This document shows positions 1 through 64,000 of a stretch of 64,000 nucleotides of DNA, one piece after another. How positions within the stretch are numbered: position 1 is the first letter of the stretch; each line of letters opens with the position of its first letter. The stretch spans positions 1-64,000 of the forward strand of contig JACIYT010000008.1 of the NCBI GenBank assembly GCA_014359765.1. The letters run 5' to 3'. The DNA comes from Roseovarius sp. (GTDB lineage: Bacteria; Pseudomonadota; Alphaproteobacteria; Rhodobacterales; Rhodobacteraceae). The notes beneath the pieces are model-generated. The model did not search any database, was not told where the DNA came from, and saw only the letters and a program-made list of their open reading frames with translations. Both the position numbers and the translations under genes were made by a program.

Positions 1-312
1 ACGCGCGACGGCGGGCCGGTCAGCACCCGCTACTACCTCTCCTCCGCCCGCCTCACGCCCGAACGCTTCGCCCAGGCCGTCCGATCGCATTGGGCCATCG
101 AGAACAGCCTGCACTGGGTGCTCGATGTCACCTTTGACGAGGACCAGGCCCGAAACCGCGCCGATAACGGCCCCGAAAACCTCGCCATCCTCCGCCGCCT
201 TACCCTCAACCTCCTGCGAACCGCCCGCCCGAAACTCCCCATCTCGCGCAAAAGAAAGCGCTCCGGATGGTCCGACGCCTTCGCAAGATCCGTCATCGGT
301 CAAATGCGATAG
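1..312 (+). pseudogene. ISAs1-family transposase, C-terminal part (5' end outside window)
   Basis: Frame 1 is open from the first base to a TAG at 310-312 and encodes about 103 residues. They include 'HWAIENSLHWVLDVTFDED', the region around the last catalytic acidic residue of ISAs1/H-repeat (DDE) transposases, followed by the basic family C-terminus. Only the last quarter of the roughly 370-residue family length lies in the window, so I cannot tell whether the element is intact upstream. The end of the element probably falls a few bases after the stop. The copy sits about 90 bp from the transketolase start, so it has inserted next to tkt or carries the border of a rearrangement. Confidence 0.85.
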
Positions 313-336
313 CCCTGCCCTATCGGGGCGCCGTGC

Positions 337-364
337 TTGAACTTCGCGGTCGGGCTGGTATTGA
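337..364 (+). promoter_or_regulatory. Candidate promoter of tkt
   Basis: TTGAAC (337-342) and TATTGA (359-364) are separated by 16 bp, between the IS remnant and the tkt start. A transcript would begin near 371 and leave a leader of about 30 nt. The match is moderate and read by eye only. Confidence 0.3.
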
Positions 365-401
365 GCAGGGCAATCACAGCCACACTCGAAGGACGCTCCC
401 C

Positions 402-2411
402 TTGGATATCGCCGCCCTGCGCGCCGCGCACCCCGATCACTGGATGAAGGCCGCCGCGATCCGCGCGCTCACCCTCGACGCCGTCGCCGCCGCCAATTCC
501 GGCCATTCCGGCATGCCCATGGGCATGGCCGACGTGGCCACCGTGCTCTTTGAGAAGCACATGAAATTCGACGCGGCCAACCCTGACTGGCCGGATCGTG
601 ACCGGTTCATCCTGTCGGCGGGGCATGGCTCGATGCTGCTCTATTCGCTGCTGCATCTGACCGGCCATGCCGACATGACGATCGACGAGATCCGCAATTT
701 CCGCCAATGGGGCGCGAAGACGGCAGGCCACCCGGAATACGGCCATGCAAGCGGCATCGAGACCACGACCGGCCCGCTCGGCCAGGGGATTTCCAACGCC
801 GTCGGCTTTGCCATGGCCGAGGAGAGCTTGCGCGCGCGCTTCGGCGCCAGGCTCATGGACCATTACACCTATGTGATCGCCGGTGACGGCTGCCTCATGG
901 AAGGCGTGAGCCAGGAGGCCATCGGGCTGGCCGGGCGGCATCAGCTGTCGCGGCTGATCGTGCTCTGGGACAACAACAACATCACCATCGACGGCACGGT
1001 GGATCTTGCCGATTGCACCGATCAGGTGGCGCGCTTCCGCGCCTCGGGCTGGGAGGTGATCGAGATCGACGGCCACGATCCGGTGGCCATCGACGCGGCG
1101 CTGACGGCGGCGAAGAAGAGCGCGCAACCCACGATGATCGCCTGCAAGACGCATATCGCGCTCGGCCACGCCGCGCAGGACACCTCCAAGGGGCATGGCG
1201 CGCTGACCGATGCGGGCCAGCTTGCCGCCGCCAAGGCCGCCTATGGCTGGAACTACGGCCCGTTCGAGATCCCCGCCGAGGTGAAATCGGCCTGGGAGGC
1301 CATCGGGCGGCGCGGGGCCGCGGCCCATGCCGAATGGCAGGCGCGGCTCGAAGCATCGCCCAAGAAGGCCGAGATCGCCCGCATCTTCGCGCGTGACGTG
1401 CCGGCGAGGCTCTCGGCCCGGATCAAGGCGCTCAAGAAGCAGATCAGCGAAGAGGCCCCCAAGGTAGCCACCCGCAAGTCGAGCGAGATGGTGCTCGAGG
1501 TGGTGAACCCGATCCTGCCCGAGACGATCGGCGGCTCGGCGGATCTGTCGGGGTCGAACAACACCCGCTCGGGCGACATGAGCGTGTTCGATGTGGACAA
1601 CCGGAAGGGCCGCTATATCCATTGGGGCATCCGCGAGCATGGCATGGCCGCGGCGATGAACGGCATGGCGCTGCATGGCGGCATCCGGCCCTATGGCGGC
1701 ACCTTCATGTGCTTTACCGATTACGCGCGGCCCGCGATGCGTCTGGCAGCACTCATGAAGATCCCGACCGTGTTCGTGATGACCCATGACAGCATCGGCC
1801 TGGGCGAGGATGGGCCGACCCATCAGCCGGTCGAGCATCTGGCGATTTCCCGCGCCACGCCCAATACCTGGGTCTTCCGCCCCTGCGACACGGTCGAGAC
1901 CGCCGAGGCGTGGGAACTGGCCCTCACCTCGAAAGAGACGCCGTCGGTCCTGTCGCTCACACGCCAGAACGTGCCGACGCTGCGTCGCGCGCACAAGGCG
2001 AAGAACCTCACCGCCCAAGGCGCCTATGTGCTGGCCGAGGCAGAGGGCAAGCGCCGGGCGATCCTTCTGGCCACCGGCTCGGAGGTGGCCATCGCCATGG
2101 CGGCGCGCGATCTGCTTCAGGCCGAAGGCATCGGCACGCGCGTCGTCTCCATGCCCTGCTGGGAACTCTTCGAGGCGCAGGACGAAACCTATCGCAGGCG
2201 CGTCCTGCCTGCGGGCCCGGTGCGCGTGGCCATCGAGGCAGGGGCGCGGTTCGGCTGGGATCGTTGGCTCCACGGCGAGCGCGGCCACCGCGACAAGGGC
2301 GATTTCGTGGGGATGCAGGGCTTTGGCGCCTCTGCCCCGGCCGAGGTCCTCTACGAGAAATTCGGCATCACCGCCGGGGCGGTGGCCGAGCGGGTCAAGG
2401 CGCTGCTCTGA
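402..2411 (+). CDS. tkt: Transketolase
   Basis: Thiamine-diphosphate enzyme of the pentose phosphate and Calvin-type pathways that moves two-carbon ketol units between sugar phosphates in the cytosol. The 669-residue product has the usual family length. Visible features are the N-terminal '[11 protein letters not shown]', the TPP/Mg motif 'GDGCLMEG' ending in 'DNNNITIDG', and the pyrimidine-domain stretch '[15 protein letters not shown]'. The ORF track starts at 267, but that extension overlaps the transposase frame. Family alignment ([14 protein letters not shown]) and a GAAGGA ribosome site 8 bp upstream point to a TTG start at 402. The IS remnant lies directly upstream. Confidence 0.95.
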
Positions 2412-2449
2412 GGGCAGGCGCGCGCCCCGGCCTCGGGCCGGGGCCGCCG

Positions 2450-3043
2450 TCAGCTGCCGAGGATGACCCGGACATAGGTGCGCGTCTCCTCGAACGGGGG
2501 CACGCCGCCGTATTTCTCGACCGCCTGCGGCCCGGCATTATAGGCCGCCAGCGCCAGCCGCCAGGAGCCGAACCTGCGGTATTGCTCGGCGAGGTAGCGC
2601 GCGCCGCCCTCGAGGTTCTGGCGCGGGTCGTGCGGGTTCACGCCCAGCATCTGCGCCGTGCCCGGCATGAGCTGCGCCAGCCCGATCGCCCCCTTGTGCG
2701 AGACCGCATCCGCCCGCCAGCCCGATTCCCGCTGCACGAGGCGCAAAAACAGGCTCTCGGGGATGTCGTGGCGCCGCGCGGCCTGTCTGGCCATTTCGAG
2801 ATAGGGGCCGCGATAGGTCCCGCGGAACATCGGCGAAGGGTCGAGATCGCCCCAGATGGTCGGGGTCACGAAGCTCTGTGGCTGGAGACGCACGGAATTG
2901 CGGTATTGCTCGCTCGCCCGGGTGTCGAGCACGCGGGTCTGCGACTTGAACACGCCGATCCGCCCCTTGGTCGAGAGCGTGTCCGCCCCTGCCATGGCCG
3001 GCCAGACGAGCCCCGCCACCAGCGCCAGAGTGATGCCGCGCAT
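2450..3043 (-). CDS. Lytic transglycosylase, SLT domain
   Basis: Periplasmic murein hydrolase that cleaves the MurNAc-GlcNAc bond to give 1,6-anhydro-muropeptides. The 197-residue form starts at the ATG at 3043 with a signal peptide ([20 protein letters not shown]). The SLT domain fills about residues 85-190: 'RESGW' carries the catalytic Glu, followed by '[13 protein letters not shown]' and 'ALAAYNAGP'. The 25-residue extension in the ORF track has no signal character and was dropped. It is divergent from ssb and convergent with tkt. The exact subfamily is not resolved. Confidence 0.9.
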
Positions 3044-3231
3044 CCGGTTATGTCCCCACCTTGTTCCCGGCGCGATAGTGTTAATTTCTGCCCCGCATTT
3101 CGAGCGATTTTCCACCATGTTACAGGGGGCGGGCAGAAAATCGCCGACTGCGCGCGCAATTTAAGCCTTTCTTCACCCTGTTGCGATGATGTAACCCGGC
3201 AAGGACAAATCGAAAGCCGCAGGAGGGAAAC

Positions 3232-3714
3232 ATGGCCGGGTCCGTCAACAAGGTTATCATCGTCGGCAATCTCGGCCGCGATCCCGAGGTGCGCACCTTT
3301 CAGAATGGCGGCAAGGTGTGCAACCTGCGAATCGCCACCTCCGAGACATGGAAGGACCGCAACACCGGCGAGCGGCGCGAAAAGACCGAATGGCATTCGG
3401 TGGCGATCTTCTCCGAGCCGCTGGCGCGCATCGCCGAGCAATACCTGCGCAAGGGCTCCAAGGTCTATATCGAAGGGCAGCTCGAGACGCGCAAATGGCA
3501 GGACCAGTCGGGGCAGGACCGCTATACGACCGAGATCGTGCTGCGCCCCTATCGCGGTGAGCTGACGCTGCTCGATTCGCGGGGCGGCGGTGGCCAGGGT
3601 CCGGATTATGGCGGCGGCCAGGATCAGGGTTACGGCGGCGGCGATTACGGCGGCGGCGCGCCCGCCAGCGCGGGCCGCCCCTCGCGCGATATCGACGACG
3701 AAATCCCGTTCTGA
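3232..3714 (+). CDS. ssb: Single-stranded DNA-binding protein
   Basis: Binds and protects single-stranded DNA in replication, recombination and repair. The 160-residue product has the OB-fold in about residues 1-110 ('[22 protein letters not shown]'), a glycine-rich flexible linker, and the acidic protein-docking tip 'DDEIPF' at the very C-terminus. A strong ribosome site (AGGAGGG) lies 5 bp before the ATG. The upstream 190 bp are shared with the divergent transglycosylase gene. I looked for an alphaproteobacterial LexA box (GAAC-N7-GAAC) there and did not find one. Confidence 0.97.
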
Positions 3715-3797
3715 CGCCGGCCTGCGGGCTTTGCCTCTGGCCTTTCTGCGCCGCGGCGTCTAAGGCGCGGGCGAAACAGCATCAGGACTCTGCCCAA

Positions 3798-5618
3798 ATG
3801 GATCTGCGCAATATCGCCATCATCGCCCATGTCGATCACGGCAAGACGACGCTCGTGGACGAATTGCTCAAGCAGTCGGGCGCGTTTCGCGCCGGGCAGG
3901 CGGTGGACGAACGCGCGATGGACAGCAACGATATCGAGCGCGAGCGCGGCATCACCATCTTTGCCAAGCCCACCTCGGTGGTGTGGAAAAACACCCGCAT
4001 CAACATCGTCGATACCCCCGGCCACGCCGATTTCGGCGGCGAGGTGGAGCGTATCCTGTCGATGGTCGATGGCGTGGTGCTGCTGGTGGATGCCGCCGAA
4101 GGGCCGATGCCGCAAACCAAGTTCGTCACCTCCAAGGCGCTCGCCCTCGGGCTGCGGCCGATCGTGGTGCTCAACAAGGTGGACAAGCCCGATGCCGAGC
4201 CCGACCGCGCGCTTGACGAATGTTTCGACCTCTTCGCCAATCTCGGCGCGAACGAGGATCAGCTCGATTTCCCGCATATGTATGCGAGCGGCCGCTCCGG
4301 CTGGGCCGATCACGAGCTTGACGGCCCACGCCGCGACCTCTCGGCGCTCTTCGAGCTGATCGTCAACCACGTTCCCGCGCCCCGGCAGATCACCCATATG
4401 GACGAGGATTTCCGGATGCTCGCCACCACGCTCGGGGCCGATCCCTTTGTCGGGCGGATCCTGACGGGGCGCGTCGAGTCGGGCCGGCTGCGCGTGGGTC
4501 AGACGGTGCAGGCCCTCTCGCGCGTGGGCCAGAAGATCGAACAGTTCCGCGTGACCCGCATCCAGGCCTTTCGCGGCCTGACCACGCAGGATATCGAGGA
4601 GGCGACAGCCGGCGATATCGTCAGCATCGCGGGGATGTCCAGGGCCACCGTGGCCGACACGATCTGCGCGCTCGCCGTGGACACGCCGCTTGCCGCGCAG
4701 CCCATCGACCCGCCCACCATCTCGGTCACCTTCGGGATCAACGACAGCCCGCTCGCGGGCCGCGACGGCAAGAAGGTCCAGAGCCGCGTGATCCGCGAGC
4801 GCCTGATGAAAGAGGCCGAATCGAACGTCGCCATCAAGGTCACCGATACCCCCGGCGGCGAGGCCTTCGATGTCTCCGGGCGCGGCGAATTGCAGATGGG
4901 CGTGCTGATCGAGAACATGCGCCGCGAGGGGTTCGAGCTCAGCATATCGCGCCCGCAGGTCCTCATGCGCGAGGGCGAGAATGGCGAGCGGCTGGAGCCG
5001 GTCGAGGAAGTCACCATCGACGTGGACGACGAATTCACCGGCGCGGTGATCGAGAAGATCACCGGCGCGCGCAAGGGCGATCTGGTCGAGATGAAGCCCT
5101 CGGGCGCGGGCAAGACGCGGATCGTGGCGCATGTGCCCTCGCGCGGCCTTATCGGCTATCACGGAGAATTCCTGACCGACACGCGCGGCACCGGCGTGCT
5201 CAACCGCGTGTTCCACGGCTGGGTGCCGCATCGCGGGCCCATTCCGGGGCGGCGCGCGGGCGTGCTCATCTCGATGGAAAACGGCGAGGCGGTGGCCTAT
5301 GCGCTGTGGAACCTCGAGGAACGCGGGCGGCTTTTCATCGGCGCGCAGGCCCCGGTCTATACCGGGATGATCATCGGCGAGCACAGCCGCGAGAACGATC
5401 TCGAGGTCAATCCGCTCAAGGGCAAGAAGCTCACCAATGTGCGCGCCTCGGGCACCGATGAGGCGGTGCGCCTGACCACGCCGGTCACGCTCAGCCTGGA
5501 AGAGGCGATCGCCTATATCAACGATGATGAGCTGGTCGAGGTGACGCCAAACGCGATCCGCCTGCGCAAGCGCCACCTCGACCCGCACGAGCGCAAGCGC
5601 GCCGCGAAACAGGGCTGA
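3798..5618 (+). CDS. typA: Ribosome-associated GTPase TypA/BipA
   Basis: Translational GTPase related to EF-G and LepA that acts on the ribosome and is tied to stress growth and 50S assembly. The 606 residues are full length. G-domain motifs are 'HVDHGKTTL' (G1), 'RERGIT' (G2), 'DTPGHADFGGEVER' (G3) and 'NKVDKPDA' (G4), followed by domain II, the EF-G-like V domain and the BipA-specific C-terminal domain ending in a basic tail. It is a single gene 84 bp downstream of ssb. A 647-codon antisense ORF covers it and is a GC artefact. Confidence 0.97.
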   Translation: MDLRNIAIIAHVDHGKTTLVDELLKQSGAFRAGQAVDERAMDSNDIERERGITIFAKPTSVVWKNTRINIVDTPGHADFGGEVERILSMVDGVVLLVDAAEGPMPQTKFVTSKALALGLRPIVVLNKVDKPDAEPDRALDECFDLFANLGANEDQLDFPHMYASGRSGWADHELDGPRRDLSALFELIVNHVPAPRQITHMDEDFRMLATTLGADPFVGRILTGRVESGRLRVGQTVQALSRVGQKIEQFRVTRIQAFRGLTTQDIEEATAGDIVSIAGMSRATVADTICALAVDTPLAAQPIDPPTISVTFGINDSPLAGRDGKKVQSRVIRERLMKEAESNVAIKVTDTPGGEAFDVSGRGELQMGVLIENMRREGFELSISRPQVLMREGENGERLEPVEEVTIDVDDEFTGAVIEKITGARKGDLVEMKPSGAGKTRIVAHVPSRGLIGYHGEFLTDTRGTGVLNRVFHGWVPHRGPIPGRRAGVLISMENGEAVAYALWNLEERGRLFIGAQAPVYTGMIIGEHSRENDLEVNPLKGKKLTNVRASGTDEAVRLTTPVTLSLEEAIAYINDDELVEVTPNAIRLRKRHLDPHERKRAAKQG

Positions 5619-5630
5619 GGCGCGCGCGCC

Positions 5631-6071
5631 TCAGGAAGCGGCGATCGGGATCATCGTCCCGGTCATGAACGCGACATGGCTCGTGCGCCCGTCCTCCAGC
5701 GCGTGCACATCCGCCTGCACGATCACCAGGCGGCGGCCCGCGCGGATCACCCGGCCCGTAGCCACCAGCAGATCGCCCTTTGCCGGGGCGAGCAGGTGGA
5801 TCTTCATCTCGGAGGTGAGCACGTCATGCCCCTCGGGCACCACGCTCACCGCCGCATAGCCCGCCGCGCTGTCGCCGATGGAAAAGCTCAGCCCGGCATG
5901 GGCGAACCCGCGTTGCTGGCGGCTCCCCGGAAGGATCGGCGCCTCGATGCGCACCTCGCCATGGGCGATCCCCGTCATCCGCGCGCCCAGCGTCGTCATC
6001 ATCGTCTGCGACTCAAAGCTGGCGCGGATGCGCGCCGCCTGCTCGGGCGTCAGCACCCCGTCATCTGCCAT
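5631..6071 (-). CDS. PaaI-family hotdog thioesterase
   Basis: Predicted acyl-CoA thioesterase. The 146-residue hotdog protein carries the family stretch 'GFAHAGLSFSIGDSAAGYAA', with the active-site helix and acidic residue, then beta strands ending in 'SHVAFMTGTM'. The start at 6071 is set by a GGAGAG ribosome site about 7 bp upstream; the longer ORF-track start lacks one. It is convergent with typA and divergent from the SDR gene at 6222. The acyl substrate cannot be told from sequence. Confidence 0.85.
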   Translation of the reverse strand: MADDGVLTPEQAARIRASFESQTMMTTLGARMTGIAHGEVRIEAPILPGSRQQRGFAHAGLSFSIGDSAAGYAAVSVVPEGHDVLTSEMKIHLLAPAKGDLLVATGRVIRAGRRLVIVQADVHALEDGRTSHVAFMTGTMIPIAAS

Positions 6072-6162
6072 GGCATTCTCCTCTCCCTCTGCCCGCTGCG
6101 GGATTGATGCACCGACAGGGCGGGAGGGACAAGAGCCATGCGCCACAGCGGAAACAAGCCTT

Positions 6163-6203
6163 TTGACAGGCGGGCGGGTGCGGTGTAGCTGAACGTGTGT
6201 TCA
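6163..6203 (+). promoter_or_regulatory. Promoter with overlapping palindromic operator upstream of the SDR gene
   Basis: A perfect -35 box TTGACA (6163-6168) is followed 17 bp later by TAGCTG. A perfect inverted repeat TGAAC-GTGT-GTTCA (6190-6203) covers the expected transcription start, 19 bp before the ATG at 6222. Its size and spacing resemble TetR/AcrR-type operators. No regulator gene is adjacent, so the protein that binds it is unknown. Confidence 0.5.
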
Positions 6204-6221
6204 TTTAACGGAGGATCCCTC

Positions 6222-6977
6222 ATGCGCATCACCGACACCGCAGCGATCATCACCGGCGGGGCCTCCGGGCTTGGCGAGGCGACGGCGCGGCATTTCCGGG
6301 CGCAGGGCGCGCAGGTCACGCTGCTCGACCGCGATGGCGCGCGCGGCGCCGAGGTCGCCGCCGAGATCGGTGCGCATTTCGCCGAGACCGACGTGACCGA
6401 CGAGGACTCCGTCGCGCGCGCCATCGCCGCCGCCAAGGAGGCCATGGGCCGGATCACCGCGGTGGTCAACTGCGCGGGCATCGCCACCGGGCTCAAGACC
6501 CTCGGGCGCGACGGGCCGCACCCTCTCGACGTGTTTCGCCGGACGATCGACATCAACCTCGTCGGCACGTTCAACGTCTCCCGCCTCGCTGCCGCCGAGA
6601 TGGCGGGGAATGCGCCCGACGCGGACGGGGCGCGCGGGGTGATCGTCAACACCGCCTCCGTCGCCGCCTTCGAGGGGCAGAAGGGCCAGGCCGCCTATGC
6701 CGCCTCGAAGGCGGGGATCGTCGGGCTGTCGCTGCCGATGGCGCGCGACATGTCGCGCGAGGGGATCCGCGTGATGGCGATCGCGCCGGGGATCTTCGCC
6801 ACGCCGATGATGCGCGGCCTGCCGCAGGAGGTGCAGGACAGCCTCGCCACCGAGGTGACATTCCCCAAGCGGCTCGGCGATCCGGCGGAATACGCCCGCC
6901 TCGCCGGTTTCATCGTCGAATGCGGCTATCTCAACGGCGAGGTGATCCGCCTCGACGGCGCGCTCAGGATGCAGTGA
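6222..6977 (+). CDS. Short-chain dehydrogenase, 3-hydroxyacyl-CoA dehydrogenase type-2-like
   Basis: NAD-dependent Rossmann-fold oxidoreductase. The 251 residues contain 'TGGASGLGEA' (cofactor loop), 'VNCAGIA', the catalytic Ser in 'VNTASVAAFEGQKGQ', 'YAASK' (Tyr and Lys), and the 'APGIFATPMM' substrate loop. Overall it resembles HSD17B10-type enzymes that oxidise 3-hydroxyacyl-CoA or 3-hydroxy-2-methylbutyryl-CoA. The start at 6222 has GGAGG 7 bp upstream; the ORF-track start at 6195 lies inside the palindromic operator. The exact substrate is inferred from similarity only. Confidence 0.85.
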   Translation: MRITDTAAIITGGASGLGEATARHFRAQGAQVTLLDRDGARGAEVAAEIGAHFAETDVTDEDSVARAIAAAKEAMGRITAVVNCAGIATGLKTLGRDGPHPLDVFRRTIDINLVGTFNVSRLAAAEMAGNAPDADGARGVIVNTASVAAFEGQKGQAAYAASKAGIVGLSLPMARDMSREGIRVMAIAPGIFATPMMRGLPQEVQDSLATEVTFPKRLGDPAEYARLAGFIVECGYLNGEVIRLDGALRMQ

Positions 6978-6988
6978 GGCGCGGCGGC

Positions 6989-8803
6989 TCAGCCCTCGGC
7001 CTTCCCGGCAAGGGCGAGCCATTCCTCCTCGGCCTCGGCCAGCGCCGCCTGACGCTGGGCGAGGGCCTCGGTCGCGCGCCGGAACTTGACCGGCTCGCGG
7101 GCGAACAAATCCGGATCCGAGAGCAACTCGGTCAGCTTCGCGATCTCCGCCTCGAGCCGGGACATCACCTCGGGCAAAGCGTCGAGCCGGTGCCTCTCGG
7201 TAAAGCTGAGGCCGGAGGCGGCAGGCGCCGGTTGTTTCGGCGCGGGCTTTTTGGGCGCCGGCCTCTCGATCCTTTTCGGAGCCTCGGTCACATCCTCGCC
7301 GCGCTGTGCGCGGTAGTCGGACCAGCCCCCCGCATAGGCCACGGCGCGCCCGTCCCCCTCCATCGCGATGGTGGTGGTGGCCACCCGGTCGAGAAAATCG
7401 CGATCGTGGCTCACCAGCAGCACCGTGCCGTCATAATCGTCGAGCAGTTCCTGAAGCAGGTCGAGCGTCTCGATATCGAGATCGTTGGTCGGCTCGTCGA
7501 GCACCAGAAGGTTGCTCTCGCGCGCCATGATCCGGGCCAGCAGCAGCCGCGCCTTTTCGCCACCGGACAGGGATTTGACCGGCGCGCGGGCCTGCCGCTC
7601 ATCGAACAGGAAATCCTTGAGATACCCCACCACATGCCGCGGCGCCCCGCGCACCAGCACCTGATCGGCCTGCCCCGGCACGCGCATCTCGGGATCGCCC
7701 GTTAGGCTCTCCCAGAGGGTCATCTCCGGATCGAGCCGCGCGCGGGCCTGATCAAACACCGCCGGCACGAGATTGGTGCCATGGGTGACGGTGCCGGTAT
7801 CGGGCGGGATCTCGCCCATCAGGATGCGCAGCAGCGTCGTCTTGCCCACGCCATTGGGACCGACAAAGGCCACGCGCTCGCCGCGCATCACCCGCAGGCT
7901 GAACGGGCGCAGGATGAGCTTGTCCTCGTAGGACTTTGAAATATCTGTGGCTTCTATCACCTTGCGCCCCGAGGCAGGACCGGAATCGAGCGCCATCGCC
8001 GCCGTGCCCTGCCGCCGGATCTGGCGGCGCGCGGCGGCGCGCAGCTCCTGGAGCGCACGCACCCGGCCCTGGTTGCGCTTGCGCCGGGCGCTGATGCCCT
8101 CGACGGCCCATCGTGCCTCGGCGCGGATCTTGCGGTCGAGCTTGTGTCGGGCGATGTCCTCTTCTTCCCAGACCTTGTCGCGCCAGGCCTCGAAGCCGCC
8201 GAATCCCTCCTCCTGACGACGCACGATTCCCCTGTCTATCCAAAGAGTTGCGTGGGTAAGTTCACGCAGGAACGCGCGGTCGTGGCTGATCACCACATAG
8301 GCGCGGCGGGTGCTGCGCAACGTCTCTTCGAGCCAGCCGATCGCCTCGATATCGAGATGGTTCGTCGGCTCGTCGAGCAGCATCAGCTCGGGCGCCTCGG
8401 CCATCAGCCGCGCGAGCGCCGCGCGCCGCCGCTCGCCGCCCGAGGCGGTGGCGACCGGGCGGGCGGGATCGAATTTGAGCCCCTCGCCCGCCATCTCGAC
8501 GCGATACATCTCCTCGGGCCCGAGCGCCGCCGCGGCGTAATCGCCGAGCGTGGCGAAACCGGCCATGTCGGGCTCCTGCTCCATGTAGCCCACGCGCACC
8601 CCCGGCGCGACGATCCGTGTGCCGCAGTCGGGCTCGATCAGCCCGGCCATGACCTTCATCAACGTCGATTTGCCCGAGCCGTTGCGCCCCACCAGCGCCA
8701 CCCGGTCGCCGGGCTGGATGATGAGCGAGAGATCGTCGAAGACCGGCTCGCCCCCGAAGGTGAGCGAGATGTCGTTGAGCTGGAGAAGCGGTGCGCGTGC
8801 CAT
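6989..8803 (-). CDS. ABC-F family ATPase (Uup-like)
   Basis: Soluble twin-ATPase ABC-F protein without membrane domains, predicted to act on the ribosome or in DNA metabolism rather than transport. The 604 residues hold two full nucleotide-binding domains: '[10 protein letters not shown]', '[11 protein letters not shown]', '[10 protein letters not shown]', then '[12 protein letters not shown]', '[12 protein letters not shown]', '[10 protein letters not shown]'. A basic linker and a C-terminal charged coiled-coil (about residues 530-600) are typical of Uup. The start at 8803 ([18 protein letters not shown]) matches the family N-terminus. It is 11 bp from, and convergent with, the SDR gene. Confidence 0.93.
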
Positions 8804-8851
8804 GCAGGCCCGGCTATCGCGGCCCCCGCGCGCCGTCAAGCCGTCACGCCG

Positions 8852-9607
8852 TCAGCCCGCGAGCGCCCGCAGCAGCCGCTGGCGCGCAGCGGGAATCGCC
8901 GCGACCTCCACCCCGGTGAAAACGTGCAGCGTGCCCATCTGCCGGTCGATCACCGCATGATCGCTGACCCGGCCGCCCATCATCAGATAGCTGCGCAGCA
9001 GCGGCGGCATGTGGCGCATCGCTCGTTTCATGTCGGGCTCATGGTGGCGCAGCTGGCGCGCAAACCGGAACACCGCCGGCGCCTTGATCCGCGGCCGCCA
9101 CCGGCGCGGCGCGAGGTGGCACTGACCCAGCACGGCAAAGGCATCGAGATAGGGCGCGGTCTCTACCCCCTTGAAGGACGCGCAACCAAAGAGCATCGCC
9201 ACCCCGTGCGCATCCACGAGCCGCGTCATCGCCGCCCAGGCGAGGCGCACGATGTCGGGATCGTGGCGATCGGGGGCGAGGCAGAAACGGCCCATCTCGG
9301 CCATGCGCCCCGCGAACCGCCCAAGCGCCGACAAATCGTAGAACTGCGCCGAATAGCTGCGCGCAATCCCGGCACCGCTGCCAAGGAGGAGCACCCGGAA
9401 ACAGCAGACCAGATCGCCGCGCGCCGCCTCCTCGACGAGCACATGCAGACAGGCCGCGTCATGGTCATCGGCGTCATCGGCACCTTCGGCATCGCGCCCG
9501 CCCCCCGCGCCGAGAAAGGCGCGCGCCCGCAGCGCCCGGGCGCGCGCGATATCGCCCGCCCCACATGCCAGCCGTGCCCGATAGCGCCCGTGCCGCAGCT
9601 CGATCAT
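8852..9607 (-). CDS. olsB: L-ornithine N(alpha)-acyltransferase
   Basis: Transfers a 3-hydroxyacyl group from ACP to ornithine to make lyso-ornithine lipid, the first step of ornithine-lipid synthesis. The 251-residue GNAT-like protein shows 'SAQFYDLSAL', 'MGRFCLAPDRHDPDIVRLAW', 'LFGCASFKGVETAPY' and the 'MPPLLRSYLMMGGRVSDHAVID' block typical of OlsB/hemolysin-like acyltransferases. The ATG at 9607 begins MIELRHGRY. The O-acyltransferase olsA, often its neighbour, is not in this window. It lies 48 bp upstream of the ABC-F gene on the same strand. Confidence 0.88.
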   Translation of the reverse strand: MIELRHGRYRARLACGAGDIARARALRARAFLGAGGGRDAEGADDADDHDAACLHVLVEEAARGDLVCCFRVLLLGSGAGIARSYSAQFYDLSALGRFAGRMAEMGRFCLAPDRHDPDIVRLAWAAMTRLVDAHGVAMLFGCASFKGVETAPYLDAFAVLGQCHLAPRRWRPRIKAPAVFRFARQLRHHEPDMKRAMRHMPPLLRSYLMMGGRVSDHAVIDRQMGTLHVFTGVEVAAIPAARQRLLRALAG

Positions 9608-9671
9608 GGCTCCGCCTCCCGAGACCGATCCCGACGCCATTCGGCACGATCACCGTGACAGCGCCATGATC

Positions 9672-10133
9672 CTAGCCGCCGCCAAAGGCATCGGCCGGGT
9701 TGAGCGCGCCGATATTGTCGAGAAGCTGCCGCAGGAACCCGGTCTTGACCACCGAATTGTCGGTGACGCGCCGCGCGAGCGGCACGATCTGCCCGTCTTC
9801 GAGGCCGAAGCGCTCGATATTGGCGATCGTGTCGTCATCGTTGAAGGAAATGGCGAGCACCTCCCGCTCCACCTCCCGCGGGCGCAACATGCCCCAGGTG
9901 CGCTTGCGCGAGCGGACATAGTAGTAATCCCCCTCGCCCGAGATCCCCGAGAGCGCGGGCGCGCCGATCAGGTCATCCACCGTGGCGCGGGTATCGACCC
10001 CGACGATCAGGTTGGCGAGATCCTCCTCGGGAGGGATATAGCCATGATTGCGGTAGGTTGGCGCGCAGGACGCGACCCCCAGCAATGCGCAGAACACCAG
10101 GCTGCGCATCAGAACGATCGGGAACGCTGTCAT
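9672..10133 (-). CDS. bamE: Outer-membrane assembly lipoprotein BamE (SmpA/OmlA)
   Basis: Small lipoprotein of the BAM complex that inserts beta-barrel proteins in the outer membrane. The N-terminus ends in a lipobox (ALLGVASC, Cys acylated), and the SmpA/OmlA fold covers about residues 40-110 ('GVDTRATVDDLIGAP', 'YYYVRSRKRTWG'). The total is 153 residues. The start at 10133 has a GAGGGC ribosome site; an internal ATG at 10109 just before the hydrophobic core is the alternative. The long ORF-track N-terminus runs antisense to yceD and was removed. Divergent from yceD. Confidence 0.88.
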   Translation of the reverse strand: MTAFPIVLMRSLVFCALLGVASCAPTYRNHGYIPPEEDLANLIVGVDTRATVDDLIGAPALSGISGEGDYYYVRSRKRTWGMLRPREVEREVLAISFNDDDTIANIERFGLEDGQIVPLARRVTDNSVVKTGFLRQLLDNIGALNPADAFGGG

Positions 10134-10221
10134 CTCTGCCCTCTTGCCTTGGCCGCGCGCGGCTTCTATCCCGCATACATCAATGCAGCTGACGGTTTCA
10201 AGAAAGGAAGACAGGCCCGCC

Positions 10222-10779
10222 ATGCCCCCGGACACGCCCGAAACGGGCCGCCTGCCGCTCGCGCGGATGCGGCGAGAGACGACCGCCTTCGAGATCGTGC
10301 CCGATGCGCAGGCGCGGCGCGCGCTGGCGGGGGCGCTCGCCCTTTCGGATCTGCGCAAGCTGCGGCTCGCGGGCGAGATCAGCCCCGAGGGCGCGCGGGA
10401 CTGGGTGCTGGAGGCCACGCTCGGGGCGACGGTGGTGCAGCCCTGCATTGTCACGCTCGCGCCGGTGACGACGCGCATCGACGAGCCGGTGGTGCGGCGC
10501 TACACCGACGCGGACGAGCCCGCCGTCGCCCCCGGCGAGGAGGTCGAGATGCCCGAGGACGACACCCGCGAGCCGCTTCCCGAGATGCTCGACCTCACGG
10601 AGGTGCTGGCCGAGGCGCTGGCGCTGGCGGTGCCGCAATATCCGCGCATCCCGGGCGCCGAACCGGGCGAGATGCGCGCCGCGCCCGCGGGCGTGCGCCC
10701 GCTGGAGGATGCGGACATGCGCCCCTTTGCCGGGCTGGCGGCGCTGCGCGACCGGCTGGAGGACGGCGAGGAGGGCTGA
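10222..10779 (+). CDS. yceD: YceD/DUF177 family protein
   Basis: Conserved partner of rpmF; in other bacteria this family is linked to 23S rRNA accumulation. The 185 residues are acidic overall, with the family C-terminal pattern around 'DLTEVLAEALALAVPQYPR'. The start at 10222 has an AAGGAAG ribosome site about 10 bp upstream. It heads the yceD-rpmF-plsX-fabH block that couples ribosome and fatty-acid synthesis genes in many proteobacteria. The molecular role is not established by the sequence itself. Confidence 0.85.
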   Translation: MPPDTPETGRLPLARMRRETTAFEIVPDAQARRALAGALALSDLRKLRLAGEISPEGARDWVLEATLGATVVQPCIVTLAPVTTRIDEPVVRRYTDADEPAVAPGEEVEMPEDDTREPLPEMLDLTEVLAEALALAVPQYPRIPGAEPGEMRAAPAGVRPLEDADMRPFAGLAALRDRLEDGEEG

Positions 10780-10857
10780 TCCACCCCGCAGCGTCCCAAG
10801 AATCGCTTGCCCCGGCACCGAAACCCTGTATTTTCGCGCTCTCATCGGAATTTGGGG

Positions 10858-10887
10858 TTGAACCGGCGGCTCGGTCAGGATTATGAG
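10858..10887 (+). promoter_or_regulatory. Candidate promoter of rpmF-plsX-fabH
   Basis: TTGAAC (10858-10863) and TATGAG (10882-10887) are 18 bp apart in the 164 bp between yceD and rpmF. This gap is long enough for an internal promoter. Read by eye; moderate match only. Confidence 0.35.
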
Positions 10888-10943
10888 CCGCGAACACCCG
10901 TGAAACAGGGCCGCGCAGGCCCCTTAGGAATTGAGGTGGCAGC

Positions 10944-11150
10944 ATGGCCGTTCAACAGAACAAAGTCTCCAAGTCGCGCCGCAACATGCGCCGCGCGCAT
11001 GATTCGCTCGTGGCGGGCAATCCCAACGAATGCCCCAATTGCGGCGAGCTGAAGCGCCCGCACCACGTCTGCGCCGCCTGCGGCCACTACGCCGAGCGCG
11101 AGGTTGTGGCCATGGTTGACGAGATCGACCTGGAAGACGACGCCGCCTGA
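10944..11150 (+). CDS. rpmF: 50S ribosomal protein L32
   Basis: Structural protein of the large ribosomal subunit. The 68-residue product begins [20 protein letters not shown] and has the zinc-ribbon cysteines in '[18 protein letters not shown]', so this is the zinc-binding form. The C-terminus is acidic (IDLEDDAA). It lies between yceD and plsX. Confidence 0.97.
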
Positions 11151-11174
11151 ACTCGGGACGGGGGCAGCGGCTGA

Positions 11175-12275
11175 ATGGGCGCTCGGAGCGATCATACGGC
11201 AGTCGGCGCGGAGCGCATCATCATCTCGGTTGACGCCATGGGCGGCGATCAGGGGCCTGCCGCCGTGGTCGGCGGCATGGAGCATTCCGCCGCGCGCAAC
11301 CCCGATATCGGCTTCATCCTGCACGGGCCGCGCGCGGAGCTCGAACCGCTGGTCGCGCGCCGGCGCGCGCTCGCCGGACGGGTCGAGATCCGCGATGCGC
11401 CCCAGGTCGTCTCGATGAACGACAAGCCCAGCCAGGTCGTGCGCCAGGGGCGCGCCACCTCGATGTGGTCGGCGCTCGAATCGGTGCGCGCGCGCGAGGC
11501 CTCGGTCTGTGTTTCCTGTGGCAATACCGGTGCGCTCATGCTCATGTCGGTGATGCGCCTGCGCAAGCTGCCGGGGATCGCGCGGCCGGCGATCGCGGTG
11601 ATGTGGCCCTCGCAGAACCCGCAGCAGCACAACATCATGCTCGACGGCGGCGCCGATATCAGCGCCGACGCCCGCGATCTGATGCAATACGCGCTGATGG
11701 GGGCGTCCTATGCGCGCAACGGCTTTGGCCTTGCGCGGCCGCGCATCGGGCTTCTCAATGTCGGCACCGAGGAACACAAGGGCCGCGCCGAGCTGCGCGA
11801 AGCGCATGACCTCATCGCCGCCAACGCCGACGCCGCCGCTTATGAATTCGTGGGCTTCGTCGAGGGGCGCGACCTGCCCGGCACGGTCTGCGACGTGATC
11901 GTGACCGACGGTTTCACCGGCAATGTCGCGCTCAAGACCGGGGAGGGCACCGCCAAGCTGGTGGGCGATCTGCTGCGCGAGGCGTTCAACCATTCGCCGC
12001 TGTCGCGGCTCGCGGCGCTGCTGGCCTATACCTCGCTCCAACGCATGAGAAAGCGCGTCGATCCGCGCCGCGCCAATGGCGGCGTGTTCCTGGGGCTCAA
12101 CGGCACGGTGGTGAAATCGCACGGTGCGGCGGATGCCACCGGGGTTTCCTCGGCGATCAAGCTCGCCTTCGAACTGGCGCGCTCGCACTTTACCGAGCGG
12201 CTCGCCGCGCGCATCGCCGCAGCCACCCCGGCGGGCAACGAAATGACCGGCCCCGAGGAGGGCACATCCACATGA
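11175..12275 (+). CDS. plsX: Phosphate acyltransferase PlsX
   Basis: Converts acyl-ACP to acyl-phosphate, the donor used by PlsY in the first step of phospholipid synthesis; peripheral membrane enzyme. The 366 residues contain 'ISVDAMGGDQGP' near the N-terminus, 'SCGNTGALM', 'NVGTEEHKG' and 'VTDGFTGNVALKTGEG', all family hallmarks. It is 24 bp downstream of rpmF, and its stop overlaps the fabH start (ATGA), which implies translational coupling. The first dozen residues (MGARSDHTAVGA) are poorly conserved, so a slightly later start is possible. Confidence 0.96.
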   Translation: MGARSDHTAVGAERIIISVDAMGGDQGPAAVVGGMEHSAARNPDIGFILHGPRAELEPLVARRRALAGRVEIRDAPQVVSMNDKPSQVVRQGRATSMWSALESVRAREASVCVSCGNTGALMLMSVMRLRKLPGIARPAIAVMWPSQNPQQHNIMLDGGADISADARDLMQYALMGASYARNGFGLARPRIGLLNVGTEEHKGRAELREAHDLIAANADAAAYEFVGFVEGRDLPGTVCDVIVTDGFTGNVALKTGEGTAKLVGDLLREAFNHSPLSRLAALLAYTSLQRMRKRVDPRRANGGVFLGLNGTVVKSHGAADATGVSSAIKLAFELARSHFTERLAARIAAATPAGNEMTGPEEGTST

Positions 12276-13246
12276 TTCTTCGCGCCGTGCCGATCGGTGT
12301 CGGGCATTACCTGCCCGCCCGGATCGTCCCCAATGCCGAATTCGAGCAGTCGCTCGACACGTCCGACGAGTGGATCCGCACCCGCTCGGGCATCGAGCGC
12401 CGTCGCTTTGCCGCCGAGGACGAGACCACGTCGCAACTCGCGATCCACGCCGCGCGCGCCGCGCTTGCGGATGCCGGGATCGGGGCGGGCGATATCGACG
12501 GGGTGATCGTCGCCACCTCGACGCCGGACCTGACCTTTCCCTCGGTCGCCACCATGGTGCAGAGCGGGCTCGGCATGGAGCGCGGCTTTGCCTTCGACGT
12601 GCAGGCGGTCTGCGCGGGGTTCATCTATGCGCTCTCCACCGCCAATGCGATGATCATGGCGGGTCAGGCCGAGCGGCTTCTGGTGATCGGCGCCGAGACA
12701 TTCTCGCGGATCATGGACTGGTCGGACCGCTCCACCTGCGTGCTCTTCGGCGATGGCGCGGGCGCGCTCATCCTCGAGGCGCAGCCGGGCAGCGGCGCCA
12801 ATACCGATCGCGGGATCCTGTCGGTCGATCTCAACTCGGACGGGCGCTATCGCGACATGCTCTATGTCGATGGCGGGGTCTCGACCACGGGCAGCGCCGG
12901 CAAGCTCAGGATGCAGGGCAACGCGCTCTTCCGGCAGGCCGTCGAGAAGCTCGCGGCCACCGCCGAAACGGCGCTCGGCAAGATCGGGCTCGCCGGGCAG
13001 GACGTGGACTGGGTGGTGCCGCACCAGGCCAATATCCGCATCATCCAGGGCACCGCCAAAAAGCTCAACCTGCCGATGGAGCGGGTGGTGGTCACGGTGC
13101 AGGATCACGGCAACACCTCGGCGGCGTCGATTCCCCTCGCCCTCTCGGTGGCGGTGGCCGAGGGGCGCATCCGACGCGGCGATCTGATCCTGTCGGAGGC
13201 GATCGGCGGCGGACTGGCCTGGGGCGCGGTGGTGCTGCGCTGGTAG
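12272..13246 (+). CDS. fabH: 3-oxoacyl-ACP synthase III
   Basis: Condenses acetyl-CoA with malonyl-ACP to start fatty-acid chains. The 324 residues show the nucleophile in '[11 protein letters not shown]', the His in 'VPHQANIRI' and the Asn in '[10 protein letters not shown]', so the Cys-His-Asn triad is intact. Its ATG overlaps the plsX TGA by four bases. It is the last gene of the lipid cluster; ihfA follows after 106 bp. Confidence 0.96.
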
Positions 13247-13295
13247 GCGGCGCGGGCACGCAAAAAACCGCGCGCCAGCGGCATCGGCCAAGCCG

Positions 13296-13330
13296 TTGAC
13301 ATTGACTTGTAAATTGCTTCGCCGCAAACT
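13296..13330 (+). promoter_or_regulatory. Candidate promoter(s) of ihfA
   Basis: Two directly repeated -35-like boxes, TTGACA (13296-13301) and TTGACT (13302-13307), precede ihfA. The second has CAAACT 17 bp downstream. The -10 match is weak, so the call rests mainly on the perfect TTGACA. Confidence 0.3.
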
Positions 13331-13352
13331 GCGCCGAAAAAGCGGGGATGGA

Positions 13353-13655
13353 ATGACCAACAAGACGATCACGCGCATGGACCTGAGCGAGGCGGTTTTC
13401 CGCGAGGTGGGCCTGTCGCGCAACGATGCCGCACAGATGGTCGAGAGCGTGCTCGGCCATATATCCGACGCGCTGGTGCGCGGCGAACAGGTCAAGATCT
13501 CGTCCTTCGGGACATTCTCGGTGCGCGAGAAGACGGCCCGCGTGGGGCGCAACCCCAAGACCGGCGAGGAAGTGCCGATCGAGCCGCGCCGCGTGCTGAC
13601 CTTCCGGCCGTCGCACCTGATGAAGGATCGCGTCGCCCGCGGCAACAGGCGCTGA
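13353..13655 (+). CDS. ihfA: Integration host factor alpha subunit
   Basis: DNA-bending subunit of the IHF heterodimer. The 100 residues show the HU/IHF fold: '[21 protein letters not shown]', '[14 protein letters not shown]', and the arm region '[25 protein letters not shown]' whose Pro intercalates into DNA. The start at 13353 ([11 protein letters not shown]) fits the family. The ORF-track start at 13296 would translate the promoter region. Followed 14 bp later by the MerR-type gene. Confidence 0.95.
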
Positions 13656-13669
13656 GGACAGGCCCGCCG

Positions 13670-14338
13670 ATGGCCAAATCCGCCGATGCCTTTCGCACCA
13701 TCAGCGAGGTGGCCGAGTGGCTCGGGGTGCCGGCCCATGTGCTGCGCTTCTGGGAGAGCAGGTTCGCGCAGGTCAAGCCGGTCAAGCGCGCGGGCGGGCG
13801 GCGCTATTACCGGCCCGCGGACATGCGGCTTCTGGCGGGGATCCGGCGGCTGCTGCATGACGAGGGCATGACCATCAAGGCGGTCCAGACTCTCCTGCGC
13901 GAGAAAGGTGTGCAGCATGTCATCGACCTCGCCCCCGAGCCGGGCTTTGAGGCGACGATGGCGGAAGACGGCGCGCAGGTGATCCGTTTCACGCGCTCCG
14001 GGCCGGAACCGGCCGCGCCGGAGGCCGGGGCGGAACCGGAGGATGCCGAAGATGCCGAAGATGCCGAGGAACCGGAGGAAATCCCTCAGACCATGGCGGC
14101 CGCCCTGCCCGACAGCGGCGCCGATGCAGAGCGGCCAGGCCCACCAGAGGCGGCACAGCCCTCCGCGCCCCCTGCCCGACCGCCCCTGCCCGCGGATCAG
14201 CCCGAGCCCCCCCCCGCCGCCGGCCCCGGCCCGCTCGCCCGGCTTGCCGCCCTCGACCGGCCGATCCCGGCGCCGCTCGCACGGCGCCTTGCCGCGCTGG
14301 CCGACGATCTGCGCGCGCATCTCGGCGCAGGGCAATAA
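13670..14338 (+). CDS. MerR-family transcriptional regulator
   Basis: Residues about 8-75 form a MerR winged helix ('[20 protein letters not shown]', '[24 protein letters not shown]'). Residues 105-222 are low-complexity Ala/Pro/Glu with short acidic repeats ([13 protein letters not shown]) and no recognisable effector domain. Metal-binding cysteines typical of MerR itself are absent. The gene sits directly after ihfA and before tRNA-Pro, an order common in Rhodobacteraceae, so it is probably part of the ihfA transcript. The target genes are unknown. Confidence 0.85.
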
Positions 14339-14403
14339 GGCACGAGAAAATTGCAGCCAGCCCCTTGCCCCTGTCCGCAAAACCGGTATGAACGGCGCAT
14401 CGT

Positions 14404-14480
14404 CGGGCTATGGCGCAGCCTGGTAGCGCGTCCGTCTGGGGGACGGAAGGTCGCAGGTTCAAGTCCTGCTAGCCCGACCA
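14404..14480 (+). tRNA. tRNA-Pro (anticodon GGG)
   Basis: A 77-nt cloverleaf with acceptor pair CGGGCTA/TAGCCCG and an encoded ACCA end. The anticodon stem TCCGT/ACGGA encloses the loop CTGGGGG, giving anticodon GGG; the T-arm contains GGTTCAAGTCC. It lies between the MerR gene and dcd on the same strand. Confidence 0.96.
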
Positions 14481-14535
14481 AAATCGCCGACGATCCCGCC
14501 CGGCGCGCCCCGTCGGGCCCGAACGGGAGACAGCG

Positions 14536-15609
14536 ATGACCGGCGTTCTGTCCATCCAGCAATTGCGCGGCCTGATCGCGGCGGGGGCCATTACCGGCGA
14601 TCCCGCGATCCTGCCCGATCAGCTCCAGCCTGCGAGCCTCGATCTGCGCCTCGGCCCCGTGGCCTACCGGGTGCGCGCCTCCTTCCTGACCGGGGCGGGG
14701 CGCAGTGTGGCCGACCGGCTGGAGGAATTCGGGATGCACAAGATCGACCTCGGCCCCGGCGCCCTGCTCGAAAAGGGGTGCGTCTATCTCGTGCCGCTGG
14801 TCGAGCATCTGGCGCTGCCCGAGGGGGTGCAGGCGGTAGCCAATGCCAAGTCTTCAACCGGGCGGCTCGACCTGTTGACGCGCACGATCACCGATGGCGG
14901 CACCGAGTTCGACCGCGTCGCGCCCGGCTATCGCGGCCCGCTCTATGCCGAGATCTGCCCGCGATCGTTTTCGGTGCTGGTGCGGCCCGGAATGCGGCTC
15001 AACCAGATCCGGTTTCGCTCCGGCCAGGCGGTCCTGCCGGATGCGGCGCTGCGCGCGCTCCATGCAGAGACGCCGCTGGTAGATGGGCCGGCGGTGATCG
15101 ACGGCGGGCTGGCCTTTTCGGTCGATCTGCGCCCCGCGCGCGGCACGCTCGCGGGCTACCGCGCCAAGCCGCATACCGGCGTGATCGACCTCGACCGCAT
15201 CGGCCATTACGCCCCCGCCGATTTCTGGGAAGAGGTGCACAGCACGACCGGCCATATCATCCTCGACCCCGGCGCGTTCTACATCCTCGTCAGCCGCGAG
15301 GCGGTGCATGTCCCGCCGACCTGTGCCGCCGAGATGGCGCCTTTCGTCGCCATGGCGGGCGAGTTCCGGGTGCATTACGCAGGCTTCTTCGATCCCGGCT
15401 TCGGCCATGCGGCGGCGGGCGGCGCAGGGTCGCGCGGGGTGCTCGAGGTGCGCTGCCACGAATCACCCTTTGTCCTCGAACACGGCCAGATCGTCGGGCG
15501 GCTCGTCTACGAGCACATGGACACCGTGCCCGAGCAGCTCTATGGCGCGGGGATCGCGTCGAATTATCAGGGACAGGGCCTGAAACTGTCCAAGCATTTC
15601 CGCGCCTGA
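14536..15609 (+). CDS. dcd: 2'-deoxycytidine 5'-triphosphate deaminase (long form)
   Basis: Predicted nucleotide-metabolism enzyme of the dUTPase/Dcd fold that deaminates dCTP to dUTP for dTMP supply. The 357-residue product is the long alphaproteobacterial form, about twice the size of E. coli Dcd, consistent with a duplicated fold. Motifs include 'QPASLDLRLG', 'ANAKSSTGRLDLLTRTITDGG' and 'GYRGPLYAEICPRSFSVLVRPGMRLNQIRF', with a second fold copy towards the C-terminus ('YAGFFDPGFGHA'). It follows tRNA-Pro and probably shares its transcript. Whether it is purely a deaminase or bifunctional cannot be judged here. Confidence 0.88.
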   Translation: MTGVLSIQQLRGLIAAGAITGDPAILPDQLQPASLDLRLGPVAYRVRASFLTGAGRSVADRLEEFGMHKIDLGPGALLEKGCVYLVPLVEHLALPEGVQAVANAKSSTGRLDLLTRTITDGGTEFDRVAPGYRGPLYAEICPRSFSVLVRPGMRLNQIRFRSGQAVLPDAALRALHAETPLVDGPAVIDGGLAFSVDLRPARGTLAGYRAKPHTGVIDLDRIGHYAPADFWEEVHSTTGHIILDPGAFYILVSREAVHVPPTCAAEMAPFVAMAGEFRVHYAGFFDPGFGHAAAGGAGSRGVLEVRCHESPFVLEHGQIVGRLVYEHMDTVPEQLYGAGIASNYQGQGLKLSKHFRA

Positions 15610-15646
15610 GCCGCGCTCCGACCCGGGGCCCGCGTCGCGCGCGCGT

Positions 15647-15832
15647 TCACATGCGCCCGATCCGCCGGCCCAGTTTCATCGCCTGGCGCGCGCGCTGCGC
15701 GGTCTTGCGCCCATCGGGACCGGGGCGCGCGCCCCCGCCCCCCATCGCGCCAAAGCCCTTGTTGATGCCTTGCCGCAGGAACCGCTGCATGATCATGCGG
15801 ATCACCATGTTGATCATCTGATTGGCGTTCAT
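15647..15832 (-). CDS. Small basic hypothetical protein
   Basis: A 61-residue protein, MNANQMINMVIRMIMQRFL at the N-terminus followed by a Gly-rich turn (GAMGGGGARPG) and a basic helix rich in Arg and Lys. An AGGAG ribosome site lies 8 bp before the ATG. The hydrophobic-amphipathic N-terminus may associate with the membrane. It is downstream of scpB on the same strand and convergent with dcd. I do not recognise a function; it looks like a conserved Rhodobacteraceae small protein. Confidence 0.65.
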   Translation of the reverse strand: MNANQMINMVIRMIMQRFLRQGINKGFGAMGGGGARPGPDGRKTAQRARQAMKLGRRIGRM

Positions 15833-15944
15833 CCTGTTGCTCCTCTTGCCGGTCCCCTCCTCTTGTAAACCAAAGCCGCGTCGATTTCAGTGCATGATCG
15901 CCCGAATTCCTCAACAAATCGTCAACACCGCACGCAATCTTCGC

Positions 15945-16598
15945 TCAATCCTCGAAAAGTTCGCTCTGCCCCGGCGCGGCCTCGGTCTCTTCATCGGGGT
16001 CGGCGCGCGGCATCGCCCCCGGTGGCGGGCGGTTGTCGAGAAGCCCCGCAGCGCGCAATTCGTCGAGACCGGGGAGGTCGCGCACGCTTTCCAGACCGAA
16101 ATGGTCGAGAAACGTCCCGGTGACGACAAAGGTCACCGGACGCCCTGGCGTCATCTTGCGCCGGCCAAATCGAATCCATTCCATTTCAAGGAGTTGATCG
16201 ACGGTTCCGCGGCTGACCGAAACGCCGCGGATCTCCTCGATCTCGGCGCGGGTCACCGGCTGATGATAGGCGATGATGGCCAGCGTCTCGATCGCCGCGC
16301 GGCTGAGCTTGCGCGTCTCGACCACTTCGCGGCGCATGAGATGGCCCAGATCGGGGGCGGTGCGCATCGCCCAGCCCTCGCCCACGCGCACCAGTCGCAC
16401 ACCGCGCCCCTCGTAGCGTTTGCGCAACAGCACCAGCGCCTCGGCGGGATCGCTGCCATGGGGCATCCGGGCCGCCATTTCGCGCAGATCGAGCGGCTCG
16501 GAGGAGGCAAAAAGCATCGCCTCGATCATGCGCTCCTGTTCCGCGAGGGGCGGCGCGGAAAACAGGCTTTCATCATTATTTTCAATATTCTCCGACAC
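15945..16598 (-). CDS. scpB: Segregation and condensation protein B
   Basis: Accessory subunit of the SMC-ScpAB condensin that organises and segregates the chromosome. The 217 residues have two winged-helix domains: 'EQERMIEAMLFASSEPLDLREMA' and 'SRAAIETLAIIAYHQPVTRAEIEEIRGVSV', then 'LLEMEWIRFGRRKMTPGRPVTFVVT', all family blocks. The start at 16598 is 4 bp from the scpA stop, so the two are co-transcribed and probably coupled. Confidence 0.94.
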   Translation of the reverse strand: MSENIENNDESLFSAPPLAEQERMIEAMLFASSEPLDLREMAARMPHGSDPAEALVLLRKRYEGRGVRLVRVGEGWAMRTAPDLGHLMRREVVETRKLSRAAIETLAIIAYHQPVTRAEIEEIRGVSVSRGTVDQLLEMEWIRFGRRKMTPGRPVTFVVTGTFLDHFGLESVRDLPGLDELRAAGLLDNRPPPGAMPRADPDEETEAAPGQSELFED

Positions 16599-16602
16599 GT
16601 TC

Positions 16603-17391
16603 CTAATCCTTTCGGCGCAGCTCTACCGGAGCGAATTCGCCGGCTTGCCGGATCTCGGCGCGCCCCTCCCGGACCAGTTCGAGCGCGGCCGCAAAGGTCG
16701 CCGCCGTGGCCGAGCGGCGGCGCGCCGGGTCGGTGGTGAACCCCTCGGGAAGGTAATGCGCAAGATCGGTCCAGTTCCCGGCAAAGCCGATCAGCTTGCG
16801 CAGCCGCTCGAGCGCCTGCTCCATCGTCTGGATCGCATCGCGGTCCATCACGAAGGGGCGGAATTCGTCGCGCGTGCGGATTCGCGCATAGGCCTGCATC
16901 AGGTCGAGCAGCGTCGCGGTGTAGCGCGTCGCGCGGCGGCGGGTCACGTCCTCGGGCAGGCCGCGGGCAAAGAAATCACGCCCCAGCCGGTCGCGCCCCA
17001 TCAGCCGCGCGGCACAATCGCGCATCGCCTGGAGGCGTTCGAGCTGAAAGGCCAGATGCGCGGCGAGCTCCGCGCCGGAGGGCCCCTCCTCGGTCGGGTC
17101 GGGCGGCAGCAGCAGGCGCGACTTGAGAAAGGCCAGCCAGGCCGCCATGACCAGGTAATCGGCGGCCAGTTCCAGCCGCAGCGCCTTGGCGCGTTCGACA
17201 AAGGCGAGGTATTGCTGCGCCAGTTGCAGCACCGAAATGCGCCGCAGATCGACCTTTTGCGTGCGCGAGAGGGTCAGCAGCAGGTCGAGCGGCCCCTCGA
17301 ACCCATCGACATCGACGATGAGCGTCTCGGCGGCCAGCCGCGCGGCCAGCGGCACCGCCTTTGCGCCCTCCTCGAACTCGTCCTCAGCCAT
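16603..17391 (-). CDS. scpA: Segregation and condensation protein A
   Basis: Kleisin subunit that bridges the SMC heads. The 262 residues begin with an acidic tail, then the N-terminal motif 'VDGFEGPLDLLLTLSRTQKVDLRRISVLQLAQQYL'-type helices and a C-terminal winged helix ending in 'FAAALELVREGRAEIRQ'. The start overlaps the nagZ stop by 8 bp, so it belongs to the argS-SPOR-nagZ-scpA-scpB transcript. Confidence 0.94.
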   Translation of the reverse strand: MAEDEFEEGAKAVPLAARLAAETLIVDVDGFEGPLDLLLTLSRTQKVDLRRISVLQLAQQYLAFVERAKALRLELAADYLVMAAWLAFLKSRLLLPPDPTEEGPSGAELAAHLAFQLERLQAMRDCAARLMGRDRLGRDFFARGLPEDVTRRRATRYTATLLDLMQAYARIRTRDEFRPFVMDRDAIQTMEQALERLRKLIGFAGNWTDLAHYLPEGFTTDPARRRSATAATFAAALELVREGRAEIRQAGEFAPVELRRKD

Positions 17392-18391
17392 CCATGCGTC
17401 CGCCCGTCAGCGCATCAAGCTGCGCCTGGAGGGCGGAAATGTCAACCGGATCGGGGCATTTGCGGCAGGTGAGCGCCGCCTCGGCCCGGGCCTGCGCACG
17501 CGGCGCCATCGCGCCGGCGGCCTCGGCGACAGCCTGACGCTCGGCCAGCGTGCCGTTGCAATGCAGCACCACATCACAACCCGCCGCAAGCGCCTGCCGC
17601 GCGCGCGTGGCGAGATCGCCTGAGAGCGCCTTCATCGCGATATCGTCGGTCATGAGCAGCCCGTCAAAGCCGATCTCGTCGCGGATCATGGCGATCACCG
17701 GCGGCGAGAGGGTCGCGGGGCGGTCATCGAGCGCGCCGTAAACGACATGGGCCGTCATCGCCATCGGCAGGTCGTTCAGCGCCTTGAATGGTGCAAGATC
17801 ATTGGCTTGAAGATCGCTCTTCATGCAGTCCACGCGCGGCAGATCGTGGTGGCTGTCGGCTGCGGCGCGGCCGTGGCCGGGGATGTGCTTGACCACCGGC
17901 AGCACGCCGCCCGCCAGCAGCCCATCGGCCACGGCGCGGCCGATCGCGGCCACCTGCGCGGGGCTCTCGCCATAGCAGCGGTCGCGCAGGAACGGGTGCG
18001 TGGCGGGCCCGGCCACATCGACGAGCGGGGCGCAATTGCTGTCGATGCCGAGCGCGTGGAGCTCGGCGGCGATCAGCCGGTATCGCAGATACATCGCCTC
18101 CGCCGCGCGCGCCCCCGCCGCCGCGACATGATCGAGCGGCGCGGGCCAGCCCCGCCAGCGCGGCGCGCGCAGGCGCTGCACACGTCCGCCCTCCTGGTCG
18201 ATGGTGACAAGCGCCGCATGACCCGCAGCCTCGCGCATCTCCGAGACCAGCGCGCGCACCTGGTCGGGCGTGTCGATATTGCGCGCGAAGAGAATGAACC
18301 CGAAGGGGCGCGTGGCCCGAAACAGCGCCTTTTCGCCGGGCGTCAGCCGCAGGCCGGTCGCGTCGAGAATGACCGCGCCGAGGCGGCTCAC
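17384..18391 (-). CDS. nagZ: Beta-N-acetylhexosaminidase NagZ
   Basis: Glycoside hydrolase family 3 enzyme of cytosolic murein recycling that removes GlcNAc from anhydro-muropeptides. The 335 residues show 'FILFARNI', 'TIDQEGGRVQRL', the NagZ signature 'KHIPGHGRAAADSHHDLP' with the catalytic His/Asp loop, and 'LLMTDDIAMKAL' with the nucleophile Asp. A GTG start at 18391 overlaps the stop of the SPOR gene (GTGA), which argues for coupling and against the ORF-track start at 18412. Confidence 0.93.
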   Translation of the reverse strand: MSRLGAVILDATGLRLTPGEKALFRATRPFGFILFARNIDTPDQVRALVSEMREAAGHAALVTIDQEGGRVQRLRAPRWRGWPAPLDHVAAAGARAAEAMYLRYRLIAAELHALGIDSNCAPLVDVAGPATHPFLRDRCYGESPAQVAAIGRAVADGLLAGGVLPVVKHIPGHGRAAADSHHDLPRVDCMKSDLQANDLAPFKALNDLPMAMTAHVVYGALDDRPATLSPPVIAMIRDEIGFDGLLMTDDIAMKALSGDLATRARQALAAGCDVVLHCNGTLAERQAVAEAAGAMAPRAQARAEAALTCRKCPDPVDISALQAQLDALTGGRMDG

Positions 18392-19287
18392 CGCGTCACC
18401 ACCGGGATGCATTCGACCTTTTCGGCCTGCAGGGCCGAACAGAAGCGCCGCGCATCGGGGAGATCCTCGAAGCCTGCGGCGCGCAGCCGCCAGAAGCTGC
18501 GCCCGCCAGTCTCGGCGCGCTGGATCACACGCGACTTGCCATCGAGCAGGTCACCGAGCCGCGCGCTCAGCCGGTCCCATTCGGCGCGCGCCATCTCGGG
18601 CGTCTCAAAGGCGCCGAGCTGGGCGAGGCGGCTGCCCGGCAACGGCCCGCCGGACGCGACCTCCGCTGTCGGGACAGCGGCGCCGGTGACGGCGGCGAGC
18701 GCAAAGGCCACGGGATCGGCATCGGCCGGGCGGGCACGCGGACGCAGCGACTGGCCGAGGCCGCCCGAGATTGCCGGGCGCGGGGCCAGGGCCGGCGCCG
18801 GGGCAGGATCGGGATCGGGATCGGTCGCCACCTCGCGCAGCACGGCGAGATGGACATCGGCGGGCTGCGGGCGGGGCTGCGGCAGCGGACGCGAGGCCGC
18901 CGCGGGCGGCGCGGCCTCGTCCCGGGCCTCCGTCTGCTCCGGCACCGCCATGTCCCCGGCCATGAGATCGAGCGGCCCCGGGGCGATGATGATCCGGTCG
19001 GGCGGCGGGGCGGCAGTGCCTTCGGCGGCGACCCGGTTCACCGACAGCCCCTGATTGGCGGCCGATCGCCCCCCCGGATCCTCGGGGGCCTCGCGCATCG
19101 GCCCCTCGAGCGCGCGCACCACCGGCACGCCCGAGACATCGCGCATCACCACCCCGTAGCCCCAGACACTGATCCCGCCGATCAGCGCCAGCGACACGAT
19201 CGCGCCGGCCATGTTGCTCAGCCCCGCCAGCGACAGCCGACGGGATTCGGGGGCGGGATGCCCCCCGGACATGTGAAAATCAGCCAT
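18388..19287 (-). CDS. SPOR-domain membrane protein
   Basis: Predicted envelope protein that binds denuded glycan strands at the septum. The 299 residues contain a single transmembrane segment near residues 25-48 ('NMAGAIVSLALIGGISVWGYGVV'), a long Pro/Ala-rich periplasmic linker, and a C-terminal SPOR domain (about residues 220-299: 'SRLAQLGAFETPEMARAEW', 'SFWRLRAAGFEDLPDARRFCSAL'). The start at 19287 places the membrane segment correctly; the ORF-track extension is unsupported. It sits 77 bp after argS and is coupled to nagZ. Confidence 0.88.
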   Translation of the reverse strand: MADFHMSGGHPAPESRRLSLAGLSNMAGAIVSLALIGGISVWGYGVVMRDVSGVPVVRALEGPMREAPEDPGGRSAANQGLSVNRVAAEGTAAPPPDRIIIAPGPLDLMAGDMAVPEQTEARDEAAPPAAASRPLPQPRPQPADVHLAVLREVATDPDPDPAPAPALAPRPAISGGLGQSLRPRARPADADPVAFALAAVTGAAVPTAEVASGGPLPGSRLAQLGAFETPEMARAEWDRLSARLGDLLDGKSRVIQRAETGGRSFWRLRAAGFEDLPDARRFCSALQAEKVECIPVVTR

Positions 19288-19364
19288 GCTCTGCCTCTCG
19301 CTCTCCGGCGATACGTTGCCGCCGGGGATTATTGTCTGCCTGCTCGGTCCCCGGGCGGCGGCGG

Positions 19365-21110
19365 TCAGCGCATCTCGTCCACGGGGGTGACGCCAAGGAT
19401 AGCGAGACCCGCGCAAATCACAACCGTTGCGGCGCGCGCCAGCGCGATTTTCGCGGCGGATGTGGCCGGATCGCCCTCTTGCAGGAAGCGCAGGCCCGGC
19501 TCGTCATGGCCGCGGTTCCAGAGCGCGTGCAGTTCCGAGGCCAGATCGTAGAGATAGAAGGCCACGCGATGCGGCTCATGCGCGCGCGCCGCGATCTCGA
19601 CCTGGCGTGGCCATTCGGCGATCTTGCGCGCGAGGGTCAGTTCGGCCTCATGGGTCAGGATCGACAGATCCGCCGCCGCAAGCGCCGCGTCATCGGCGGC
19701 AATCCCGGCCTCGCGCGCCTTGCGCAGCACCGAATTCACCCGCGCATTGGCGTATTGCACGTAAAAGACCGGGTTTTCCCTGGATTGCTCCAGAACCTTG
19801 TCGAAATCGAAATCGAGCGCCGCGTCGTTCTTGCGGGTGAGCATGACGAAGCGGGTCACGTCCGGGCCGACCTCGTCCACCACATCGCGCAGGGTGATGA
19901 AGGTGCCCGCGCGCTTGGACATCTTGAAGGGCGCGCCGTTCCTGAAGAGCCGGACGAGCTGGCAGAGCTTGATATCGACCGGCACGCGCCCGTCCGAGAG
20001 CGCCGAGACGGCCGCCTTCATCCGCTTGACATAGCCGCCGTGATCGGCGCCGAACACGTCGATCAGCAGATCGAAACCGCGCTCGATCTTGTCATAATGA
20101 TACGCGATATCGGGGGCGAAATAGGTCCAGCTTCCATCCGATTTCATGATCGGCCGGTCCACATCGTCGCCATGCGCGGTCGATCTGAACAGCGTCTGCT
20201 CGCGCGGCTCCCAATCCTCGGGCATCTTGCCCTTGGGCGGCTCGAGCACGCCGCGATAGATCAGGCCCTTCTCGCGCAGCGCGTCGATCGCGCGCTCGAT
20301 GAGGCCGGTGCCATAGAGCGACTTTTCGGAAAAGAAGTGATCCATGTGGACACCGAGCAGGCCCAGATCCTCGCGGATGAGCGCCATCATCGCCTCGGTC
20401 GCGAAATCGCGCACCGGCCCGAGCCAGACCTCCTCGGGCTGGTCCAGATAGGCATCGCCCACCTTGTCGCGCAGCGCCTCGCCCACCTCGATCAGGTAAT
20501 CGCCCGGATAGGTGCCCTCGGCAAAGGCCACCTCCCGCCCATGCGCCTCGAGATAGCGCAGATAGACCGAACGCGCGAGCACATCGACCTGCGCGCCGCC
20601 GTCGTTGATGTAATATTCGCGCGTGACATCGTAGCCCGCAAAAGCCAGAAGGCTCGCCAGCGCATCGCCAAAGACCGCGCCGCGCGTATGGCCGACATGG
20701 AGCGGGCCGGTCGGGTTGGCCGAGACGTATTCGACATTGACCCGCCTGCCCTGCCCCATGTCCGAGCGCCCGAACGCCGCGCCCTGCACCAGCGCCGCGC
20801 GCAGCACCTCGTGCCAGAGCCCGGGCGCGAGCCGCAGGTTGAGAAAGCCGGGCCCGGCGACCTCGGCGGAGGTGATCCGCGGATCGGCGGCGAGCCGCGC
20901 GGCGAGCGCCTCGGCGATATCGCGGGGTTTCAGCCCGGCGGGTCTGGCCAGCACCATCGCGGCATTGGTGGCCATGTCACCATGGGCCGGATCGCGCGGC
21001 GGCTCGACCGCGACTGCACCCATGTCGAGCCCCCCGGGCAGCGCGCCTGCGGCCTGCATGTCCTTGAGCGCCTCGAGCACGAGCGCGCGGATATCGTCAA
21101 AGAGGTTCAT
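19365..21110 (-). CDS. argS: Arginyl-tRNA synthetase
   Basis: Class I aminoacyl-tRNA synthetase that charges tRNA-Arg. The 581 residues have the N-terminal additional domain, the HIGH-type motif in '[15 protein letters not shown]', the 'KMSKRAGTF' loop, and the C-terminal DALR anticodon-binding domain. The start at 21110 ([15 protein letters not shown]) fits the family. It is the first gene of the argS-SPOR-nagZ-scpA-scpB group. Confidence 0.97.
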
Positions 21111-21203
21111 GACACGCCTTTCTTCCTGCGATGCGCGCCGGTTTATCATCCCGCGCCCGCGCGTCAATCGCCGGGCAGCCCCGGCCGGGATCGCGCGCCG
21201 CGC

Positions 21204-23015
21204 TCAGCCATTCTTTCGCGCGGGGGCAAAGAAGATGAGGCGGGTCTCCTCGCCGCCCCTTGGTTCCTTGTCGCGGGGGATGAAGGTCAGCCCGCCCGTG
21301 GCGCGCATCTCGGCCAGCGGCACCGCCTCGGGATTGTCGGCGCGCCAGTCTTCCAGCGTGTAATCGGCGCTCAGCCGGGTGGTGCGCACGCCCCAGCCCT
21401 GCGCCATGCGCCGCGAGATTTCCGCATGATCGAACTCGCCGCCGATGCGCCGCCCGCCCAGCGTGGCGGGCAGGGCGTGGCGCGCGTCGTCCTCACGCGC
21501 GCGGCGCAGCTGAAAGACGTTCTCGCGGCCGAATTCGGGCGCGAGGTCGGTGGCCACCAGCGTGTTGTAGGCGTCATTGTCGGTCAGCGCCACGACCTGA
21601 CCATAGCTCACCACCTCGAGCCCGTGCTCGGCGGCCTCCGAGAGGATATCGCCGAAGAAGGTGCGCAGCCCCGCCTCCCGCGCCGAGCGCAGGCGGATAC
21701 GGTTCGGATCGGCCACCAGCACCGGCACCTCGAGATTTTGCAGCGCCTGCCCCAGCGCCGTGGAAAAGGCCGAGCCGCCAACGAGGATCACCCCCGGCGG
21801 CCCCTTCTGCGCCAGCCCCAGCGCGCGCCCCAGCGGCGCGAGCGAAAACCCGTGGAGCACCACCGTCGCCGCCACCAGCGCGAAGGCCAGCGGCGTGAGC
21901 CGCGCCGCATCCTCGAAGCCGAGCGCCACCAGCCGCTCGGCAAAGAGCCCCGCCACCGCCACCAGCACCACGCCGCGCGGTCCCGTGAGCGCGACCAGCA
22001 GCCGCTCGTTCATCGGCAGGCGCGTGCCGAGAAGCGACAGCAGCACCGTGGCGGGCCGCACCAGCAACACCGTGATCAGCACGAAGAGCGCCGCGCGCGC
22101 GTCAAGCAGCGCCAGCGTCTCGGCATTCATCGAGGCGGCGAGCAGGATGAACACCCCCGAGACAAGCAGCACCGTCGCGTGCTCCTTGAAGCGGCGCAGC
22201 TCGGCATAGCTCGGCAGGTCGGTATTGGCCATGTAGAGCCCCATCACCGTAACGGTGAGCAGCCCGCTTTCGTGCAGGACCGTATCGGCGAGGGCAAAGA
22301 CCCCCAGCAGAACGGCAAAGAGCACCGGCACCTTCATGAATTCGGGCACATGGCCCGCGCGGAACGCCCGCACCAGCCCCCAGCCCGCGCCAAGCCCCAG
22401 CACCAGCGCCACCGCGATGCCCCGCGCCATGGACAGCGCCGCGCCGCCCGCGCTCTCGGTGGCGGCGATCACCAGCACCACCTCAAAGGCGAGAACGGCG
22501 GCCAATGCGCCGACCGGGTCGTTGACGATCGCCTCCCATTGCAGCAGCTGCGCGGGCCTGCGCGCCAGCCGCGCCTGCCGCAGAAGCGGCGCGATCACCG
22601 TCGGGCCGGTCACGATCATGATGCCGCCGAACACCGCCGAGGCCTCCCATCCCAGCCCCGCCGCGTAATGCAGCGCCAGCGTCGAGCCGAGCCAGCCCAG
22701 CGGCGCGCCGAGAATGACCAGCCGCCACACGCCTTCGGCGGCGCCCCGCAGGCCCTGGATATTGAGGGTAAGGCCGCCCTCGAAGAGGATCACCGCCACC
22801 GCGATCGACACCATCGGCCCCATCAAGGGGCCGATATCGCGCGCCGGATCGAAGAGGCCCAGCCCCGGCCCCACGATCAGCCCCGCCGCCAGCATCAGCA
22901 CGATGGCCGGCATCCGCAGCCGCCAGGCCAGCCATTGCGCGCCCACACCCAGCACGCCCACCAGCGCGAAGATCATAACCGGCGAGAGCGCGCCCGCCTC
23001 CGGTCCTGCCGCCAC
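21204..23015 (-). CDS. Monovalent cation:proton antiporter with RCK (TrkA-N) domain
   Basis: Predicted CPA-type Na+(K+)/H+ antiporter. The 603 residues start with a GTG. Roughly residues 10-385 hold about 12 membrane helices including 'LEGGLTLN', 'FGGIMIVTGPTVIAPLLRQ' and 'VNDPVGALAAVLAFEVV', the typical Asp-bearing exchanger core. Residues 390-510 are a Rossmann TrkA-N domain ('GVILVGGSAFSTALGQALQ', 'ALTDNDAYNTLVA') that likely senses NAD(H). Its start is one base after the dgt stop, so the pair is probably an operon. The ion specificity cannot be read from sequence. Confidence 0.88.
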   Translation of the reverse strand: MAAGPEAGALSPVMIFALVGVLGVGAQWLAWRLRMPAIVLMLAAGLIVGPGLGLFDPARDIGPLMGPMVSIAVAVILFEGGLTLNIQGLRGAAEGVWRLVILGAPLGWLGSTLALHYAAGLGWEASAVFGGIMIVTGPTVIAPLLRQARLARRPAQLLQWEAIVNDPVGALAAVLAFEVVLVIAATESAGGAALSMARGIAVALVLGLGAGWGLVRAFRAGHVPEFMKVPVLFAVLLGVFALADTVLHESGLLTVTVMGLYMANTDLPSYAELRRFKEHATVLLVSGVFILLAASMNAETLALLDARAALFVLITVLLVRPATVLLSLLGTRLPMNERLLVALTGPRGVVLVAVAGLFAERLVALGFEDAARLTPLAFALVAATVVLHGFSLAPLGRALGLAQKGPPGVILVGGSAFSTALGQALQNLEVPVLVADPNRIRLRSAREAGLRTFFGDILSEAAEHGLEVVSYGQVVALTDNDAYNTLVATDLAPEFGRENVFQLRRAREDDARHALPATLGGRRIGGEFDHAEISRRMAQGWGVRTTRLSADYTLEDWRADNPEAVPLAEMRATGGLTFIPRDKEPRGGEETRLIFFAPARKNG

Positions 23016-23016
23016 G

Positions 23017-24180
23017 TCACACCCCCGCTTTCGTTTCCAGTCGCTTGCCGGTCAGCCGCGCATGGCTCTGGAGCGCGAAACGGTCGGTCATCCCGGCGAT
23101 GTAATCGGCTACCAGCCGCGCCAGTTCCGTGCGATCGCCCGCCCGCGCCACATCGGCGCGCCATTCCTCGGGCAGGTGCTCGGGCGCGTCAAGATAGATC
23201 GGGAACAGGTCGCGCACCACCTCATCCACCATGGCGCGCATCGCGTTGACGGCAGGCGCACGATACATGCGCGTGAAAAGAAACGCCCGGATCGCCTGCA
23301 AATCCTGCCAGAGCGCGGGCGAAAAGCGGATCACCGGCACGCCCAGCGCACGCAGCGCCGCCACATCGGGCGGCGCTGCACGGGCCAGGTGCGCGCGGCT
23401 CGTGGCGATCACGTCGCCCACCATCGCGCCGAAGACCCGGCGCAGCGCCTCGTGGCGGCGGCGCTTGGCTTCGAGGCCGGGCCAGAGCCGGTCCACCTCG
23501 GCGAAACAATCGCCCACCACCGGCAGCGTGGCGATTTCCTCATCCGTAAAGAGCCCCGCGCGCAGCCCGTCATGCAGATCGTGGTTGTTATAGGCGATAT
23601 CGTCGGCGATGGCGGCGGCCTGCGCCTCGGCCCCGGCATGGCTGTGCAGTTCGAGATCGTGGCGCGCATTGTAATGGGCCAGCGCATAGGGCAATGGCCC
23701 GGTGACCGGCCCGTTATGCTTGGCCAGCCCCTCGAGCGTCTCCCAGGTCAGGTTGAGCCCGTCAAACCCGGCGTAATGCCGTTCGAGCGCGGTGACGATG
23801 CGCAGCGCCTGCGCGTTATGGTCGAACCCGCCATGGGGCGCCATGAGATCCGCCAGCGTATCCTCGCCCGCATGGCCAAAGGGCGTGTGGCCCAGATCAT
23901 GCGCCAGCGCCACCGCCTCGGTCAATCCGGCATCGAGGCCGAGCGCGCCCGCGATCGTGCGCGCCACCTGCGCCACCTCGATCGAATGGGTGAGCCGGGT
24001 GCGGTAGTAATCCCCCTCATGGGCGACAAAGACCTGGGTCTTGTGCTTGAGCCGGCGAAAGGCCGAGGAATGGATGATGCGGTCGCGGTCGCGCTGAAAG
24101 GGGGTGCGAAAGGCGCTCTCCTCTTCGGCGACGCGGCGGCCGCGCGAGCGGGCAGGATCGGTGGCATAGGGGGCAGGCAT
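23017..24180 (-). CDS. dgt: Deoxyguanosinetriphosphate triphosphohydrolase-like protein
   Basis: HD-domain dNTPase predicted to hydrolyse dGTP (or other dNTPs) to the nucleoside and triphosphate. The 387 residues contain 'AFRRLKHKTQVF', 'RTRLTHSIEVAQVAR' and the metal site 'ALAHDLGHTPFGHAGE', and a later 'DDIAYNNHDLHDGLR'. The length is that of the shorter Dgt-like family rather than E. coli Dgt. Divergent from the iscA-type gene and co-directional with the antiporter gene. Confidence 0.92.
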   Translation of the reverse strand: MPAPYATDPARSRGRRVAEEESAFRTPFQRDRDRIIHSSAFRRLKHKTQVFVAHEGDYYRTRLTHSIEVAQVARTIAGALGLDAGLTEAVALAHDLGHTPFGHAGEDTLADLMAPHGGFDHNAQALRIVTALERHYAGFDGLNLTWETLEGLAKHNGPVTGPLPYALAHYNARHDLELHSHAGAEAQAAAIADDIAYNNHDLHDGLRAGLFTDEEIATLPVVGDCFAEVDRLWPGLEAKRRRHEALRRVFGAMVGDVIATSRAHLARAAPPDVAALRALGVPVIRFSPALWQDLQAIRAFLFTRMYRAPAVNAMRAMVDEVVRDLFPIYLDAPEHLPEEWRADVARAGDRTELARLVADYIAGMTDRFALQSHARLTGKRLETKAGV

Positions 24181-24257
24181 CGGCGAGGTCCTTGTCGCGG
24201 CGCGCGTGATTCATATATGTCAGACTGCGAATTGAGATGAAACCGCCGAGGCCCGCA

Positions 24258-24581
24258 ATGCAACTTCCGCCCAAGGTCACCCCCCGCGCCTTTGCCCGCC
24301 TGGCCGAGATCGGCGCAGGCCAGCAGGGTCAGGCGCTGCGCATCGCCGTCGAAGGCGGCGGCTGTTCGGGGTTTCAATACGACATCCGCCTCGATACGCC
24401 CGCCGAGGACGACCTCATCCTCGAAGGCGACGGGCAGCGCGTGGTGGTCGATGCCGTCTCGCTGCCGTTTCTCGCGGGCGCGACCATCGACTTTGCCGAG
24501 GAATTGATCGGCGCGCGTTTCGTCATCGACAATCCCAACGCCTCCTCCTCCTGCGGCTGCGGCACGTCGTTCTCGATCTGA
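24258..24581 (+). CDS. Iron-sulfur cluster carrier, IscA/ErpA (HesB) family
   Basis: A-type carrier that passes Fe-S clusters to apo-proteins. The 107 residues include the three conserved cysteines in 'GGGCSGFQYDI' and the C-terminal 'SSSCGCGTSFSI'. The ATG at 24258 has a GAGG site at the right distance; the ATG at 24237 in the ORF track adds seven unconserved residues. It stands alone, without isc/suf genes nearby, which is usual for ErpA-type carriers. Confidence 0.93.
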   Translation: MQLPPKVTPRAFARLAEIGAGQQGQALRIAVEGGGCSGFQYDIRLDTPAEDDLILEGDGQRVVVDAVSLPFLAGATIDFAEELIGARFVIDNPNASSSCGCGTSFSI

Positions 24582-24667
24582 GCGCGACGGCGCGGCCGGA
24601 ACCACCCGAGCCTTGCGCCCTGCCCGCCCCCGCGCGATAGAGGGGCGTCGGATCGGAGGGACTGCCC

Positions 24668-25450
24668 ATGCGCATCGCCACGTTCAACATCAACGGCATC
24701 AAGGCGCGCCATGCCGCGCTCTGCGACTGGCTCGACGAGGCCACGCCGGAGGTGGTGCTGTTGCAGGAGATCAAGAGCCTCGATGCGGCCTTCCCGCGCG
24801 AGGCCTTCGAGGAGCGCGGCTATAATGTCGAAACCCACGGGCAAAAGGGATTCAACGGGGTGGCGATCCTGTCGAAGCGCCCGCTCGAGGACGTGACGCG
24901 CGGCCTGCCCGGCGACGCGAGCGACGAACAGGCCCGCTGGATCGAGGCCACGGTGATGGGCGAGACGCGCGCGCTGCGGCTCTGCGGGCTCTACCTGCCC
25001 AATGGCAACCCGGCGCCGGGCCCGAAATTCGACTACAAGCTGGCCTGGATGGCGCGGCTGCGCGCGCGCGCCGCCGAATTGCTCGCCACCGAGGAGCCAG
25101 TGCTGATGGGCGGCGATTACAACGTCATCCCCCAGGACGAGGATGCCGCCCGCCCCGAAGCGTGGCGCGCCGATGCGCTGGCGCGGCCCGAGAGCCGCGC
25201 CGCCTTTCGCCGGATCCTCCATCAGGGCTACACGGACGCGTTCCGCGCCCGCGTGCAGGGGCCGGGGCATTACAGCTTCTGGGATTACCAGGCCGGCGCG
25301 TGGGAACGCAATGACGGCATCCGCATCGACCATTTCCTGCTCAGCCCGCAGGCCGCCGACCTGATGACCGATTGCGGCATCGACACGGCCCTGCGCGGGC
25401 GCGACAAGCCCTCCGATCACGTGCCCGTCTGGGTCGAGATCGACGCCTGA
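24668..25450 (+). CDS. xth: Exodeoxyribonuclease III
   Basis: AP endonuclease/3'-5' exonuclease of base-excision repair. The 260 residues show the EEP-fold catalytic motifs 'ATFNINGIKAR', 'LQEIKSLDAAFP', 'LCGLYLPNGNP', 'GGDYNVIPQDED', 'RNDGIRIDHFLLS' and 'KPSDHVPVWVEID'. It follows the IscA-type gene by 86 bp and converges on the terminase gene. Confidence 0.95.
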   Translation: MRIATFNINGIKARHAALCDWLDEATPEVVLLQEIKSLDAAFPREAFEERGYNVETHGQKGFNGVAILSKRPLEDVTRGLPGDASDEQARWIEATVMGETRALRLCGLYLPNGNPAPGPKFDYKLAWMARLRARAAELLATEEPVLMGGDYNVIPQDEDAARPEAWRADALARPESRAAFRRILHQGYTDAFRARVQGPGHYSFWDYQAGAWERNDGIRIDHFLLSPQAADLMTDCGIDTALRGRDKPSDHVPVWVEIDA

Positions 25451-25468
25451 CGCGCCCGCTGCCCCCGC

Positions 25469-26812
25469 TCACATTGCGCGCATCCGGGGTGCGCGCCACC
25501 TGGCGCCGGCCTCGACGATGAGATCGGTCAGCGCCCAGACCAGCGCATCGACGCGGTCGGGGCTGCCGCGCCCCTCATAGCCGCGCGCGGTCATGGCGCA
25601 CATCTGATCCTCGAGTGCCCCCAGCCCGCGCAGGTGGTGCACGCGCCCCTGTTCATAGAGCGCCGCCACCGGCTCGGCGCGCAGCACCTTGCCCCGGGTC
25701 GCGTGGACCTTGCGCAGGGGCACCAGCGGGTCGAGCTGGCGGATCACCTGTTCGACCAGATCGCCGCCCTGGTTGACCTCGGCCACCAGCCTTTCGGCAC
25801 CCCGGCGATCCATGGCCCGGATCGCGGCCTCGGCCCATTGCGCGGGGCTGGCGCCGGTGACGCTCGCATCCTCGAGCACATAAGCGCGCCAGTCCGAGAC
25901 CGGGCCGCGCATGAGCACACCCGCCACCACGATCCCGCAGGCATCCGACTTGCCATGCCCCGTCACCGGCGGGTCGATGGCGACCACGATCCGGTCGAGC
26001 GGCGGCGCGGCCTCCACGCGCCCCGCCTCGATCAGCGCCGGTGTCCAGAGCGCATCCTCGGCCTCGTCCACCAGCACACCGTCGAGTTCCTGCCGCCCGA
26101 GCCGCGTGCCCGCGTAGCGCGCGCGCACCTCCTCGAGAAAGCCCTGCGCGAGATTGGCGGCATTGGCCTCGGTCGGTGCACTGGTGACCACGGTCGTGTC
26201 GCGCTCCAGGATCTCCTTGAGCACCCCCACATTGCGCGGCGTGGTGGTGACGCAGACGCGCGGATCCTCGCCCAGCCTCAGGCCGAATTGCAGCATGTCC
26301 CAGGTCTCGCGCGCGCGTTTCCACTTGGCCAGCTCATCGACCCAGGCCCCGTCGAATTGCGGGCCGCGCAGGGATTCGGGCTCATGCGCGGAAAACACCT
26401 GCGCGGTGGCGCCGTTGGGCCAGAGGAGCCGCTTGCGCGTGGCCTGCCATTCGGGGCGGCGATCGGGGGGCGAACAGGCCATGATCCCGCTCTCGCCAAA
26501 GATCATCACCTCGCGCACCTGATCGACGGTCTCGCCCACCAGCGCGAGGCGATTGCAGCGCCCCGGATCGAGCGGGCGCGCGCCCTCGACCTGTGCGCGC
26601 ACCCATTCGGCGCCCGCGCGCGTCTTGCCCGCGCCGCGCCCGCCGAGGATCACCCATGTGCGCCAGTCGCCGTCGGGTGGCAACTGATGCGGCATGGCCC
26701 AGAACTCGAAGATCCAGGGCAGCGCAAAGAGCTCACCCTCCGTGAGGGCAGCGAGGAAGTCCTCCTGCGCATCGGGCCCTTCTGAGACGATCCAGGCGGC
26801 AGCCGATCTCAT
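25469..26812 (-). CDS. Phage/GTA large terminase (RcGTA g2-like)
   Basis: ATPase-nuclease motor that packages DNA into capsids. The 447 residues contain Walker A 'GGRGAGKTRAGAEW', a Walker B-like 'GAWVDELAKW', the 'CVTTTPR' coupling motif, and the RNase H-like nuclease with 'VVAIDPPVTG' and a late 'SPDRVDALVWAL'. The N-terminal 'ALPWIFEFWAMPHQLPP' resembles the gene-transfer-agent g2 protein of Rhodobacterales. It overlaps g1 by 80 nt. No portal, protease or major capsid gene follows; the next gene is convergent xth. The coding sequence looks intact. Confidence 0.85.
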   Translation of the reverse strand: MRSAAAWIVSEGPDAQEDFLAALTEGELFALPWIFEFWAMPHQLPPDGDWRTWVILGGRGAGKTRAGAEWVRAQVEGARPLDPGRCNRLALVGETVDQVREVMIFGESGIMACSPPDRRPEWQATRKRLLWPNGATAQVFSAHEPESLRGPQFDGAWVDELAKWKRARETWDMLQFGLRLGEDPRVCVTTTPRNVGVLKEILERDTTVVTSAPTEANAANLAQGFLEEVRARYAGTRLGRQELDGVLVDEAEDALWTPALIEAGRVEAAPPLDRIVVAIDPPVTGHGKSDACGIVVAGVLMRGPVSDWRAYVLEDASVTGASPAQWAEAAIRAMDRRGAERLVAEVNQGGDLVEQVIRQLDPLVPLRKVHATRGKVLRAEPVAALYEQGRVHHLRGLGALEDQMCAMTARGYEGRGSPDRVDALVWALTDLIVEAGARWRAPRMRAM

Positions 26813-27089
26813 GCCGGGCTGCGTCGAAATCGATGGCGTATCCGTGGGCGATGCCACGTTCCTGTTGTCTGCGTTTGTCAAGCTGCGCCTCCGCTTCAAT
26901 GGCGATCTTGAGCCATTGCCGGATCTCGGCGGTGGCCCGTGTTGCGTGTTTCAGTTCTCCGAGGTCCCCGGCCCGGATTTTCAGGTAAAGCTCTTCCAGT
27001 TCCTCGCGCATGTCCGCGAGTTGCTGCTCGAGCGCGTTGATCGAGGTGGTCAGCCCCGAAGGCCGCTCCTCCGGGGTGATCAGAACCAT
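26733..27089 (-). CDS. Small terminase-like protein (RcGTA g1-like)
   Basis: The 118 residues form a helical protein with a coiled-coil N-terminal half ('TTSINALEQQLADMREELEELYLKI') and the block 'ATAEIRQWLKIAIEAEAQLDKRR' followed by 'YAIDFDAARHEIGCRLDRLRRAR', which I recognise as the GTA g1/TerS type. Its 3' end overlaps the large terminase gene by 80 nt, longer than usual. The ATG at 27089 is chosen over the ORF-track start because the extension reads through a terminator hairpin. It is preceded by a promoter and that hairpin. Confidence 0.75.
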   Translation of the reverse strand: MVLITPEERPSGLTTSINALEQQLADMREELEELYLKIRAGDLGELKHATRATAEIRQWLKIAIEAEAQLDKRRQQERGIAHGYAIDFDAARHEIGCRLDRLRRARCAGGLPRCPHGG

Positions 27090-27150
27090 GCGTGTCGCTG
27101 CCTCATGCCGTTGCCTTTCTTGCCCAGGGGTCTCCGCCCGTGCCGACACG

Positions 27151-27183
27151 AAAAAGCGGCCTCCGGGGGGTCCCCGGGGCCGC
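27151..27183 (-). terminator. Intrinsic terminator or attenuator upstream of GTA g1
   Basis: On the minus strand GCGGCCCCGGGG pairs across a short loop with CCGGAGGCCGC (one bulge) and is followed directly by TTTTT. It lies 60 bp upstream of the g1 start and about 20 nt downstream of the expected start of the TTGACA promoter at 27211-27239. Confidence 0.7.
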
Positions 27184-27210
27184 GTGCCCATCTCGTCCAG
27201 CATGGCAAAA

Positions 27211-27239
27211 GTCATACGACAAAGCGCACGCAATGTCAA
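27211..27239 (-). promoter_or_regulatory. Sigma-70-type promoter upstream of GTA g1
   Basis: On the minus strand TTGACA (27239-27234) is followed after exactly 17 bp by TATGAC (27216-27211). Transcription would begin near 27204 and run straight into the hairpin at 27183-27151. This is one of the best promoter matches in the window. Confidence 0.6.
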
Positions 27240-27258
27240 TGGCTTAGCGGCGATGCCT

Positions 27259-27275
27259 GCGCCCGGTGCGGGCGC
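27259..27275 (-). terminator. Hairpin after the MobA-like gene
   Basis: GCGCCCG-GTG-CGGGCGC is a perfect 7-bp stem 16 bp downstream of the stop of the MobA-like gene. There is no T-tract on the minus strand, so it is at best a weak or factor-dependent terminator. Confidence 0.35.
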
Positions 27276-27290
27276 GTCATTCACGGTTTT

Positions 27291-27875
27291 TCAGGGATTT
27301 TCTGCCCGCCAGGCGGCCCAGGCCTCGGGGGTATCGAGATCGGTTATGGCGCGCGCGCCGGGCAAGGGGCAGAGCGTCACGGGATGACGCGCAAGCAGCG
27401 CGCGCGCGCCCTCGTCCCCCGCGAGCGCGGCCATCTCGGGCAGGAGGGCGGCGGGAAAGATCACCGGGTGGCCGGGGCGGCCATCCCCGGAGGTGGCGCG
27501 CAGGATGGTCCCGCCGTCAAAGGCGCGCAGGGCGGTCTCGAGGTCCTCTGCCGTGAGGTCCGGCATGTCGGGCAGCACCACCATCAGCGCGCGCGCGCCC
27601 CGCGCCTGCGCCCAATCCGCCCCCGCCCGCAGCGAGGAGGCCATGCCTTCGGCGGCCTCGGGCACGGTGCGGCGCACCACCGCCAGCCCTTCGAGCGCCG
27701 CCGCGCGCGCATGATCATCGGGCGGCAGCGTCACGAGCACGTCGGGGCTCAGCCTCAGCGCCACCTCGGCCCGCTCGCGCAGGAGGGCACGCCCGCGCAC
27801 CACCTCCAGCAGCTTGTCGCGCCCGCGCATCCGCCGCGATGCCCCGGCGGCGGGCAGGAGGAGGACGACGGTCAT
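27291..27875 (-). CDS. MobA-like NTP transferase (molybdenum cofactor nucleotidyltransferase family)
   Basis: Predicted nucleotidyltransferase that attaches CMP or GMP to molybdopterin. The 194 residues show the nucleotide loop 'LLPAAGASRRMRGRDKLLEVV', 'VLPDMPDLTAEDLE' (metal Asp) and 'GRPGHPVIFPAALLPEM', the MobA/MocA pattern. Such proteins usually work with xanthine-dehydrogenase/CoxL-type enzymes, but no molybdoenzyme is in the window. It stands alone between the ABC operon terminator and the GTA genes. Confidence 0.82.
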   Translation of the reverse strand: MTVVLLLPAAGASRRMRGRDKLLEVVRGRALLRERAEVALRLSPDVLVTLPPDDHARAAALEGLAVVRRTVPEAAEGMASSLRAGADWAQARGARALMVVLPDMPDLTAEDLETALRAFDGGTILRATSGDGRPGHPVIFPAALLPEMAALAGDEGARALLARHPVTLCPLPGARAITDLDTPEAWAAWRAENP

Positions 27876-27988
27876 TCCTGAACCGGGAGCCGCGCGGGTG
27901 CCCGACCGCGGGCGGGCGCCGAAACAGTTGTGGGGGGCGCTTTATGGTCGCCAGATACTGCCAGGCTTGCGCGGGTGTGTGACGTTGC

Positions 27989-28021
27989 AAAAGCGCCCGC
28001 CCATCCGGGCGGTCGGGCGCT
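27989..28021 (-). terminator. Intrinsic terminator of the amino-acid ABC operon
   Basis: On the minus strand AGCGCCC and GGGCGCT enclose an inner GCCC-GGAT-GGGC stem and are followed by TTTT. It lies about 70 bp after the stop of the last permease gene at 28093, the right place to end the operon. The 218 bp between the operon and the MobA-like gene hold nothing else I can identify. Confidence 0.65.
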
Positions 28022-28092
28022 CGCGCGGCGGCGTGCAAGCTCGCCTTGAGTCCGCGCGGGGAAGGCTCTGGAGCGCCGCATTCCCTGTCCAC

Positions 28093-28899
28093 CTACCGGA
28101 TCAGCCGCAGCCGCAGCCGCAAGCCCCGCCGCGCCTCTTGCGGCAGGTGGCGGTTGAGGCGACGGTTGACGAGGCCGAACAGCCCGATCACCACCAGCGT
28201 CAGCAGGATGAACCACGCCGCAAGGATCGGATAGGGCACGAAGGGGTTGAAGGTCTTGTCGGCGAAGAACTTCGCGTAATAGAGCGCGTCACCGCGCTGT
28301 CCCCGGGCGGGAAAGCCCGAGAAGAACACCAGCGTGGTGGCGTGAAAGAGAAAGATCGCCTCGTTGGTATAGGCCGGCCAGGCCAGCCGCAGCATCGTGG
28401 GCCAGACGATCCGGCGAAAGCGCGGCCAGCCCGAAAACCCATAGGCATCGGCCGCCTCCACATCGCCCTTGGGGATCGAGCGCAGCGCGCCATGGAAGAT
28501 CTCGCCCGAATAGGCAGCGGTGTTGAGAAACAGCACGATCAGCGCGCCCAGCCAGGCCGAGGTGAACGGATCGAAGAACGGATGCACCGATTTCAGCGAG
28601 AGGAACAGGAAATAGGCAAAGAAGAACTGGATGAAGAGCGGCGAGCCGCGAAACACGAAGATGAACCATTCCGACGGTTTGCGGATCAGCGCGCTGCGCG
28701 CCCCCTTGCCGAGCGCCACGGCAACGGCGAGGAAGAACCCGCAAAAGAGCGCCACCGCGCCGAAATAGATGTTCCAGATCATCCCCGACCCGATCAGGGT
28801 GATCTGCTCGCACAGCGTATAGCCCTCGCGCGGCAGGAGGCGTTCGCCATGGCCGAGCGAACGCAGGGCGTAATCCTGAACGGTCTGCCAGCAGCTCAT
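28093..28899 (-). CDS. Polar amino-acid ABC transporter permease (HisM/ArtM type)
   Basis: Inner-membrane permease subunit of the importer encoded by the four genes from 31369 down to 28093. The 268 residues have about five membrane helices and the ABC-permease EAA region 'EAADAYGFSGWPRFRRIVWP'. The amino-terminal half contains the family 'FVFRGSPLFIQFFFAYFL'. Its ATG at 28899 overlaps the stop of the preceding permease (ATGA). The ORF-track start at 29187 is a frame-shifted shadow of that gene. The C-terminus is very basic (RRGLRLRLRLIR). Confidence 0.9.
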   Translation of the reverse strand: MSCWQTVQDYALRSLGHGERLLPREGYTLCEQITLIGSGMIWNIYFGAVALFCGFFLAVAVALGKGARSALIRKPSEWFIFVFRGSPLFIQFFFAYFLFLSLKSVHPFFDPFTSAWLGALIVLFLNTAAYSGEIFHGALRSIPKGDVEAADAYGFSGWPRFRRIVWPTMLRLAWPAYTNEAIFLFHATTLVFFSGFPARGQRGDALYYAKFFADKTFNPFVPYPILAAWFILLTLVVIGLFGLVNRRLNRHLPQEARRGLRLRLRLIR

Positions 28900-29804
28900 G
28901 CCGCGGCCCTCCCGCCGGTGGTGGCCTGGCCGCGGCTGAGCCGCCGCATCACCCGCTCGAGCGCCAGTTCCGAGACGCGCGTCAGCCCGAGATAGAACAC
29001 CAGCAACGCCAGGAAATACCACATCCGCCAGTCGCCATGCGGATAGTCGGTAAAGCGCGGATTGGCCGTGCCGCCCAGTTCGCGCGCCCAATAGACGATA
29101 TCCTCCACCCCCAGCAGGAACAGCAGCGGCGTGGCCTTGGTCAGCACCATCCACAGATTGCCCAGGCCCGGCAGCGCATAGACCCACATCTGCGGCACGA
29201 GGATGCGCCGGAAGATCTGGTGGCGCGTCATGCCATAGGCCTCGGCGGTCTCGATCTGCGCACGCGGCACGGCGCGCATCGCGCCATGGAGCACATTCGC
29301 CGCAAAGGCCCCGAACACGATGGCAAAGGTCAGCACCGCAAGGCAGAAGCCATAGACGTCATGCACCCATTGCGGCGCATTGCCCGGGGGCAGCTTGGCC
29401 GCCGCGCAGACCACGAAATCGTTTCCCTGCCAGATCGCGGCCTCCCAGTCGGGGCAGCGGATCCTGTGGCGGATCACCTCCAACAGCTGATCGAGCGCGA
29501 TCACGAAGAACAGGAAAAAGGCGATGTCGGGCACGCCGCGCACGATGGCGATATAGCCCTTGCCGATCCAGGCGACCGGCCAGATCCGCGAGCGCGCGGC
29601 CATGGCCCCGCCGAAGCCAAAGGCCAGCGCGGCAGGCGCGGTGATCGCCAGCAGCAAGAGCACGGTGCCCACGGCCAGGTAGAGATTGGCGTGTTTCGGC
29701 GTGCTCAGGTAGCAGGCGAACCAGCGCCACCCCTCGAGCGTGGCGGGATCCGAGCAGAACGCGAAAATGGCAGCCTCCCTCGGGCAGGAGAGGCCCCCGC
29801 GCAT
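28896..29804 (-). CDS. Polar amino-acid ABC transporter permease (HisQ/ArtQ type)
   Basis: Second permease of the same importer, 302 residues as listed, with membrane helices from about residue 40 on, 'IVRGVPDIAFFLFFVIAL' and the EAA loop 'ETAEAYGMTRHQIFRRILVP'. The start is doubtful. The listed ATG (29804) lies in the loop of a strong hairpin (29793-29818). A better ribosome site, GAGGGAGG, sits 5 bp before an in-frame ATT at 29768, which would give IFAFCSDPATLEGW, close to where I expect the family N-terminus. If so, this gene uses a rare ATT start and has 290 residues. Confidence 0.88.
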   Translation of the reverse strand: MRGGLSCPREAAIFAFCSDPATLEGWRWFACYLSTPKHANLYLAVGTVLLLLAITAPAALAFGFGGAMAARSRIWPVAWIGKGYIAIVRGVPDIAFFLFFVIALDQLLEVIRHRIRCPDWEAAIWQGNDFVVCAAAKLPPGNAPQWVHDVYGFCLAVLTFAIVFGAFAANVLHGAMRAVPRAQIETAEAYGMTRHQIFRRILVPQMWVYALPGLGNLWMVLTKATPLLFLLGVEDIVYWARELGGTANPRFTDYPHGDWRMWYFLALLVFYLGLTRVSELALERVMRRLSRGQATTGGRAAA

Positions 29805-29818
29805 GGGCGCGCGGGGGC
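29793..29818 (-). promoter_or_regulatory. Intercistronic stem-loop between binding protein and permease genes
   Basis: GCCCCCGCGC-ATGGGC-GCGCGGGGGC is a perfect 10-bp stem starting 9 bp after the binding-protein stop. Such hairpins after the periplasmic binding-protein gene commonly stabilise its mRNA and lower expression of the downstream permeases. It also hides the ATG at 29804. Confidence 0.6.
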
Positions 29819-29826
29819 GTCTGGCA

Positions 29827-30546
29827 TCACTCGAAGGTCGAGGACACGTCCCATTTCTCGATCAGCGCGTTGAGCGTGCCATCCTCCTTCATCGACTGGA
29901 TCGCCGCGTCGAAGGTGGCGCGCAGTTCGTTGTCGGACTGGCGCAGCCCCATGCCGACGCCACCGCCAAGCGGCACATCCTCGCCGACGAATCGCAGCTC
30001 GGGATCGGCCTCGGCGATCGGCGCGAGATAGGACCTGTCGGCCAGAACCGCATCCGCCTCGCCGTTGCGCACGGCGGCGATGGCCTCCTCGGGGGTGGCG
30101 AATTCGACCAGCATCGCGCCCGATTCGGCCACATGACCCGCCTGGATCGTGCCGGTCTGCGCGGCGATCACCCCCCCTGCGAGATCCACATCCCCCGAGA
30201 GCGCGAGATAGGCCGAAGGGTCGGGCGGCGTGTAGTTTTGGGTAAAGGCGATCACCTGCGCGCGCTCCTCGGTGATCGACATGCCGGCCATGATCGCATC
30301 GTAATTGCCGGAGACGAGATTGGGGATGATGCTGTCCCAGTCATTCGTCACCCATTCGCAGGTGAGCTGCGCGCGCCGGCACAGCTCATCGCCGAGTTCG
30401 CGCTCGAACCCGTCCACCGCGCCCTGGTCATTGATGAAATTCCACGGCGGATAGGCGCCCTCGGTGCCCAGCCGCACCACGTCCTGCGCCAGCGCCCCGC
30501 CGGCCAGCACCGCCAGCGCGGCGGCGGAGATCAGAAGTCTTGTCAT
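29827..30546 (-). CDS. Amino-acid ABC transporter substrate-binding protein
   Basis: Periplasmic receptor of the family-3 (lysine/arginine/ornithine/histidine-type) solute-binding proteins. The 239 residues start with a signal peptide (MTRLLISAAALAVLAGGALAQ) and then 'VRLGTEGAYPPWNFINDQG', 'CEWVTNDWDSIIPNLVSGNYDAIMAGMSIT' and 'RFVGEDVPLGGGVGMGLRQSD'. The start at 30546 is set by the signal peptide. It lies between the ATPase and the permeases. The ligand is probably a basic or polar amino acid, inferred from family only. Confidence 0.92.
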   Translation of the reverse strand: MTRLLISAAALAVLAGGALAQDVVRLGTEGAYPPWNFINDQGAVDGFERELGDELCRRAQLTCEWVTNDWDSIIPNLVSGNYDAIMAGMSITEERAQVIAFTQNYTPPDPSAYLALSGDVDLAGGVIAAQTGTIQAGHVAESGAMLVEFATPEEAIAAVRNGEADAVLADRSYLAPIAEADPELRFVGEDVPLGGGVGMGLRQSDNELRATFDAAIQSMKEDGTLNALIEKWDVSSTFE

Positions 30547-30592
30547 CGGTTGCTCCCTCCTTGTCGATTGACGGCCCTTGCGGCCGGGGATG

Positions 30593-31369
30593 TCACGCGG
30601 CGGCGGTGGTGGCGCGCAGAAACCCGCGCAGCCGGTCGGATTGCGGATTGCCAAAGAGCGCCCCGGGCGGTCCCTCCTCCTCGATCAGGCCCTGATGGAG
30701 GAACACGACGTGATCGCTCACATCGGCGGCCATCTTCATGTCATGGGTGACGATCATCATGGTGCGCCCCTCAGCCGCCAGATCCCTGATGACACGGATC
30801 ACCTCCTGTTCCAGCTCGGGATCGAGCGCCGAGGTGGGTTCGTCGAACAGAAGCGCCTCGGGTTCCATGCAGAGCGCGCGGGCGATGGCCGCGCGCTGCT
30901 GCTGCCCGCCCGAGAGCTGCGCCGGCCAGGCGTCGCACTTGTCGCCGATGCCGACCTTGTCGAGATAGCCGCGCGCGGCGCGCTCCACCTCGGCACGGTC
31001 GCGCCCCAGCACCGTCACGGGGGCCTCCATCACGTTTTGCAGGATGGTCATGTGCGACCAGAGGTTGAACTGCTGGAACACCATGCAGAGCTTGGTGCGG
31101 ATGCGCAGCACCTGTTTGGGATCGGCAGGATGGCGGTGGAGCCCCTCGCCCTTCCAGCGCACCGGCTCGCCCTTGAAGAGGATATCGCCCTGCTGGCTGT
31201 CCTCGAGCAGGTTCGCGCAGCGCAAAATGGTGGATTTGCCCGAGCCCGACGAGCCGATGAGCGCGACGACATGCCCGCGCGGCGCGGCGATGCTCACGCC
31301 GCGGATCACCTCCTGCGCGCCATAGGCCTTGTGCAGGTTGCGAATCTCGATGACCGGCGGTTCCGACAC
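30593..31369 (-). CDS. Polar amino-acid ABC transporter ATP-binding protein (HisP/ArtP type)
   Basis: Energy-coupling ATPase of the importer. The 258 residues carry Walker A 'GSSGSGKSTILRC', signature 'LSGGQQQRAAIARAL', Walker B 'ALLFDEPTSALDPE' and the H-loop 'IVTHDMKMA'. It starts with GTG at 31369. It is the first gene of the operon ATPase - binding protein - permease - permease. Confidence 0.93.
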   Translation of the reverse strand: MSEPPVIEIRNLHKAYGAQEVIRGVSIAAPRGHVVALIGSSGSGKSTILRCANLLEDSQQGDILFKGEPVRWKGEGLHRHPADPKQVLRIRTKLCMVFQQFNLWSHMTILQNVMEAPVTVLGRDRAEVERAARGYLDKVGIGDKCDAWPAQLSGGQQQRAAIARALCMEPEALLFDEPTSALDPELEQEVIRVIRDLAAEGRTMMIVTHDMKMAADVSDHVVFLHQGLIEEEGPPGALFGNPQSDRLRGFLRATTAAA

Positions 31370-31527
31370 GCGCGCCCTCCCTGCTGGACGGTATCCCTGC
31401 TGTTACCCATCCGTGACATTAGGACATGTCGCGCCCGGGTGGAAACCTGTTTCAGACCGTCCGGCAGGCGAAATCGACGCCCCGGCGCGGATCGTGCCCA
31501 TGGACGGGGCAAGGCGCCCGGGCCGGA

Positions 31528-31974
31528 TCATCCCCGGGTTGTGCCCTGCACCCGCTGGCGGGCCTGCGCGCTCTCGATATCAGAAAGGCCGAGCAGGTTC
31601 GTCACCAGCCGGATGAGCGAATCCTCATGCGCCTCGCGCGCGCCATCGGCCAGCGCCACCTGCCAGAGCGCCTCGACCACCTCGGCGCGGGCCTCATGGG
31701 GCACGGCGTCCTTGATCGCGCGGGTGAAACGCACGGTGTCGGGCGCCTCGGCCTCGAGCGCCTCGGCGTCGGCGCGCAGCGCCTCGGCGGCACCGGGGCC
31801 GAGCGCGTAGCGCGCGGCGAGGATCGCCGTGATGCGCGCGCGCTCCTCGGCGTCGTAATGGCCATCGGCGCGCGCCAGCCGCACCATCAGCGCCGCAAGC
31901 GCCAGCCGTGCGTCGGCATCGGGAAGGGGATCGGGGGCGGGGGCCATCAGGCGCGAGAGGAAATCGGCAAACAT
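31528..31974 (-). CDS. TerB-like protein
   Basis: The 148 residues are nearly all helical and match the TerB/tellurite-resistance fold: 'ALAALMVRLARADGHYDAEERARITAIL' and the second copy of the acidic motif in 'ALWQVALADGAREAHEDSLIRLV'. Acidic residues in both copies could bind metal. Such single TerB genes occur widely without other ter genes and their role is not established; calling this tellurite resistance would be unsupported. It stands alone between the ABC operon and bdhA. Confidence 0.8.
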   Translation of the reverse strand: MFADFLSRLMAPAPDPLPDADARLALAALMVRLARADGHYDAEERARITAILAARYALGPGAAEALRADAEALEAEAPDTVRFTRAIKDAVPHEARAEVVEALWQVALADGAREAHEDSLIRLVTNLLGLSDIESAQARQRVQGTTRG

Positions 31975-32013
31975 GGGGCCGATATAGCCCGGACACGCGC
32001 CCCCGCCAATGGC

Positions 32014-32787
32014 TCAGAGCGCGGTCCAGCCGCCATCGACGCTGATCGTGGTGCCGGTGATCTGCGCCGCCGCGTCCGAGCACAGGAACAGCGCCGTGCC
32101 GCCGATCTGTTCGGTGGTGGCGAATTCCTTGGAGGGCTGACGCTCGAGCATCACCTTTTCGATCACCTCCTCGCGGCCCATGCCGTATTTCTCCATCGTG
32201 TCGGGAATCTGCGCCTCGACCAGCGGGGTGAGCACATAGCCCGGACAGATCGCATTGGCGGTGATCGGCTCGCGCGCGGTTTCCAGCGCGGTGACCTTGG
32301 TCAGCCCGACGATGCCATGCTTGGCCGCGACATAGGCGGATTTGTAGGGGCTCGCCGTCAGGCCATGGGCCGAGGAAATATTGATGATGCGGCCCCAGCC
32401 GCGATCCCGCATCATGGGCAGCGCGGCGGCGGTGGTGTGAAAGGCCGAAGTGAGGTTGATGGCGATGATCGCATCCCATTTCGCGACGGGAAATTCCTCG
32501 ATCGGGGCGACATGCTGGATGCCGGCATTGTTGATCAGGATATCGCAGCCGCCGGCCTTCTCGATCAGCGCGCGGCACTCGTCGGCCTTCGACATGTCGG
32601 CCTTGATATAGCGCGCCTGCGTTCCGGTCTCTTCGGCGATTCGGCGCGCCAGCGCGTGATCCTCCTCCGAATCGGTAAAGGAATTGAGCACCACATGCGC
32701 ACCCGCGCGCGCGAGTTCCTCGGCGATGCCGAGGCCGATGCCCGAATTCGATCCGGTGATGACGGCGGTCTTGCCTTTGACACTCAT
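32014..32787 (-). CDS. bdhA: 3-hydroxybutyrate dehydrogenase
   Basis: NAD-dependent SDR that interconverts 3-hydroxybutyrate and acetoacetate in polyhydroxybutyrate and ketone-body use. The 257 residues contain 'VITGSNSGIGLGIAEELA', 'INNAGIQHVAPIEEFP', catalytic Ser in 'INISSAHGL', Tyr/Lys in 'KSAYVAAKHGIVGLTK' and the C-terminal 'TTISVDGGWTAL', all as in BdhA. The start at 32787 has GGGAG upstream. The roughly 165 bp upstream hold the sRNA-like element, so bdhA may either have its own promoter or be read through that terminator. Confidence 0.92.
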   Translation of the reverse strand: MSVKGKTAVITGSNSGIGLGIAEELARAGAHVVLNSFTDSEEDHALARRIAEETGTQARYIKADMSKADECRALIEKAGGCDILINNAGIQHVAPIEEFPVAKWDAIIAINLTSAFHTTAAALPMMRDRGWGRIINISSAHGLTASPYKSAYVAAKHGIVGLTKVTALETAREPITANAICPGYVLTPLVEAQIPDTMEKYGMGREEVIEKVMLERQPSKEFATTEQIGGTALFLCSDAAAQITGTTISVDGGWTAL

Positions 32788-32829
32788 GCCCAGTCTCCCA
32801 ATGTTCAATGCACGCGCAGCATAGGTGCC

Positions 32830-32844
32830 GCATCTGCGAGATGC
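32830..32844. repeat. Inverted repeat in the bdhA leader
   Basis: GCATCT-GCG-AGATGC is a perfect 6-bp inverted repeat with a 3-nt centre, 43 bp upstream of the bdhA ATG and 32 bp downstream of the terminator of the sRNA-like element. It could be an operator half-site pair or an RNA hairpin in the leader. Confidence 0.4.
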
Positions 32845-32875
32845 ACGGGGAATACGCGGCCCGACCCCCGAGACC

Positions 32876-32951
32876 AAAAAAAACCCCGGCACAAGGCCGG
32901 GGTATAGTCATTGAGGCAGGTTTCATACAGGCAAGAAACCTATCGAGCAGT
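32876..32951 (-). ncRNA. Candidate small RNA (or attenuated bdhA leader), about 76 nt
   Basis: On the minus strand a transcript expected to start near 32951 contains a 7-bp stem AGGTTTC/GAAACCT with a 10-nt loop (TTGCCTGTAT), a single-stranded stretch GCCTCAATGACTAT, and a textbook intrinsic terminator: ACCCCGGC/GCCGGGGT followed by eight T (32883-32876). No convincing protein frame is present; the overlapping ORF in the track is a long shadow. It does not end any protein gene, since the next gene to the right is on the other strand. It is either a stand-alone sRNA or the prematurely ended leader of bdhA. Confidence 0.6.
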
Positions 32952-32957
32952 GCCCCT

Positions 32958-32986
32958 CTTATAATCCTTCGCGCAGCCCAGTCCAA
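32958..32986 (-). promoter_or_regulatory. Promoter of the sRNA-like element
   Basis: On the minus strand TTGGAC (32986-32981) and TATAAG (32963-32958) are separated by exactly 17 bp, giving a start near 32951. Confidence 0.55.
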
Positions 32987-33065
32987 GCTAAAAGTTTGAA
33001 AAGACGGGAATCCGGATTTACCCTGGCGCCCAATGAAACAAGGCAGGGCAGGAATCGTTGCGCAA

Positions 33066-34922
33066 ATGAGACCGGATTTTTTCCGCGCGGGCCGCGCGCT
33101 CATCGCCGTTCTGGCGCTCATCTGGGCCGCGCCCGTGGCGGGGGCCGGGCCGTCCCATGGCATAGCTATGTATGGCACCCCGGCCCTGCCACCGGATTTT
33201 GTGTCGCTGCCCTATGCCAACCCGGACGCGCCCAAGGGCGGGCGGATCGTCACCGGCAATGTCGGCAGCTTCGATTCGCTCAACCCGTTCATCCTGCGCG
33301 GGACCCCGCCCTGGCAACTGGCGCAGCTGACGCATGAGAGCCTGATGGGGCGATCCTTTGACGAGCCCTTCACGCTCTACGGGCTTCTGGCCGAATCGGT
33401 CGAGACCGACGCGGCGCGGACATGGGTCGAATTCACCCTGCGCGAGGAGGCGCGATTCTCCGATGGCAGCCCGGTCACGGTCGCGGATGTGATCTGGTCC
33501 TACGAGACATTGGGCAGGCGCGGGCATCCGCGCTATCGCGGCTTCCGGGACAAGGTGGCGGCGATCGAGGCGACGGGGCCGCGCTCTGTCCGCCTCACCT
33601 TTGCGGAAGAGGACCGAGAGCTGGCGCTGCTGGCGGGGCTGCGCCCGATCCTGCAAAAGGCGCAATGGGAGGGGCGCGATATTGCCGAGGCGGGGCTCGA
33701 CGATGTGCCACTCGGCACCGGACCCTATGTGGTGACGGATTACGAGGCGGGGCGTTTTGTCACGCTCACACGCAATCCCGACTATTGGGGCCGCGATCTG
33801 CCGCTCCGGCGCGGCACCGCCAATTTCGACGAGATCCGGATCGAGTTCTTCGGCGATGACACGGTGATGAAGGAGGCGTTCAAGGCCGGGCTTCTGAGCT
33901 ATGTGCGCGAGTTCAACGCCGAGGCCTGGGCCACGCAATACGATTTTCCCGCCGTCCGTCGCGGCGAGATCGTGCTGAGCGAAATTCCGCATGGCAAGCC
34001 CTCGGGCATGACCGGCTTCGTGATGAACACGCGGCGGCCTCCGCTCGATGACTGGCGGGTGCGCGAGGCGCTGATCACCGCGTTCAATTTCGAATACATC
34101 AACGACACGCTGACCGGCGGGCGACAGCCGCGCATCACCTCCTATTTCTCGGGCTCGGACCTGGCGATGCGGCCCGGCCCCGCGACGGGGCGCGTGCGCG
34201 ACCTGCTCCTGCCCTTCAGCGACACGCTCCTGCCCGGCACGCTGGAGGGCTATGCGCTGCCCGTGGGCGACGGCACCGCGCGCAACCGCGCCGCCCTGCG
34301 CCGGGCGCGCGCGCTGCTGGAGGAGGCGGGATGGCGCGTCAAGGGTGGCCGCCTCGTCAACAGTGACGGACGACCGCTGGAACTGACGGTGCTTTTGCAA
34401 CAGGACGGGCTCGTGGCGCAGACCGGGGCGATGATGGATATCTACGCCGCGGCCCTCGACCGGCTGGGGATCGGCCTGCGCGTCGAGACGGTGGATCGCG
34501 CGCAATATGCCGAGCGCGAGGCGCAGTTCGATTTCGACCTGACGATGATGCGCCGCGCGCTCTCGCTCAGCCCGGGCAACGAACAGTTCTTCTACTGGGG
34601 GGCGGAACATGCCGACACGCCAGGCAGCCGCAACCTGATGGGAATGCGCTCGCCCGCGGCCGAGGCGATGATCCGCGCCATGGTGACGGCGCGCACGCAG
34701 GAGGAATTCACCGCCGCCACCCGCGCGCTCGACCGGGTGCTGACGGCGGGGCGCTATGTCATCCCGATCCACCGATATGCCGAGGGCCGTATTGCCCACA
34801 GGGCCGATCTGACCTATCCTCGCGAGAACCTGCCGATCTATGGCGACGGGATCCACTTTCTCCCCGAGGTCTGGTGGCAGGAGACACAGGCGACGAAAGC
34901 CGGAAACGACGAAAGCCGGTAA
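33066..34922 (+). CDS. Family 5 extracellular solute-binding protein (oligopeptide/YejA-like)
   Basis: Periplasmic receptor of a peptide/nickel-type ABC importer. The 618 residues start with a signal peptide (RALIAVLALIWAAPVAGAG), then 'MYGTPALPPDFVSLPYANPDAPKGG', 'DSLNPFILRGTPP' and 'VEFTLREEARFSDGSPVTVADVIWSYETL', as in the YejA branch, which has been linked to microcin C-type peptides and oligopeptides. The start at 33066 is favoured by the signal peptide; the ATG at 33033 in the ORF track adds 11 residues. No permease or ATPase genes are adjacent, so it is an orphan receptor in this window. Confidence 0.9.
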   Translation: MRPDFFRAGRALIAVLALIWAAPVAGAGPSHGIAMYGTPALPPDFVSLPYANPDAPKGGRIVTGNVGSFDSLNPFILRGTPPWQLAQLTHESLMGRSFDEPFTLYGLLAESVETDAARTWVEFTLREEARFSDGSPVTVADVIWSYETLGRRGHPRYRGFRDKVAAIEATGPRSVRLTFAEEDRELALLAGLRPILQKAQWEGRDIAEAGLDDVPLGTGPYVVTDYEAGRFVTLTRNPDYWGRDLPLRRGTANFDEIRIEFFGDDTVMKEAFKAGLLSYVREFNAEAWATQYDFPAVRRGEIVLSEIPHGKPSGMTGFVMNTRRPPLDDWRVREALITAFNFEYINDTLTGGRQPRITSYFSGSDLAMRPGPATGRVRDLLLPFSDTLLPGTLEGYALPVGDGTARNRAALRRARALLEEAGWRVKGGRLVNSDGRPLELTVLLQQDGLVAQTGAMMDIYAAALDRLGIGLRVETVDRAQYAEREAQFDFDLTMMRRALSLSPGNEQFFYWGAEHADTPGSRNLMGMRSPAAEAMIRAMVTARTQEEFTAATRALDRVLTAGRYVIPIHRYAEGRIAHRADLTYPRENLPIYGDGIHFLPEVWWQETQATKAGNDESR

Positions 34923-34954
34923 CTGAGCGGCAACCAGAGGCACAGGCGATCCAG

Positions 34955-35068
34955 ATGCGATTTCTTCTCCTTATTTCCCTGCTCGCGGGGCTCGCGGCCT
35001 GCAATACCGTCGAGGGCGTGGGGCGCGACATTTCCGGCGCGGCGCGCGGCGTCAAGAACGCGCTCTGA
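34955..35068 (+). CDS. Entericidin EcnA/B-like small lipoprotein
   Basis: A 37-residue lipoprotein: hydrophobic signal '[16 protein letters not shown]' with a clear lipobox Cys, followed by '[21 protein letters not shown]', the entericidin consensus. In E. coli the paralogues form a small toxin/antidote-like lipoprotein pair; here there is one copy. The true ATG is at 34955, inside a longer shadow ORF. It is 32 bp after the binding-protein gene and 65 bp before alr. Confidence 0.85.
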
Positions 35069-35133
35069 GCGGGCGGGCGCGCGCGGACGGCTTTCGCCTT
35101 GACGCCCCGCGCCATCGTGTCAGAACCACCCCC

Positions 35134-36171
35134 ATGAGCACCGCAACCCTCACCATCGACCTCGATGCGCTCGTCGCCAACTGGCGCGCGCTCGACGCCC
35201 GCAACAGCGGCGAGACCGCCGCCGTGGTCAAGGCCGATGCCTATGGCCTCGGGATGGCGCCGGTGGCGCGGGCGCTGATGCGCGCGGGCGCGCGGCAGTT
35301 CTTTGTCGCCGTAGCCGAGGAAGGCGCGGGCCTGCGCGAAATCCTGGGCGACAGCGTCACGATACACGTCTTTTCCGGCCATATGCCGGGGGATGCGGAC
35401 ATGATCGGCGATTGCGCCCTCGTGCCGATGCTCAATTCGGTCGAGCAACTCATCCGCCATGCCGAGGCGCTGCCGGGCGCGCCCTTTGGCATCCAGCTCG
35501 ACACCGGCATGAACCGGCTGGGGATGGAACCCGCCGAATGGCAGGCGGTGCGCGAGATCGCGCTGGCGCAATCCCCTGCCCTCATCATGTCGCACCTGGC
35601 CTGCGCCGATGAGCCCGATCATCCGATGAACGCGCGCCAGCTTGCCGCCTTTCGTGCGATGACCGACGGGCTCGGCATTCCCCGCAGCCTCGCCAATACC
35701 GGCGCGGTGCTGCTCGGGCCCGACTATCATTTCGACCTCGCCCGCCCCGGCATCGGGGTCTATGGCGGCGCGCCCTTTGGCGATGCGCGGCCCGTGGTGA
35801 CGCTCGACATTCCGGTGATCCAGTGCCGCGACCTCGAGCCGGGCGAGAGCGTGGGCTATGGCTGCGATTTCGTGGCCAGCCGCCCCACGCGCATCGCCAC
35901 GGTCGCGGCGGGCTATGCCGACGGCATCCTGCGCGCCATGGGGCCGCGAACGAGCCTCTGGGCCGAGGACACCCCCTGCCCCATCGCGGGGCGGATCTCG
36001 ATGGACCTGATCGGCGTCGATGTGACGGGTCTCGACCACGATCCCGGGAGCCTGCGCTTGCTGGGCGCGCAGCAGGGCATCGACGATCTCGCCGACAATG
36101 CCGGCACCATCGGCTATGAAATCCTGACCTCACTGGGGGCGCGCCATGCGCGGCGCCATATCGGCGGATGA
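35134..36171 (+). CDS. alr: Alanine racemase
   Basis: PLP enzyme that makes D-alanine for peptidoglycan. The 345 residues have the PLP lysine in '[12 protein letters not shown]', '[10 protein letters not shown]', '[12 protein letters not shown]' and the second-subunit catalytic Tyr region '[28 protein letters not shown]', with '[13 protein letters not shown]' near the end. The stop overlaps the mlaE start (ATGA), so cell-wall and lipid-transport genes are translated together. Confidence 0.95.
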
Positions 36172-36953
36172 ACATGATCGCGGCCTTTCTCGCGGCGCTC
36201 GGCCGCAGCGTTCTGGCGGGGCTCGCCGGAATGGGGCGCTTTGCGCTCTTTGCGTCGGAGACCGTGAGCCACCTCGCGCGCCCGCCCTTCTACTGGCGCG
36301 AATTCGGCCATGCGCTGATGCAGATCGGCTGGCTGTCGCTGCCGGTGGTGGGGATGACGGCGCTGTTCACCGGTGGCGCGCTGGCGCTTCAGATCTATGC
36401 CGGCGGCGCGCGGTTCAACGCCGAGACGGTGGTGCCCTCGATCGTGGCCATCGGGCTCACGCGCGAGCTGGGGCCTGTTCTGGGCGGGCTCATGGTGGCC
36501 GCGCGCGTGGCCTCCTCCATCGCCGCCGAGATCGGCACGATGAAGGTGACCGAGCAGATCGACGCGCTGACCACGCTTTCGACCAACCCGATGAAATACC
36601 TCACCTTGCCGCGCGTGCTGGCGGCCACGCTCGCCGTGCCGCTGCTGGTGGGCGTGGGTGACGTGATCGGGATCATGGGGGGGTTCATGGTGGGGGTCGG
36701 GCGGCTCGATTTCGGGGCGGGCACCTATCTCAAGACCACGATTGATTTTCTCGAAACCTGGGATGTGGTCTCGGGGCTGATCAAGGGGGCGGTGTTTGGC
36801 TGCATCGTGGCGCTGATGGGGTGCTATCACGGGATGAATTCGGGCCGCGGCGCGCAGGGCGTGGGCGGGGCCACCAAGACGGCTGTGGTCGCAGCCTCGG
36901 TGCTGATCCTCGCCGCCAACTATGTGCTGACCGAGGTGTTTTTCTCCACATGA
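36168..36953 (+). CDS. mlaE: MlaE-type lipid-asymmetry ABC transporter permease
   Basis: Inner-membrane permease that moves phospholipid to or from the outer membrane. The 261 residues contain the family helices '[20 protein letters not shown]', '[42 protein letters not shown]' and '[15 protein letters not shown]', which are diagnostic of MlaE. Coupled upstream to alr and downstream to mlaF by 4-bp overlaps. The substrate-binding MlaD gene is not in this operon. Confidence 0.92.
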
Positions 36954-37696
36954 TCGAGCTGAGCGACGTTCACAAGGCCTTTGGCGCGAACCGCGTGCTG
37001 CGCGGGGTCAACCTGACGATCGACACCGGCACCTCCATGGTGATCATCGGCGGATCGGGCAGTGGCAAGTCGGTGCTGCTCAAGTGCATCCTCGGCCTGG
37101 TGCGCCCCGACAGCGGAACGATCACGCTCGATGGGCAGGACGTGACGCAGGGCGACCGCGACGCCTTTCTCGCCCGCTTCGGGATGCTGTTTCAGGGCGG
37201 GGCGCTGTTCGATTCGCTGCCGGTGTGGCAAAATGTTGCCTTTCGCCTGCTGCGCGGCTCGCTCAAGCGCCCGGCGAGCGAGGCGCGCGAGATCGCGCTG
37301 GAAAAGCTGCGCCGCGTGGGCCTCACCCCCGATGTCGCCGACAAGTTCCCCGCCGAGCTCTCGGGCGGGATGCAAAAGCGCGTGGGGCTCGCCCGCGCCA
37401 TTGCCGCCGAGCCCGAGATCATCTTCTTCGACGAGCCGACCACCGGCCTCGATCCGATCATGTCGGGCGTGATCAACGAATTGATCCGCGAGATCGTGGT
37501 GGAAATGGGCGCGACCGCCATGACCATCACCCATGACATGACGAGCGTGCGCGCCATCGCCGACAACGTGGCGATGCTCCATGACGGGGTGATCCAGTGG
37601 ACCGGGCCGGTGGGCAAGATGGACGATTCGGGTGATCCCTATCTCGACCAGTTCATCCACGGACGCGCCGAGGGGCCGATCGCGGCGGTGCGCTGA
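36950..37696 (+). CDS. mlaF: MlaF-type ABC transporter ATP-binding protein
   Basis: ATPase partner of MlaE. The 248 residues show Walker A 'GGSGSGKSVLLKC', 'MLFQGGALFDSLPVWQNVAF', signature 'LSGGMQKRVGLARAI', Walker B 'IIFFDEPTTGLDP' and 'MTITHDMTSVRAIADNVAML', as in MlaF/Ttg2A. The ATG overlaps the mlaE stop; the ORF-track start at 36821 is inside mlaE and was dropped. radA follows after 52 bp. Confidence 0.92.
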   Translation: MIELSDVHKAFGANRVLRGVNLTIDTGTSMVIIGGSGSGKSVLLKCILGLVRPDSGTITLDGQDVTQGDRDAFLARFGMLFQGGALFDSLPVWQNVAFRLLRGSLKRPASEAREIALEKLRRVGLTPDVADKFPAELSGGMQKRVGLARAIAAEPEIIFFDEPTTGLDPIMSGVINELIREIVVEMGATAMTITHDMTSVRAIADNVAMLHDGVIQWTGPVGKMDDSGDPYLDQFIHGRAEGPIAAVR

Positions 37697-37748
37697 GCCA
37701 TGCGCCCGCGGCATTTGACGCGCGGCCCGCGCACTGGCATGTGAGGGC

Positions 37749-39113
37749 ATGGCGAAATCCTCTGCCTTTTCCTGCACCGCCTGCGGTGCCACGCATACCC
37801 GCTGGTCAGGGCGCTGCGAGGCGTGCGGCGAATGGAATTCCATCGTCGAGGAGGCCCCCCTCTCCGAAGGCCCCAAGGGGCGCGGCCTCGGCGCGCGGCG
37901 CGGCAGCGCCATCGTGCTCGGCGATCTGGCCGCCGACGAGCCGCCACCGCCGCGCACCCTCTCGGGGCTGGCCGAGCTCGACCGCGTGCTCGGCGGTGGC
38001 CTCGTGCCCGCCAGCGCCATCCTTGTCGGCGGCGATCCCGGAATCGGCAAATCGACGCTTCTGTTGCAGGCCGCCGCGCGCTTTGCCGGGGCGGGGCTGA
38101 AAACCGTCTATGTCACCGGCGAGGAGGCGCGCGCGCAGGTGCGGATGCGCGCCGAACGGCTGGGGCTGCGGCAGGCGCCGGTGCAGCTTGCCGCCGCCAC
38201 CAGCCTGCGCGACATCCTGACCACGCTGGAGACGGAGCGCCCCGATCTGGTGATCGTCGATTCGATCCAGACCATGTGGTCGGACATGATCGAGGCCGCG
38301 CCGGGCAGCGTGAGCCAGGTCCGCGCCGCCGCGCATGAGCTCACCAGTTTTGCCAAGCGCCGCGGCACCAGCGTGATCCTTGTGGGCCATGTCACCAAGG
38401 ACGGCCAGATCGCAGGCCCCCGCGTGGTCGAGCACATGGTCGATTGCGTGCTCTATTTCGAGGGCGAGCGCGGCCATCAGTTCCGCATCCTGCGCTCGGT
38501 CAAGAACCGCTTCGGCCCCGCCGACGAGATCGGCGTGTTCGAGATGACCGGCAGCGGTCTCGCGGAGGTCGCCAACCCCTCGGCGCTGTTTCTCGCGGGG
38601 CGCGGCGCGCCGGCGCCCGGCTCGGTCGTCTTCGCTGGCGTCGAGGGCACGCGGCCGCTGCTGGTCGAGCTTCAGGCGCTGGTCGCCCCCACTCCCCACG
38701 CCCAGCCCCGCCGCGCCGTGGTGGGATGGGACGGCGCGCGGCTGGCGATGATCCTCGCCGTGCTCGAGGCGCGCTGCGGCATCCCCTTCGCCGGGCTCGA
38801 TGTCTATCTCAACGTGGCGGGGGGCTTGCGCATCACCGAGCCTGCCGCCGATCTCGCCGTCGCCGCAGCCCTCCTGAGCGCGCGCGAGGATGTGGCGATC
38901 CCCCCAGAGACCGTGGTTTTCGGCGAAATCAGCCTCTCGGGCGCGCTGCGCCCCGTGGGCCAGACCGAAAACAGGTTGAAAGAGGCGCAAAAACTTGGTT
39001 TCACCAGCGCAATCGTGCCATCCGGGGGCAAACCCGGCGGCGCAAGCGGCCTCAGCCTGACCCGGATGGGCGATCTGGTGGCCTTCGTGGGCGAGGTATT
39101 CGGCGCAGGCTAG
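37749..39113 (+). CDS. radA: DNA repair protein RadA
   Basis: RecA-like branch-migration ATPase in recombination and repair. The 454 residues have an N-terminal zinc finger ('CTACGATHTRWSGRCEACGEW'-type Cys4), Walker A 'GGDPGIGKSTLLLQ', the RadA 'KNRFG' motif, and a C-terminal Lon-protease-like domain ('GLDVYLNVAGGLRITEPAADLAVAAAL'). A TTGACG box at 37715 could be part of its promoter. First gene of radA-cvpA-purF. Confidence 0.96.
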   Translation: MAKSSAFSCTACGATHTRWSGRCEACGEWNSIVEEAPLSEGPKGRGLGARRGSAIVLGDLAADEPPPPRTLSGLAELDRVLGGGLVPASAILVGGDPGIGKSTLLLQAAARFAGAGLKTVYVTGEEARAQVRMRAERLGLRQAPVQLAAATSLRDILTTLETERPDLVIVDSIQTMWSDMIEAAPGSVSQVRAAAHELTSFAKRRGTSVILVGHVTKDGQIAGPRVVEHMVDCVLYFEGERGHQFRILRSVKNRFGPADEIGVFEMTGSGLAEVANPSALFLAGRGAPAPGSVVFAGVEGTRPLLVELQALVAPTPHAQPRRAVVGWDGARLAMILAVLEARCGIPFAGLDVYLNVAGGLRITEPAADLAVAAALLSAREDVAIPPETVVFGEISLSGALRPVGQTENRLKEAQKLGFTSAIVPSGGKPGGASGLSLTRMGDLVAFVGEVFGAG

Positions 39114-39137
39114 GCGCCCCAGGGGACAGGACGCGGC

Positions 39138-39701
39138 ATGGACGGCTTTACCATCATCGACGGGGTCGTGGGGATCTTCATTCTGGTCTCGGCGCTCCTG
39201 GCCTATTCGCGCGGGCTGGTGCGCGAGGCGCTGGCCATCGGGGGCTGGATCGTGGCGGGGATCGTGGCCTTTCTCTTCGCGCCGCAGGTGGAACCGCTGG
39301 TCAAGGAAGTGCCGGTGGTGGGCGAATTCATCGCCGACAGCTGCGAACTCAGCATGATCGGGGCCTTTGCCGCCGTCTTTGCCGTGGCGCTGATCGTGGC
39401 CTCGCTGATCACCCCGCTGTTTTCCTCGGTGGTTCAGCGCTCGGCCGTGGGCGGGGTGGATCAGGGGCTCGGCTTCGTCTTTGGCGTGGCGCGCGGCATG
39501 CTGCTCGTCGCCATCGCCTATTTCGTCTATGAAACGATGATCAGCGCGCAGAGCGTCGCCATGATCGACGACAGCCGCTCGGCGCGGGTCTTTGCGCAAG
39601 TCACCAACGCCGTGAGCGAGCGCGAGCCCGAACAGGCGCTGGGCTGGATCACCCGGCAATACGAGGCGCTCGTGGGCAATTGCGACGCCACCGATCTGTG
39701 A
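39138..39701 (+). CDS. cvpA: CvpA family membrane protein
   Basis: Inner-membrane protein with about four predicted helices ('FTIIDGVVGIFILVSALLAYSRG', 'GWIVAGIVAFLF', 'AFAAVFAVALIVASLI', 'GVARGMLLVAIAYFVYE') in 187 residues. The family is required for colicin V production in E. coli and is linked to envelope homeostasis; the mechanism is not settled. It lies between radA and purF, the classical cvpA-purF neighbourhood. Confidence 0.92.
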   Translation: MDGFTIIDGVVGIFILVSALLAYSRGLVREALAIGGWIVAGIVAFLFAPQVEPLVKEVPVVGEFIADSCELSMIGAFAAVFAVALIVASLITPLFSSVVQRSAVGGVDQGLGFVFGVARGMLLVAIAYFVYETMISAQSVAMIDDSRSARVFAQVTNAVSEREPEQALGWITRQYEALVGNCDATDL

Positions 39702-39815
39702 GCGCGGGCGCCCCTGGCCCCGGGGGACGACGGGGTTCGTGATAGTTCCGTGACACTCGGGCCGTGAGGGCGTAAGAGAGGCCCCGAGCGACCTGCACGG
39801 ATTCGGAGCCTGCCC

Positions 39816-41294
39816 TTGTCCCCCCAGATGCCCCCCGAAATGCCCCCGGCCCATCCCTTCGACGATGACAAGCTGCGCGAGGAATGCGGCATATTCGGCG
39901 TGATCGGCCTTCAGGATGCCGCCAATTTCGTGGCGCTGGGGCTGCACGCCCTGCAACATCGCGGCCAGGAGGCCGGCGGCATCGTCAGCCATTGCCCCGA
40001 ACAGGGCTTCAACTCGGTGCGCCGCTTTGGCTATGTGCGCGACAATTTCACCCGCCAGTCGCTGATGGAGACGCTGCCCGGCCCGCTCGCCATCGGCCAT
40101 GTGCGCTATTCCACTGCCGGCTCCAAGGGCGCCGCGATCCGCGATGTGCAGCCCTTCTTCGGCGAGTTCTCGATGGGCGGCGCGGCGATCGCGCATAACG
40201 GCAACATCACCAATGCCGAGGCGCTGCGCCGCGAACTGATCGAGCGCGGCTCGATCTTTCAGTCGAGTTCCGACAGCGAATGCATCATCCACCTGATGGC
40301 CCGCTCGCTGCAACGCAACATCCCCGAACGGATGGAGGATGCGCTGCGCCGGGTCGAGGGGGCGTTTTCCGTCGTCGCCATGACCCGAACCAAGCTCATC
40401 GGCGTGCGCGATCCGCTGGGCGTGCGCCCGCTGGTGCTGGGCCAGCTGGGCGAAGGCTGGGTGCTCAGCTCGGAGACCTGCGCGCTCGACATCATCGGCG
40501 CAAGTTTCGTGCGCGAGATCGCGCCGGGCGAGATGGTCATCATCACCGCCGGCACCGGGGTCGAGAGCCATTTCCCCTTTCGCCGCCAGCCGGCGAAATT
40601 CTGCATCTTCGAGCATGTCTATTTCTCGCGCCCCGATTCGATCATCGGCGGGCGCTCGGTCTATGAGACGCGCCACCAGATCGGCGTGGAACTGGCGCGC
40701 GAGGCGCCTGTCGAGGCCGATCTCGTCTGCCCCGTGCCCGACAGCGGCACCCCCGCCGCGATCGGCTTCAGCCAGGAATCGGGCATCCCCTTCGCCATGG
40801 GGATCATCCGCAATCAATACATGGGCCGCACCTTCATCGAGCCGACCGAGCAGATCCGCAACATGGGCGTGCGCCTCAAGCTCAACGTCAACCGCGCGCT
40901 GATCCGGGGCAAGCGGGTGATCCTGGTGGATGACAGCGTGGTGCGCGGCACCACCTCGCGCAAGATCAAGGAAATGATCCTCGATGCGGGCGCCGCCGAG
41001 GTGCATTTCCGCATTGCCTCGCCCCCGACCGCCTGGCCCTGCTTTTACGGGGTGGACACGCCGCAGCGCGAGAAACTGCTCGCCGCCACCATGTCCGAGG
41101 AGGAGATGCGCGACCACCTCCAGGTGGACAGCCTGCGCTTCATCTCGCTCGACGGGCTCTATCGCGCGGTGGGCGAGGCGCAGGGCCGCGATGCGAAATG
41201 CCCGCAATATTGCGATGCCTGCTTCTCGGGGGATTATCCCGTGGCCCCCTCCGACATGATCGAAAAGGGCTTCGCGCTGAAAGCCGCCGAATAG
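39816..41294 (+). CDS. purF: Amidophosphoribosyltransferase
   Basis: First committed step of purine synthesis: PRPP plus glutamine to phosphoribosylamine. The 492 residues have the N-terminal Cys nucleophile in 'EECGIFGVIG', glutaminase motifs 'ALQHRGQEAGG' and 'GHVRYSTAG', and the PRPP loop 'VILVDDSVVRGTT'. C-terminal cysteines ('CPQYCDACFSG') suggest the Fe-S, propeptide-type enzyme. The TTG at 39816 has a GGAG site 7 bp upstream; the ATG at 39828 is the alternative but has no ribosome site. Confidence 0.95.
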   Translation: MSPQMPPEMPPAHPFDDDKLREECGIFGVIGLQDAANFVALGLHALQHRGQEAGGIVSHCPEQGFNSVRRFGYVRDNFTRQSLMETLPGPLAIGHVRYSTAGSKGAAIRDVQPFFGEFSMGGAAIAHNGNITNAEALRRELIERGSIFQSSSDSECIIHLMARSLQRNIPERMEDALRRVEGAFSVVAMTRTKLIGVRDPLGVRPLVLGQLGEGWVLSSETCALDIIGASFVREIAPGEMVIITAGTGVESHFPFRRQPAKFCIFEHVYFSRPDSIIGGRSVYETRHQIGVELAREAPVEADLVCPVPDSGTPAAIGFSQESGIPFAMGIIRNQYMGRTFIEPTEQIRNMGVRLKLNVNRALIRGKRVILVDDSVVRGTTSRKIKEMILDAGAAEVHFRIASPPTAWPCFYGVDTPQREKLLAATMSEEEMRDHLQVDSLRFISLDGLYRAVGEAQGRDAKCPQYCDACFSGDYPVAPSDMIEKGFALKAAE

Positions 41295-41305
41295 GCACAG
41301 AGGGC

Positions 41306-41327
41306 AGCGCCTGCCTGGGCGGGCGCT
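41306..41327 (+). terminator. Hairpin after purF
   Basis: AGCGCCTGCC and GGCGGGCGCT can pair (one G-U) 11 bp after the purF stop. No T-tract follows, so this is a weak terminator call. Nothing else is seen in the 167 bp before the next gene. Confidence 0.25.
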
Positions 41328-41461
41328 CATGCGCGGCGGCGCCGGGCCAGAGAGGATGACGAGGGCGCACAGGCGGAGTTTTGCCGCAGCGCGGCATCCC
41401 CCTTTTCCCGGCGCGCCCTTCCGGCTAGATCCCCGCCCGGCCACATAGTCACAGGCGCATC

Positions 41462-41725
41462 ATGACCGACGAGACCGAGACCCCCGCCGCCACCCTCGCG
41501 GCGGCCACCACCACGGCAGACCTCCCCCGGCGCGGCCCGGTTCTTCTGGGCACGATGCACGGGCCCGAGAGCGCCCGCGCGCTCCTGCGCCTCGCGAACG
41601 GCGAGATCCGCACCGTCGAGACCGGCGCCCGCATCGGCACGGCGCGGCTCGTCGCGATCGGCGAAGGGGTCGTGATCCTCGATGACCGGGGCCGCGCCGA
41701 GCGGCTCGAAATGCCCCGGGGCTGA
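41462..41725 (+). CDS. Small hypothetical protein upstream of ppiD
   Basis: An 87-residue protein with a polar, Thr/Ala-rich first third and a compact C-terminal part 'GTMHGPESARALLRLANGEIRTVETGARIGTARLVAIGEGVVIL'. That looks like a small beta domain, with some resemblance to the PilP/GspC periplasmic fold. No signal peptide is visible. It is 78 bp upstream of ppiD on the same strand. I do not recognise a specific function. Confidence 0.6.
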   Translation: MTDETETPAATLAAATTTADLPRRGPVLLGTMHGPESARALLRLANGEIRTVETGARIGTARLVAIGEGVVILDDRGRAERLEMPRG

Positions 41726-41803
41726 TACCCGCGCGCCCTTGCCCCGCCCCCCCGCACCGCATAGACAGGGCGCGGGCAACCGGACGGGAGCGAGAGAACA
41801 GCC

Positions 41804-43642
41804 ATGGCAGGCAAGGGCATTGGCAAGGGCGCGATGTGGGTCCTGATGGGGCTTCTCATCATCGGGCTCGGCGGCTTCGGCGTGACCAATCTCGGCGGCA
41901 GTGTGCGCAGCGTCGGCCGTGTCGGCACGGCCGAGATCGAGGTGCACACCTATGCCCGCGCATTGCGCAACGAAATCAACGCCCTCGCTGCGCAGCGCCA
42001 GGCCCCGACGAGCTTTGCCCAGGCGCGCGAGGCGGGGCTCGATCAGCGCGTGCTCGCCCAGCTTGTCGCGCGCGCGGCGCTCGAACACGAGGCGGGCGCG
42101 CTCGGGGTCTCCGTGGGGGATGCGACGCTGCGCGACGAGATCCTGGGCATCCCCGGCTTTCGCGGTGCCGATGGCGGCTTTGACCGGCAGGCCTATCGCT
42201 TTGCGCTGCAACAATCGGGGCTGAGCGAAAGCCAGTTCGAGGAGAGCATCCGCGCCGAGACCGCCGCCACGCTGGTTCAGGCCGCAGCCCTCGCCGGGCT
42301 GCGCCCACCCGCCGCCTACACCGGCGCGATGATCGAATGGCTGGGCGAGAGGCGCAGCCTGAGCTATGCGACGATTGCGCGCGGCGACCTCCAGACCGGC
42401 CTGCCCGAACCTTCCGATGAGGATCTGCGCGCCTATCACGCGGCCAACGAGAGCGCCTTCACCACACCCGAGACCCGCCAGCTCGCCTATGTCTGGATCA
42501 CGCCCGAGATGCTGCTCGACACGGTCGAGGTGGACGAGGCGACGCTGCGCGCCGCCTATGAGGCCCGCGCCGGGGAATTCAACCTGCCCGAGCGACGCCT
42601 TGTCGAACGGCTGGTCTTTGCCGATAGCGCCGCCGCCAGCGCCGCGATGGCGCGCATCGCGCAGGGCGAGCCACTGGAAACGCTGGTCGCCGAGCGCGGC
42701 CTCGAGATGGCCGATATCGACATGGGCGATGTCACCGCCGCCGATCTCGGCCCCGCCGCCGAGGCCGTCTTTGCCGCCCCCGCGGGCGAGGTGGTGGGCC
42801 CCGTGGAGACCAGCCTCGGCCCGGCGCTGTTTCGCGTCAACGCGGTGCTCGCGGCGCAGTCCACCCCCTTCGAGGCGGCGCGCGACGAGCTTCGCGAGGC
42901 GCTCGCGCTCGACCGCGCGCGACGGCTGATCGACACGCTCGGCGAGCGCGTCGAGGACCTGCTCGCAGGCGGCGCGACGCTCGAGGATGTGGCGCGAGAG
43001 ACCGAACTGGAACTGGACCGGATCGACTGGCACGAAGGTCTTGCCGAGGGGATTGCCGGCTATCCCGCCTTCCGCCGCGCGGCCCGCGAGGCGCGCGAGG
43101 GCGGCTATCCCCGCGTCGAGACGCTCGAGGATGGCGGCATCTTCGCGCTGCGCCTCGACGGCATCCGCGCCCCCGAGCTCCAGCCGCTCGAGACGGTGCG
43201 CGCGGCGGTCACGGCCGCCTGGCGCGCCGAGGCGCTGGTGGCGGCGCTGCGCGCGCAGGCCGAACCGCTCGCCGAGGCGCTGCGCGCAGGACAGGATTTT
43301 GCCGATATGGGCCTTTCGGCCACCGAGATCGGCGATCTCACCCGCCGCGACCATCGCCCCGACATGCCCGCGGATTTCATCGAGACGATGTTCGCCATGG
43401 AAGAGGGCGAGGTGCGCGTGATCGCGGGAAATGGCCGGGTGTTTCTCCTCCGCCTCGACGCCATCGCCCCCGCCGACCCGACCGATCCCGACATCGCCCG
43501 CATCGCCGAGGCGCTCGGCGCGCAGGTGACCGCCGATCTCGGGCAGGACCTGTTCCAGCTTCTGGCCGACGATATCCGCACCCGCGCGGGCGTCACGCTC
43601 GATCAGGCGGCGCTCAACGCCGTGCACGCCAATTTCAACTGA
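41804..43642 (+). CDS. ppiD: Peptidyl-prolyl isomerase / periplasmic chaperone PpiD-like
   Basis: Membrane-anchored periplasmic foldase. The 612 residues have one N-terminal membrane segment (about residues 9-32, 'GAMWVLMGLLIIGLGGFG'), a SurA-N-like chaperone region (35-190), and a parvulin-type rotamase region around 240-360 ('PERRLVERLVFADSAAASAAMARIA', 'GEVVGPVETSLGPALFRV'), followed by a second helical chaperone part. The rotamase consensus is weak, as often in alphaproteobacterial PpiD. It precedes trpE by 12 bp. Confidence 0.88.
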   Translation: MAGKGIGKGAMWVLMGLLIIGLGGFGVTNLGGSVRSVGRVGTAEIEVHTYARALRNEINALAAQRQAPTSFAQAREAGLDQRVLAQLVARAALEHEAGALGVSVGDATLRDEILGIPGFRGADGGFDRQAYRFALQQSGLSESQFEESIRAETAATLVQAAALAGLRPPAAYTGAMIEWLGERRSLSYATIARGDLQTGLPEPSDEDLRAYHAANESAFTTPETRQLAYVWITPEMLLDTVEVDEATLRAAYEARAGEFNLPERRLVERLVFADSAAASAAMARIAQGEPLETLVAERGLEMADIDMGDVTAADLGPAAEAVFAAPAGEVVGPVETSLGPALFRVNAVLAAQSTPFEAARDELREALALDRARRLIDTLGERVEDLLAGGATLEDVARETELELDRIDWHEGLAEGIAGYPAFRRAAREAREGGYPRVETLEDGGIFALRLDGIRAPELQPLETVRAAVTAAWRAEALVAALRAQAEPLAEALRAGQDFADMGLSATEIGDLTRRDHRPDMPADFIETMFAMEEGEVRVIAGNGRVFLLRLDAIAPADPTDPDIARIAEALGAQVTADLGQDLFQLLADDIRTRAGVTLDQAALNAVHANFN

Positions 43643-43654
43643 GGACCGCCCACC

Positions 43655-45160
43655 TTGGACCTGTTGCCCGATTACAAGAGCTTTGCCCGCGCCTACGAGG
43701 CCGGCGAGAACCAGGTGGTCCATACCCGCCTTGCCGCCGATCTCGACACGCCCGTGTCGCTCATGCTCAAGCTCACGGGGGCAGCGCGCGATGCCTTCCT
43801 GCTCGAATCGGTCACCGGCGGCGAGGTGCGCGGGCGCTATTCGATCATCGGCATGAAGCCGGACGTGATCTGGCAGTGCCACGGCCAGCGCAGCCGCATC
43901 AACCGCGCCGCGCGTTTCGACAGCGACGCCTTCGAGGATCAGCCCGGCGCGCCGCTCGACAATCTGCGCGCGCTCATTGCCGAGAGCCGCATCGCGCTGC
44001 CCGATGACCTGCCCGCCGCCAGCGCCGGGCTCTTCGGCTATCTCGGCTATGACATGATCCGGCTCGTGGAACATCTGCCCGACATGCCGCCCGACACGCT
44101 CGGCCTGCCCGACGCGGTTCTCCTGCGCCCCTCGGTCGTGGCGGTGCTCGACGGGGTCAAGGGCGAGGTGATCGTCGTGGCCCCTGCCTGGGCCGGGTCG
44201 GGCCAGTCGGCGCGCGCGGCCTATGCCCAGGCCGCCGAGCGGGTGATGGATGCCGTCCGCGATCTCGAGCGCGCCCTGCCCCGGACCAGCCGCAGCCTCG
44301 GAGCCGCGCATGAGGATGGTGTGCCGGTCTCGAACTTCACCCCCGAGGGCTACAAGGCCGCCGTCGAAAAGGCCAGGGCGTATATCCGCGCGGGCGACAT
44401 CTTTCAGGTCGTGCCGTCGCAGCGCTGGACGCAACCCTTCCGCAGGGCGCCATTTTCACTTTACCGATCGTTGCGGCGCACGAACCCCTCGCCCTTCATG
44501 TTCCATTTCAACTTCGGCGACTTCCAGGTGATCGGCGCGAGCCCCGAGATCCTCGTGCGCGTGTTCGGACGCGAGGTGACGATCCGCCCCATCGCCGGCA
44601 CCCGTCCGCGCGGCGCTACCCCCGAGGAGGATCGCGCGCTCGAGGCCGATCTGCTCGCCGATCCCAAGGAACGGGCCGAACATCTGATGCTGCTCGATCT
44701 GGGGCGCAACGATGTCGGCCGCGTGGCGCGTATCGGCACGGTCCGCCCGACCGAGCAATTCGTGATCGAACGCTACAGCCATGTCATGCATATCGTCTCT
44801 AACGTGGTCGGCGAATTGTCCGAGGAGCACGACGCGCTCTCGGCGCTGCTGGCCGGTCTGCCTGCGGGCACCGTCTCGGGTGCGCCCAAGGTGCGCGCCA
44901 TGCAGATCATCGACGAGCTCGAGCCCGAGAAACGCGGCGTCTATGGCGGCGGGGTGGGCTATTTCAGCGCCCGCGGCGACATGGATGTGTGCATCGCGCT
45001 GCGCACGGCGGTGATCAAGGACGAGAAACTCCATATCCAGGCGGGTGGCGGCGTGGTCCATGACAGCGACCCGGAGGCCGAATACATGGAGACGGTCCAC
45101 AAGTCGAACGCGATCCGCCGCGCCGCGGCAGATGCCGCGCGTTTCGACGGAAACGACTAA
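43655..45160 (+). CDS. trpE: Anthranilate synthase component I
   Basis: Chorismate to anthranilate, the first step of tryptophan synthesis. The 501 residues contain 'LESVTGGEVRGRYSIIG', 'PIAGTRPRGATPEEDRALEADLLADPKERAEHLMLLDLGRNDVGRV' and 'GTVSGAPKVRAMQIIDELEP', the chorismate-binding core. It uses a TTG start at 43655. No trpG or trpDC follows in this window. No tryptophan-rich leader peptide is visible in the short 12-bp gap after ppiD. Confidence 0.95.
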   Translation: MDLLPDYKSFARAYEAGENQVVHTRLAADLDTPVSLMLKLTGAARDAFLLESVTGGEVRGRYSIIGMKPDVIWQCHGQRSRINRAARFDSDAFEDQPGAPLDNLRALIAESRIALPDDLPAASAGLFGYLGYDMIRLVEHLPDMPPDTLGLPDAVLLRPSVVAVLDGVKGEVIVVAPAWAGSGQSARAAYAQAAERVMDAVRDLERALPRTSRSLGAAHEDGVPVSNFTPEGYKAAVEKARAYIRAGDIFQVVPSQRWTQPFRRAPFSLYRSLRRTNPSPFMFHFNFGDFQVIGASPEILVRVFGREVTIRPIAGTRPRGATPEEDRALEADLLADPKERAEHLMLLDLGRNDVGRVARIGTVRPTEQFVIERYSHVMHIVSNVVGELSEEHDALSALLAGLPAGTVSGAPKVRAMQIIDELEPEKRGVYGGGVGYFSARGDMDVCIALRTAVIKDEKLHIQAGGGVVHDSDPEAEYMETVHKSNAIRRAAADAARFDGND

Positions 45161-45277
45161 GGGGAAAGAGTGGGCGATTGCCGGCCTGCTTCTGCCCGAG
45201 GCGAACCGTTCCCGGCGACCGCATCACGTTGACCTGCGCCGGATTTACAGCAGGCCGGGCGGCGGCCCCTCGGTGCA

Positions 45278-45307
45278 GGAATGCCCGCCGCGAGGGGCGG
45301 GCATTCC
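45278..45307. terminator. Long hairpin between trpE and the TRAP operon
   Basis: GGAATGCCCGCC and GGCGGGCATTCC form a perfect 12-bp stem with a 6-nt loop in the 170 bp between the convergent trpE and dctP genes. No T-tract on either side, but position and strength fit a bidirectional terminator. Confidence 0.6.
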
Positions 45308-45330
45308 GGTTCGTGTCGGGGATCGCGCTA

Positions 45331-46416
45331 TTATTTCACGCAATCGCGCAATGCATCCGCGCTCGGGCCATTCGGCGTGCGACCGAGGTTGAACGGCGCC
45401 GAGGCATCCCGCCACTGGGCATAGTCCTCGAGATATTCCACCATGCTCAGATAGACCCTGGCGGAATTGGGGTTTTCGCAGGCCGTCTGCACGATCACCT
45501 CGTTGGCCATCTCCTGAACGCGGGCGAGGGCCTCCTCGTCATAGCGGTTGATCTCGACCACCTCGCCGAACTGTGCATAGGCTTCGGTGGCGCGCTTTTC
45601 GGTGAAGGCCAGCGACCACAGCAGCGTCGCGTCCGCCGCGATCCTCAACTTCTCCTGCGCCTCGGGGCTGAGCGCATCCCAGGACGCCTTGTTGATCATC
45701 ACGCCGAAAACCGATGCCGACTGATGCCAGCCCGGCGTCGCCCAGTATTTCGTGACCTGCTGAAAACCCGCCGACCAATCGACATTCGGCGTCGAAAACT
45801 CCGCCCCGTCGATCACGCCGCGTTCGAGCGACTGATAGATCTCGCCGCCCGCCATCGAGACCTGGTTGCCACCCAGCTGTTCGAGCAGCCTGCCCTGCTC
45901 CAGCCCCGAGAGGCGCAGACGCTTGCCCTGAAGGTCGTCGAGGGTAACGATCGGCTCGTTGGTGCGGAAACCGGATTCGTTGTTGGTCACGCCATAGGGC
46001 AGATAGACCATGCCGAACTGACCATAGATTTCATTATAGAGCTCCGCCCCGCCCCATTGATGGATCCAGTTCACATAGTCCACCGCATTGAACAGGCTGG
46101 CGGTGGTGGCCAGCGGCGAGAACGCGGAATCGCGTCCGGCCCAGTAGCCCGGCCAGTCGCCGCCGGCCTGGATGGTGCCCGATTCGACCGCGCTGAACAC
46201 CTCGCCGGCCGGCACCAGCGCGCCGCCCTCGAAGAATTCGATCGTCAGTTCGTCGCCGACCAGCTTGTTGGCCAGTTCGACGAAATGCAGATCGGTCGCC
46301 ATCAGTTCCATCGACGAAGGCCAGGTCGATGTCATCGTCCATCGTTCCTGTGCCGCGACCGGCGCCGTCAGCGCCGCGACAACGGCGCCCGCAAGCAAAA
46401 AGGCCTTGTCAGTCAT
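45331..46416 (-). CDS. dctP: TRAP transporter substrate-binding protein, DctP family
   Basis: Periplasmic receptor of a tripartite ATP-independent importer. The 361 residues begin with a signal peptide (KAFLLAGAVVAALTAPVAAQ) and show 'TMTSTWPSSMELMATDLHFVELANKL', 'PYGVTNNESGFRTNEPIVTLDDLQGKRLRLSG' and 'VFGVMINKASWDAL'. The conserved Arg of DctP receptors that salt-bridges an organic acid is expected in the 'GKRLRLSGLEQGRLLE' stretch. Last gene of dctQ-dctM-dctP. The ligand is likely a carboxylate handled by the adjacent CoA genes (inference). Confidence 0.9.
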   Translation of the reverse strand: MTDKAFLLAGAVVAALTAPVAAQERWTMTSTWPSSMELMATDLHFVELANKLVGDELTIEFFEGGALVPAGEVFSAVESGTIQAGGDWPGYWAGRDSAFSPLATTASLFNAVDYVNWIHQWGGAELYNEIYGQFGMVYLPYGVTNNESGFRTNEPIVTLDDLQGKRLRLSGLEQGRLLEQLGGNQVSMAGGEIYQSLERGVIDGAEFSTPNVDWSAGFQQVTKYWATPGWHQSASVFGVMINKASWDALSPEAQEKLRIAADATLLWSLAFTEKRATEAYAQFGEVVEINRYDEEALARVQEMANEVIVQTACENPNSARVYLSMVEYLEDYAQWRDASAPFNLGRTPNGPSADALRDCVK

Positions 46417-46453
46417 CTGTCTCTCCCTTCATGGTTTGAGGTCATCGGGTAGG

Positions 46454-47779
46454 TCATCGGGTATAGAGCGCGTCCGGCAGCCAGGTGACGAGCGCGGGGA
46501 ACCACACCACCAGCAGACACATCGCCAGGATCAGCCCGATGAACGGGAGCACGCCCCGGACGATCGCGCCGGTGCGCAGGTCCTTCGGAGCGATGGCGCG
46601 CAGATAGAACAGCGCATAGCCGAAGGGCGGCGTCAGGAAGGATGTCTGAAGCACCACGGCCATCAGCACCACGAACCACAGCAGATTTATATCGGGCATT
46701 TCCTGAACGATCGGCAGGAAGATCGGGAAGGACAGCAACACGATCCCCGTCCAGTCCATGAACGCCCCGAGGATGAAGACGATCACCATCATCACCGTGA
46801 CCAGCATCCACGGCTCCATGTCCAGGGTGCGGATCAGATCCTGTGTGGCGCGCAACCCGCCGGTGATGTTGAACACCCCGGTAAACGCCGTCGCGCCGAC
46901 GATGATGAACAGGATCATTGCCGAGGTGCGCCCGGTCTCCAGCATCGCCCCGTAGAACGTCCCGAGCCGGAACCTGCCGCGCGCGACCACGATCAGCAGC
47001 GCCAGCGCCGCCCCGATGGCCGACGCTTCGGTGGCGGTCGCAATCCCCGCCAGGAGCGAGCCCAGGATGCCGAAGATCAGCACCAGCGGCGGCAGCGCCT
47101 CCACCAGCAGCATCCGCGCGAGTTCCCCCCGGCCAACCTTTTCGTCGGGCTCCACCGCCGGCGCCATTTCGGGCCGCAGCACCGAGATGACGAGGACATA
47201 GGCCGCGTAGCTCAACCCCAGAAGCAGCCCCGGCACCATCGCCCCCGCGAACAGCTCACCCACCGAAAGCGGCGAGTAGCTCGCCATCAGGATCAGCATG
47301 ATCGACGGCGGGATCAGGATGCCGAGACAGCCCGAGGCCGCGATCACCCCCGATGTCAGCGTCGGCGCATAGCCGTATTGCAGCATCGGCCGCAGCGCCA
47401 TCACCCCCATCACGGTAATGGAGGCCCCGATGATCCCCGTGGTGGCCGCGAGCAGGATGGAGATGAACACCACCGCCAGCGCCAGCCCTCCCCGCACCCG
47501 GCCGAGCATGAGGCGCAGGGTTTCGAACATCCGGTCGGTCACCCCTGAATCCGACAGGAACCGCGCCATCAGAACGAAGAGCGGAATCGCGATCAGGGTG
47601 TAATTGTCGAGAACATCGCCGAAGATGCGGTTGATGGTGATGCCCAGCACCATGGGCTTGTCCACGATGAAGGCCGTCAGAACCGCCGTGCCACCCAGCA
47701 CGAAGGCGAGAGGATGCCCCATGAACAGCCCCGCCACAAGCAGGCCGAACATCAGGAGGGCGATGAGTTCGGGGTTCAT
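46454..47779 (-). CDS. dctM: TRAP transporter large permease, DctM family
   Basis: Ion-driven channel subunit with about 12 membrane helices. The 441 residues have family blocks 'NYTLIAIPLFVLMARFLSDSGV', 'AATTGIIGASITVMGVMALRPML', 'GILIPPSIMLILMASYSPLSVGELF' and 'TATEASAIGAALALL'. The start at 47779 overlaps the dctQ stop by 4 bp; the ORF-track extension is antisense to nothing meaningful and reads into dctQ. Confidence 0.93.
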   Translation of the reverse strand: MNPELIALLMFGLLVAGLFMGHPLAFVLGGTAVLTAFIVDKPMVLGITINRIFGDVLDNYTLIAIPLFVLMARFLSDSGVTDRMFETLRLMLGRVRGGLALAVVFISILLAATTGIIGASITVMGVMALRPMLQYGYAPTLTSGVIAASGCLGILIPPSIMLILMASYSPLSVGELFAGAMVPGLLLGLSYAAYVLVISVLRPEMAPAVEPDEKVGRGELARMLLVEALPPLVLIFGILGSLLAGIATATEASAIGAALALLIVVARGRFRLGTFYGAMLETGRTSAMILFIIVGATAFTGVFNITGGLRATQDLIRTLDMEPWMLVTVMMVIVFILGAFMDWTGIVLLSFPIFLPIVQEMPDINLLWFVVLMAVVLQTSFLTPPFGYALFYLRAIAPKDLRTGAIVRGVLPFIGLILAMCLLVVWFPALVTWLPDALYTR

Positions 47780-48270
47780 TCGGCCACCTCCTGCCGGTCG
47801 AGCAACAGCTTGATCACCTCGGCAACCCCCTGCAGCAGCAACAGCCCCGCCGCGACACACATCGCCATCTTCAGCGGATAGACCGGCATCTGGATCGCGC
47901 CATAGGTCACCTCGCCCTGTTTCCACGACCGCAGCGCGAATTCCCACGACCGGGTCAGGAAAACCCAGGCAAAGGGGAAGAAGAAGACCAGATATCCCAG
48001 AAGGTCGATCCCCCGCTGCGCGCGCGCGCTCAGCCGCTCGGTCAGCATATCGACCCGCACATGCGCCCCATGACGCAGCGCGTAGCCCCCGAGCATGATG
48101 AAATAGAATCCGAAAATCTGCTTCGAGACGTCAAAGGCCCATCTCGTCGGGTCACTGAACACATAGCGCAGGACAACATCGTAGATGATGATCGCCGCGA
48201 ACAGCACGGCCAGAACCGACACCACCCGCCCCACGATCTCGTTCAGACCGTCGATTGCCCGTGCAATCAT
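47776..48270 (-). CDS. dctQ: TRAP transporter small permease, DctQ family
   Basis: Four-helix membrane subunit, 164 residues, with 'VLAVLFAAIIIYDVVLRYVFSDPTRWAFDVSKQIFGFYFIMLGGYALRHGAHVRVDML', the DctQ signature region. The start at 48270 (MIARAIDGL) puts the first helix correctly. It is the first gene of the TRAP operon, 153 bp downstream of the IclR gene. That gap shows no clear promoter beyond a TTGAAT box. Confidence 0.9.
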   Translation of the reverse strand: MIARAIDGLNEIVGRVVSVLAVLFAAIIIYDVVLRYVFSDPTRWAFDVSKQIFGFYFIMLGGYALRHGAHVRVDMLTERLSARAQRGIDLLGYLVFFFPFAWVFLTRSWEFALRSWKQGEVTYGAIQMPVYPLKMAMCVAAGLLLLQGVAEVIKLLLDRQEVAE

Positions 48271-48423
48271 TGCCGCCCCCCCGTTTTCCAGCCTCCCGCC
48301 GCGCAGAGGCGATGGCCGACATTGCAGGAACACTGACCTGTCCGGGCCGGGAATTCAAGCGGCGTCACACCCCGGCCCGCGCATCCGCACCTGACCGGCG
48401 CACAGCCCCCACGGCGTCCCTTG

Positions 48424-49248
48424 TCAGGAGACCGCGCGCAAGGCGTGGCTGGCTTTTGGCTGGGGCGCCTGTGTGCCCAGATGGGCCATGATCTCTTCGC
48501 GCATGATCGCCACGATCTCGGCCTCCGCGCGCAGGATGACCTCGCTGGGGGCGGCGACACCGACCGCGAAGATGCGCGAATCGAGATGGTTCGGGAAGGG
48601 CATCGAGATCAGCCCGGCCCCTTTCACCACCTGGTCGGTCGAACGGTAATACCCCTTGGCGCGGGTCTCGGCCAGCGAGGCGAGGAACGCCTTGACATCG
48701 ACCGGCGGCGTGCCCGGCTCGCGATAGGCGTTGACCTTGCGCAGCAGGCGGCACACGTCCTCGTCGTCGAAGCGGCTCATCAGGACGCGGCCGACGCCCG
48801 AGTTGCCCAGCGGCCGCCGCGTGCCGAGCGCGACATGGTGGATCGACGATTTTCGCGGCCGGATGACCTGGATGTATTGCGCCTCGTCGCCGTTCTTCGT
48901 CGCCAGCAGCACGACATGACGGGTGCGTCGGGAAATCGCCTTGAGCAGCTTCTGCACCGCGCCTTCGCCGAACAGATCCGGGTTCATCCACGATCCCAGC
49001 AAGGGCACCTGCTCGGTCGGGAAATAGCTCTTGCGCCGGGCATCATGGGCCAGGAAGCCGAGCTTCACGAGGCTCTTGAGCAGGGCGGAGGTGCTCGACT
49101 GCGGATAGCCGAGATGCCGCGAGATTTCCACCACCGTCAGCGGTCTGCGCATCTCGTCGAAAAAGACCAGGGTCTCGCAGGTGCGTGCGACCGACTTCAC
49201 GATGTGACTGTCTCCCGCGCATCTCGTGGATCGCTGCCGATGCTCCAT
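48424..49248 (-). CDS. IclR-family transcriptional regulator
   Basis: The 274 residues have an N-terminal winged helix (about 20-85: 'VARTCETLVFFDEMRRPLTVVEISRHLGYPQSSTSALLKSLVKLGFL') and a C-terminal GAF-like effector domain ('HHVALGTRRPLGNSGVGRVLMS', 'GAGLISMPFPNHLDSRIFAVGVAAP'). IclR proteins of this type usually sense organic acids. It lies between the fused acyl-CoA synthetase gene and the TRAP operon, all on one strand, so it probably controls one or both. The start at 49248 precedes the HTH by a normal distance. Confidence 0.9.
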   Translation of the reverse strand: MEHRQRSTRCAGDSHIVKSVARTCETLVFFDEMRRPLTVVEISRHLGYPQSSTSALLKSLVKLGFLAHDARRKSYFPTEQVPLLGSWMNPDLFGEGAVQKLLKAISRRTRHVVLLATKNGDEAQYIQVIRPRKSSIHHVALGTRRPLGNSGVGRVLMSRFDDEDVCRLLRKVNAYREPGTPPVDVKAFLASLAETRAKGYYRSTDQVVKGAGLISMPFPNHLDSRIFAVGVAAPSEVILRAEAEIVAIMREEIMAHLGTQAPQPKASHALRAVS

Positions 49249-49291
49249 GGTCCCCGCCCTCCCGTGCGAATATATGAACAGCATTCCATGG

Positions 49292-49320
49292 AGGATGCAC
49301 GGGCGCGCAAACCCTGTCAA
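49292..49320 (-). promoter_or_regulatory. Candidate promoter of the IclR gene
   Basis: On the minus strand a perfect TTGACA (49320-49315) has CATCCT 17 bp downstream. The -10 match is poor (3/6). A loose palindrome GAAT(N11)ATTC at 49268-49286 downstream of it could be an autoregulatory site. Confidence 0.3.
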
Positions 49321-49369
49321 CGATTTCGCGACGACCGGCGGCCCGCCGCCGGGGCGCGACAGGGGCGTA

Positions 49370-51484
49370 TCAGCGATCCGCAGCCCCCGAAGGGATGATG
49401 ACGGCATCCGCGGCCACCGCCCCCTGACCGCGCGCCCCGACGATCAACGGGTTCACATCGATCGATTCGAGCGCCGCGCCGTGATGCGCCGCGAAGGCCG
49501 ACAGCCGCGCCAGCGATTCGGCCAGGGCCTCGATGTCGCGCTCGGGCGTCCCGCGGAACGCATCGAGCAGCTTCCGGCCGCGGATCTCGTCGATCATGCG
49601 TCGCGCCTCTGCGGGTCCGAAGGGCGCCACGCGGAACGACACGTCGCCCAGCGCCTCGACCAGCACCCCGCCCAGGCCGAACATGACCACCGGACCAAAG
49701 GCCGGATCCTGCGTCACGCCGAGAATCGCCTCGAGCCCGGGGGCGGCCTGCTCGGCGACCACCAGCCCGTCGATCCGGGCGCCGGGCGCCTTTTCGGCGG
49801 CCAGATCCAGAATGCGCGCGCCGGCGGCGCGGACCTCCTCGGCCGAACGCAGGTTGAGCGCCACGCCGCCGATATCGGACTTGTGGAGGATATCGGGCGA
49901 GGCGATCTTGAGAACCACGGGATAGCCCATGGTCTCGGCCGCCGCAGCCGCCTCGTCCGGGGTTCGGGCGAGGGTCTCGCGCACGATCGCGATGCCGGCC
50001 TCGGCGAGGAGGGCCTTGGCCTCGATCTCGTTCACCATTCCCCCGGGCAAGGGCGACAGCGCCGGCAGGTCCGGCACGGGATCGGCGGCTCCGGCGCGCG
50101 CGAAGGAGCGCGCGAAATAGCGCAGCGCGGCCATCGCGCGCACCGCGCGGGTCGGCTCCTCGAAGACGATGAAACCGGACCGCTCATAGGCGGCGCGCCC
50201 CTCCGGTTCGGTCAGCGAGCAGAACAGCATCGGCCGGCCCGGATATTTCGCCCGCGCACGTTCGAGCCCGGTCCGGATCCCCTCGTTGAGATCCGCCGAG
50301 AGGCCGACCGTGGACATGAAGATGATGGCGGCATCGATATCCCCGTCACCGAACAACACATCCATGTTGGTTTCGAGCAGGTCGATCTGGTTCACCAGCT
50401 GCGCCGTCACATCCACCGGGTTGCGCACACCGGCAAAGGGCAGCACCTCCTTGAGCTTCTTCTGCGCCGCCTCCGGCAGCGCCGGCACATCGAGCCCGAC
50501 CTTCTCGGCCTCGTCCGCCATCAGCACGCCCACCCCGCCCGAGACCGTCACAAGACCGAGCCGGTCGCCCTGCATCAGCGATCCGCTTTCCGAACAGGCA
50601 TAGGTCACGTCGAACATCTCATCGACCGATTGCGCGCGATAGACCCCATACTGGCGAAAGGCCGCGTCATAGATGGCATCGGCACCCGCCAGCGACGCGG
50701 TATGCGACTGCGCGGCCTCGGCGCCGACCGCGCTGCGCCCGACCTTCATCATCACCACCGGCTTGGAGCGGGCGCGCGCGAGTTCCAGCGCCTCGACCAG
50801 CCGGTCGCGATCGGTCGCGCCCTCGAGATAGCCCATGATCACGCGGGTCGCGTCATCCTGCGCGCAATAGGCCACGGCATCGGCGAAATCCACGTCACAG
50901 GAATTGCCCGTCGTCGCCCAGAGATTGACCCCCAGCCCCCGCATCCGCACCAGCGTCATGCAGTAGGAGCCGAAGGCGCCGCTCTGGCTGACGATCGACA
51001 CGCCGCCGGGGCGCGGCAGGTGGTCCTGCACCCCCGGCGTGAAGGTGGCGTAGAGATTGTGGCGCACATTGGCAATGCCGAGACAGTTCGGCCCGACCAG
51101 CCGCATTCCGGCCTCGCGCGCGATATCGACCATGCGCGCCTGAAGCGCCGCCCCCTCGGCATCGACCTCCGAGAAGCCGGAGCTGAAGATCACCGCGCCC
51201 CGCACCCCGCGCGCCGCGCAATCCTCGATCGCCTTGACGGCCAGCGGCGCCGGCAGGGCGATCACCGCCAGGTCGGGAACCAGCGGCGCCTCGGAAATCG
51301 ACGGATAGGCCGGCAGCCCCTGCACCTCGGCCGATTTCGGATTGATCGGCAGGATCGGCCCGGCAAAGCCGTGCCGCCGGAGGAAATCCACCGGCCTGCC
51401 GCCGATCCGCCTGGGATCGCCCGAGGCGCCGATCACGGCAACCGAACGCGGGGAGAAAATGGCATCCATTCCGTCGATACGCAT
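49370..51484 (-). CDS. NDP-forming acyl-CoA synthetase, fused alpha-beta (acetate-CoA ligase family)
   Basis: Predicted to make an acyl-CoA from a carboxylate, CoA and ATP via a phospho-His. The 704 residues contain a CoA-binding Rossmann domain ('SVAVIGASGDPRRIGGRP'), succinyl-CoA-ligase-like domains with 'SIVSQSGAFG' and the phospho-His loop 'QSHTASLAGAD', and a C-terminal ATP-grasp domain ('VLKIASPDILHKSDIGGVALNL', 'MFGLGGVLVEALGD', 'ESIDVNPLIV'). It lies 23 bp after the acyl-CoA dehydrogenase gene. The acyl group is unknown; acetate is only the family name. Confidence 0.9.
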   Translation of the reverse strand: MRIDGMDAIFSPRSVAVIGASGDPRRIGGRPVDFLRRHGFAGPILPINPKSAEVQGLPAYPSISEAPLVPDLAVIALPAPLAVKAIEDCAARGVRGAVIFSSGFSEVDAEGAALQARMVDIAREAGMRLVGPNCLGIANVRHNLYATFTPGVQDHLPRPGGVSIVSQSGAFGSYCMTLVRMRGLGVNLWATTGNSCDVDFADAVAYCAQDDATRVIMGYLEGATDRDRLVEALELARARSKPVVMMKVGRSAVGAEAAQSHTASLAGADAIYDAAFRQYGVYRAQSVDEMFDVTYACSESGSLMQGDRLGLVTVSGGVGVLMADEAEKVGLDVPALPEAAQKKLKEVLPFAGVRNPVDVTAQLVNQIDLLETNMDVLFGDGDIDAAIIFMSTVGLSADLNEGIRTGLERARAKYPGRPMLFCSLTEPEGRAAYERSGFIVFEEPTRAVRAMAALRYFARSFARAGAADPVPDLPALSPLPGGMVNEIEAKALLAEAGIAIVRETLARTPDEAAAAAETMGYPVVLKIASPDILHKSDIGGVALNLRSAEEVRAAGARILDLAAEKAPGARIDGLVVAEQAAPGLEAILGVTQDPAFGPVVMFGLGGVLVEALGDVSFRVAPFGPAEARRMIDEIRGRKLLDAFRGTPERDIEALAESLARLSAFAAHHGAALESIDVNPLIVGARGQGAVAADAVIIPSGAADR

Positions 51485-51507
51485 GAGACTTTCCTTGATG
51501 GTCTGGG

Positions 51508-52674
51508 TCAGTAGGACTTGGGCAGGCCGAGCGCCCTCTCGGCGATGAAGGAGAGGATGAGCTGCGGTGTCACCGGCGCGATGCGGAACAGGATGGCCTC
51601 GCGCACGAGGCGCTCGACATGGTATTCCTTGGCATATCCGAAGCCGCCAAAGGTCAGCTGCGCGGTCTGCGTCGCCTTCACCGCCGCTTCGCCGGCGAGG
51701 TATTTCGCGGCATTGGCCTCGTTGCCGCAGGGCTTGCCCGCGTCATAGAGCGCGCCGCCATGCATCGCCATCAGGTTCGCGGCCTCCAGCTCGGCCCAGC
51801 AGGCGGCCAGCGGATGCTGCACGCCCTGATTCTGGCCGATCGGCCGGCCGAAGACGACCCGCTCGTTGGCATAATCGGCCGCCCGCCTGATCGCGTTGCG
51901 CCCGATGCCGACCGCTTCGGCGGCGATCAGCACCCGCTCGGGGTTCAGCCCGTGCAGGATCTGGCGAAAGCCCTGCCCCTCCTCTCCGATCAGATCCGCC
52001 GCCGGAATCGGCAGGCCGTCGATGAACAGCTCGTTCGAATCCACGCATTTGCGGCCCATCTTCTCGATCTCGCGCACGGTGACGAAATTGCGGTCGAGAT
52101 CGGTATAGAACAGGCTCAGCCCCTCGGTCGGCTTCGACACCTCCTCGAGCGGCGTGGTCCGCGCCAGCAGCAGGATCTTGTCCGCCACCTGGGCGGTCGA
52201 GATCCACACCTTCTGGCCATGCACGACATAGCGATCGCCCTGGCGCACGGCGCGGGTCTTGAGCCGGGTGGTGTCAAGCCCGGTGGTCGGCTCGGTCACG
52301 CCGAAACAGGCCCGCTCCTCGCCGGCCACCAGCGGCGGCAGGTATTTGCGCTTCTGTTCCTCGGTGCCAAAGCGCACGACCGGGTTCAGCCCGAAGATGT
52401 TCATGTGCACGGCCGAGGCCGCGCTGTTGCCGCCGCCCGATTCCGCGATGGCCTGCATCATGATCGCGGCATCGACGATGCCGAGACCGGCGCCGCCATA
52501 TTCCTCGGGAATGGCAATGCCGAGCCAGCCGTCGCGGGCGAGCTTCTGGTGAAGCTCGACCGGAAAGCCGCCCTCGCGATCCTTGCGCAGCCAGAATTCG
52601 TCGTCGAACTCGGCACAGATCCGCAGGATCGCGTCGCGGATCCCCTGCTGTTCGGGCGTCATCTGATAGGTCAT
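51508..52674 (-). CDS. Acyl-CoA dehydrogenase
   Basis: FAD enzyme that forms the trans-2-enoyl-CoA and passes electrons to ETF. The 388 residues have the N-terminal 'GWLGIAIPEEYGGAGLGIVDAAIMMQAIAESGG', the middle-domain 'CFGVTEPTTGLDTTRLKTRA' and 'GQKVWISTAQVADKILLLART', and the C-terminal 'LTFGGFGYAKEYHVERLVREA'. The usual 'EGTSEI'-like FAD-binding stretch is replaced by 'APVTPQLIL', so this is an unusual subfamily. It is second in the minus-strand set, between the family III CoA-transferase and the fused ligase. Confidence 0.9.
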   Translation of the reverse strand: MTYQMTPEQQGIRDAILRICAEFDDEFWLRKDREGGFPVELHQKLARDGWLGIAIPEEYGGAGLGIVDAAIMMQAIAESGGGNSAASAVHMNIFGLNPVVRFGTEEQKRKYLPPLVAGEERACFGVTEPTTGLDTTRLKTRAVRQGDRYVVHGQKVWISTAQVADKILLLARTTPLEEVSKPTEGLSLFYTDLDRNFVTVREIEKMGRKCVDSNELFIDGLPIPAADLIGEEGQGFRQILHGLNPERVLIAAEAVGIGRNAIRRAADYANERVVFGRPIGQNQGVQHPLAACWAELEAANLMAMHGGALYDAGKPCGNEANAAKYLAGEAAVKATQTAQLTFGGFGYAKEYHVERLVREAILFRIAPVTPQLILSFIAERALGLPKSY

Positions 52675-52704
52675 GGTCTTCTTCTCCTGTCTCGCGGCGC
52701 GCGC

Positions 52705-53919
52705 TCAGCGGCCGGGTTCGCCCAAAATGCCCTTGTCGATCAGGGCGTCGATTTGCCCGGCATCGAATCCGAGCTCATCGAGAACGGCGCGGCTGTCCGC
52801 CCCCAGATCCCGGCGCCCGAGCCAGCGCAGGCGGCCGGGCGTCCGGTCGAGCCGGGGCACCGGGCCGACAACCTTCGTGTCGTCCCCCTCGACGCCCACG
52901 ATATCGCCCCGCGCCGCGATCTGGGGATCGGCCAGGATGTCATCGACATCATAGATCAGCGCCGCCACGGCATCATGCTTGCGGAAGATGTCGATCGCCT
53001 CCTGCGCGTCGTGCCGGGCGACGAAGGCGCCGAGGCGTTCCACGATCTCGTCCATATGCTCGGCAAAGCCCTCGAGCGTCCGGAATTGCGGCTGTTCGGC
53101 CCAGTCCTTGCCGCCCGCCGCCGCCAGCAGGCGCCGCCCGGTCTCGGCGCTTCCTGCGGTGATCGTCACCCATTTTCCGTCCCGGGCGCGGAAAACGCCG
53201 GCCGGCGCGTAGGAATTCGGCGCCTGGAGCCCGTTGCGATCGACCCGCAACCCGGCACCGGTGCGCGTCGGCACATGATAGTCGATCAGGCGCAACAGCG
53301 GCTCGAAGATCGCCAGATCGACGACCTGGCCGCGCGCGGTGCCGCTCTGCACCGCGTGCAGCGCGATCATCGCCCCGTAGGCCGCCATCAGGCCGGTGGT
53401 GGAATCGGCGGCCGGAAAACCGGGATGCATCGGCGCGTTGTCAGGAAAGCCGGTGATATGGGCGAGCCCGCTCATCGCCTCGCCCGCCCGGCCAAAGCCC
53501 GGCCAGGACGCCCGCGGCCCCGTCTGGCCATAGCCCGAGATCCGCACGATCACCAGATCGGGGTTCCAGCCATGCAGGACCTCCGGCCCCAGCCCGGCCC
53601 GCTCCAGCACGCCGGGGCGGAAATTCTCGATCAGCACATGCGCACCGGTCACCAGGCGGCGCAGCACCTCGCGCCCCTCCTCCGATTTCCAGTCCAGCGC
53701 GACGAGCCGCTTGTTGCGGGCCAGCGTCTTCCACCAGACGCCCACCCCGTCGCGGGCGCGCGCGCTCAGGACCCGCAGCATGTCACCCTCGCCGGGGCGC
53801 TCGATCTTGACCACATCGGCGCCGAAATCGGAGAGCAGCGCGCCGCACATCGGCGCGGCGATCACATGCCCCATTTCAATGACCTTCAGATCGCCAAGCG
53901 GTCCGTCTTTCGTGCTCAC
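52705..53919 (-). CDS. Family III CoA-transferase (CaiB/BaiF)
   Basis: Moves CoA between carboxylic acids. The 404 residues have 'LKVIEMGHVIAAPMCGALLSDFGADVVKIERPGEGD', 'VLIENFRPGVLERAGLG', the catalytic Asp in 'GFPAADSTTGLMAAYGAM', and 'RGQVVDLAIFEPLLRL'. A GTG start at 53919 has a perfect GGAGG 7 bp upstream; the ATG at 53940 in the ORF track would lie before that site. First gene of the minus-strand catabolic set, divergent from the plus-strand operon. Confidence 0.91.
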   Translation of the reverse strand: MSTKDGPLGDLKVIEMGHVIAAPMCGALLSDFGADVVKIERPGEGDMLRVLSARARDGVGVWWKTLARNKRLVALDWKSEEGREVLRRLVTGAHVLIENFRPGVLERAGLGPEVLHGWNPDLVIVRISGYGQTGPRASWPGFGRAGEAMSGLAHITGFPDNAPMHPGFPAADSTTGLMAAYGAMIALHAVQSGTARGQVVDLAIFEPLLRLIDYHVPTRTGAGLRVDRNGLQAPNSYAPAGVFRARDGKWVTITAGSAETGRRLLAAAGGKDWAEQPQFRTLEGFAEHMDEIVERLGAFVARHDAQEAIDIFRKHDAVAALIYDVDDILADPQIAARGDIVGVEGDDTKVVGPVPRLDRTPGRLRWLGRRDLGADSRAVLDELGFDAGQIDALIDKGILGEPGR

Positions 53920-54004
53920 GCAGTTGCCTCCATCCATCAATTTCCAGTCGTCAAGCCCGAATTTTCCGGGCTGGCGCGGTCATCTTGCGCAAAAGAGAAA
54001 TCCA

Positions 54005-54033
54005 TTGCGAGAACAATCTAACATTCGTTAGAT
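54005..54033 (+). promoter_or_regulatory. Promoter with overlapping palindromic operator, divergent catabolic region
   Basis: In the 155 bp between the divergent operons, TTGCGA (54005-54010) and TTAGAT (54028-54033) are 17 bp apart. A perfect 7-bp inverted repeat ATCTAAC-ATTC-GTTAGAT (54016-54033) covers the spacer and -10 box. Size and symmetry fit a TetR/AcrR-type operator. A repressor bound here would block the plus-strand operon and might affect the minus-strand one. No TetR gene is in the window. Confidence 0.55.
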
Positions 54034-54074
54034 CGCCGCGATCAGCGCCGAATTCAGACTTGACGGAGGAAAAC

Positions 54075-55490
54075 GTGACAGGAAACGAGACGAATCAACA
54101 GGCGGGCCGCCGGCCCCCGGTCGCCGAGGCGCTCGATGCGTTGTTCGATCCCGAAACGATTGCCGTGGTCGGGGCGTCCCGCACCAGGGGCAAGCTCGGC
54201 CAGCAGGTTCTCGCCCTGCTCAGGAGCAACGGCTATGCGGGGCGGATCATTCCCGTGAACCCTTCGGGCGGAGAGATCGAAGGCCTCCCCGCCGCGCGCA
54301 GCCTCGAGGAGATCGACTGCCCGATCGACGTGGTCATTCTGGCGACACCGGTCAACATCGCCCTCGACGCGCTGGAGACCTGCGCCCGGCTCGACGTGAA
54401 GGCGGTGGTCGGCGTGACCTCCGGCTTCTCGGAGGCGGGCGGTGACGGCCATGCCAACGAGGCGCGGCTGCGGCGGATCCTGCGCGATGCGCCGTTCCGG
54501 CTGATCGGGCCGAATTGCGAGGGCGTGGTGCGCCCCGCGGCCAATCTGCAACTGACCTTCAGCCCGATGTTCAACGGCCTGCGGCCCGGCCCGGTGGCGA
54601 TGATCTCGCAGTCCGGCGCGCTGGCGGGCCTGATGGCGCTGCGGCTGGGGGAACGGGGCGTGGGCATCAACGCCATCGTCTCCAGCGGCAACGAGAGCGA
54701 CCTGACCGCGGCGGACCTGCTCGAACATCTCGGCAACGATCCGCAGACCGCCGTCGTGCTGTGCTATGTCGAGGAGTTGCGCGACGGGCGCCGCTTTGCC
54801 GAAGCGGCACGGCGCCTCGTGCAGGCGGGCAAGCATGTCGTCGCGGTCAAGGGCGGGCGCAGTCGCGCCGGCTCGCGCGCGGTGCAGTCGCATACCGGCG
54901 CAATGGCCGGCGATGACCGCGTCATCAGCGCGATCTTCCGCGAAACCGGAGTGATCCGGGCGCAGGAATCGGTCGCCGCCGTCGATGCCGTGACCGCGCT
55001 GGCCGCCGGTCGGCGCCCCGCGGGCAACCGGGTCGGCATCATTTCGGTCACGGGCGGACTCGGCGTCGAGATGACCGATCTCGCCGAGAGCGCGGGCTTC
55101 GAGGTTCCGGTGCTGGCCGAAACGACGCAGCAAGCGCTGTCGCAATATGTGCCGTTTTACGGATCGGTGACGAATCCGGTCGATCTGACCGGCGTGGTGC
55201 TGGCGAATCCGACCTATGTGGGGCGCTGTCTTGCGGCGGTCGCCGCCGATCCGGGGGTGGATATCGCCATCGCAATCATCACATTCGTGCCGGATCAGCA
55301 GTTCATCGAGGCCCTGGCCGAGGCCTACGAAGGCACCGACAAGCCGGTGCTGATCGTCTGGACGGGGGCCGCGCGCAGCAGCGCCTCGGGCGATTCGCTG
55401 CGCGACCGGGCCGTGCCCGTCTATGATTCGCCGGCGCGCGCCGCATCGGGCCTCACGGCCCTCCTGCCCATGAAAGGAGAAGTGCGATGA
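54075..55490 (+). CDS. NDP-forming acyl-CoA synthetase, alpha (CoA-binding) subunit
   Basis: The 471 residues hold the CoA-binding Rossmann domain ('TIAVVGASRTRGKLGQQVL', 'GRIIPVNPSGGEIEGLPA') and the two ligase domains with 'AMISQSGALAGLMAL' and the phospho-His loop 'AVQSHTGAMAGDD'. The ATP-grasp half is a separate downstream gene. A GTG start at 54075 has GGAGG 6 bp upstream; the ORF-track start at 53985 would translate the operator. Its stop overlaps the next gene by 4 bp. First gene of the plus-strand operon. Confidence 0.9.
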   Translation: MTGNETNQQAGRRPPVAEALDALFDPETIAVVGASRTRGKLGQQVLALLRSNGYAGRIIPVNPSGGEIEGLPAARSLEEIDCPIDVVILATPVNIALDALETCARLDVKAVVGVTSGFSEAGGDGHANEARLRRILRDAPFRLIGPNCEGVVRPAANLQLTFSPMFNGLRPGPVAMISQSGALAGLMALRLGERGVGINAIVSSGNESDLTAADLLEHLGNDPQTAVVLCYVEELRDGRRFAEAARRLVQAGKHVVAVKGGRSRAGSRAVQSHTGAMAGDDRVISAIFRETGVIRAQESVAAVDAVTALAAGRRPAGNRVGIISVTGGLGVEMTDLAESAGFEVPVLAETTQQALSQYVPFYGSVTNPVDLTGVVLANPTYVGRCLAAVAADPGVDIAIAIITFVPDQQFIEALAEAYEGTDKPVLIVWTGAARSSASGDSLRDRAVPVYDSPARAASGLTALLPMKGEVR

Positions 55491-56158
55491 CCCCCCGCGA
55501 GACCCTCGAAGCCTGGCAGCGCGCCGGGCGCCGCGTGGTTCACGAGGCGGATGCGAAGGCGCTGCTGGCGCGGATCGGCGTGCCGGTGCCCGAACGCGAC
55601 CCCGCCGGCGGGCGCTGTGTCGCCAAGCTGTGCCATGACGGCTATCCGCACAAGTCCGACCACGGTCTCGTGCGGCTCGGCCTCACCCCGGAGGAGGCCG
55701 TGGCGGCGGTCGCCGAAATGGCGGCGCGGATCCCCGGCGGCACCCCGCTGATCGAGGCGATGGAACAGGGCGCCGTGGCCGAGTGGATCGTCGGCTGCAA
55801 GCGCGACGACACCTTCGGCCCGATCGTCCTCGCCGGCCCCGGCGGGATTCTCGTGGAACTGATCGACGCGGCGGAGATCCGCCTCGCCCCGGTCACGCAG
55901 GAGGGTGCCGCGGCGATGCTGGGCACGGGTCCCGGTGCACGGCTGCTCGAGGGGCTGCGCGGCGCCCCGGCGGCCGACCGCGCAGCCCTCGCCCGGCTGA
56001 TTTCGCGCGTATCTGTTTTCTTCGCCGAGAACGCCGATCTGGTCTCGGAAATCGAGATAAATCCTGTGATGGTTCGCGCCGACGGCAAGGGGCTGGTCGC
56101 TGCCGATGCGCTGATCGTCCTGGCGCCCGCGGTGGGAAACAAGGAGCACGACGCATGA
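55487..56158 (+). CDS. NDP-forming acyl-CoA synthetase, beta (ATP-grasp) subunit
   Basis: The 223 residues match the ATP-grasp half of the acetyl-CoA synthetase (ADP-forming) family: 'EADAKALLARIGVPVP', 'AKLCHDGYPHKSDHGLVRLGL', 'GCKRDDTFGPIVLAGPGGILVEL' and 'VSEIEINPVMV'. It should work with the preceding alpha subunit to activate a carboxylate. Four-base overlaps join it to both neighbours. The acyl specificity is unknown. Confidence 0.88.
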   Translation: MTPRETLEAWQRAGRRVVHEADAKALLARIGVPVPERDPAGGRCVAKLCHDGYPHKSDHGLVRLGLTPEEAVAAVAEMAARIPGGTPLIEAMEQGAVAEWIVGCKRDDTFGPIVLAGPGGILVELIDAAEIRLAPVTQEGAAAMLGTGPGARLLEGLRGAPAADRAALARLISRVSVFFAENADLVSEIEINPVMVRADGKGLVAADALIVLAPAVGNKEHDA

Positions 56159-56655
56159 TACGCAAGCCATTCGGCGCATTGTCCATCGGCGAGACCGGCG
56201 TCTCGATCGGCCGCACCATGACCGAAACCGACGTGGTCAATTTCTGCATGTTGACCGGGAACTGGCTCGAGCTGCATTCCAATGTCGAGCACGCCCGCAG
56301 CTCGCTCTATGGCCAGCGCCTCGTGCAGGGCAGCCTCGTGTTCTCGATCGTCAACGCGATGATCCCCTTCGAGAGCTCGGTTCTCGCCGCCTTCTACGGC
56401 TGCGACAAGCTGCGCTTTCTGCGGCCCACATTCATCGGCGACACGCTCTGGGCGCGCGCCGAGATCGTGGACCTCAAGGACCACGACGACAGGCACGGCG
56501 TGGTCACCAACAAGCTGGAGGGCATCAACCAGCGCGACGAAACGGTGATGCGCTGCCTGTTCAGCCTGCTGATCCGCAAGACCCCGCTCGACCATCCCGG
56601 CGAGCCGCCCGCGATCAAGGCCGCCCGCGCCGCAACCAGGGGAGAAACGGCATGA
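56155..56655 (+). CDS. MaoC-like hotdog protein (possible acyl-CoA hydratase)
   Basis: The 166 residues have the MaoC hotdog pattern 'FCMLTGNWLELHSNVEHARSSLYGQRLVQGSLVFSIVNAM'-type hydratase region. Compared with the family motif D-x-N-P-x-H, here the Asp position is Asn and only the His is kept (NWLELH); the later His of 'HG' is Gln (VQG). So either the catalytic Asp is replaced or the protein is a non-catalytic subunit or acts on a different substrate. In the operon it sits between the ligase and the acyl-CoA dehydrogenase, where an enoyl-CoA hydratase is expected. Confidence 0.85.
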   Translation: MIRKPFGALSIGETGVSIGRTMTETDVVNFCMLTGNWLELHSNVEHARSSLYGQRLVQGSLVFSIVNAMIPFESSVLAAFYGCDKLRFLRPTFIGDTLWARAEIVDLKDHDDRHGVVTNKLEGINQRDETVMRCLFSLLIRKTPLDHPGEPPAIKAARAATRGETA

Positions 56656-57794
56656 ACTTCCTGACACCCGAACAGGAGATGTGGCGCGCCACCGTCGGAC
56701 GGTTCGTCGATGAGGAAATCGGCCGCGATTATATCCGCAAATGCGACCGCGAGCGCGCCTATCCCTACGAGGCCTATGAAAAGGTGGCCCGGCAGGGCTG
56801 GCTCGGCATCCTGTTTTCGGAGGAGAGCGGCGGGCTGGGCGGCGACATCGTCGATTACGCGCTGATGTGCGAGGGGCTGGCGAAATACGGCTTCGACTTC
56901 GCGACCGGCCTGATGGTGGCGACCTTCACCGCGATGAATATCGAGAAATTCGGCACGCCCGAGCAGAAGGAACGCTATATCCAGCCGTTCCTCGATGGCG
57001 ACATCCGCTTTTCGATCTCGATTTCCGAGCCGGGCGCCGGATCGGATGCCGCCTCGACCAGGACACGCGCCCGACGCGAGGGCAACGGCTGGGTGGTCAA
57101 GGGGCAGAAGCTCTGGTGCTCGGGGGCGGCGGCGGACAATGCGATCCTCGCCATGCTGACCCGGACCGACCCCGACGCGCCCAAGCACAAGGGCCTGTCG
57201 GTGTTCCTGATCCCCAACGATACCGAGGGGCTCGATATCCGCAAGTTGCCGACGATGGCGCGGCGCGCGACCGGCACCACCGAGATCTTCGTGGACGACG
57301 TGAAACTGCCCGCCGACGCCCTTCTGGGCCAGGAGAACGAGGGCTGGAAGATCATCACCGACCACCTCGAGCTGGAGCGGGTGGCGGTCGCCGCGGCCTA
57401 TGTCGGCAATGCCCAGACCGCGGTGGACGACGCCCTGCGCTATGCCCATGAGCGGATTCAGTTCGACCGGCCGATCTTTGACTTCCAGGTGATCCGCCAC
57501 ATGCTTGCCGACATGCAGACCCAGGTGGACGCCGCGCGGCTGCTGGTCTATCGCGCCGCAAACATGGCCGCCGCAAGGCAGCCCTGCATGCGCGAGGTCT
57601 CGATGGCAAAGCTCTTTGCCTCCGAGACCCTGCAAACCGTCACGCGCAACGGGATGCAGATCCTCGGCGGTCATTCCATGCTGCCCGAGGCGGACATGGA
57701 ACGCTATTTCCGCGAGGGCATGCAGAGCACGATCGGCGGCGGCACCTCGCAGATCCAGCGCACACTCATCGCCAAGACCATGCGCCCGGGCTGA
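56652..57794 (+). CDS. Acyl-CoA dehydrogenase
   Basis: FAD-dependent acyl-CoA oxidation, 380 residues. Visible blocks are 'GWLGILFSEESGGLGGDIVDYALMCEGLAKYG', 'ISISEPGAGSDAASTRTRA', 'GQKLWCSGAAADNAILAMLTRT', and the C-terminal 'ILGGHSMLPEADMERYFREGMQSTIGGGTSQIQRTLIA' with a normal FAD-binding tail, unlike the other dehydrogenase at 51508. It overlaps the MaoC-like gene by 4 bp. No ETF genes are in the window. Confidence 0.92.
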   Translation: MNFLTPEQEMWRATVGRFVDEEIGRDYIRKCDRERAYPYEAYEKVARQGWLGILFSEESGGLGGDIVDYALMCEGLAKYGFDFATGLMVATFTAMNIEKFGTPEQKERYIQPFLDGDIRFSISISEPGAGSDAASTRTRARREGNGWVVKGQKLWCSGAAADNAILAMLTRTDPDAPKHKGLSVFLIPNDTEGLDIRKLPTMARRATGTTEIFVDDVKLPADALLGQENEGWKIITDHLELERVAVAAAYVGNAQTAVDDALRYAHERIQFDRPIFDFQVIRHMLADMQTQVDAARLLVYRAANMAAARQPCMREVSMAKLFASETLQTVTRNGMQILGGHSMLPEADMERYFREGMQSTIGGGTSQIQRTLIAKTMRPG

Positions 57795-57841
57795 GGCCGG
57801 GGCCGGATCGGCCGCGATCGGAGAACAAGGAGAAAGAGCAC

Positions 57842-59014
57842 ATGAAGAACGGACGCGATCCGGTGATCGTCGGGCTGGCCGATGCGCCCCTCGAGGACGG
57901 GAAATTCGTCACCAGGGCCTCGGTCCTGGGACATGCCGCCCTCGTCGCCAAGGCCGCCGTCGAGGAGGCGGGTCTGACGCTGGACGATGTGGATGGCCTG
58001 CTGACCGCCGGCATGTGGGGGGTGCCGGGGCCCGGACAGCTCGCGACGGTGACGCTGGGCGAATATCTCGGCATCATGCCGAGCTTCGTGGACGGCACCA
58101 ATATCGGCGGTTCGGCCTTCGAGGCCCATGTCGCCCATGCCGCCATGGCGCTGCGCGAGGGCTATTGCGAGGTGGCCCTGATCGTTTACAGCTCGGACCA
58201 GAAATCGCTGCGCAGCCGCAATCTCGGCGGCCGCCCCTCGGTCCTCTCGATGCAGCACGAGACCCCCTACGGGATGCCGACCCCCGTGGGCGGCTACGCG
58301 ATGGCGGCACAACGGCACATGCACGAATTCGGCACCACCTCCGAGAATCTGGCCGAAATCGCCGTCGCCACCCGGAAATGGGCACAGCTGAACCCGGCAG
58401 CCACGCGGCGCGATCCGCTCTCCGTCGAGGACGTGCTGTCGAGCACGATGATCTCCGAACCGCTGCACCTTCTCGACTGCTGCCTCGTCACCGACGGGGC
58501 GGGCGCGATCGTCATGACCACGGCGGAACGGGCAAGGGACCTCCGGACCCGGCCGATCGCCGTCAAGGGCCATGGCGAGGCGCATACCCACTGGGCGATC
58601 GGCGAGATGCCCGACCTTGCCCGCCTGCTGCCGGCGCAGAAGGCCGGCGAAAAGGCGATGAAGATGGCCGGGCTGCGCCATTCGGATATCGACGTGGTCG
58701 AGATCTACGACAGTTTCACCATCACGGTCCTGCTGACGCTCGAGGCGCTGGGCTTCTGCGGGATCGGCGAGGGGGGGGATTTCGTCTCGGGCCAGCGCAC
58801 GGCGCCCGGCGGCGCCTTTCCCATGAACACCAATGGCGGCGGCCTGTCGGCGCTGCATCCGGGCATGTACGGGATTTTCCTGCTGATCGAGGCCACCCGG
58901 CAGCTGCGCGGCGATTGCGGCGCGCGGCAGGTCGAGGGCGCCGAGACCGCGCTGGTGCATGGCACGGGGGGCACGCTGTCCTCCGGCGCGACCGTGATCT
59001 TGCAGAAGGACTGA
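57842..59014 (+). CDS. Thiolase-fold protein, Ltp2/SCP-x-like, lacking catalytic Cys (probable aldolase)
   Basis: The 390 residues have the thiolase fold ('TRASVLGHAALVAKAAVEEAGLTLDDVDGL', 'NTNGGGLSALHPGM', 'ALVHGTGGTLSSGATVIL'). The usual nucleophile region reads 'TNIGGSAFEA', and the late Cys loop reads 'VHGTGGT', so neither thiolase cysteine is present. 'EIYDSFTITVLLTLEALGFC' carries a Tyr where thiolases have His/Asn. Cys-less members paired with DUF35 proteins, such as Ltp2 in steroid side-chain breakdown, are retro-aldolases. I infer the same here; a name such as acetyl-CoA acetyltransferase would probably be wrong. The start at 57842 follows an AAGGAG site. Confidence 0.85.
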   Translation: MKNGRDPVIVGLADAPLEDGKFVTRASVLGHAALVAKAAVEEAGLTLDDVDGLLTAGMWGVPGPGQLATVTLGEYLGIMPSFVDGTNIGGSAFEAHVAHAAMALREGYCEVALIVYSSDQKSLRSRNLGGRPSVLSMQHETPYGMPTPVGGYAMAAQRHMHEFGTTSENLAEIAVATRKWAQLNPAATRRDPLSVEDVLSSTMISEPLHLLDCCLVTDGAGAIVMTTAERARDLRTRPIAVKGHGEAHTHWAIGEMPDLARLLPAQKAGEKAMKMAGLRHSDIDVVEIYDSFTITVLLTLEALGFCGIGEGGDFVSGQRTAPGGAFPMNTNGGGLSALHPGMYGIFLLIEATRQLRGDCGARQVEGAETALVHGTGGTLSSGATVILQKD

Positions 59015-59018
59015 ACCG

Positions 59019-59423
59019 ATGAGCACTGAGAAACCGCTTCCGGTGATCGACCACGACAGCGCTCCCTACTGGGAGGCGGCGCGCGACGGCCGCCTCGACA
59101 TCCCGCTCTGCGGGGATTGCGGGCGCCATCATTTCTACCCGCGCGCGATCTGCCCGCATTGCCATTCCGACAGGCTGCGCTTCGACACGGTCAGCGGCCG
59201 CGGCACGGTGCATACCTTTACCGTGGCCCGGCGCCCGGCGGGCCCCGCCTTTGCCGAGGATGTGCCCTATGTGGTCGCGCTGATCGAGCTGGCGGAAGGC
59301 CCCCGGATGATGAGCCGGATCGTGACCGACGACCCCGGAAAGGTGCGCATCGGCGCCCCCGTGGAGGTGACCTTCGTCAAGGCCTCGGAGGAGATCACCT
59401 TTCCGTTTTTCAGGCTGGCGTGA
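59019..59423 (+). CDS. DUF35 zinc-ribbon / OB-fold protein
   Basis: The 134 residues have an N-terminal rubredoxin-like zinc ribbon with two CxxC pairs ('CGDCGRHHFYPRAICPHCHSD') and a C-terminal OB fold ('GRGTVHTFTVARRP', 'EVTFVKASEEITFPFFRL'). DUF35 proteins bind acyl-CoA or thiolase-fold partners and are required for the activity of Ltp2-type aldolases. It lies 4 bp after the thiolase-fold gene and ends the operon. Confidence 0.9.
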   Translation: MSTEKPLPVIDHDSAPYWEAARDGRLDIPLCGDCGRHHFYPRAICPHCHSDRLRFDTVSGRGTVHTFTVARRPAGPAFAEDVPYVVALIELAEGPRMMSRIVTDDPGKVRIGAPVEVTFVKASEEITFPFFRLA

Positions 59424-59465
59424 CGGCGGACAGCGCCGGGCCATCCTGTTTCACGTCGATGCAAG

Positions 59466-59494
59466 GGGCCGCCGCGGGCAATCCGCGGCGGCCC
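59466..59494. terminator. Strong hairpin between convergent operons
   Basis: GGGCCGCCGCGG-GCAAT-CCGCGGCGGCCC is a perfect 12-bp stem between the stop of the DUF35 gene and the stop of the TAXI permease gene. Only two T follow on the plus strand, but the position fits a bidirectional terminator. Confidence 0.65.
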
Positions 59495-59515
59495 TTCGCG
59501 TGACCCGGCCGGGCA

Positions 59516-61471
59516 TCAGCGCGAGGGAATTCCCTGCGGCTCTGCGCGCAGAAGCCGCCAGGCCAGAAGCCCGAGCAGCGCCACCCCGCCGATGATGTCA
59601 GCCATCGGCGCGGCGTAGAACAGGACCGCGGCCGCGGCGAGGAACAGCCCCCGGCCGACGAACGAGAGCCTGCCCCGGAACCAGCCGGTCAGCCCGACGC
59701 TCACCGCAAACACCGCCGCCGAGGCGATGCCGAGGTCGTGGATGACCGCCCCCGCCCCGCCCTGCGCCAGGATCCCCGGCCGAAACACGAACAGGAACGG
59801 CACCACATAGACCGCCCCGGCCAGCATCAGCGCGCGGCCCGCCACCTTCCAGAAATTGGCGCCCGCCAGCGCCGCCGCCGCATAGACGCTGGCACAGACC
59901 GGCGGCGTGATCGCCGACAGGATCGCGTAGTAGAAGACGAACAGATGCGCCGTCATCTCCGGCAGCCCGAGCCGCACGAGGCTCGGCGCGGCAATCGCCG
60001 CCGCGAGAACATAGGAAGCGGTGGTCGGCACATCCATGCCGAGCACGATCGCCAGCACCGCTGCCAGCAGCAGCGCCACGATCAGCCCCTGCCCCGAGAC
60101 GGAAAACAGCAGGTTCGATATCTTCACGCCCGCGCCCGTGGCGGTCAGGACCTTGACGACAATGGCGGCGCAGGCCAGCAGCGCGGCGATCATCACCAGC
60201 GCGCGCCCGGCCTCGACCATCCCGTCGAACACGTCACGCGCCACCCCGACCCAGCAGGCCGCCAGGCCCTGCGCCCGGGTCTCGCGGGCGAACGGTCGGA
60301 CCACGAGGCACGCGAGGATCAGCGCGATGATCGCCGCAGCCCCGGCAAAGCTCGGCGTGTAGCCATCAAACAGGAAATAGATCAGCGTGCCGATCGGCAC
60401 GAACAGCGGGATCGACTTGTCCGGCGCGAGGAAATCCGCCGGCCCCGGCATCTCGCTGCGCGGTGTCGGTTGCAGCCCCGCCCTGCGCGCATAGAGATCC
60501 ACCCCCAGCCAGACGGCGAGATAATAGAGAAACGCCGGGCCGATCGCGGCAATGGCGATCTGGGTGTAGGGGACGTTGAGGAACTCGGCCATGATGAAGG
60601 CGGCCGCGCCCATGATCGGCGGGGTGAGTTGCCCCGCCGAAGAGGCGACCGCCTCGACCGCGCCGGCAAAGGCGGGCGGATAGCGCAGCCGCTTCATCGT
60701 CGGAATGGTGATCGATCCCGTCGCCATGACATTGGCCACCGCCGATCCGGTGACCGTCCCGAACATCGCCGAGGAAAGCGCGCAGACCTTCGCCGGCCCG
60801 CCAAAGCTGCGCCCGGCGATCCAGGTGGCCATTTTCATGAACACGTCGGTCGCCCCCGTGGACAGCAGAAGCGCCCCGAACAGCACATAGATGACGATGA
60901 CCCGCGCCCCGATATCGGCGAGATAGCCGAAGATGCCGGTGGTGGAGCTGTAGAAGGTCTCGACCGCGGTGCGGGCCGAGACGCGCGGAGGGCGCCAGTT
61001 GCCGTCGATCAGGTCGTAACCGAAGTAGAAATAGATCACCGTGAACAGCGCCAGCAAGGGCAGGAACCAGCCGATCACCCGCCGCGCCGCCTCGAGCGTC
61101 AGCAGCACGGCGAGCAGGCCCGCAGCCTTGTCGAGCGGCCCGTAGCGAACCATGATATCGGCAAAGCGGTCCCGGTTCACGATCACGTAGAGGCAGACGC
61201 CAAAGGCCAGCAGCCCGAGCGCGATGTCGATGGCCAGTTCGGCGCTGCTGCGCCGACCGGTCCGCGACGCGCGCGCGGCATAGAGGAAAAAGGCACCGCC
61301 GATGCCGAAGCCCACGAAGATCGGGCGCTGCACCAGCGGATCGAACTGCCCGAACAAGGCCGTGTAGAAATGCAGCGCGACGAAGGCCGCGAACAGCACC
61401 TTGAGCGCCAGCGCGCCGCGCGGCTCCCGCAGCGGGGTCTCGCCCGCACGCCTCATCTCGCCCGAAGTCAT
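59516..61471 (-). CDS. TRAP transporter fused permease (TAXI-associated, DctQM fusion)
   Basis: The 651 residues carry an N-terminal DctQ-like part with about four helices and a C-terminal DctM-like part with about twelve, all hydrophobic. Family blocks are 'GALLLSTGATDVFMKMATWIAGRSFGGPAKVCALSSAMFGTVTGSAVANV', 'GQLTPPIMGAAAFIMAEF' and 'AITPPVCASVYAAAALAG'. The ATG at 61471 has GGAGG 7 bp upstream; the GTG three bases earlier is the ORF-track start. It works with the TAXI receptor upstream, 93 bp away. Confidence 0.92.
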   Translation of the reverse strand: MTSGEMRRAGETPLREPRGALALKVLFAAFVALHFYTALFGQFDPLVQRPIFVGFGIGGAFFLYAARASRTGRRSSAELAIDIALGLLAFGVCLYVIVNRDRFADIMVRYGPLDKAAGLLAVLLTLEAARRVIGWFLPLLALFTVIYFYFGYDLIDGNWRPPRVSARTAVETFYSSTTGIFGYLADIGARVIVIYVLFGALLLSTGATDVFMKMATWIAGRSFGGPAKVCALSSAMFGTVTGSAVANVMATGSITIPTMKRLRYPPAFAGAVEAVASSAGQLTPPIMGAAAFIMAEFLNVPYTQIAIAAIGPAFLYYLAVWLGVDLYARRAGLQPTPRSEMPGPADFLAPDKSIPLFVPIGTLIYFLFDGYTPSFAGAAAIIALILACLVVRPFARETRAQGLAACWVGVARDVFDGMVEAGRALVMIAALLACAAIVVKVLTATGAGVKISNLLFSVSGQGLIVALLLAAVLAIVLGMDVPTTASYVLAAAIAAPSLVRLGLPEMTAHLFVFYYAILSAITPPVCASVYAAAALAGANFWKVAGRALMLAGAVYVVPFLFVFRPGILAQGGAGAVIHDLGIASAAVFAVSVGLTGWFRGRLSFVGRGLFLAAAAVLFYAAPMADIIGGVALLGLLAWRLLRAEPQGIPSR

Positions 61472-61564
61472 CACCTCTCCTCCATGAAAGGCAGGGCGCG
61501 CGACGCGCCCCGCCCGGCCGGTCCCGAAGGCCGGCCCCGATCAAGTGGTCGTCGCCGGCCCGGC

Positions 61565-62536
61565 TCAGCTGCCGGCGGCCTCCTTCCAGTAGCGCACCGC
61601 GCCGGGGTGATAGGGGATCCCGGCCTCGATCGTCGCAAGGGCGTCGGCGGCGATGTCGTAATCCGCCAGTTGCGGCCAGGCCTCGATCAGCAGGTCCATG
61701 TGCTGATGGATGCTGCGGGCGACGCCATAGGCGGTCTCGTCATCCATCACGCCGGTGCGGGTGAGAAAGAAGACATCGAGGCGCGGCACCAGGATCGCCT
61801 CCGAGCCGGGGATCAGCCCTTCGGGCAGCGTCGTGAAGGCCACCCCCTCCATCGCCTCCGTGGCCGCGGCCGCCTGTTCCTCGGTGAACCCGAGCAGGCG
61901 CATCGGGGTGGTCGCCATCAGTTCCTGAAGGGTCGCGTCCACCGAATTCGACGCGCCATACTTGCTGTAGCCGATGATCTGGCGGTTCTTGATGCCCTCG
62001 ACCGCGTCACCGACGGAGCCATGCACCAGATCAGCCTTGATGTCGAACATCGACAGCACATTGGTCGTCAGCGTTTCGGCGGAGGAGCCGCGGATGCCGG
62101 GATTGAATTTCCTGCCGTCCAGCTCTTCGAGCGTCGTCACACCCGAATCTTCAGTCACGGCGATCAGCAGCACCGAGGCGCTGTAGGGATAGAGCGCGAC
62201 CAGATCGGGAACGGCATTGCCGTCGAACTTGTCGGCCCCGTTGCGCGCCGCGATCAGGATGTCGGTGGTCGCAAGCCCGAGGTCGATTTCCCCACGCGCG
62301 AGGCGCAGCACATTGTCCACGCTGGCCCCGGTCTCGATCACGTTGACGGTCGTGCCTTCCATGCCGGTCTCGATGGCCTTGCTCATCGCCACCGAGATGG
62401 TGAAATGGCTCGATGTGGGGCTCGTCGTGCCCATGGTCAGGTCCTTTGCCGACACCGCCGCGCCCATGCCCATGGCGGCGAGGGCCGCAACGGCGCTCAG
62501 CGCCGCCCGGTATCCGGTCCACTTGCGTTCGAACAT
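61565..62536 (-). CDS. TAXI-family TRAP transporter substrate-binding protein
   Basis: Periplasmic receptor, 323 residues, with a signal peptide ('LSAVAALAAMGMGAAVSAKDL') and the TAXI pattern 'TMGTTSPTSSHFTISVAMSKAIE', 'GASVDNVLRLARGEIDLGLATTDI' and 'RGSSAETLTTNVL'. It forms an importer with the fused permease downstream. TAXI receptors have few known ligands, mainly organic acids. It lies 59 bp after the CoA-transferase beta gene, which suggests that the imported acid is activated with CoA. Confidence 0.91.
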   Translation of the reverse strand: MFERKWTGYRAALSAVAALAAMGMGAAVSAKDLTMGTTSPTSSHFTISVAMSKAIETGMEGTTVNVIETGASVDNVLRLARGEIDLGLATTDILIAARNGADKFDGNAVPDLVALYPYSASVLLIAVTEDSGVTTLEELDGRKFNPGIRGSSAETLTTNVLSMFDIKADLVHGSVGDAVEGIKNRQIIGYSKYGASNSVDATLQELMATTPMRLLGFTEEQAAAATEAMEGVAFTTLPEGLIPGSEAILVPRLDVFFLTRTGVMDDETAYGVARSIHQHMDLLIEAWPQLADYDIAADALATIEAGIPYHPGAVRYWKEAAGS

Positions 62537-62595
62537 GTCATCCTCCCTGTTTGCTGTTCATTGGTCTTCTCATTGGTCCTCGTTCCCGGCCACGA

Positions 62596-63363
62596 TCAGG
62601 CGCGCAGGGCGCCGGTCGTGTCGATCCGCTCCCGCAGGATGCGCAGTTCCGCATCCGTGGGGGGCGCTGTCTGCGGCACCTCGCCGGTGATCGCCAGATC
62701 GAAGCCGGTGTGCCGCTGGACCTCTGCGGCGCCATGGCCCGCGTGGACCGATTTCAGCCGCATCCGCAAGGTGACCGGGTCGAAATCGAGGACCGCGCGC
62801 GGCGTCACGACGAGCCGCGGCCCTTCCCGCACCAGGCCGGCGGCGCGCTTTGCCTCGGGGCCGGACAGGTGCCCCGGAATGGTGATGAAATCCACCTTCT
62901 CCACGAAATTCCGGGCGGAATGGTGGGTGGGGCAGATGTAGAATCGCGTCGATGTGTGACAGTAGGACAGGTTCGCGGCCCCCGGCCCCCGCATCCCCGG
63001 CGCGTGCAGCGTCCCGCCGACATGATGGAGGTTGATGTTGCCGAATGCGTCGTGCTGCAACCCGCTGTGAAAGAAGAAATCGAGGCCGTGATGGCTGTGG
63101 CCGAAAAGCTCGATGAAGGTCTCGGCAGCCTCGCAGCGGCCAAGCGCGCGATCGTCGAGCATCGACGCAAAGAGCCGCCCGGGCCGCGGATTGAAGAACA
63201 TCTCGCCGCCGATCGTCAGGTTCGGCGCGTGCATCTCGCGCGCCAGCATGATCGCGGCCATCGGGACCAGCGCCGCGGCCCCCGCCGCGCCCAGCTCGCC
63301 ATCGGCGAGATCGCGCGCCAGCACCACGACCATCTGCTCGAGAGGAGAGACCGCGCCGCTCAT
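62596..63363 (-). CDS. Glutaconate-type CoA-transferase family, beta subunit
   Basis: The 255 residues match the type I CoA-transferase beta subunit ('LVPMAAIMLAREMHAPNLTIGGEMFFNPRPGRL', 'DFFFHSGLQHDAFGNINLHHVGG', 'GPGAANLSYCHTSTRFYICP', 'VDFITIPGHLSG'). The same fold includes the ring-opening hydrolase IpdB of steroid degradation, and I cannot separate the two from sequence alone. Its start overlaps the stop of the alpha-subunit gene by 4 bp, so they form a dimeric pair. Confidence 0.85.
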   Translation of the reverse strand: MSGAVSPLEQMVVVLARDLADGELGAAGAAALVPMAAIMLAREMHAPNLTIGGEMFFNPRPGRLFASMLDDRALGRCEAAETFIELFGHSHHGLDFFFHSGLQHDAFGNINLHHVGGTLHAPGMRGPGAANLSYCHTSTRFYICPTHHSARNFVEKVDFITIPGHLSGPEAKRAAGLVREGPRLVVTPRAVLDFDPVTLRMRLKSVHAGHGAAEVQRHTGFDLAITGEVPQTAPPTDAELRILRERIDTTGALRA

Positions 63364-64000
63364 CGCGCCCGCGCCTGCGCTTCGAGGCGGGCGAGGCGGG
63401 CGGCCCCGCCAATCGCCGCGAGATAGTCATCCTGGCCTTTGGGCCCGGTCACATGCCGCGCGATATAGGCCGCCAGCCCCCCGCCGTCGCCGGCGCGCGC
63501 GGCATCGCCCAGATCGGCATAGGCGTCGATATGCTCCTCATCCATCGCGTAATGCGGAAAGCTGGCGGTCGGATGCGCGCCAAAGGGCACCTCGACCACC
63601 GCATCGACATAATGGGACGGCACGCTGACCCGCGTCGGATCGTCGAGAATGACATCGTCCGGCACGATCCGGTCCACGCTCGCGATCACCAGATCGGACG
63701 CGCGCGCCATCAGCTGATCGGCATAGACCATGGTGCTGAGATGGCGCAGATTTCCCCAGCGATCGGCCTCCTGCGCGTGCAGGAATGTGACGCGGGGGCG
63801 GATCGGGCCGACCGCGTGAATACGGCGCCCGGTGAACGGGCAGTCGATCTCGCGCAGGAGGGGATTGTGGCGCAGCACGTCGGAGCCGCGCAGCGCATCG
63901 ATCGGCTGGAACGGCACACCGTGGGCCGCGGCCATGAGCCCGCCCACGACGGTCAGCGCATCGAGGGCATGGGCCGTCACCTGCCCCGACTCGACGGCGC
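63360..64000 (-). CDS. Glutaconate-type CoA-transferase family, alpha subunit (5' end outside window)
   Basis: About 213 C-terminal residues are present; the frame stays open to the window edge. The visible part has 'DALRGSDVLRHNPLLREIDCPFTG', 'VTFLHAQEADRWGNLRHLSTM', 'DLVIASVDRIVPDDVI' and 'VPSHYVDAVVEVPFGAHPTASFPHY', the alpha-subunit pattern. The GTG used by the ORF track is internal, since 'AVESGQ' precedes it in frame. First visible gene of the TAXI operon and partner of the beta subunit. Confidence 0.85.
   Translation of the reverse strand, partial: AVESGQVTAHALDALTVVGGLMAAAHGVPFQPIDALRGSDVLRHNPLLREIDCPFTGRRIHAVGPIRPRVTFLHAQEADRWGNLRHLSTMVYADQLMARASDLVIASVDRIVPDDVILDDPTRVSVPSHYVDAVVEVPFGAHPTASFPHYAMDEEHIDAYADLGDAARAGDGGGLAAYIARHVTGPKGQDDYLAAIGGAARLARLEAQARAR

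Follow-up and report, generated by a model that had tools for sequence, protein, structure and literature searches.

Gene transfer agents (GTAs) are domesticated phage-like particles, those of RcGTA type carrying random pieces of host DNA of ~4 kb. It is customary to regard the head-tail genes as a single co-transcribed cluster, whose contiguity is used to recognise GTAs. In the stretch of marine Roseovarius DNA analysed here (the window, 64,000 nucleotides of a genome referred to as G000), a GTA-type terminase pair, g1-g2, is followed by the convergent host gene xth instead of a portal gene, with 18 bp between the end of xth and the g2 stop (Table 1). The first-pass annotation had noticed this arrangement and considered two explanations, namely that a rearrangement had split the cluster and left the remainder at another place, or that the pair is a decaying remnant. 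The question raised by the locus is which of these applies, and how the pair could serve a GTA from where it stands.

Table 1. Features at and around the terminase pair, in window positions
Feature	Position	Strand	Basis
xth (exonuclease III), convergent host gene at the breakpoint	24668..25450	+	junction common to four genomes
g2, GTA large terminase (TerL), 447 aa	25469..26812	-	Pfam Terminase_6N and Terminase_6C, motifs
g1, TerS-like small terminase, 118 aa, overlapping the g2 start	26733..27089	-	position and conservation
Terminator-like hairpin with trailing T run in the g1 leader, downstream of the promoter	27151..27183	-	conservation, fold
Promoter-like site of g1, TTGACA-17-TATGAC	27211..27239	-	alignment with relatives
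Host gene for a MobA-like nucleotidyltransferase, upstream of g1	27291..27875	-	Pfam NTP_transf_3 (8.6e-28)

Both terminase genes were found to be intact, as annotated. Comparison of TerL with Pfam revealed Terminase_6N (1.4e-29) and Terminase_6C (8.3e-20), covering the ATPase and the nuclease domain, and the Walker A motif GGRGAGKT, the Walker B motif WVDE, the RNase H/nuclease motifs and AIDPP are all preserved. The g2 frame is open up to a TTG at 26899 (25469-26899, minus strand); the ATG at 26812 is more likely to be the true start, because G041 has a stop in the same frame upstream of that ATG. TerL is 91-93% identical to its counterparts in split relatives and 70-93% identical to GTA TerL of related genera, while identity to the best phage TerL does not exceed 55%. 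The g1 frame is open over its whole length; family searches with its product gave no match, and everywhere in the genus g1 is retained ahead of GTA TerL. In the species covered by PMC6854486, terS of the GTA immediately precedes terL, and the window has the same arrangement, a GTA-like TerL with g1 directly upstream. A second TerL of GTA type was not found in the G000 genome.

The pair is surrounded by host genes (xth, iscA, dgt, the mobA-like gene and, also upstream of g1, an amino-acid ABC transporter). Around the pair neither integrase nor phage genes were detected, and the replication and lysogeny genes that would mark a prophage beside a terminase are absent as well.

A portal search of the G000 genome, a draft of 41 contigs, gave a strong match on contig C38, the terminase pair being on contig C40. 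Within 18 kb around this match, g3, g3.5 and g4-g15 were found intact, in canonical order and on a single strand; the contig ends about 0.9 kb beyond g3. The g3 product matched the RcGTA portal structure 6tba (Rcc01684) at 1.4e-189, and g5 matched the RcGTA capsid structure 6tb9 (Rcc01687) at 1.8e-182, showing the head and tail genes to be homologous to those of RcGTA. The accessory loci are also present, lysis, head spike and GafA being represented by PF11351, PF10983 and PF20057, each above its cut-off: C5 carries the PF11351 holin, preceded by an endolysin-like gene, C8 a DUF2793 protein of head-spike type, and C38 a DUF6456 GafA-like regulator. We take the DUF2793 protein to be the GTA head spike, and DUF6456 is presumably GafA. 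The search for g3-g15 proposed in the first-pass annotation thus located the complete missing block. Of the two findings named there as contrary to an orphan GTA pair, neither was obtained: the genome holds no complete g1-g15 cluster of which the window pair would be a redundant copy, and the matches of g3 and g5 to RcGTA, together with the distance of TerL from phage homologues, speak against an ordinary prophage. A single contiguous head-tail cluster, which is typical of GTAs without being part of their definition, is not what this genome carries.

In G000, G008, G041 and G043, g3 has a divergent H-NS-family gene beside it (L003:17274-17621, plus strand); the other genomes read showed none at that place. 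The gene is a candidate local regulator.

We conclude with good confidence that the window locus is the packaging half of an RcGTA-type GTA whose head-tail cluster has come apart at g2|g3, giving two modules.

To place this in context, searches for a set of markers that included g2, g3 and xth were run on 85 Roseovarius genomes. Both g2 and g3 were found in 68, being adjacent in 50 and not adjacent in 18; the latter take in two insertions of about 10 kb of host genes (G077 and G082, where inspection by eye revealed only host-type genes and no integrase) and two decayed cases (G001, G084). Among the other genera of the family, represented by one genome each, g2 and g3 were adjacent in 92 of 94 readable pairs and unlinked in two (Fisher p = 2.6e-6 for genus against family, calculated with 49 joined genomes instead of 50 and ignoring shared ancestry). 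Since portal and capsid genes following g2 are the family rule, as had been assumed, their absence after the window g2 is a real departure. The split as it occurs in G000 was also found in G008, G040, G041 and G043, and other splits were found in G039, G072, G076, G036 and the clade of G035, G024, G023, G058 and G049. The g2|xth junction is common to G000 and three other species (G008, G041, G043), the hns|g3 junction also recurs among genomes, and most other members of the genus carry a different gene block after xth. No break within g3-g15 came to light in those split genomes that were read completely. A description of the g2|g3 split was not found in the literature searched, which comprised papers available without subscription. 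Two minor observations were made in the course of this survey. In part of the G035 group, a weak match to an IS200/Y1-like transposase (REP-associated type) lies beside g2 (L053:8604-9086, L060, L058), and the Paracoccus large-plasmid records H13, H15, H16 and H17 contain a GTA-type TerL of about 68% identity with no listed gene under the match.

Each module is preceded by conserved sequence of its own. Just upstream of g3, a 22-bp element, TTAAACCTTTnnnnGTCTGATG, is conserved in joined and split genomes; it is preceded by GCGCGCGGT and often also by TTTACTTTCC. At five mismatches or fewer, TTAAACCTTTnnnnGTCTGATG was found no farther than 117 bp from g3 in 38 of 39 genomes, including all 14 split ones, and nearly all of 3000 random control windows had six or more mismatches. 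The element is specific to Roseovarius and close relatives and absent from other genera, several of which (e.g. Rhodovulum) show by eye a terminator-like hairpin in the g2-g3 gap. It was not found at the other or accessory GTA loci of the G000 genome. It resembles no promoter known to us and could be an operator or an RNA feature; a CtrA box was considered and rejected, as the spacing does not fit.

Upstream of g1, most relatives carry TTGACW-17-TATAGG in alignment with the window site, whichever gene lies farther upstream. A scan with a stricter promoter consensus missed the window site, and the site is absent in the most divergent relatives, e.g. G033, G070, G077 and G082. The leader hairpin is conserved in nearly all g1-carrying relatives, again regardless of the upstream gene, and folds strongly, with the whole leader just 1.7 sd below shuffles. 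The combination of promoter and hairpin leader suggests that g1 may be controlled by attenuation or anti-termination. A short ATG frame is also present in the g1 leader.

Gene orders around both halves and trees were compared to trace the history of the split. The order mobA-g1-g2-xth is common to G000, G041 and G043, with g2-xth in G008, and mobA-g1-g2 also occurs in G040, G039, G072 and G048. In G036 and G076, g1-g2 stand beside ispG, as they do in the joined genomes G021, G022 and G071. In three members of the G035 group, g2 and g3 are about 88-90 kb apart on opposite strands, a layout that fits what one inversion would give. Because joined species (G048; G009 and G042) are nested among split ones in host-gene trees, at least three separate splits, always at g2|g3, would be required if no re-joining took place. 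On this comparative evidence, a clade numbering at least five species has inherited the split, and other Roseovarius acquired theirs separately.

At the breakpoint itself, neither the direct repeats that the first-pass annotation proposed to look for near 25450-25470 nor an insertion element was found, only chance-like matches being present there, and the xth|g2 and hns|g3 junctions have no sequence longer than 10 bp in common. Where g2 and g3 are joined compactly, the g3 element overlaps g2, its first ~13 bp being the 3' end of that gene. This stretch is doubled in decoupled genomes, where g2 retains its end and the element its copy, so the freeing of g2 involved a local duplication, not a clean cut.

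The presence of about 13 bp of the g2 end at both breakpoints would also be expected if the whole cluster had been duplicated to the mobA site and complementary losses had followed, in place of a one-step translocation. Two genomes point in this direction: G048, which complicates the history by being nested near split species with its whole cluster joined at mobA, and G040, in which the gene found after g15 in G000 and G043 stands directly after g2. Together they suggest duplication and complementary loss as part of the history. A genome with two full copies was not seen, however, and the G035-group layout agrees with a simple inversion, and we regard this origin for the window locus as possible, with somewhat less than even prospects. 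As it concerns origin only, it is compatible with the explanation of the locus as one of two functional modules.

Selection was assessed by pairwise NG86 estimates of dN/dS. Within the all-split clade, omega was 0.19 for g1, 0.13 for g2, 0.125 for g3, 0.10 for g5 and 0.14 for g15, and 0.16 for the housekeeping comparison with argS and xth; over the whole cluster, values ranged from 0.10 to 0.32, and the G035 group gave 0.09 for g2 and 0.06 for g3. Values for both halves like those of housekeeping genes imply constraint, not decay, and the estimate for g1-g2 among relatives that had been proposed as a check indicates purifying selection. It is improbable on these data that the pair is the decaying leftover of a GTA that was lost, or that the split GTA as a whole is on its way out. 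It is true that GTA loss is common in the genus (no g2 match in 4/73 and no g3 match in 10/73 good-quality genomes) and that G084, with a broken g2 and a truncated g3 (L193/L194), sits inside a split clade. Against this, the frames of both modules are open, neither broken frames nor an omega near 1 having been found, their constraint equals that of housekeeping genes in five split species, the accessory genes are present, and the g3 element is kept in every split genome.

Recruitment of the terminase pair to another job, for instance to package DNA for a resident prophage, so that it no longer serves the GTA, is more improbable still. A separate prophage with its own portal does exist in G000 (L004, C1:222000-236000; integrase-, terminase-, portal-, protease- and capsid-like genes), but it owns a large terminase-like gene (L004 11757-13385, named from sequence and position only), and g2 evolves at the rate of g3 and retains its GTA-type leader. 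Lastly, an assembly artefact, in which g2 and g3 would be contiguous in the real chromosome and misjoined in a 41-contig draft with the g3 block near a contig end, can practically be dismissed, as xth|g2 lies inside a contig and recurs in three independent assemblies, hns|g3 recurs too, the conserved g3 element follows unrelated sequence, and both halves are on one contig in G008 (320 kb apart) and G041 (48 kb apart).

The division of the cluster at g2|g3 is likely to represent two separately promoted modules, packaging motor and particle, that would be assembled in trans. Transcription of each module would start in a control region of its own, with GTA regulators common to both, and motors produced from the g1-g2 locus would dock in trans on portals produced from the g3-g15 locus, the outcome being functional DNA-filled particles. 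The g2|g3 boundary, and no other, may break harmlessly because a separate control element for g3 was in place beforehand. It is rather doubtful that g2|g3 is a module boundary selected for separate control of motor and particle, instead of merely a tolerated break; in that reading, the g3 control element overlaps the g2 end and is duplicated when g2 and g3 part.

RcGTA of Rhodobacter capsulatus is itself multilocus, with a head-tail cluster and separate lysis, head-spike, tail-fibre and gafA loci (PMC10883770, PMC6209664). The Roseovarius GTA agrees with it in gene content and order, with a portal and a capsid that match Rcc01684 and Rcc01687, and in the kinds of accessory loci. It differs in that the terminase pair occupies a further separate place, whereas in RcGTA the head-tail genes including those for packaging are in one cluster, and in that g3 has its own conserved upstream element. 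A survey of Rhodobacterales found the GTA cluster itself well preserved even when translocated (PMC9836097); compared with the clusters surveyed there, the genes and the bacterial order are the same, and the Roseovarius cluster has been cut repeatedly at g2|g3. CcGTA of Caulobacter is under anti-termination control (PMC11150451). A terminator near the cluster start is common to both, and the Roseovarius g1 leader hairpin would suit similar control. A single promoter serves the whole of CcGTA as one unit, which is not possible for the particle genes of split Roseovarius.

A method that requires the portal or capsid genes to adjoin the terminase would miscall the split genomes as prophage fragments or as incomplete. 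The split species are natural experiments on whether motor and particle need common transcription; they could show if it is through transcription or through position that a GTA avoids packaging its own genes, and they bear on how selection keeps GTA genes without linkage.

Further decay states of the GTA were encountered in the genus. In G020 (L069), g13-g15 stand directly after g2, and in G060 (L237) g2 is intact and g15 reduced to a scrap. Nine Roseovarius genomes without g3-g14 carry an in-frame fusion of TerL (residues 1-189) with the C-terminal half of g15, as a single open frame of 840-893 aa (L233 in G014, L234 in G046, L235 in G018, L236 in G066, L240 in G012, and L243-L246 in G017, G027, G047 and G080). 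An intein in TerL was considered for these long frames and discarded, as they are TerL::g15 chimeras. The junction, WVDE|YGCAA, is identical apart from WADE in one genome and YGCPA in another, with microhomology of only ~3 bp by eye. In trees, the two halves of the chimera each cluster with their intact counterparts from the sister species, at about six positions, so that either the same deletion would have recurred or the junction or deletion allele would have spread by recombination or horizontally. Within one four-species fusion clade, where constraint could be estimated, omega was 0.08-0.16, and the chimera is possibly an exapted gene.
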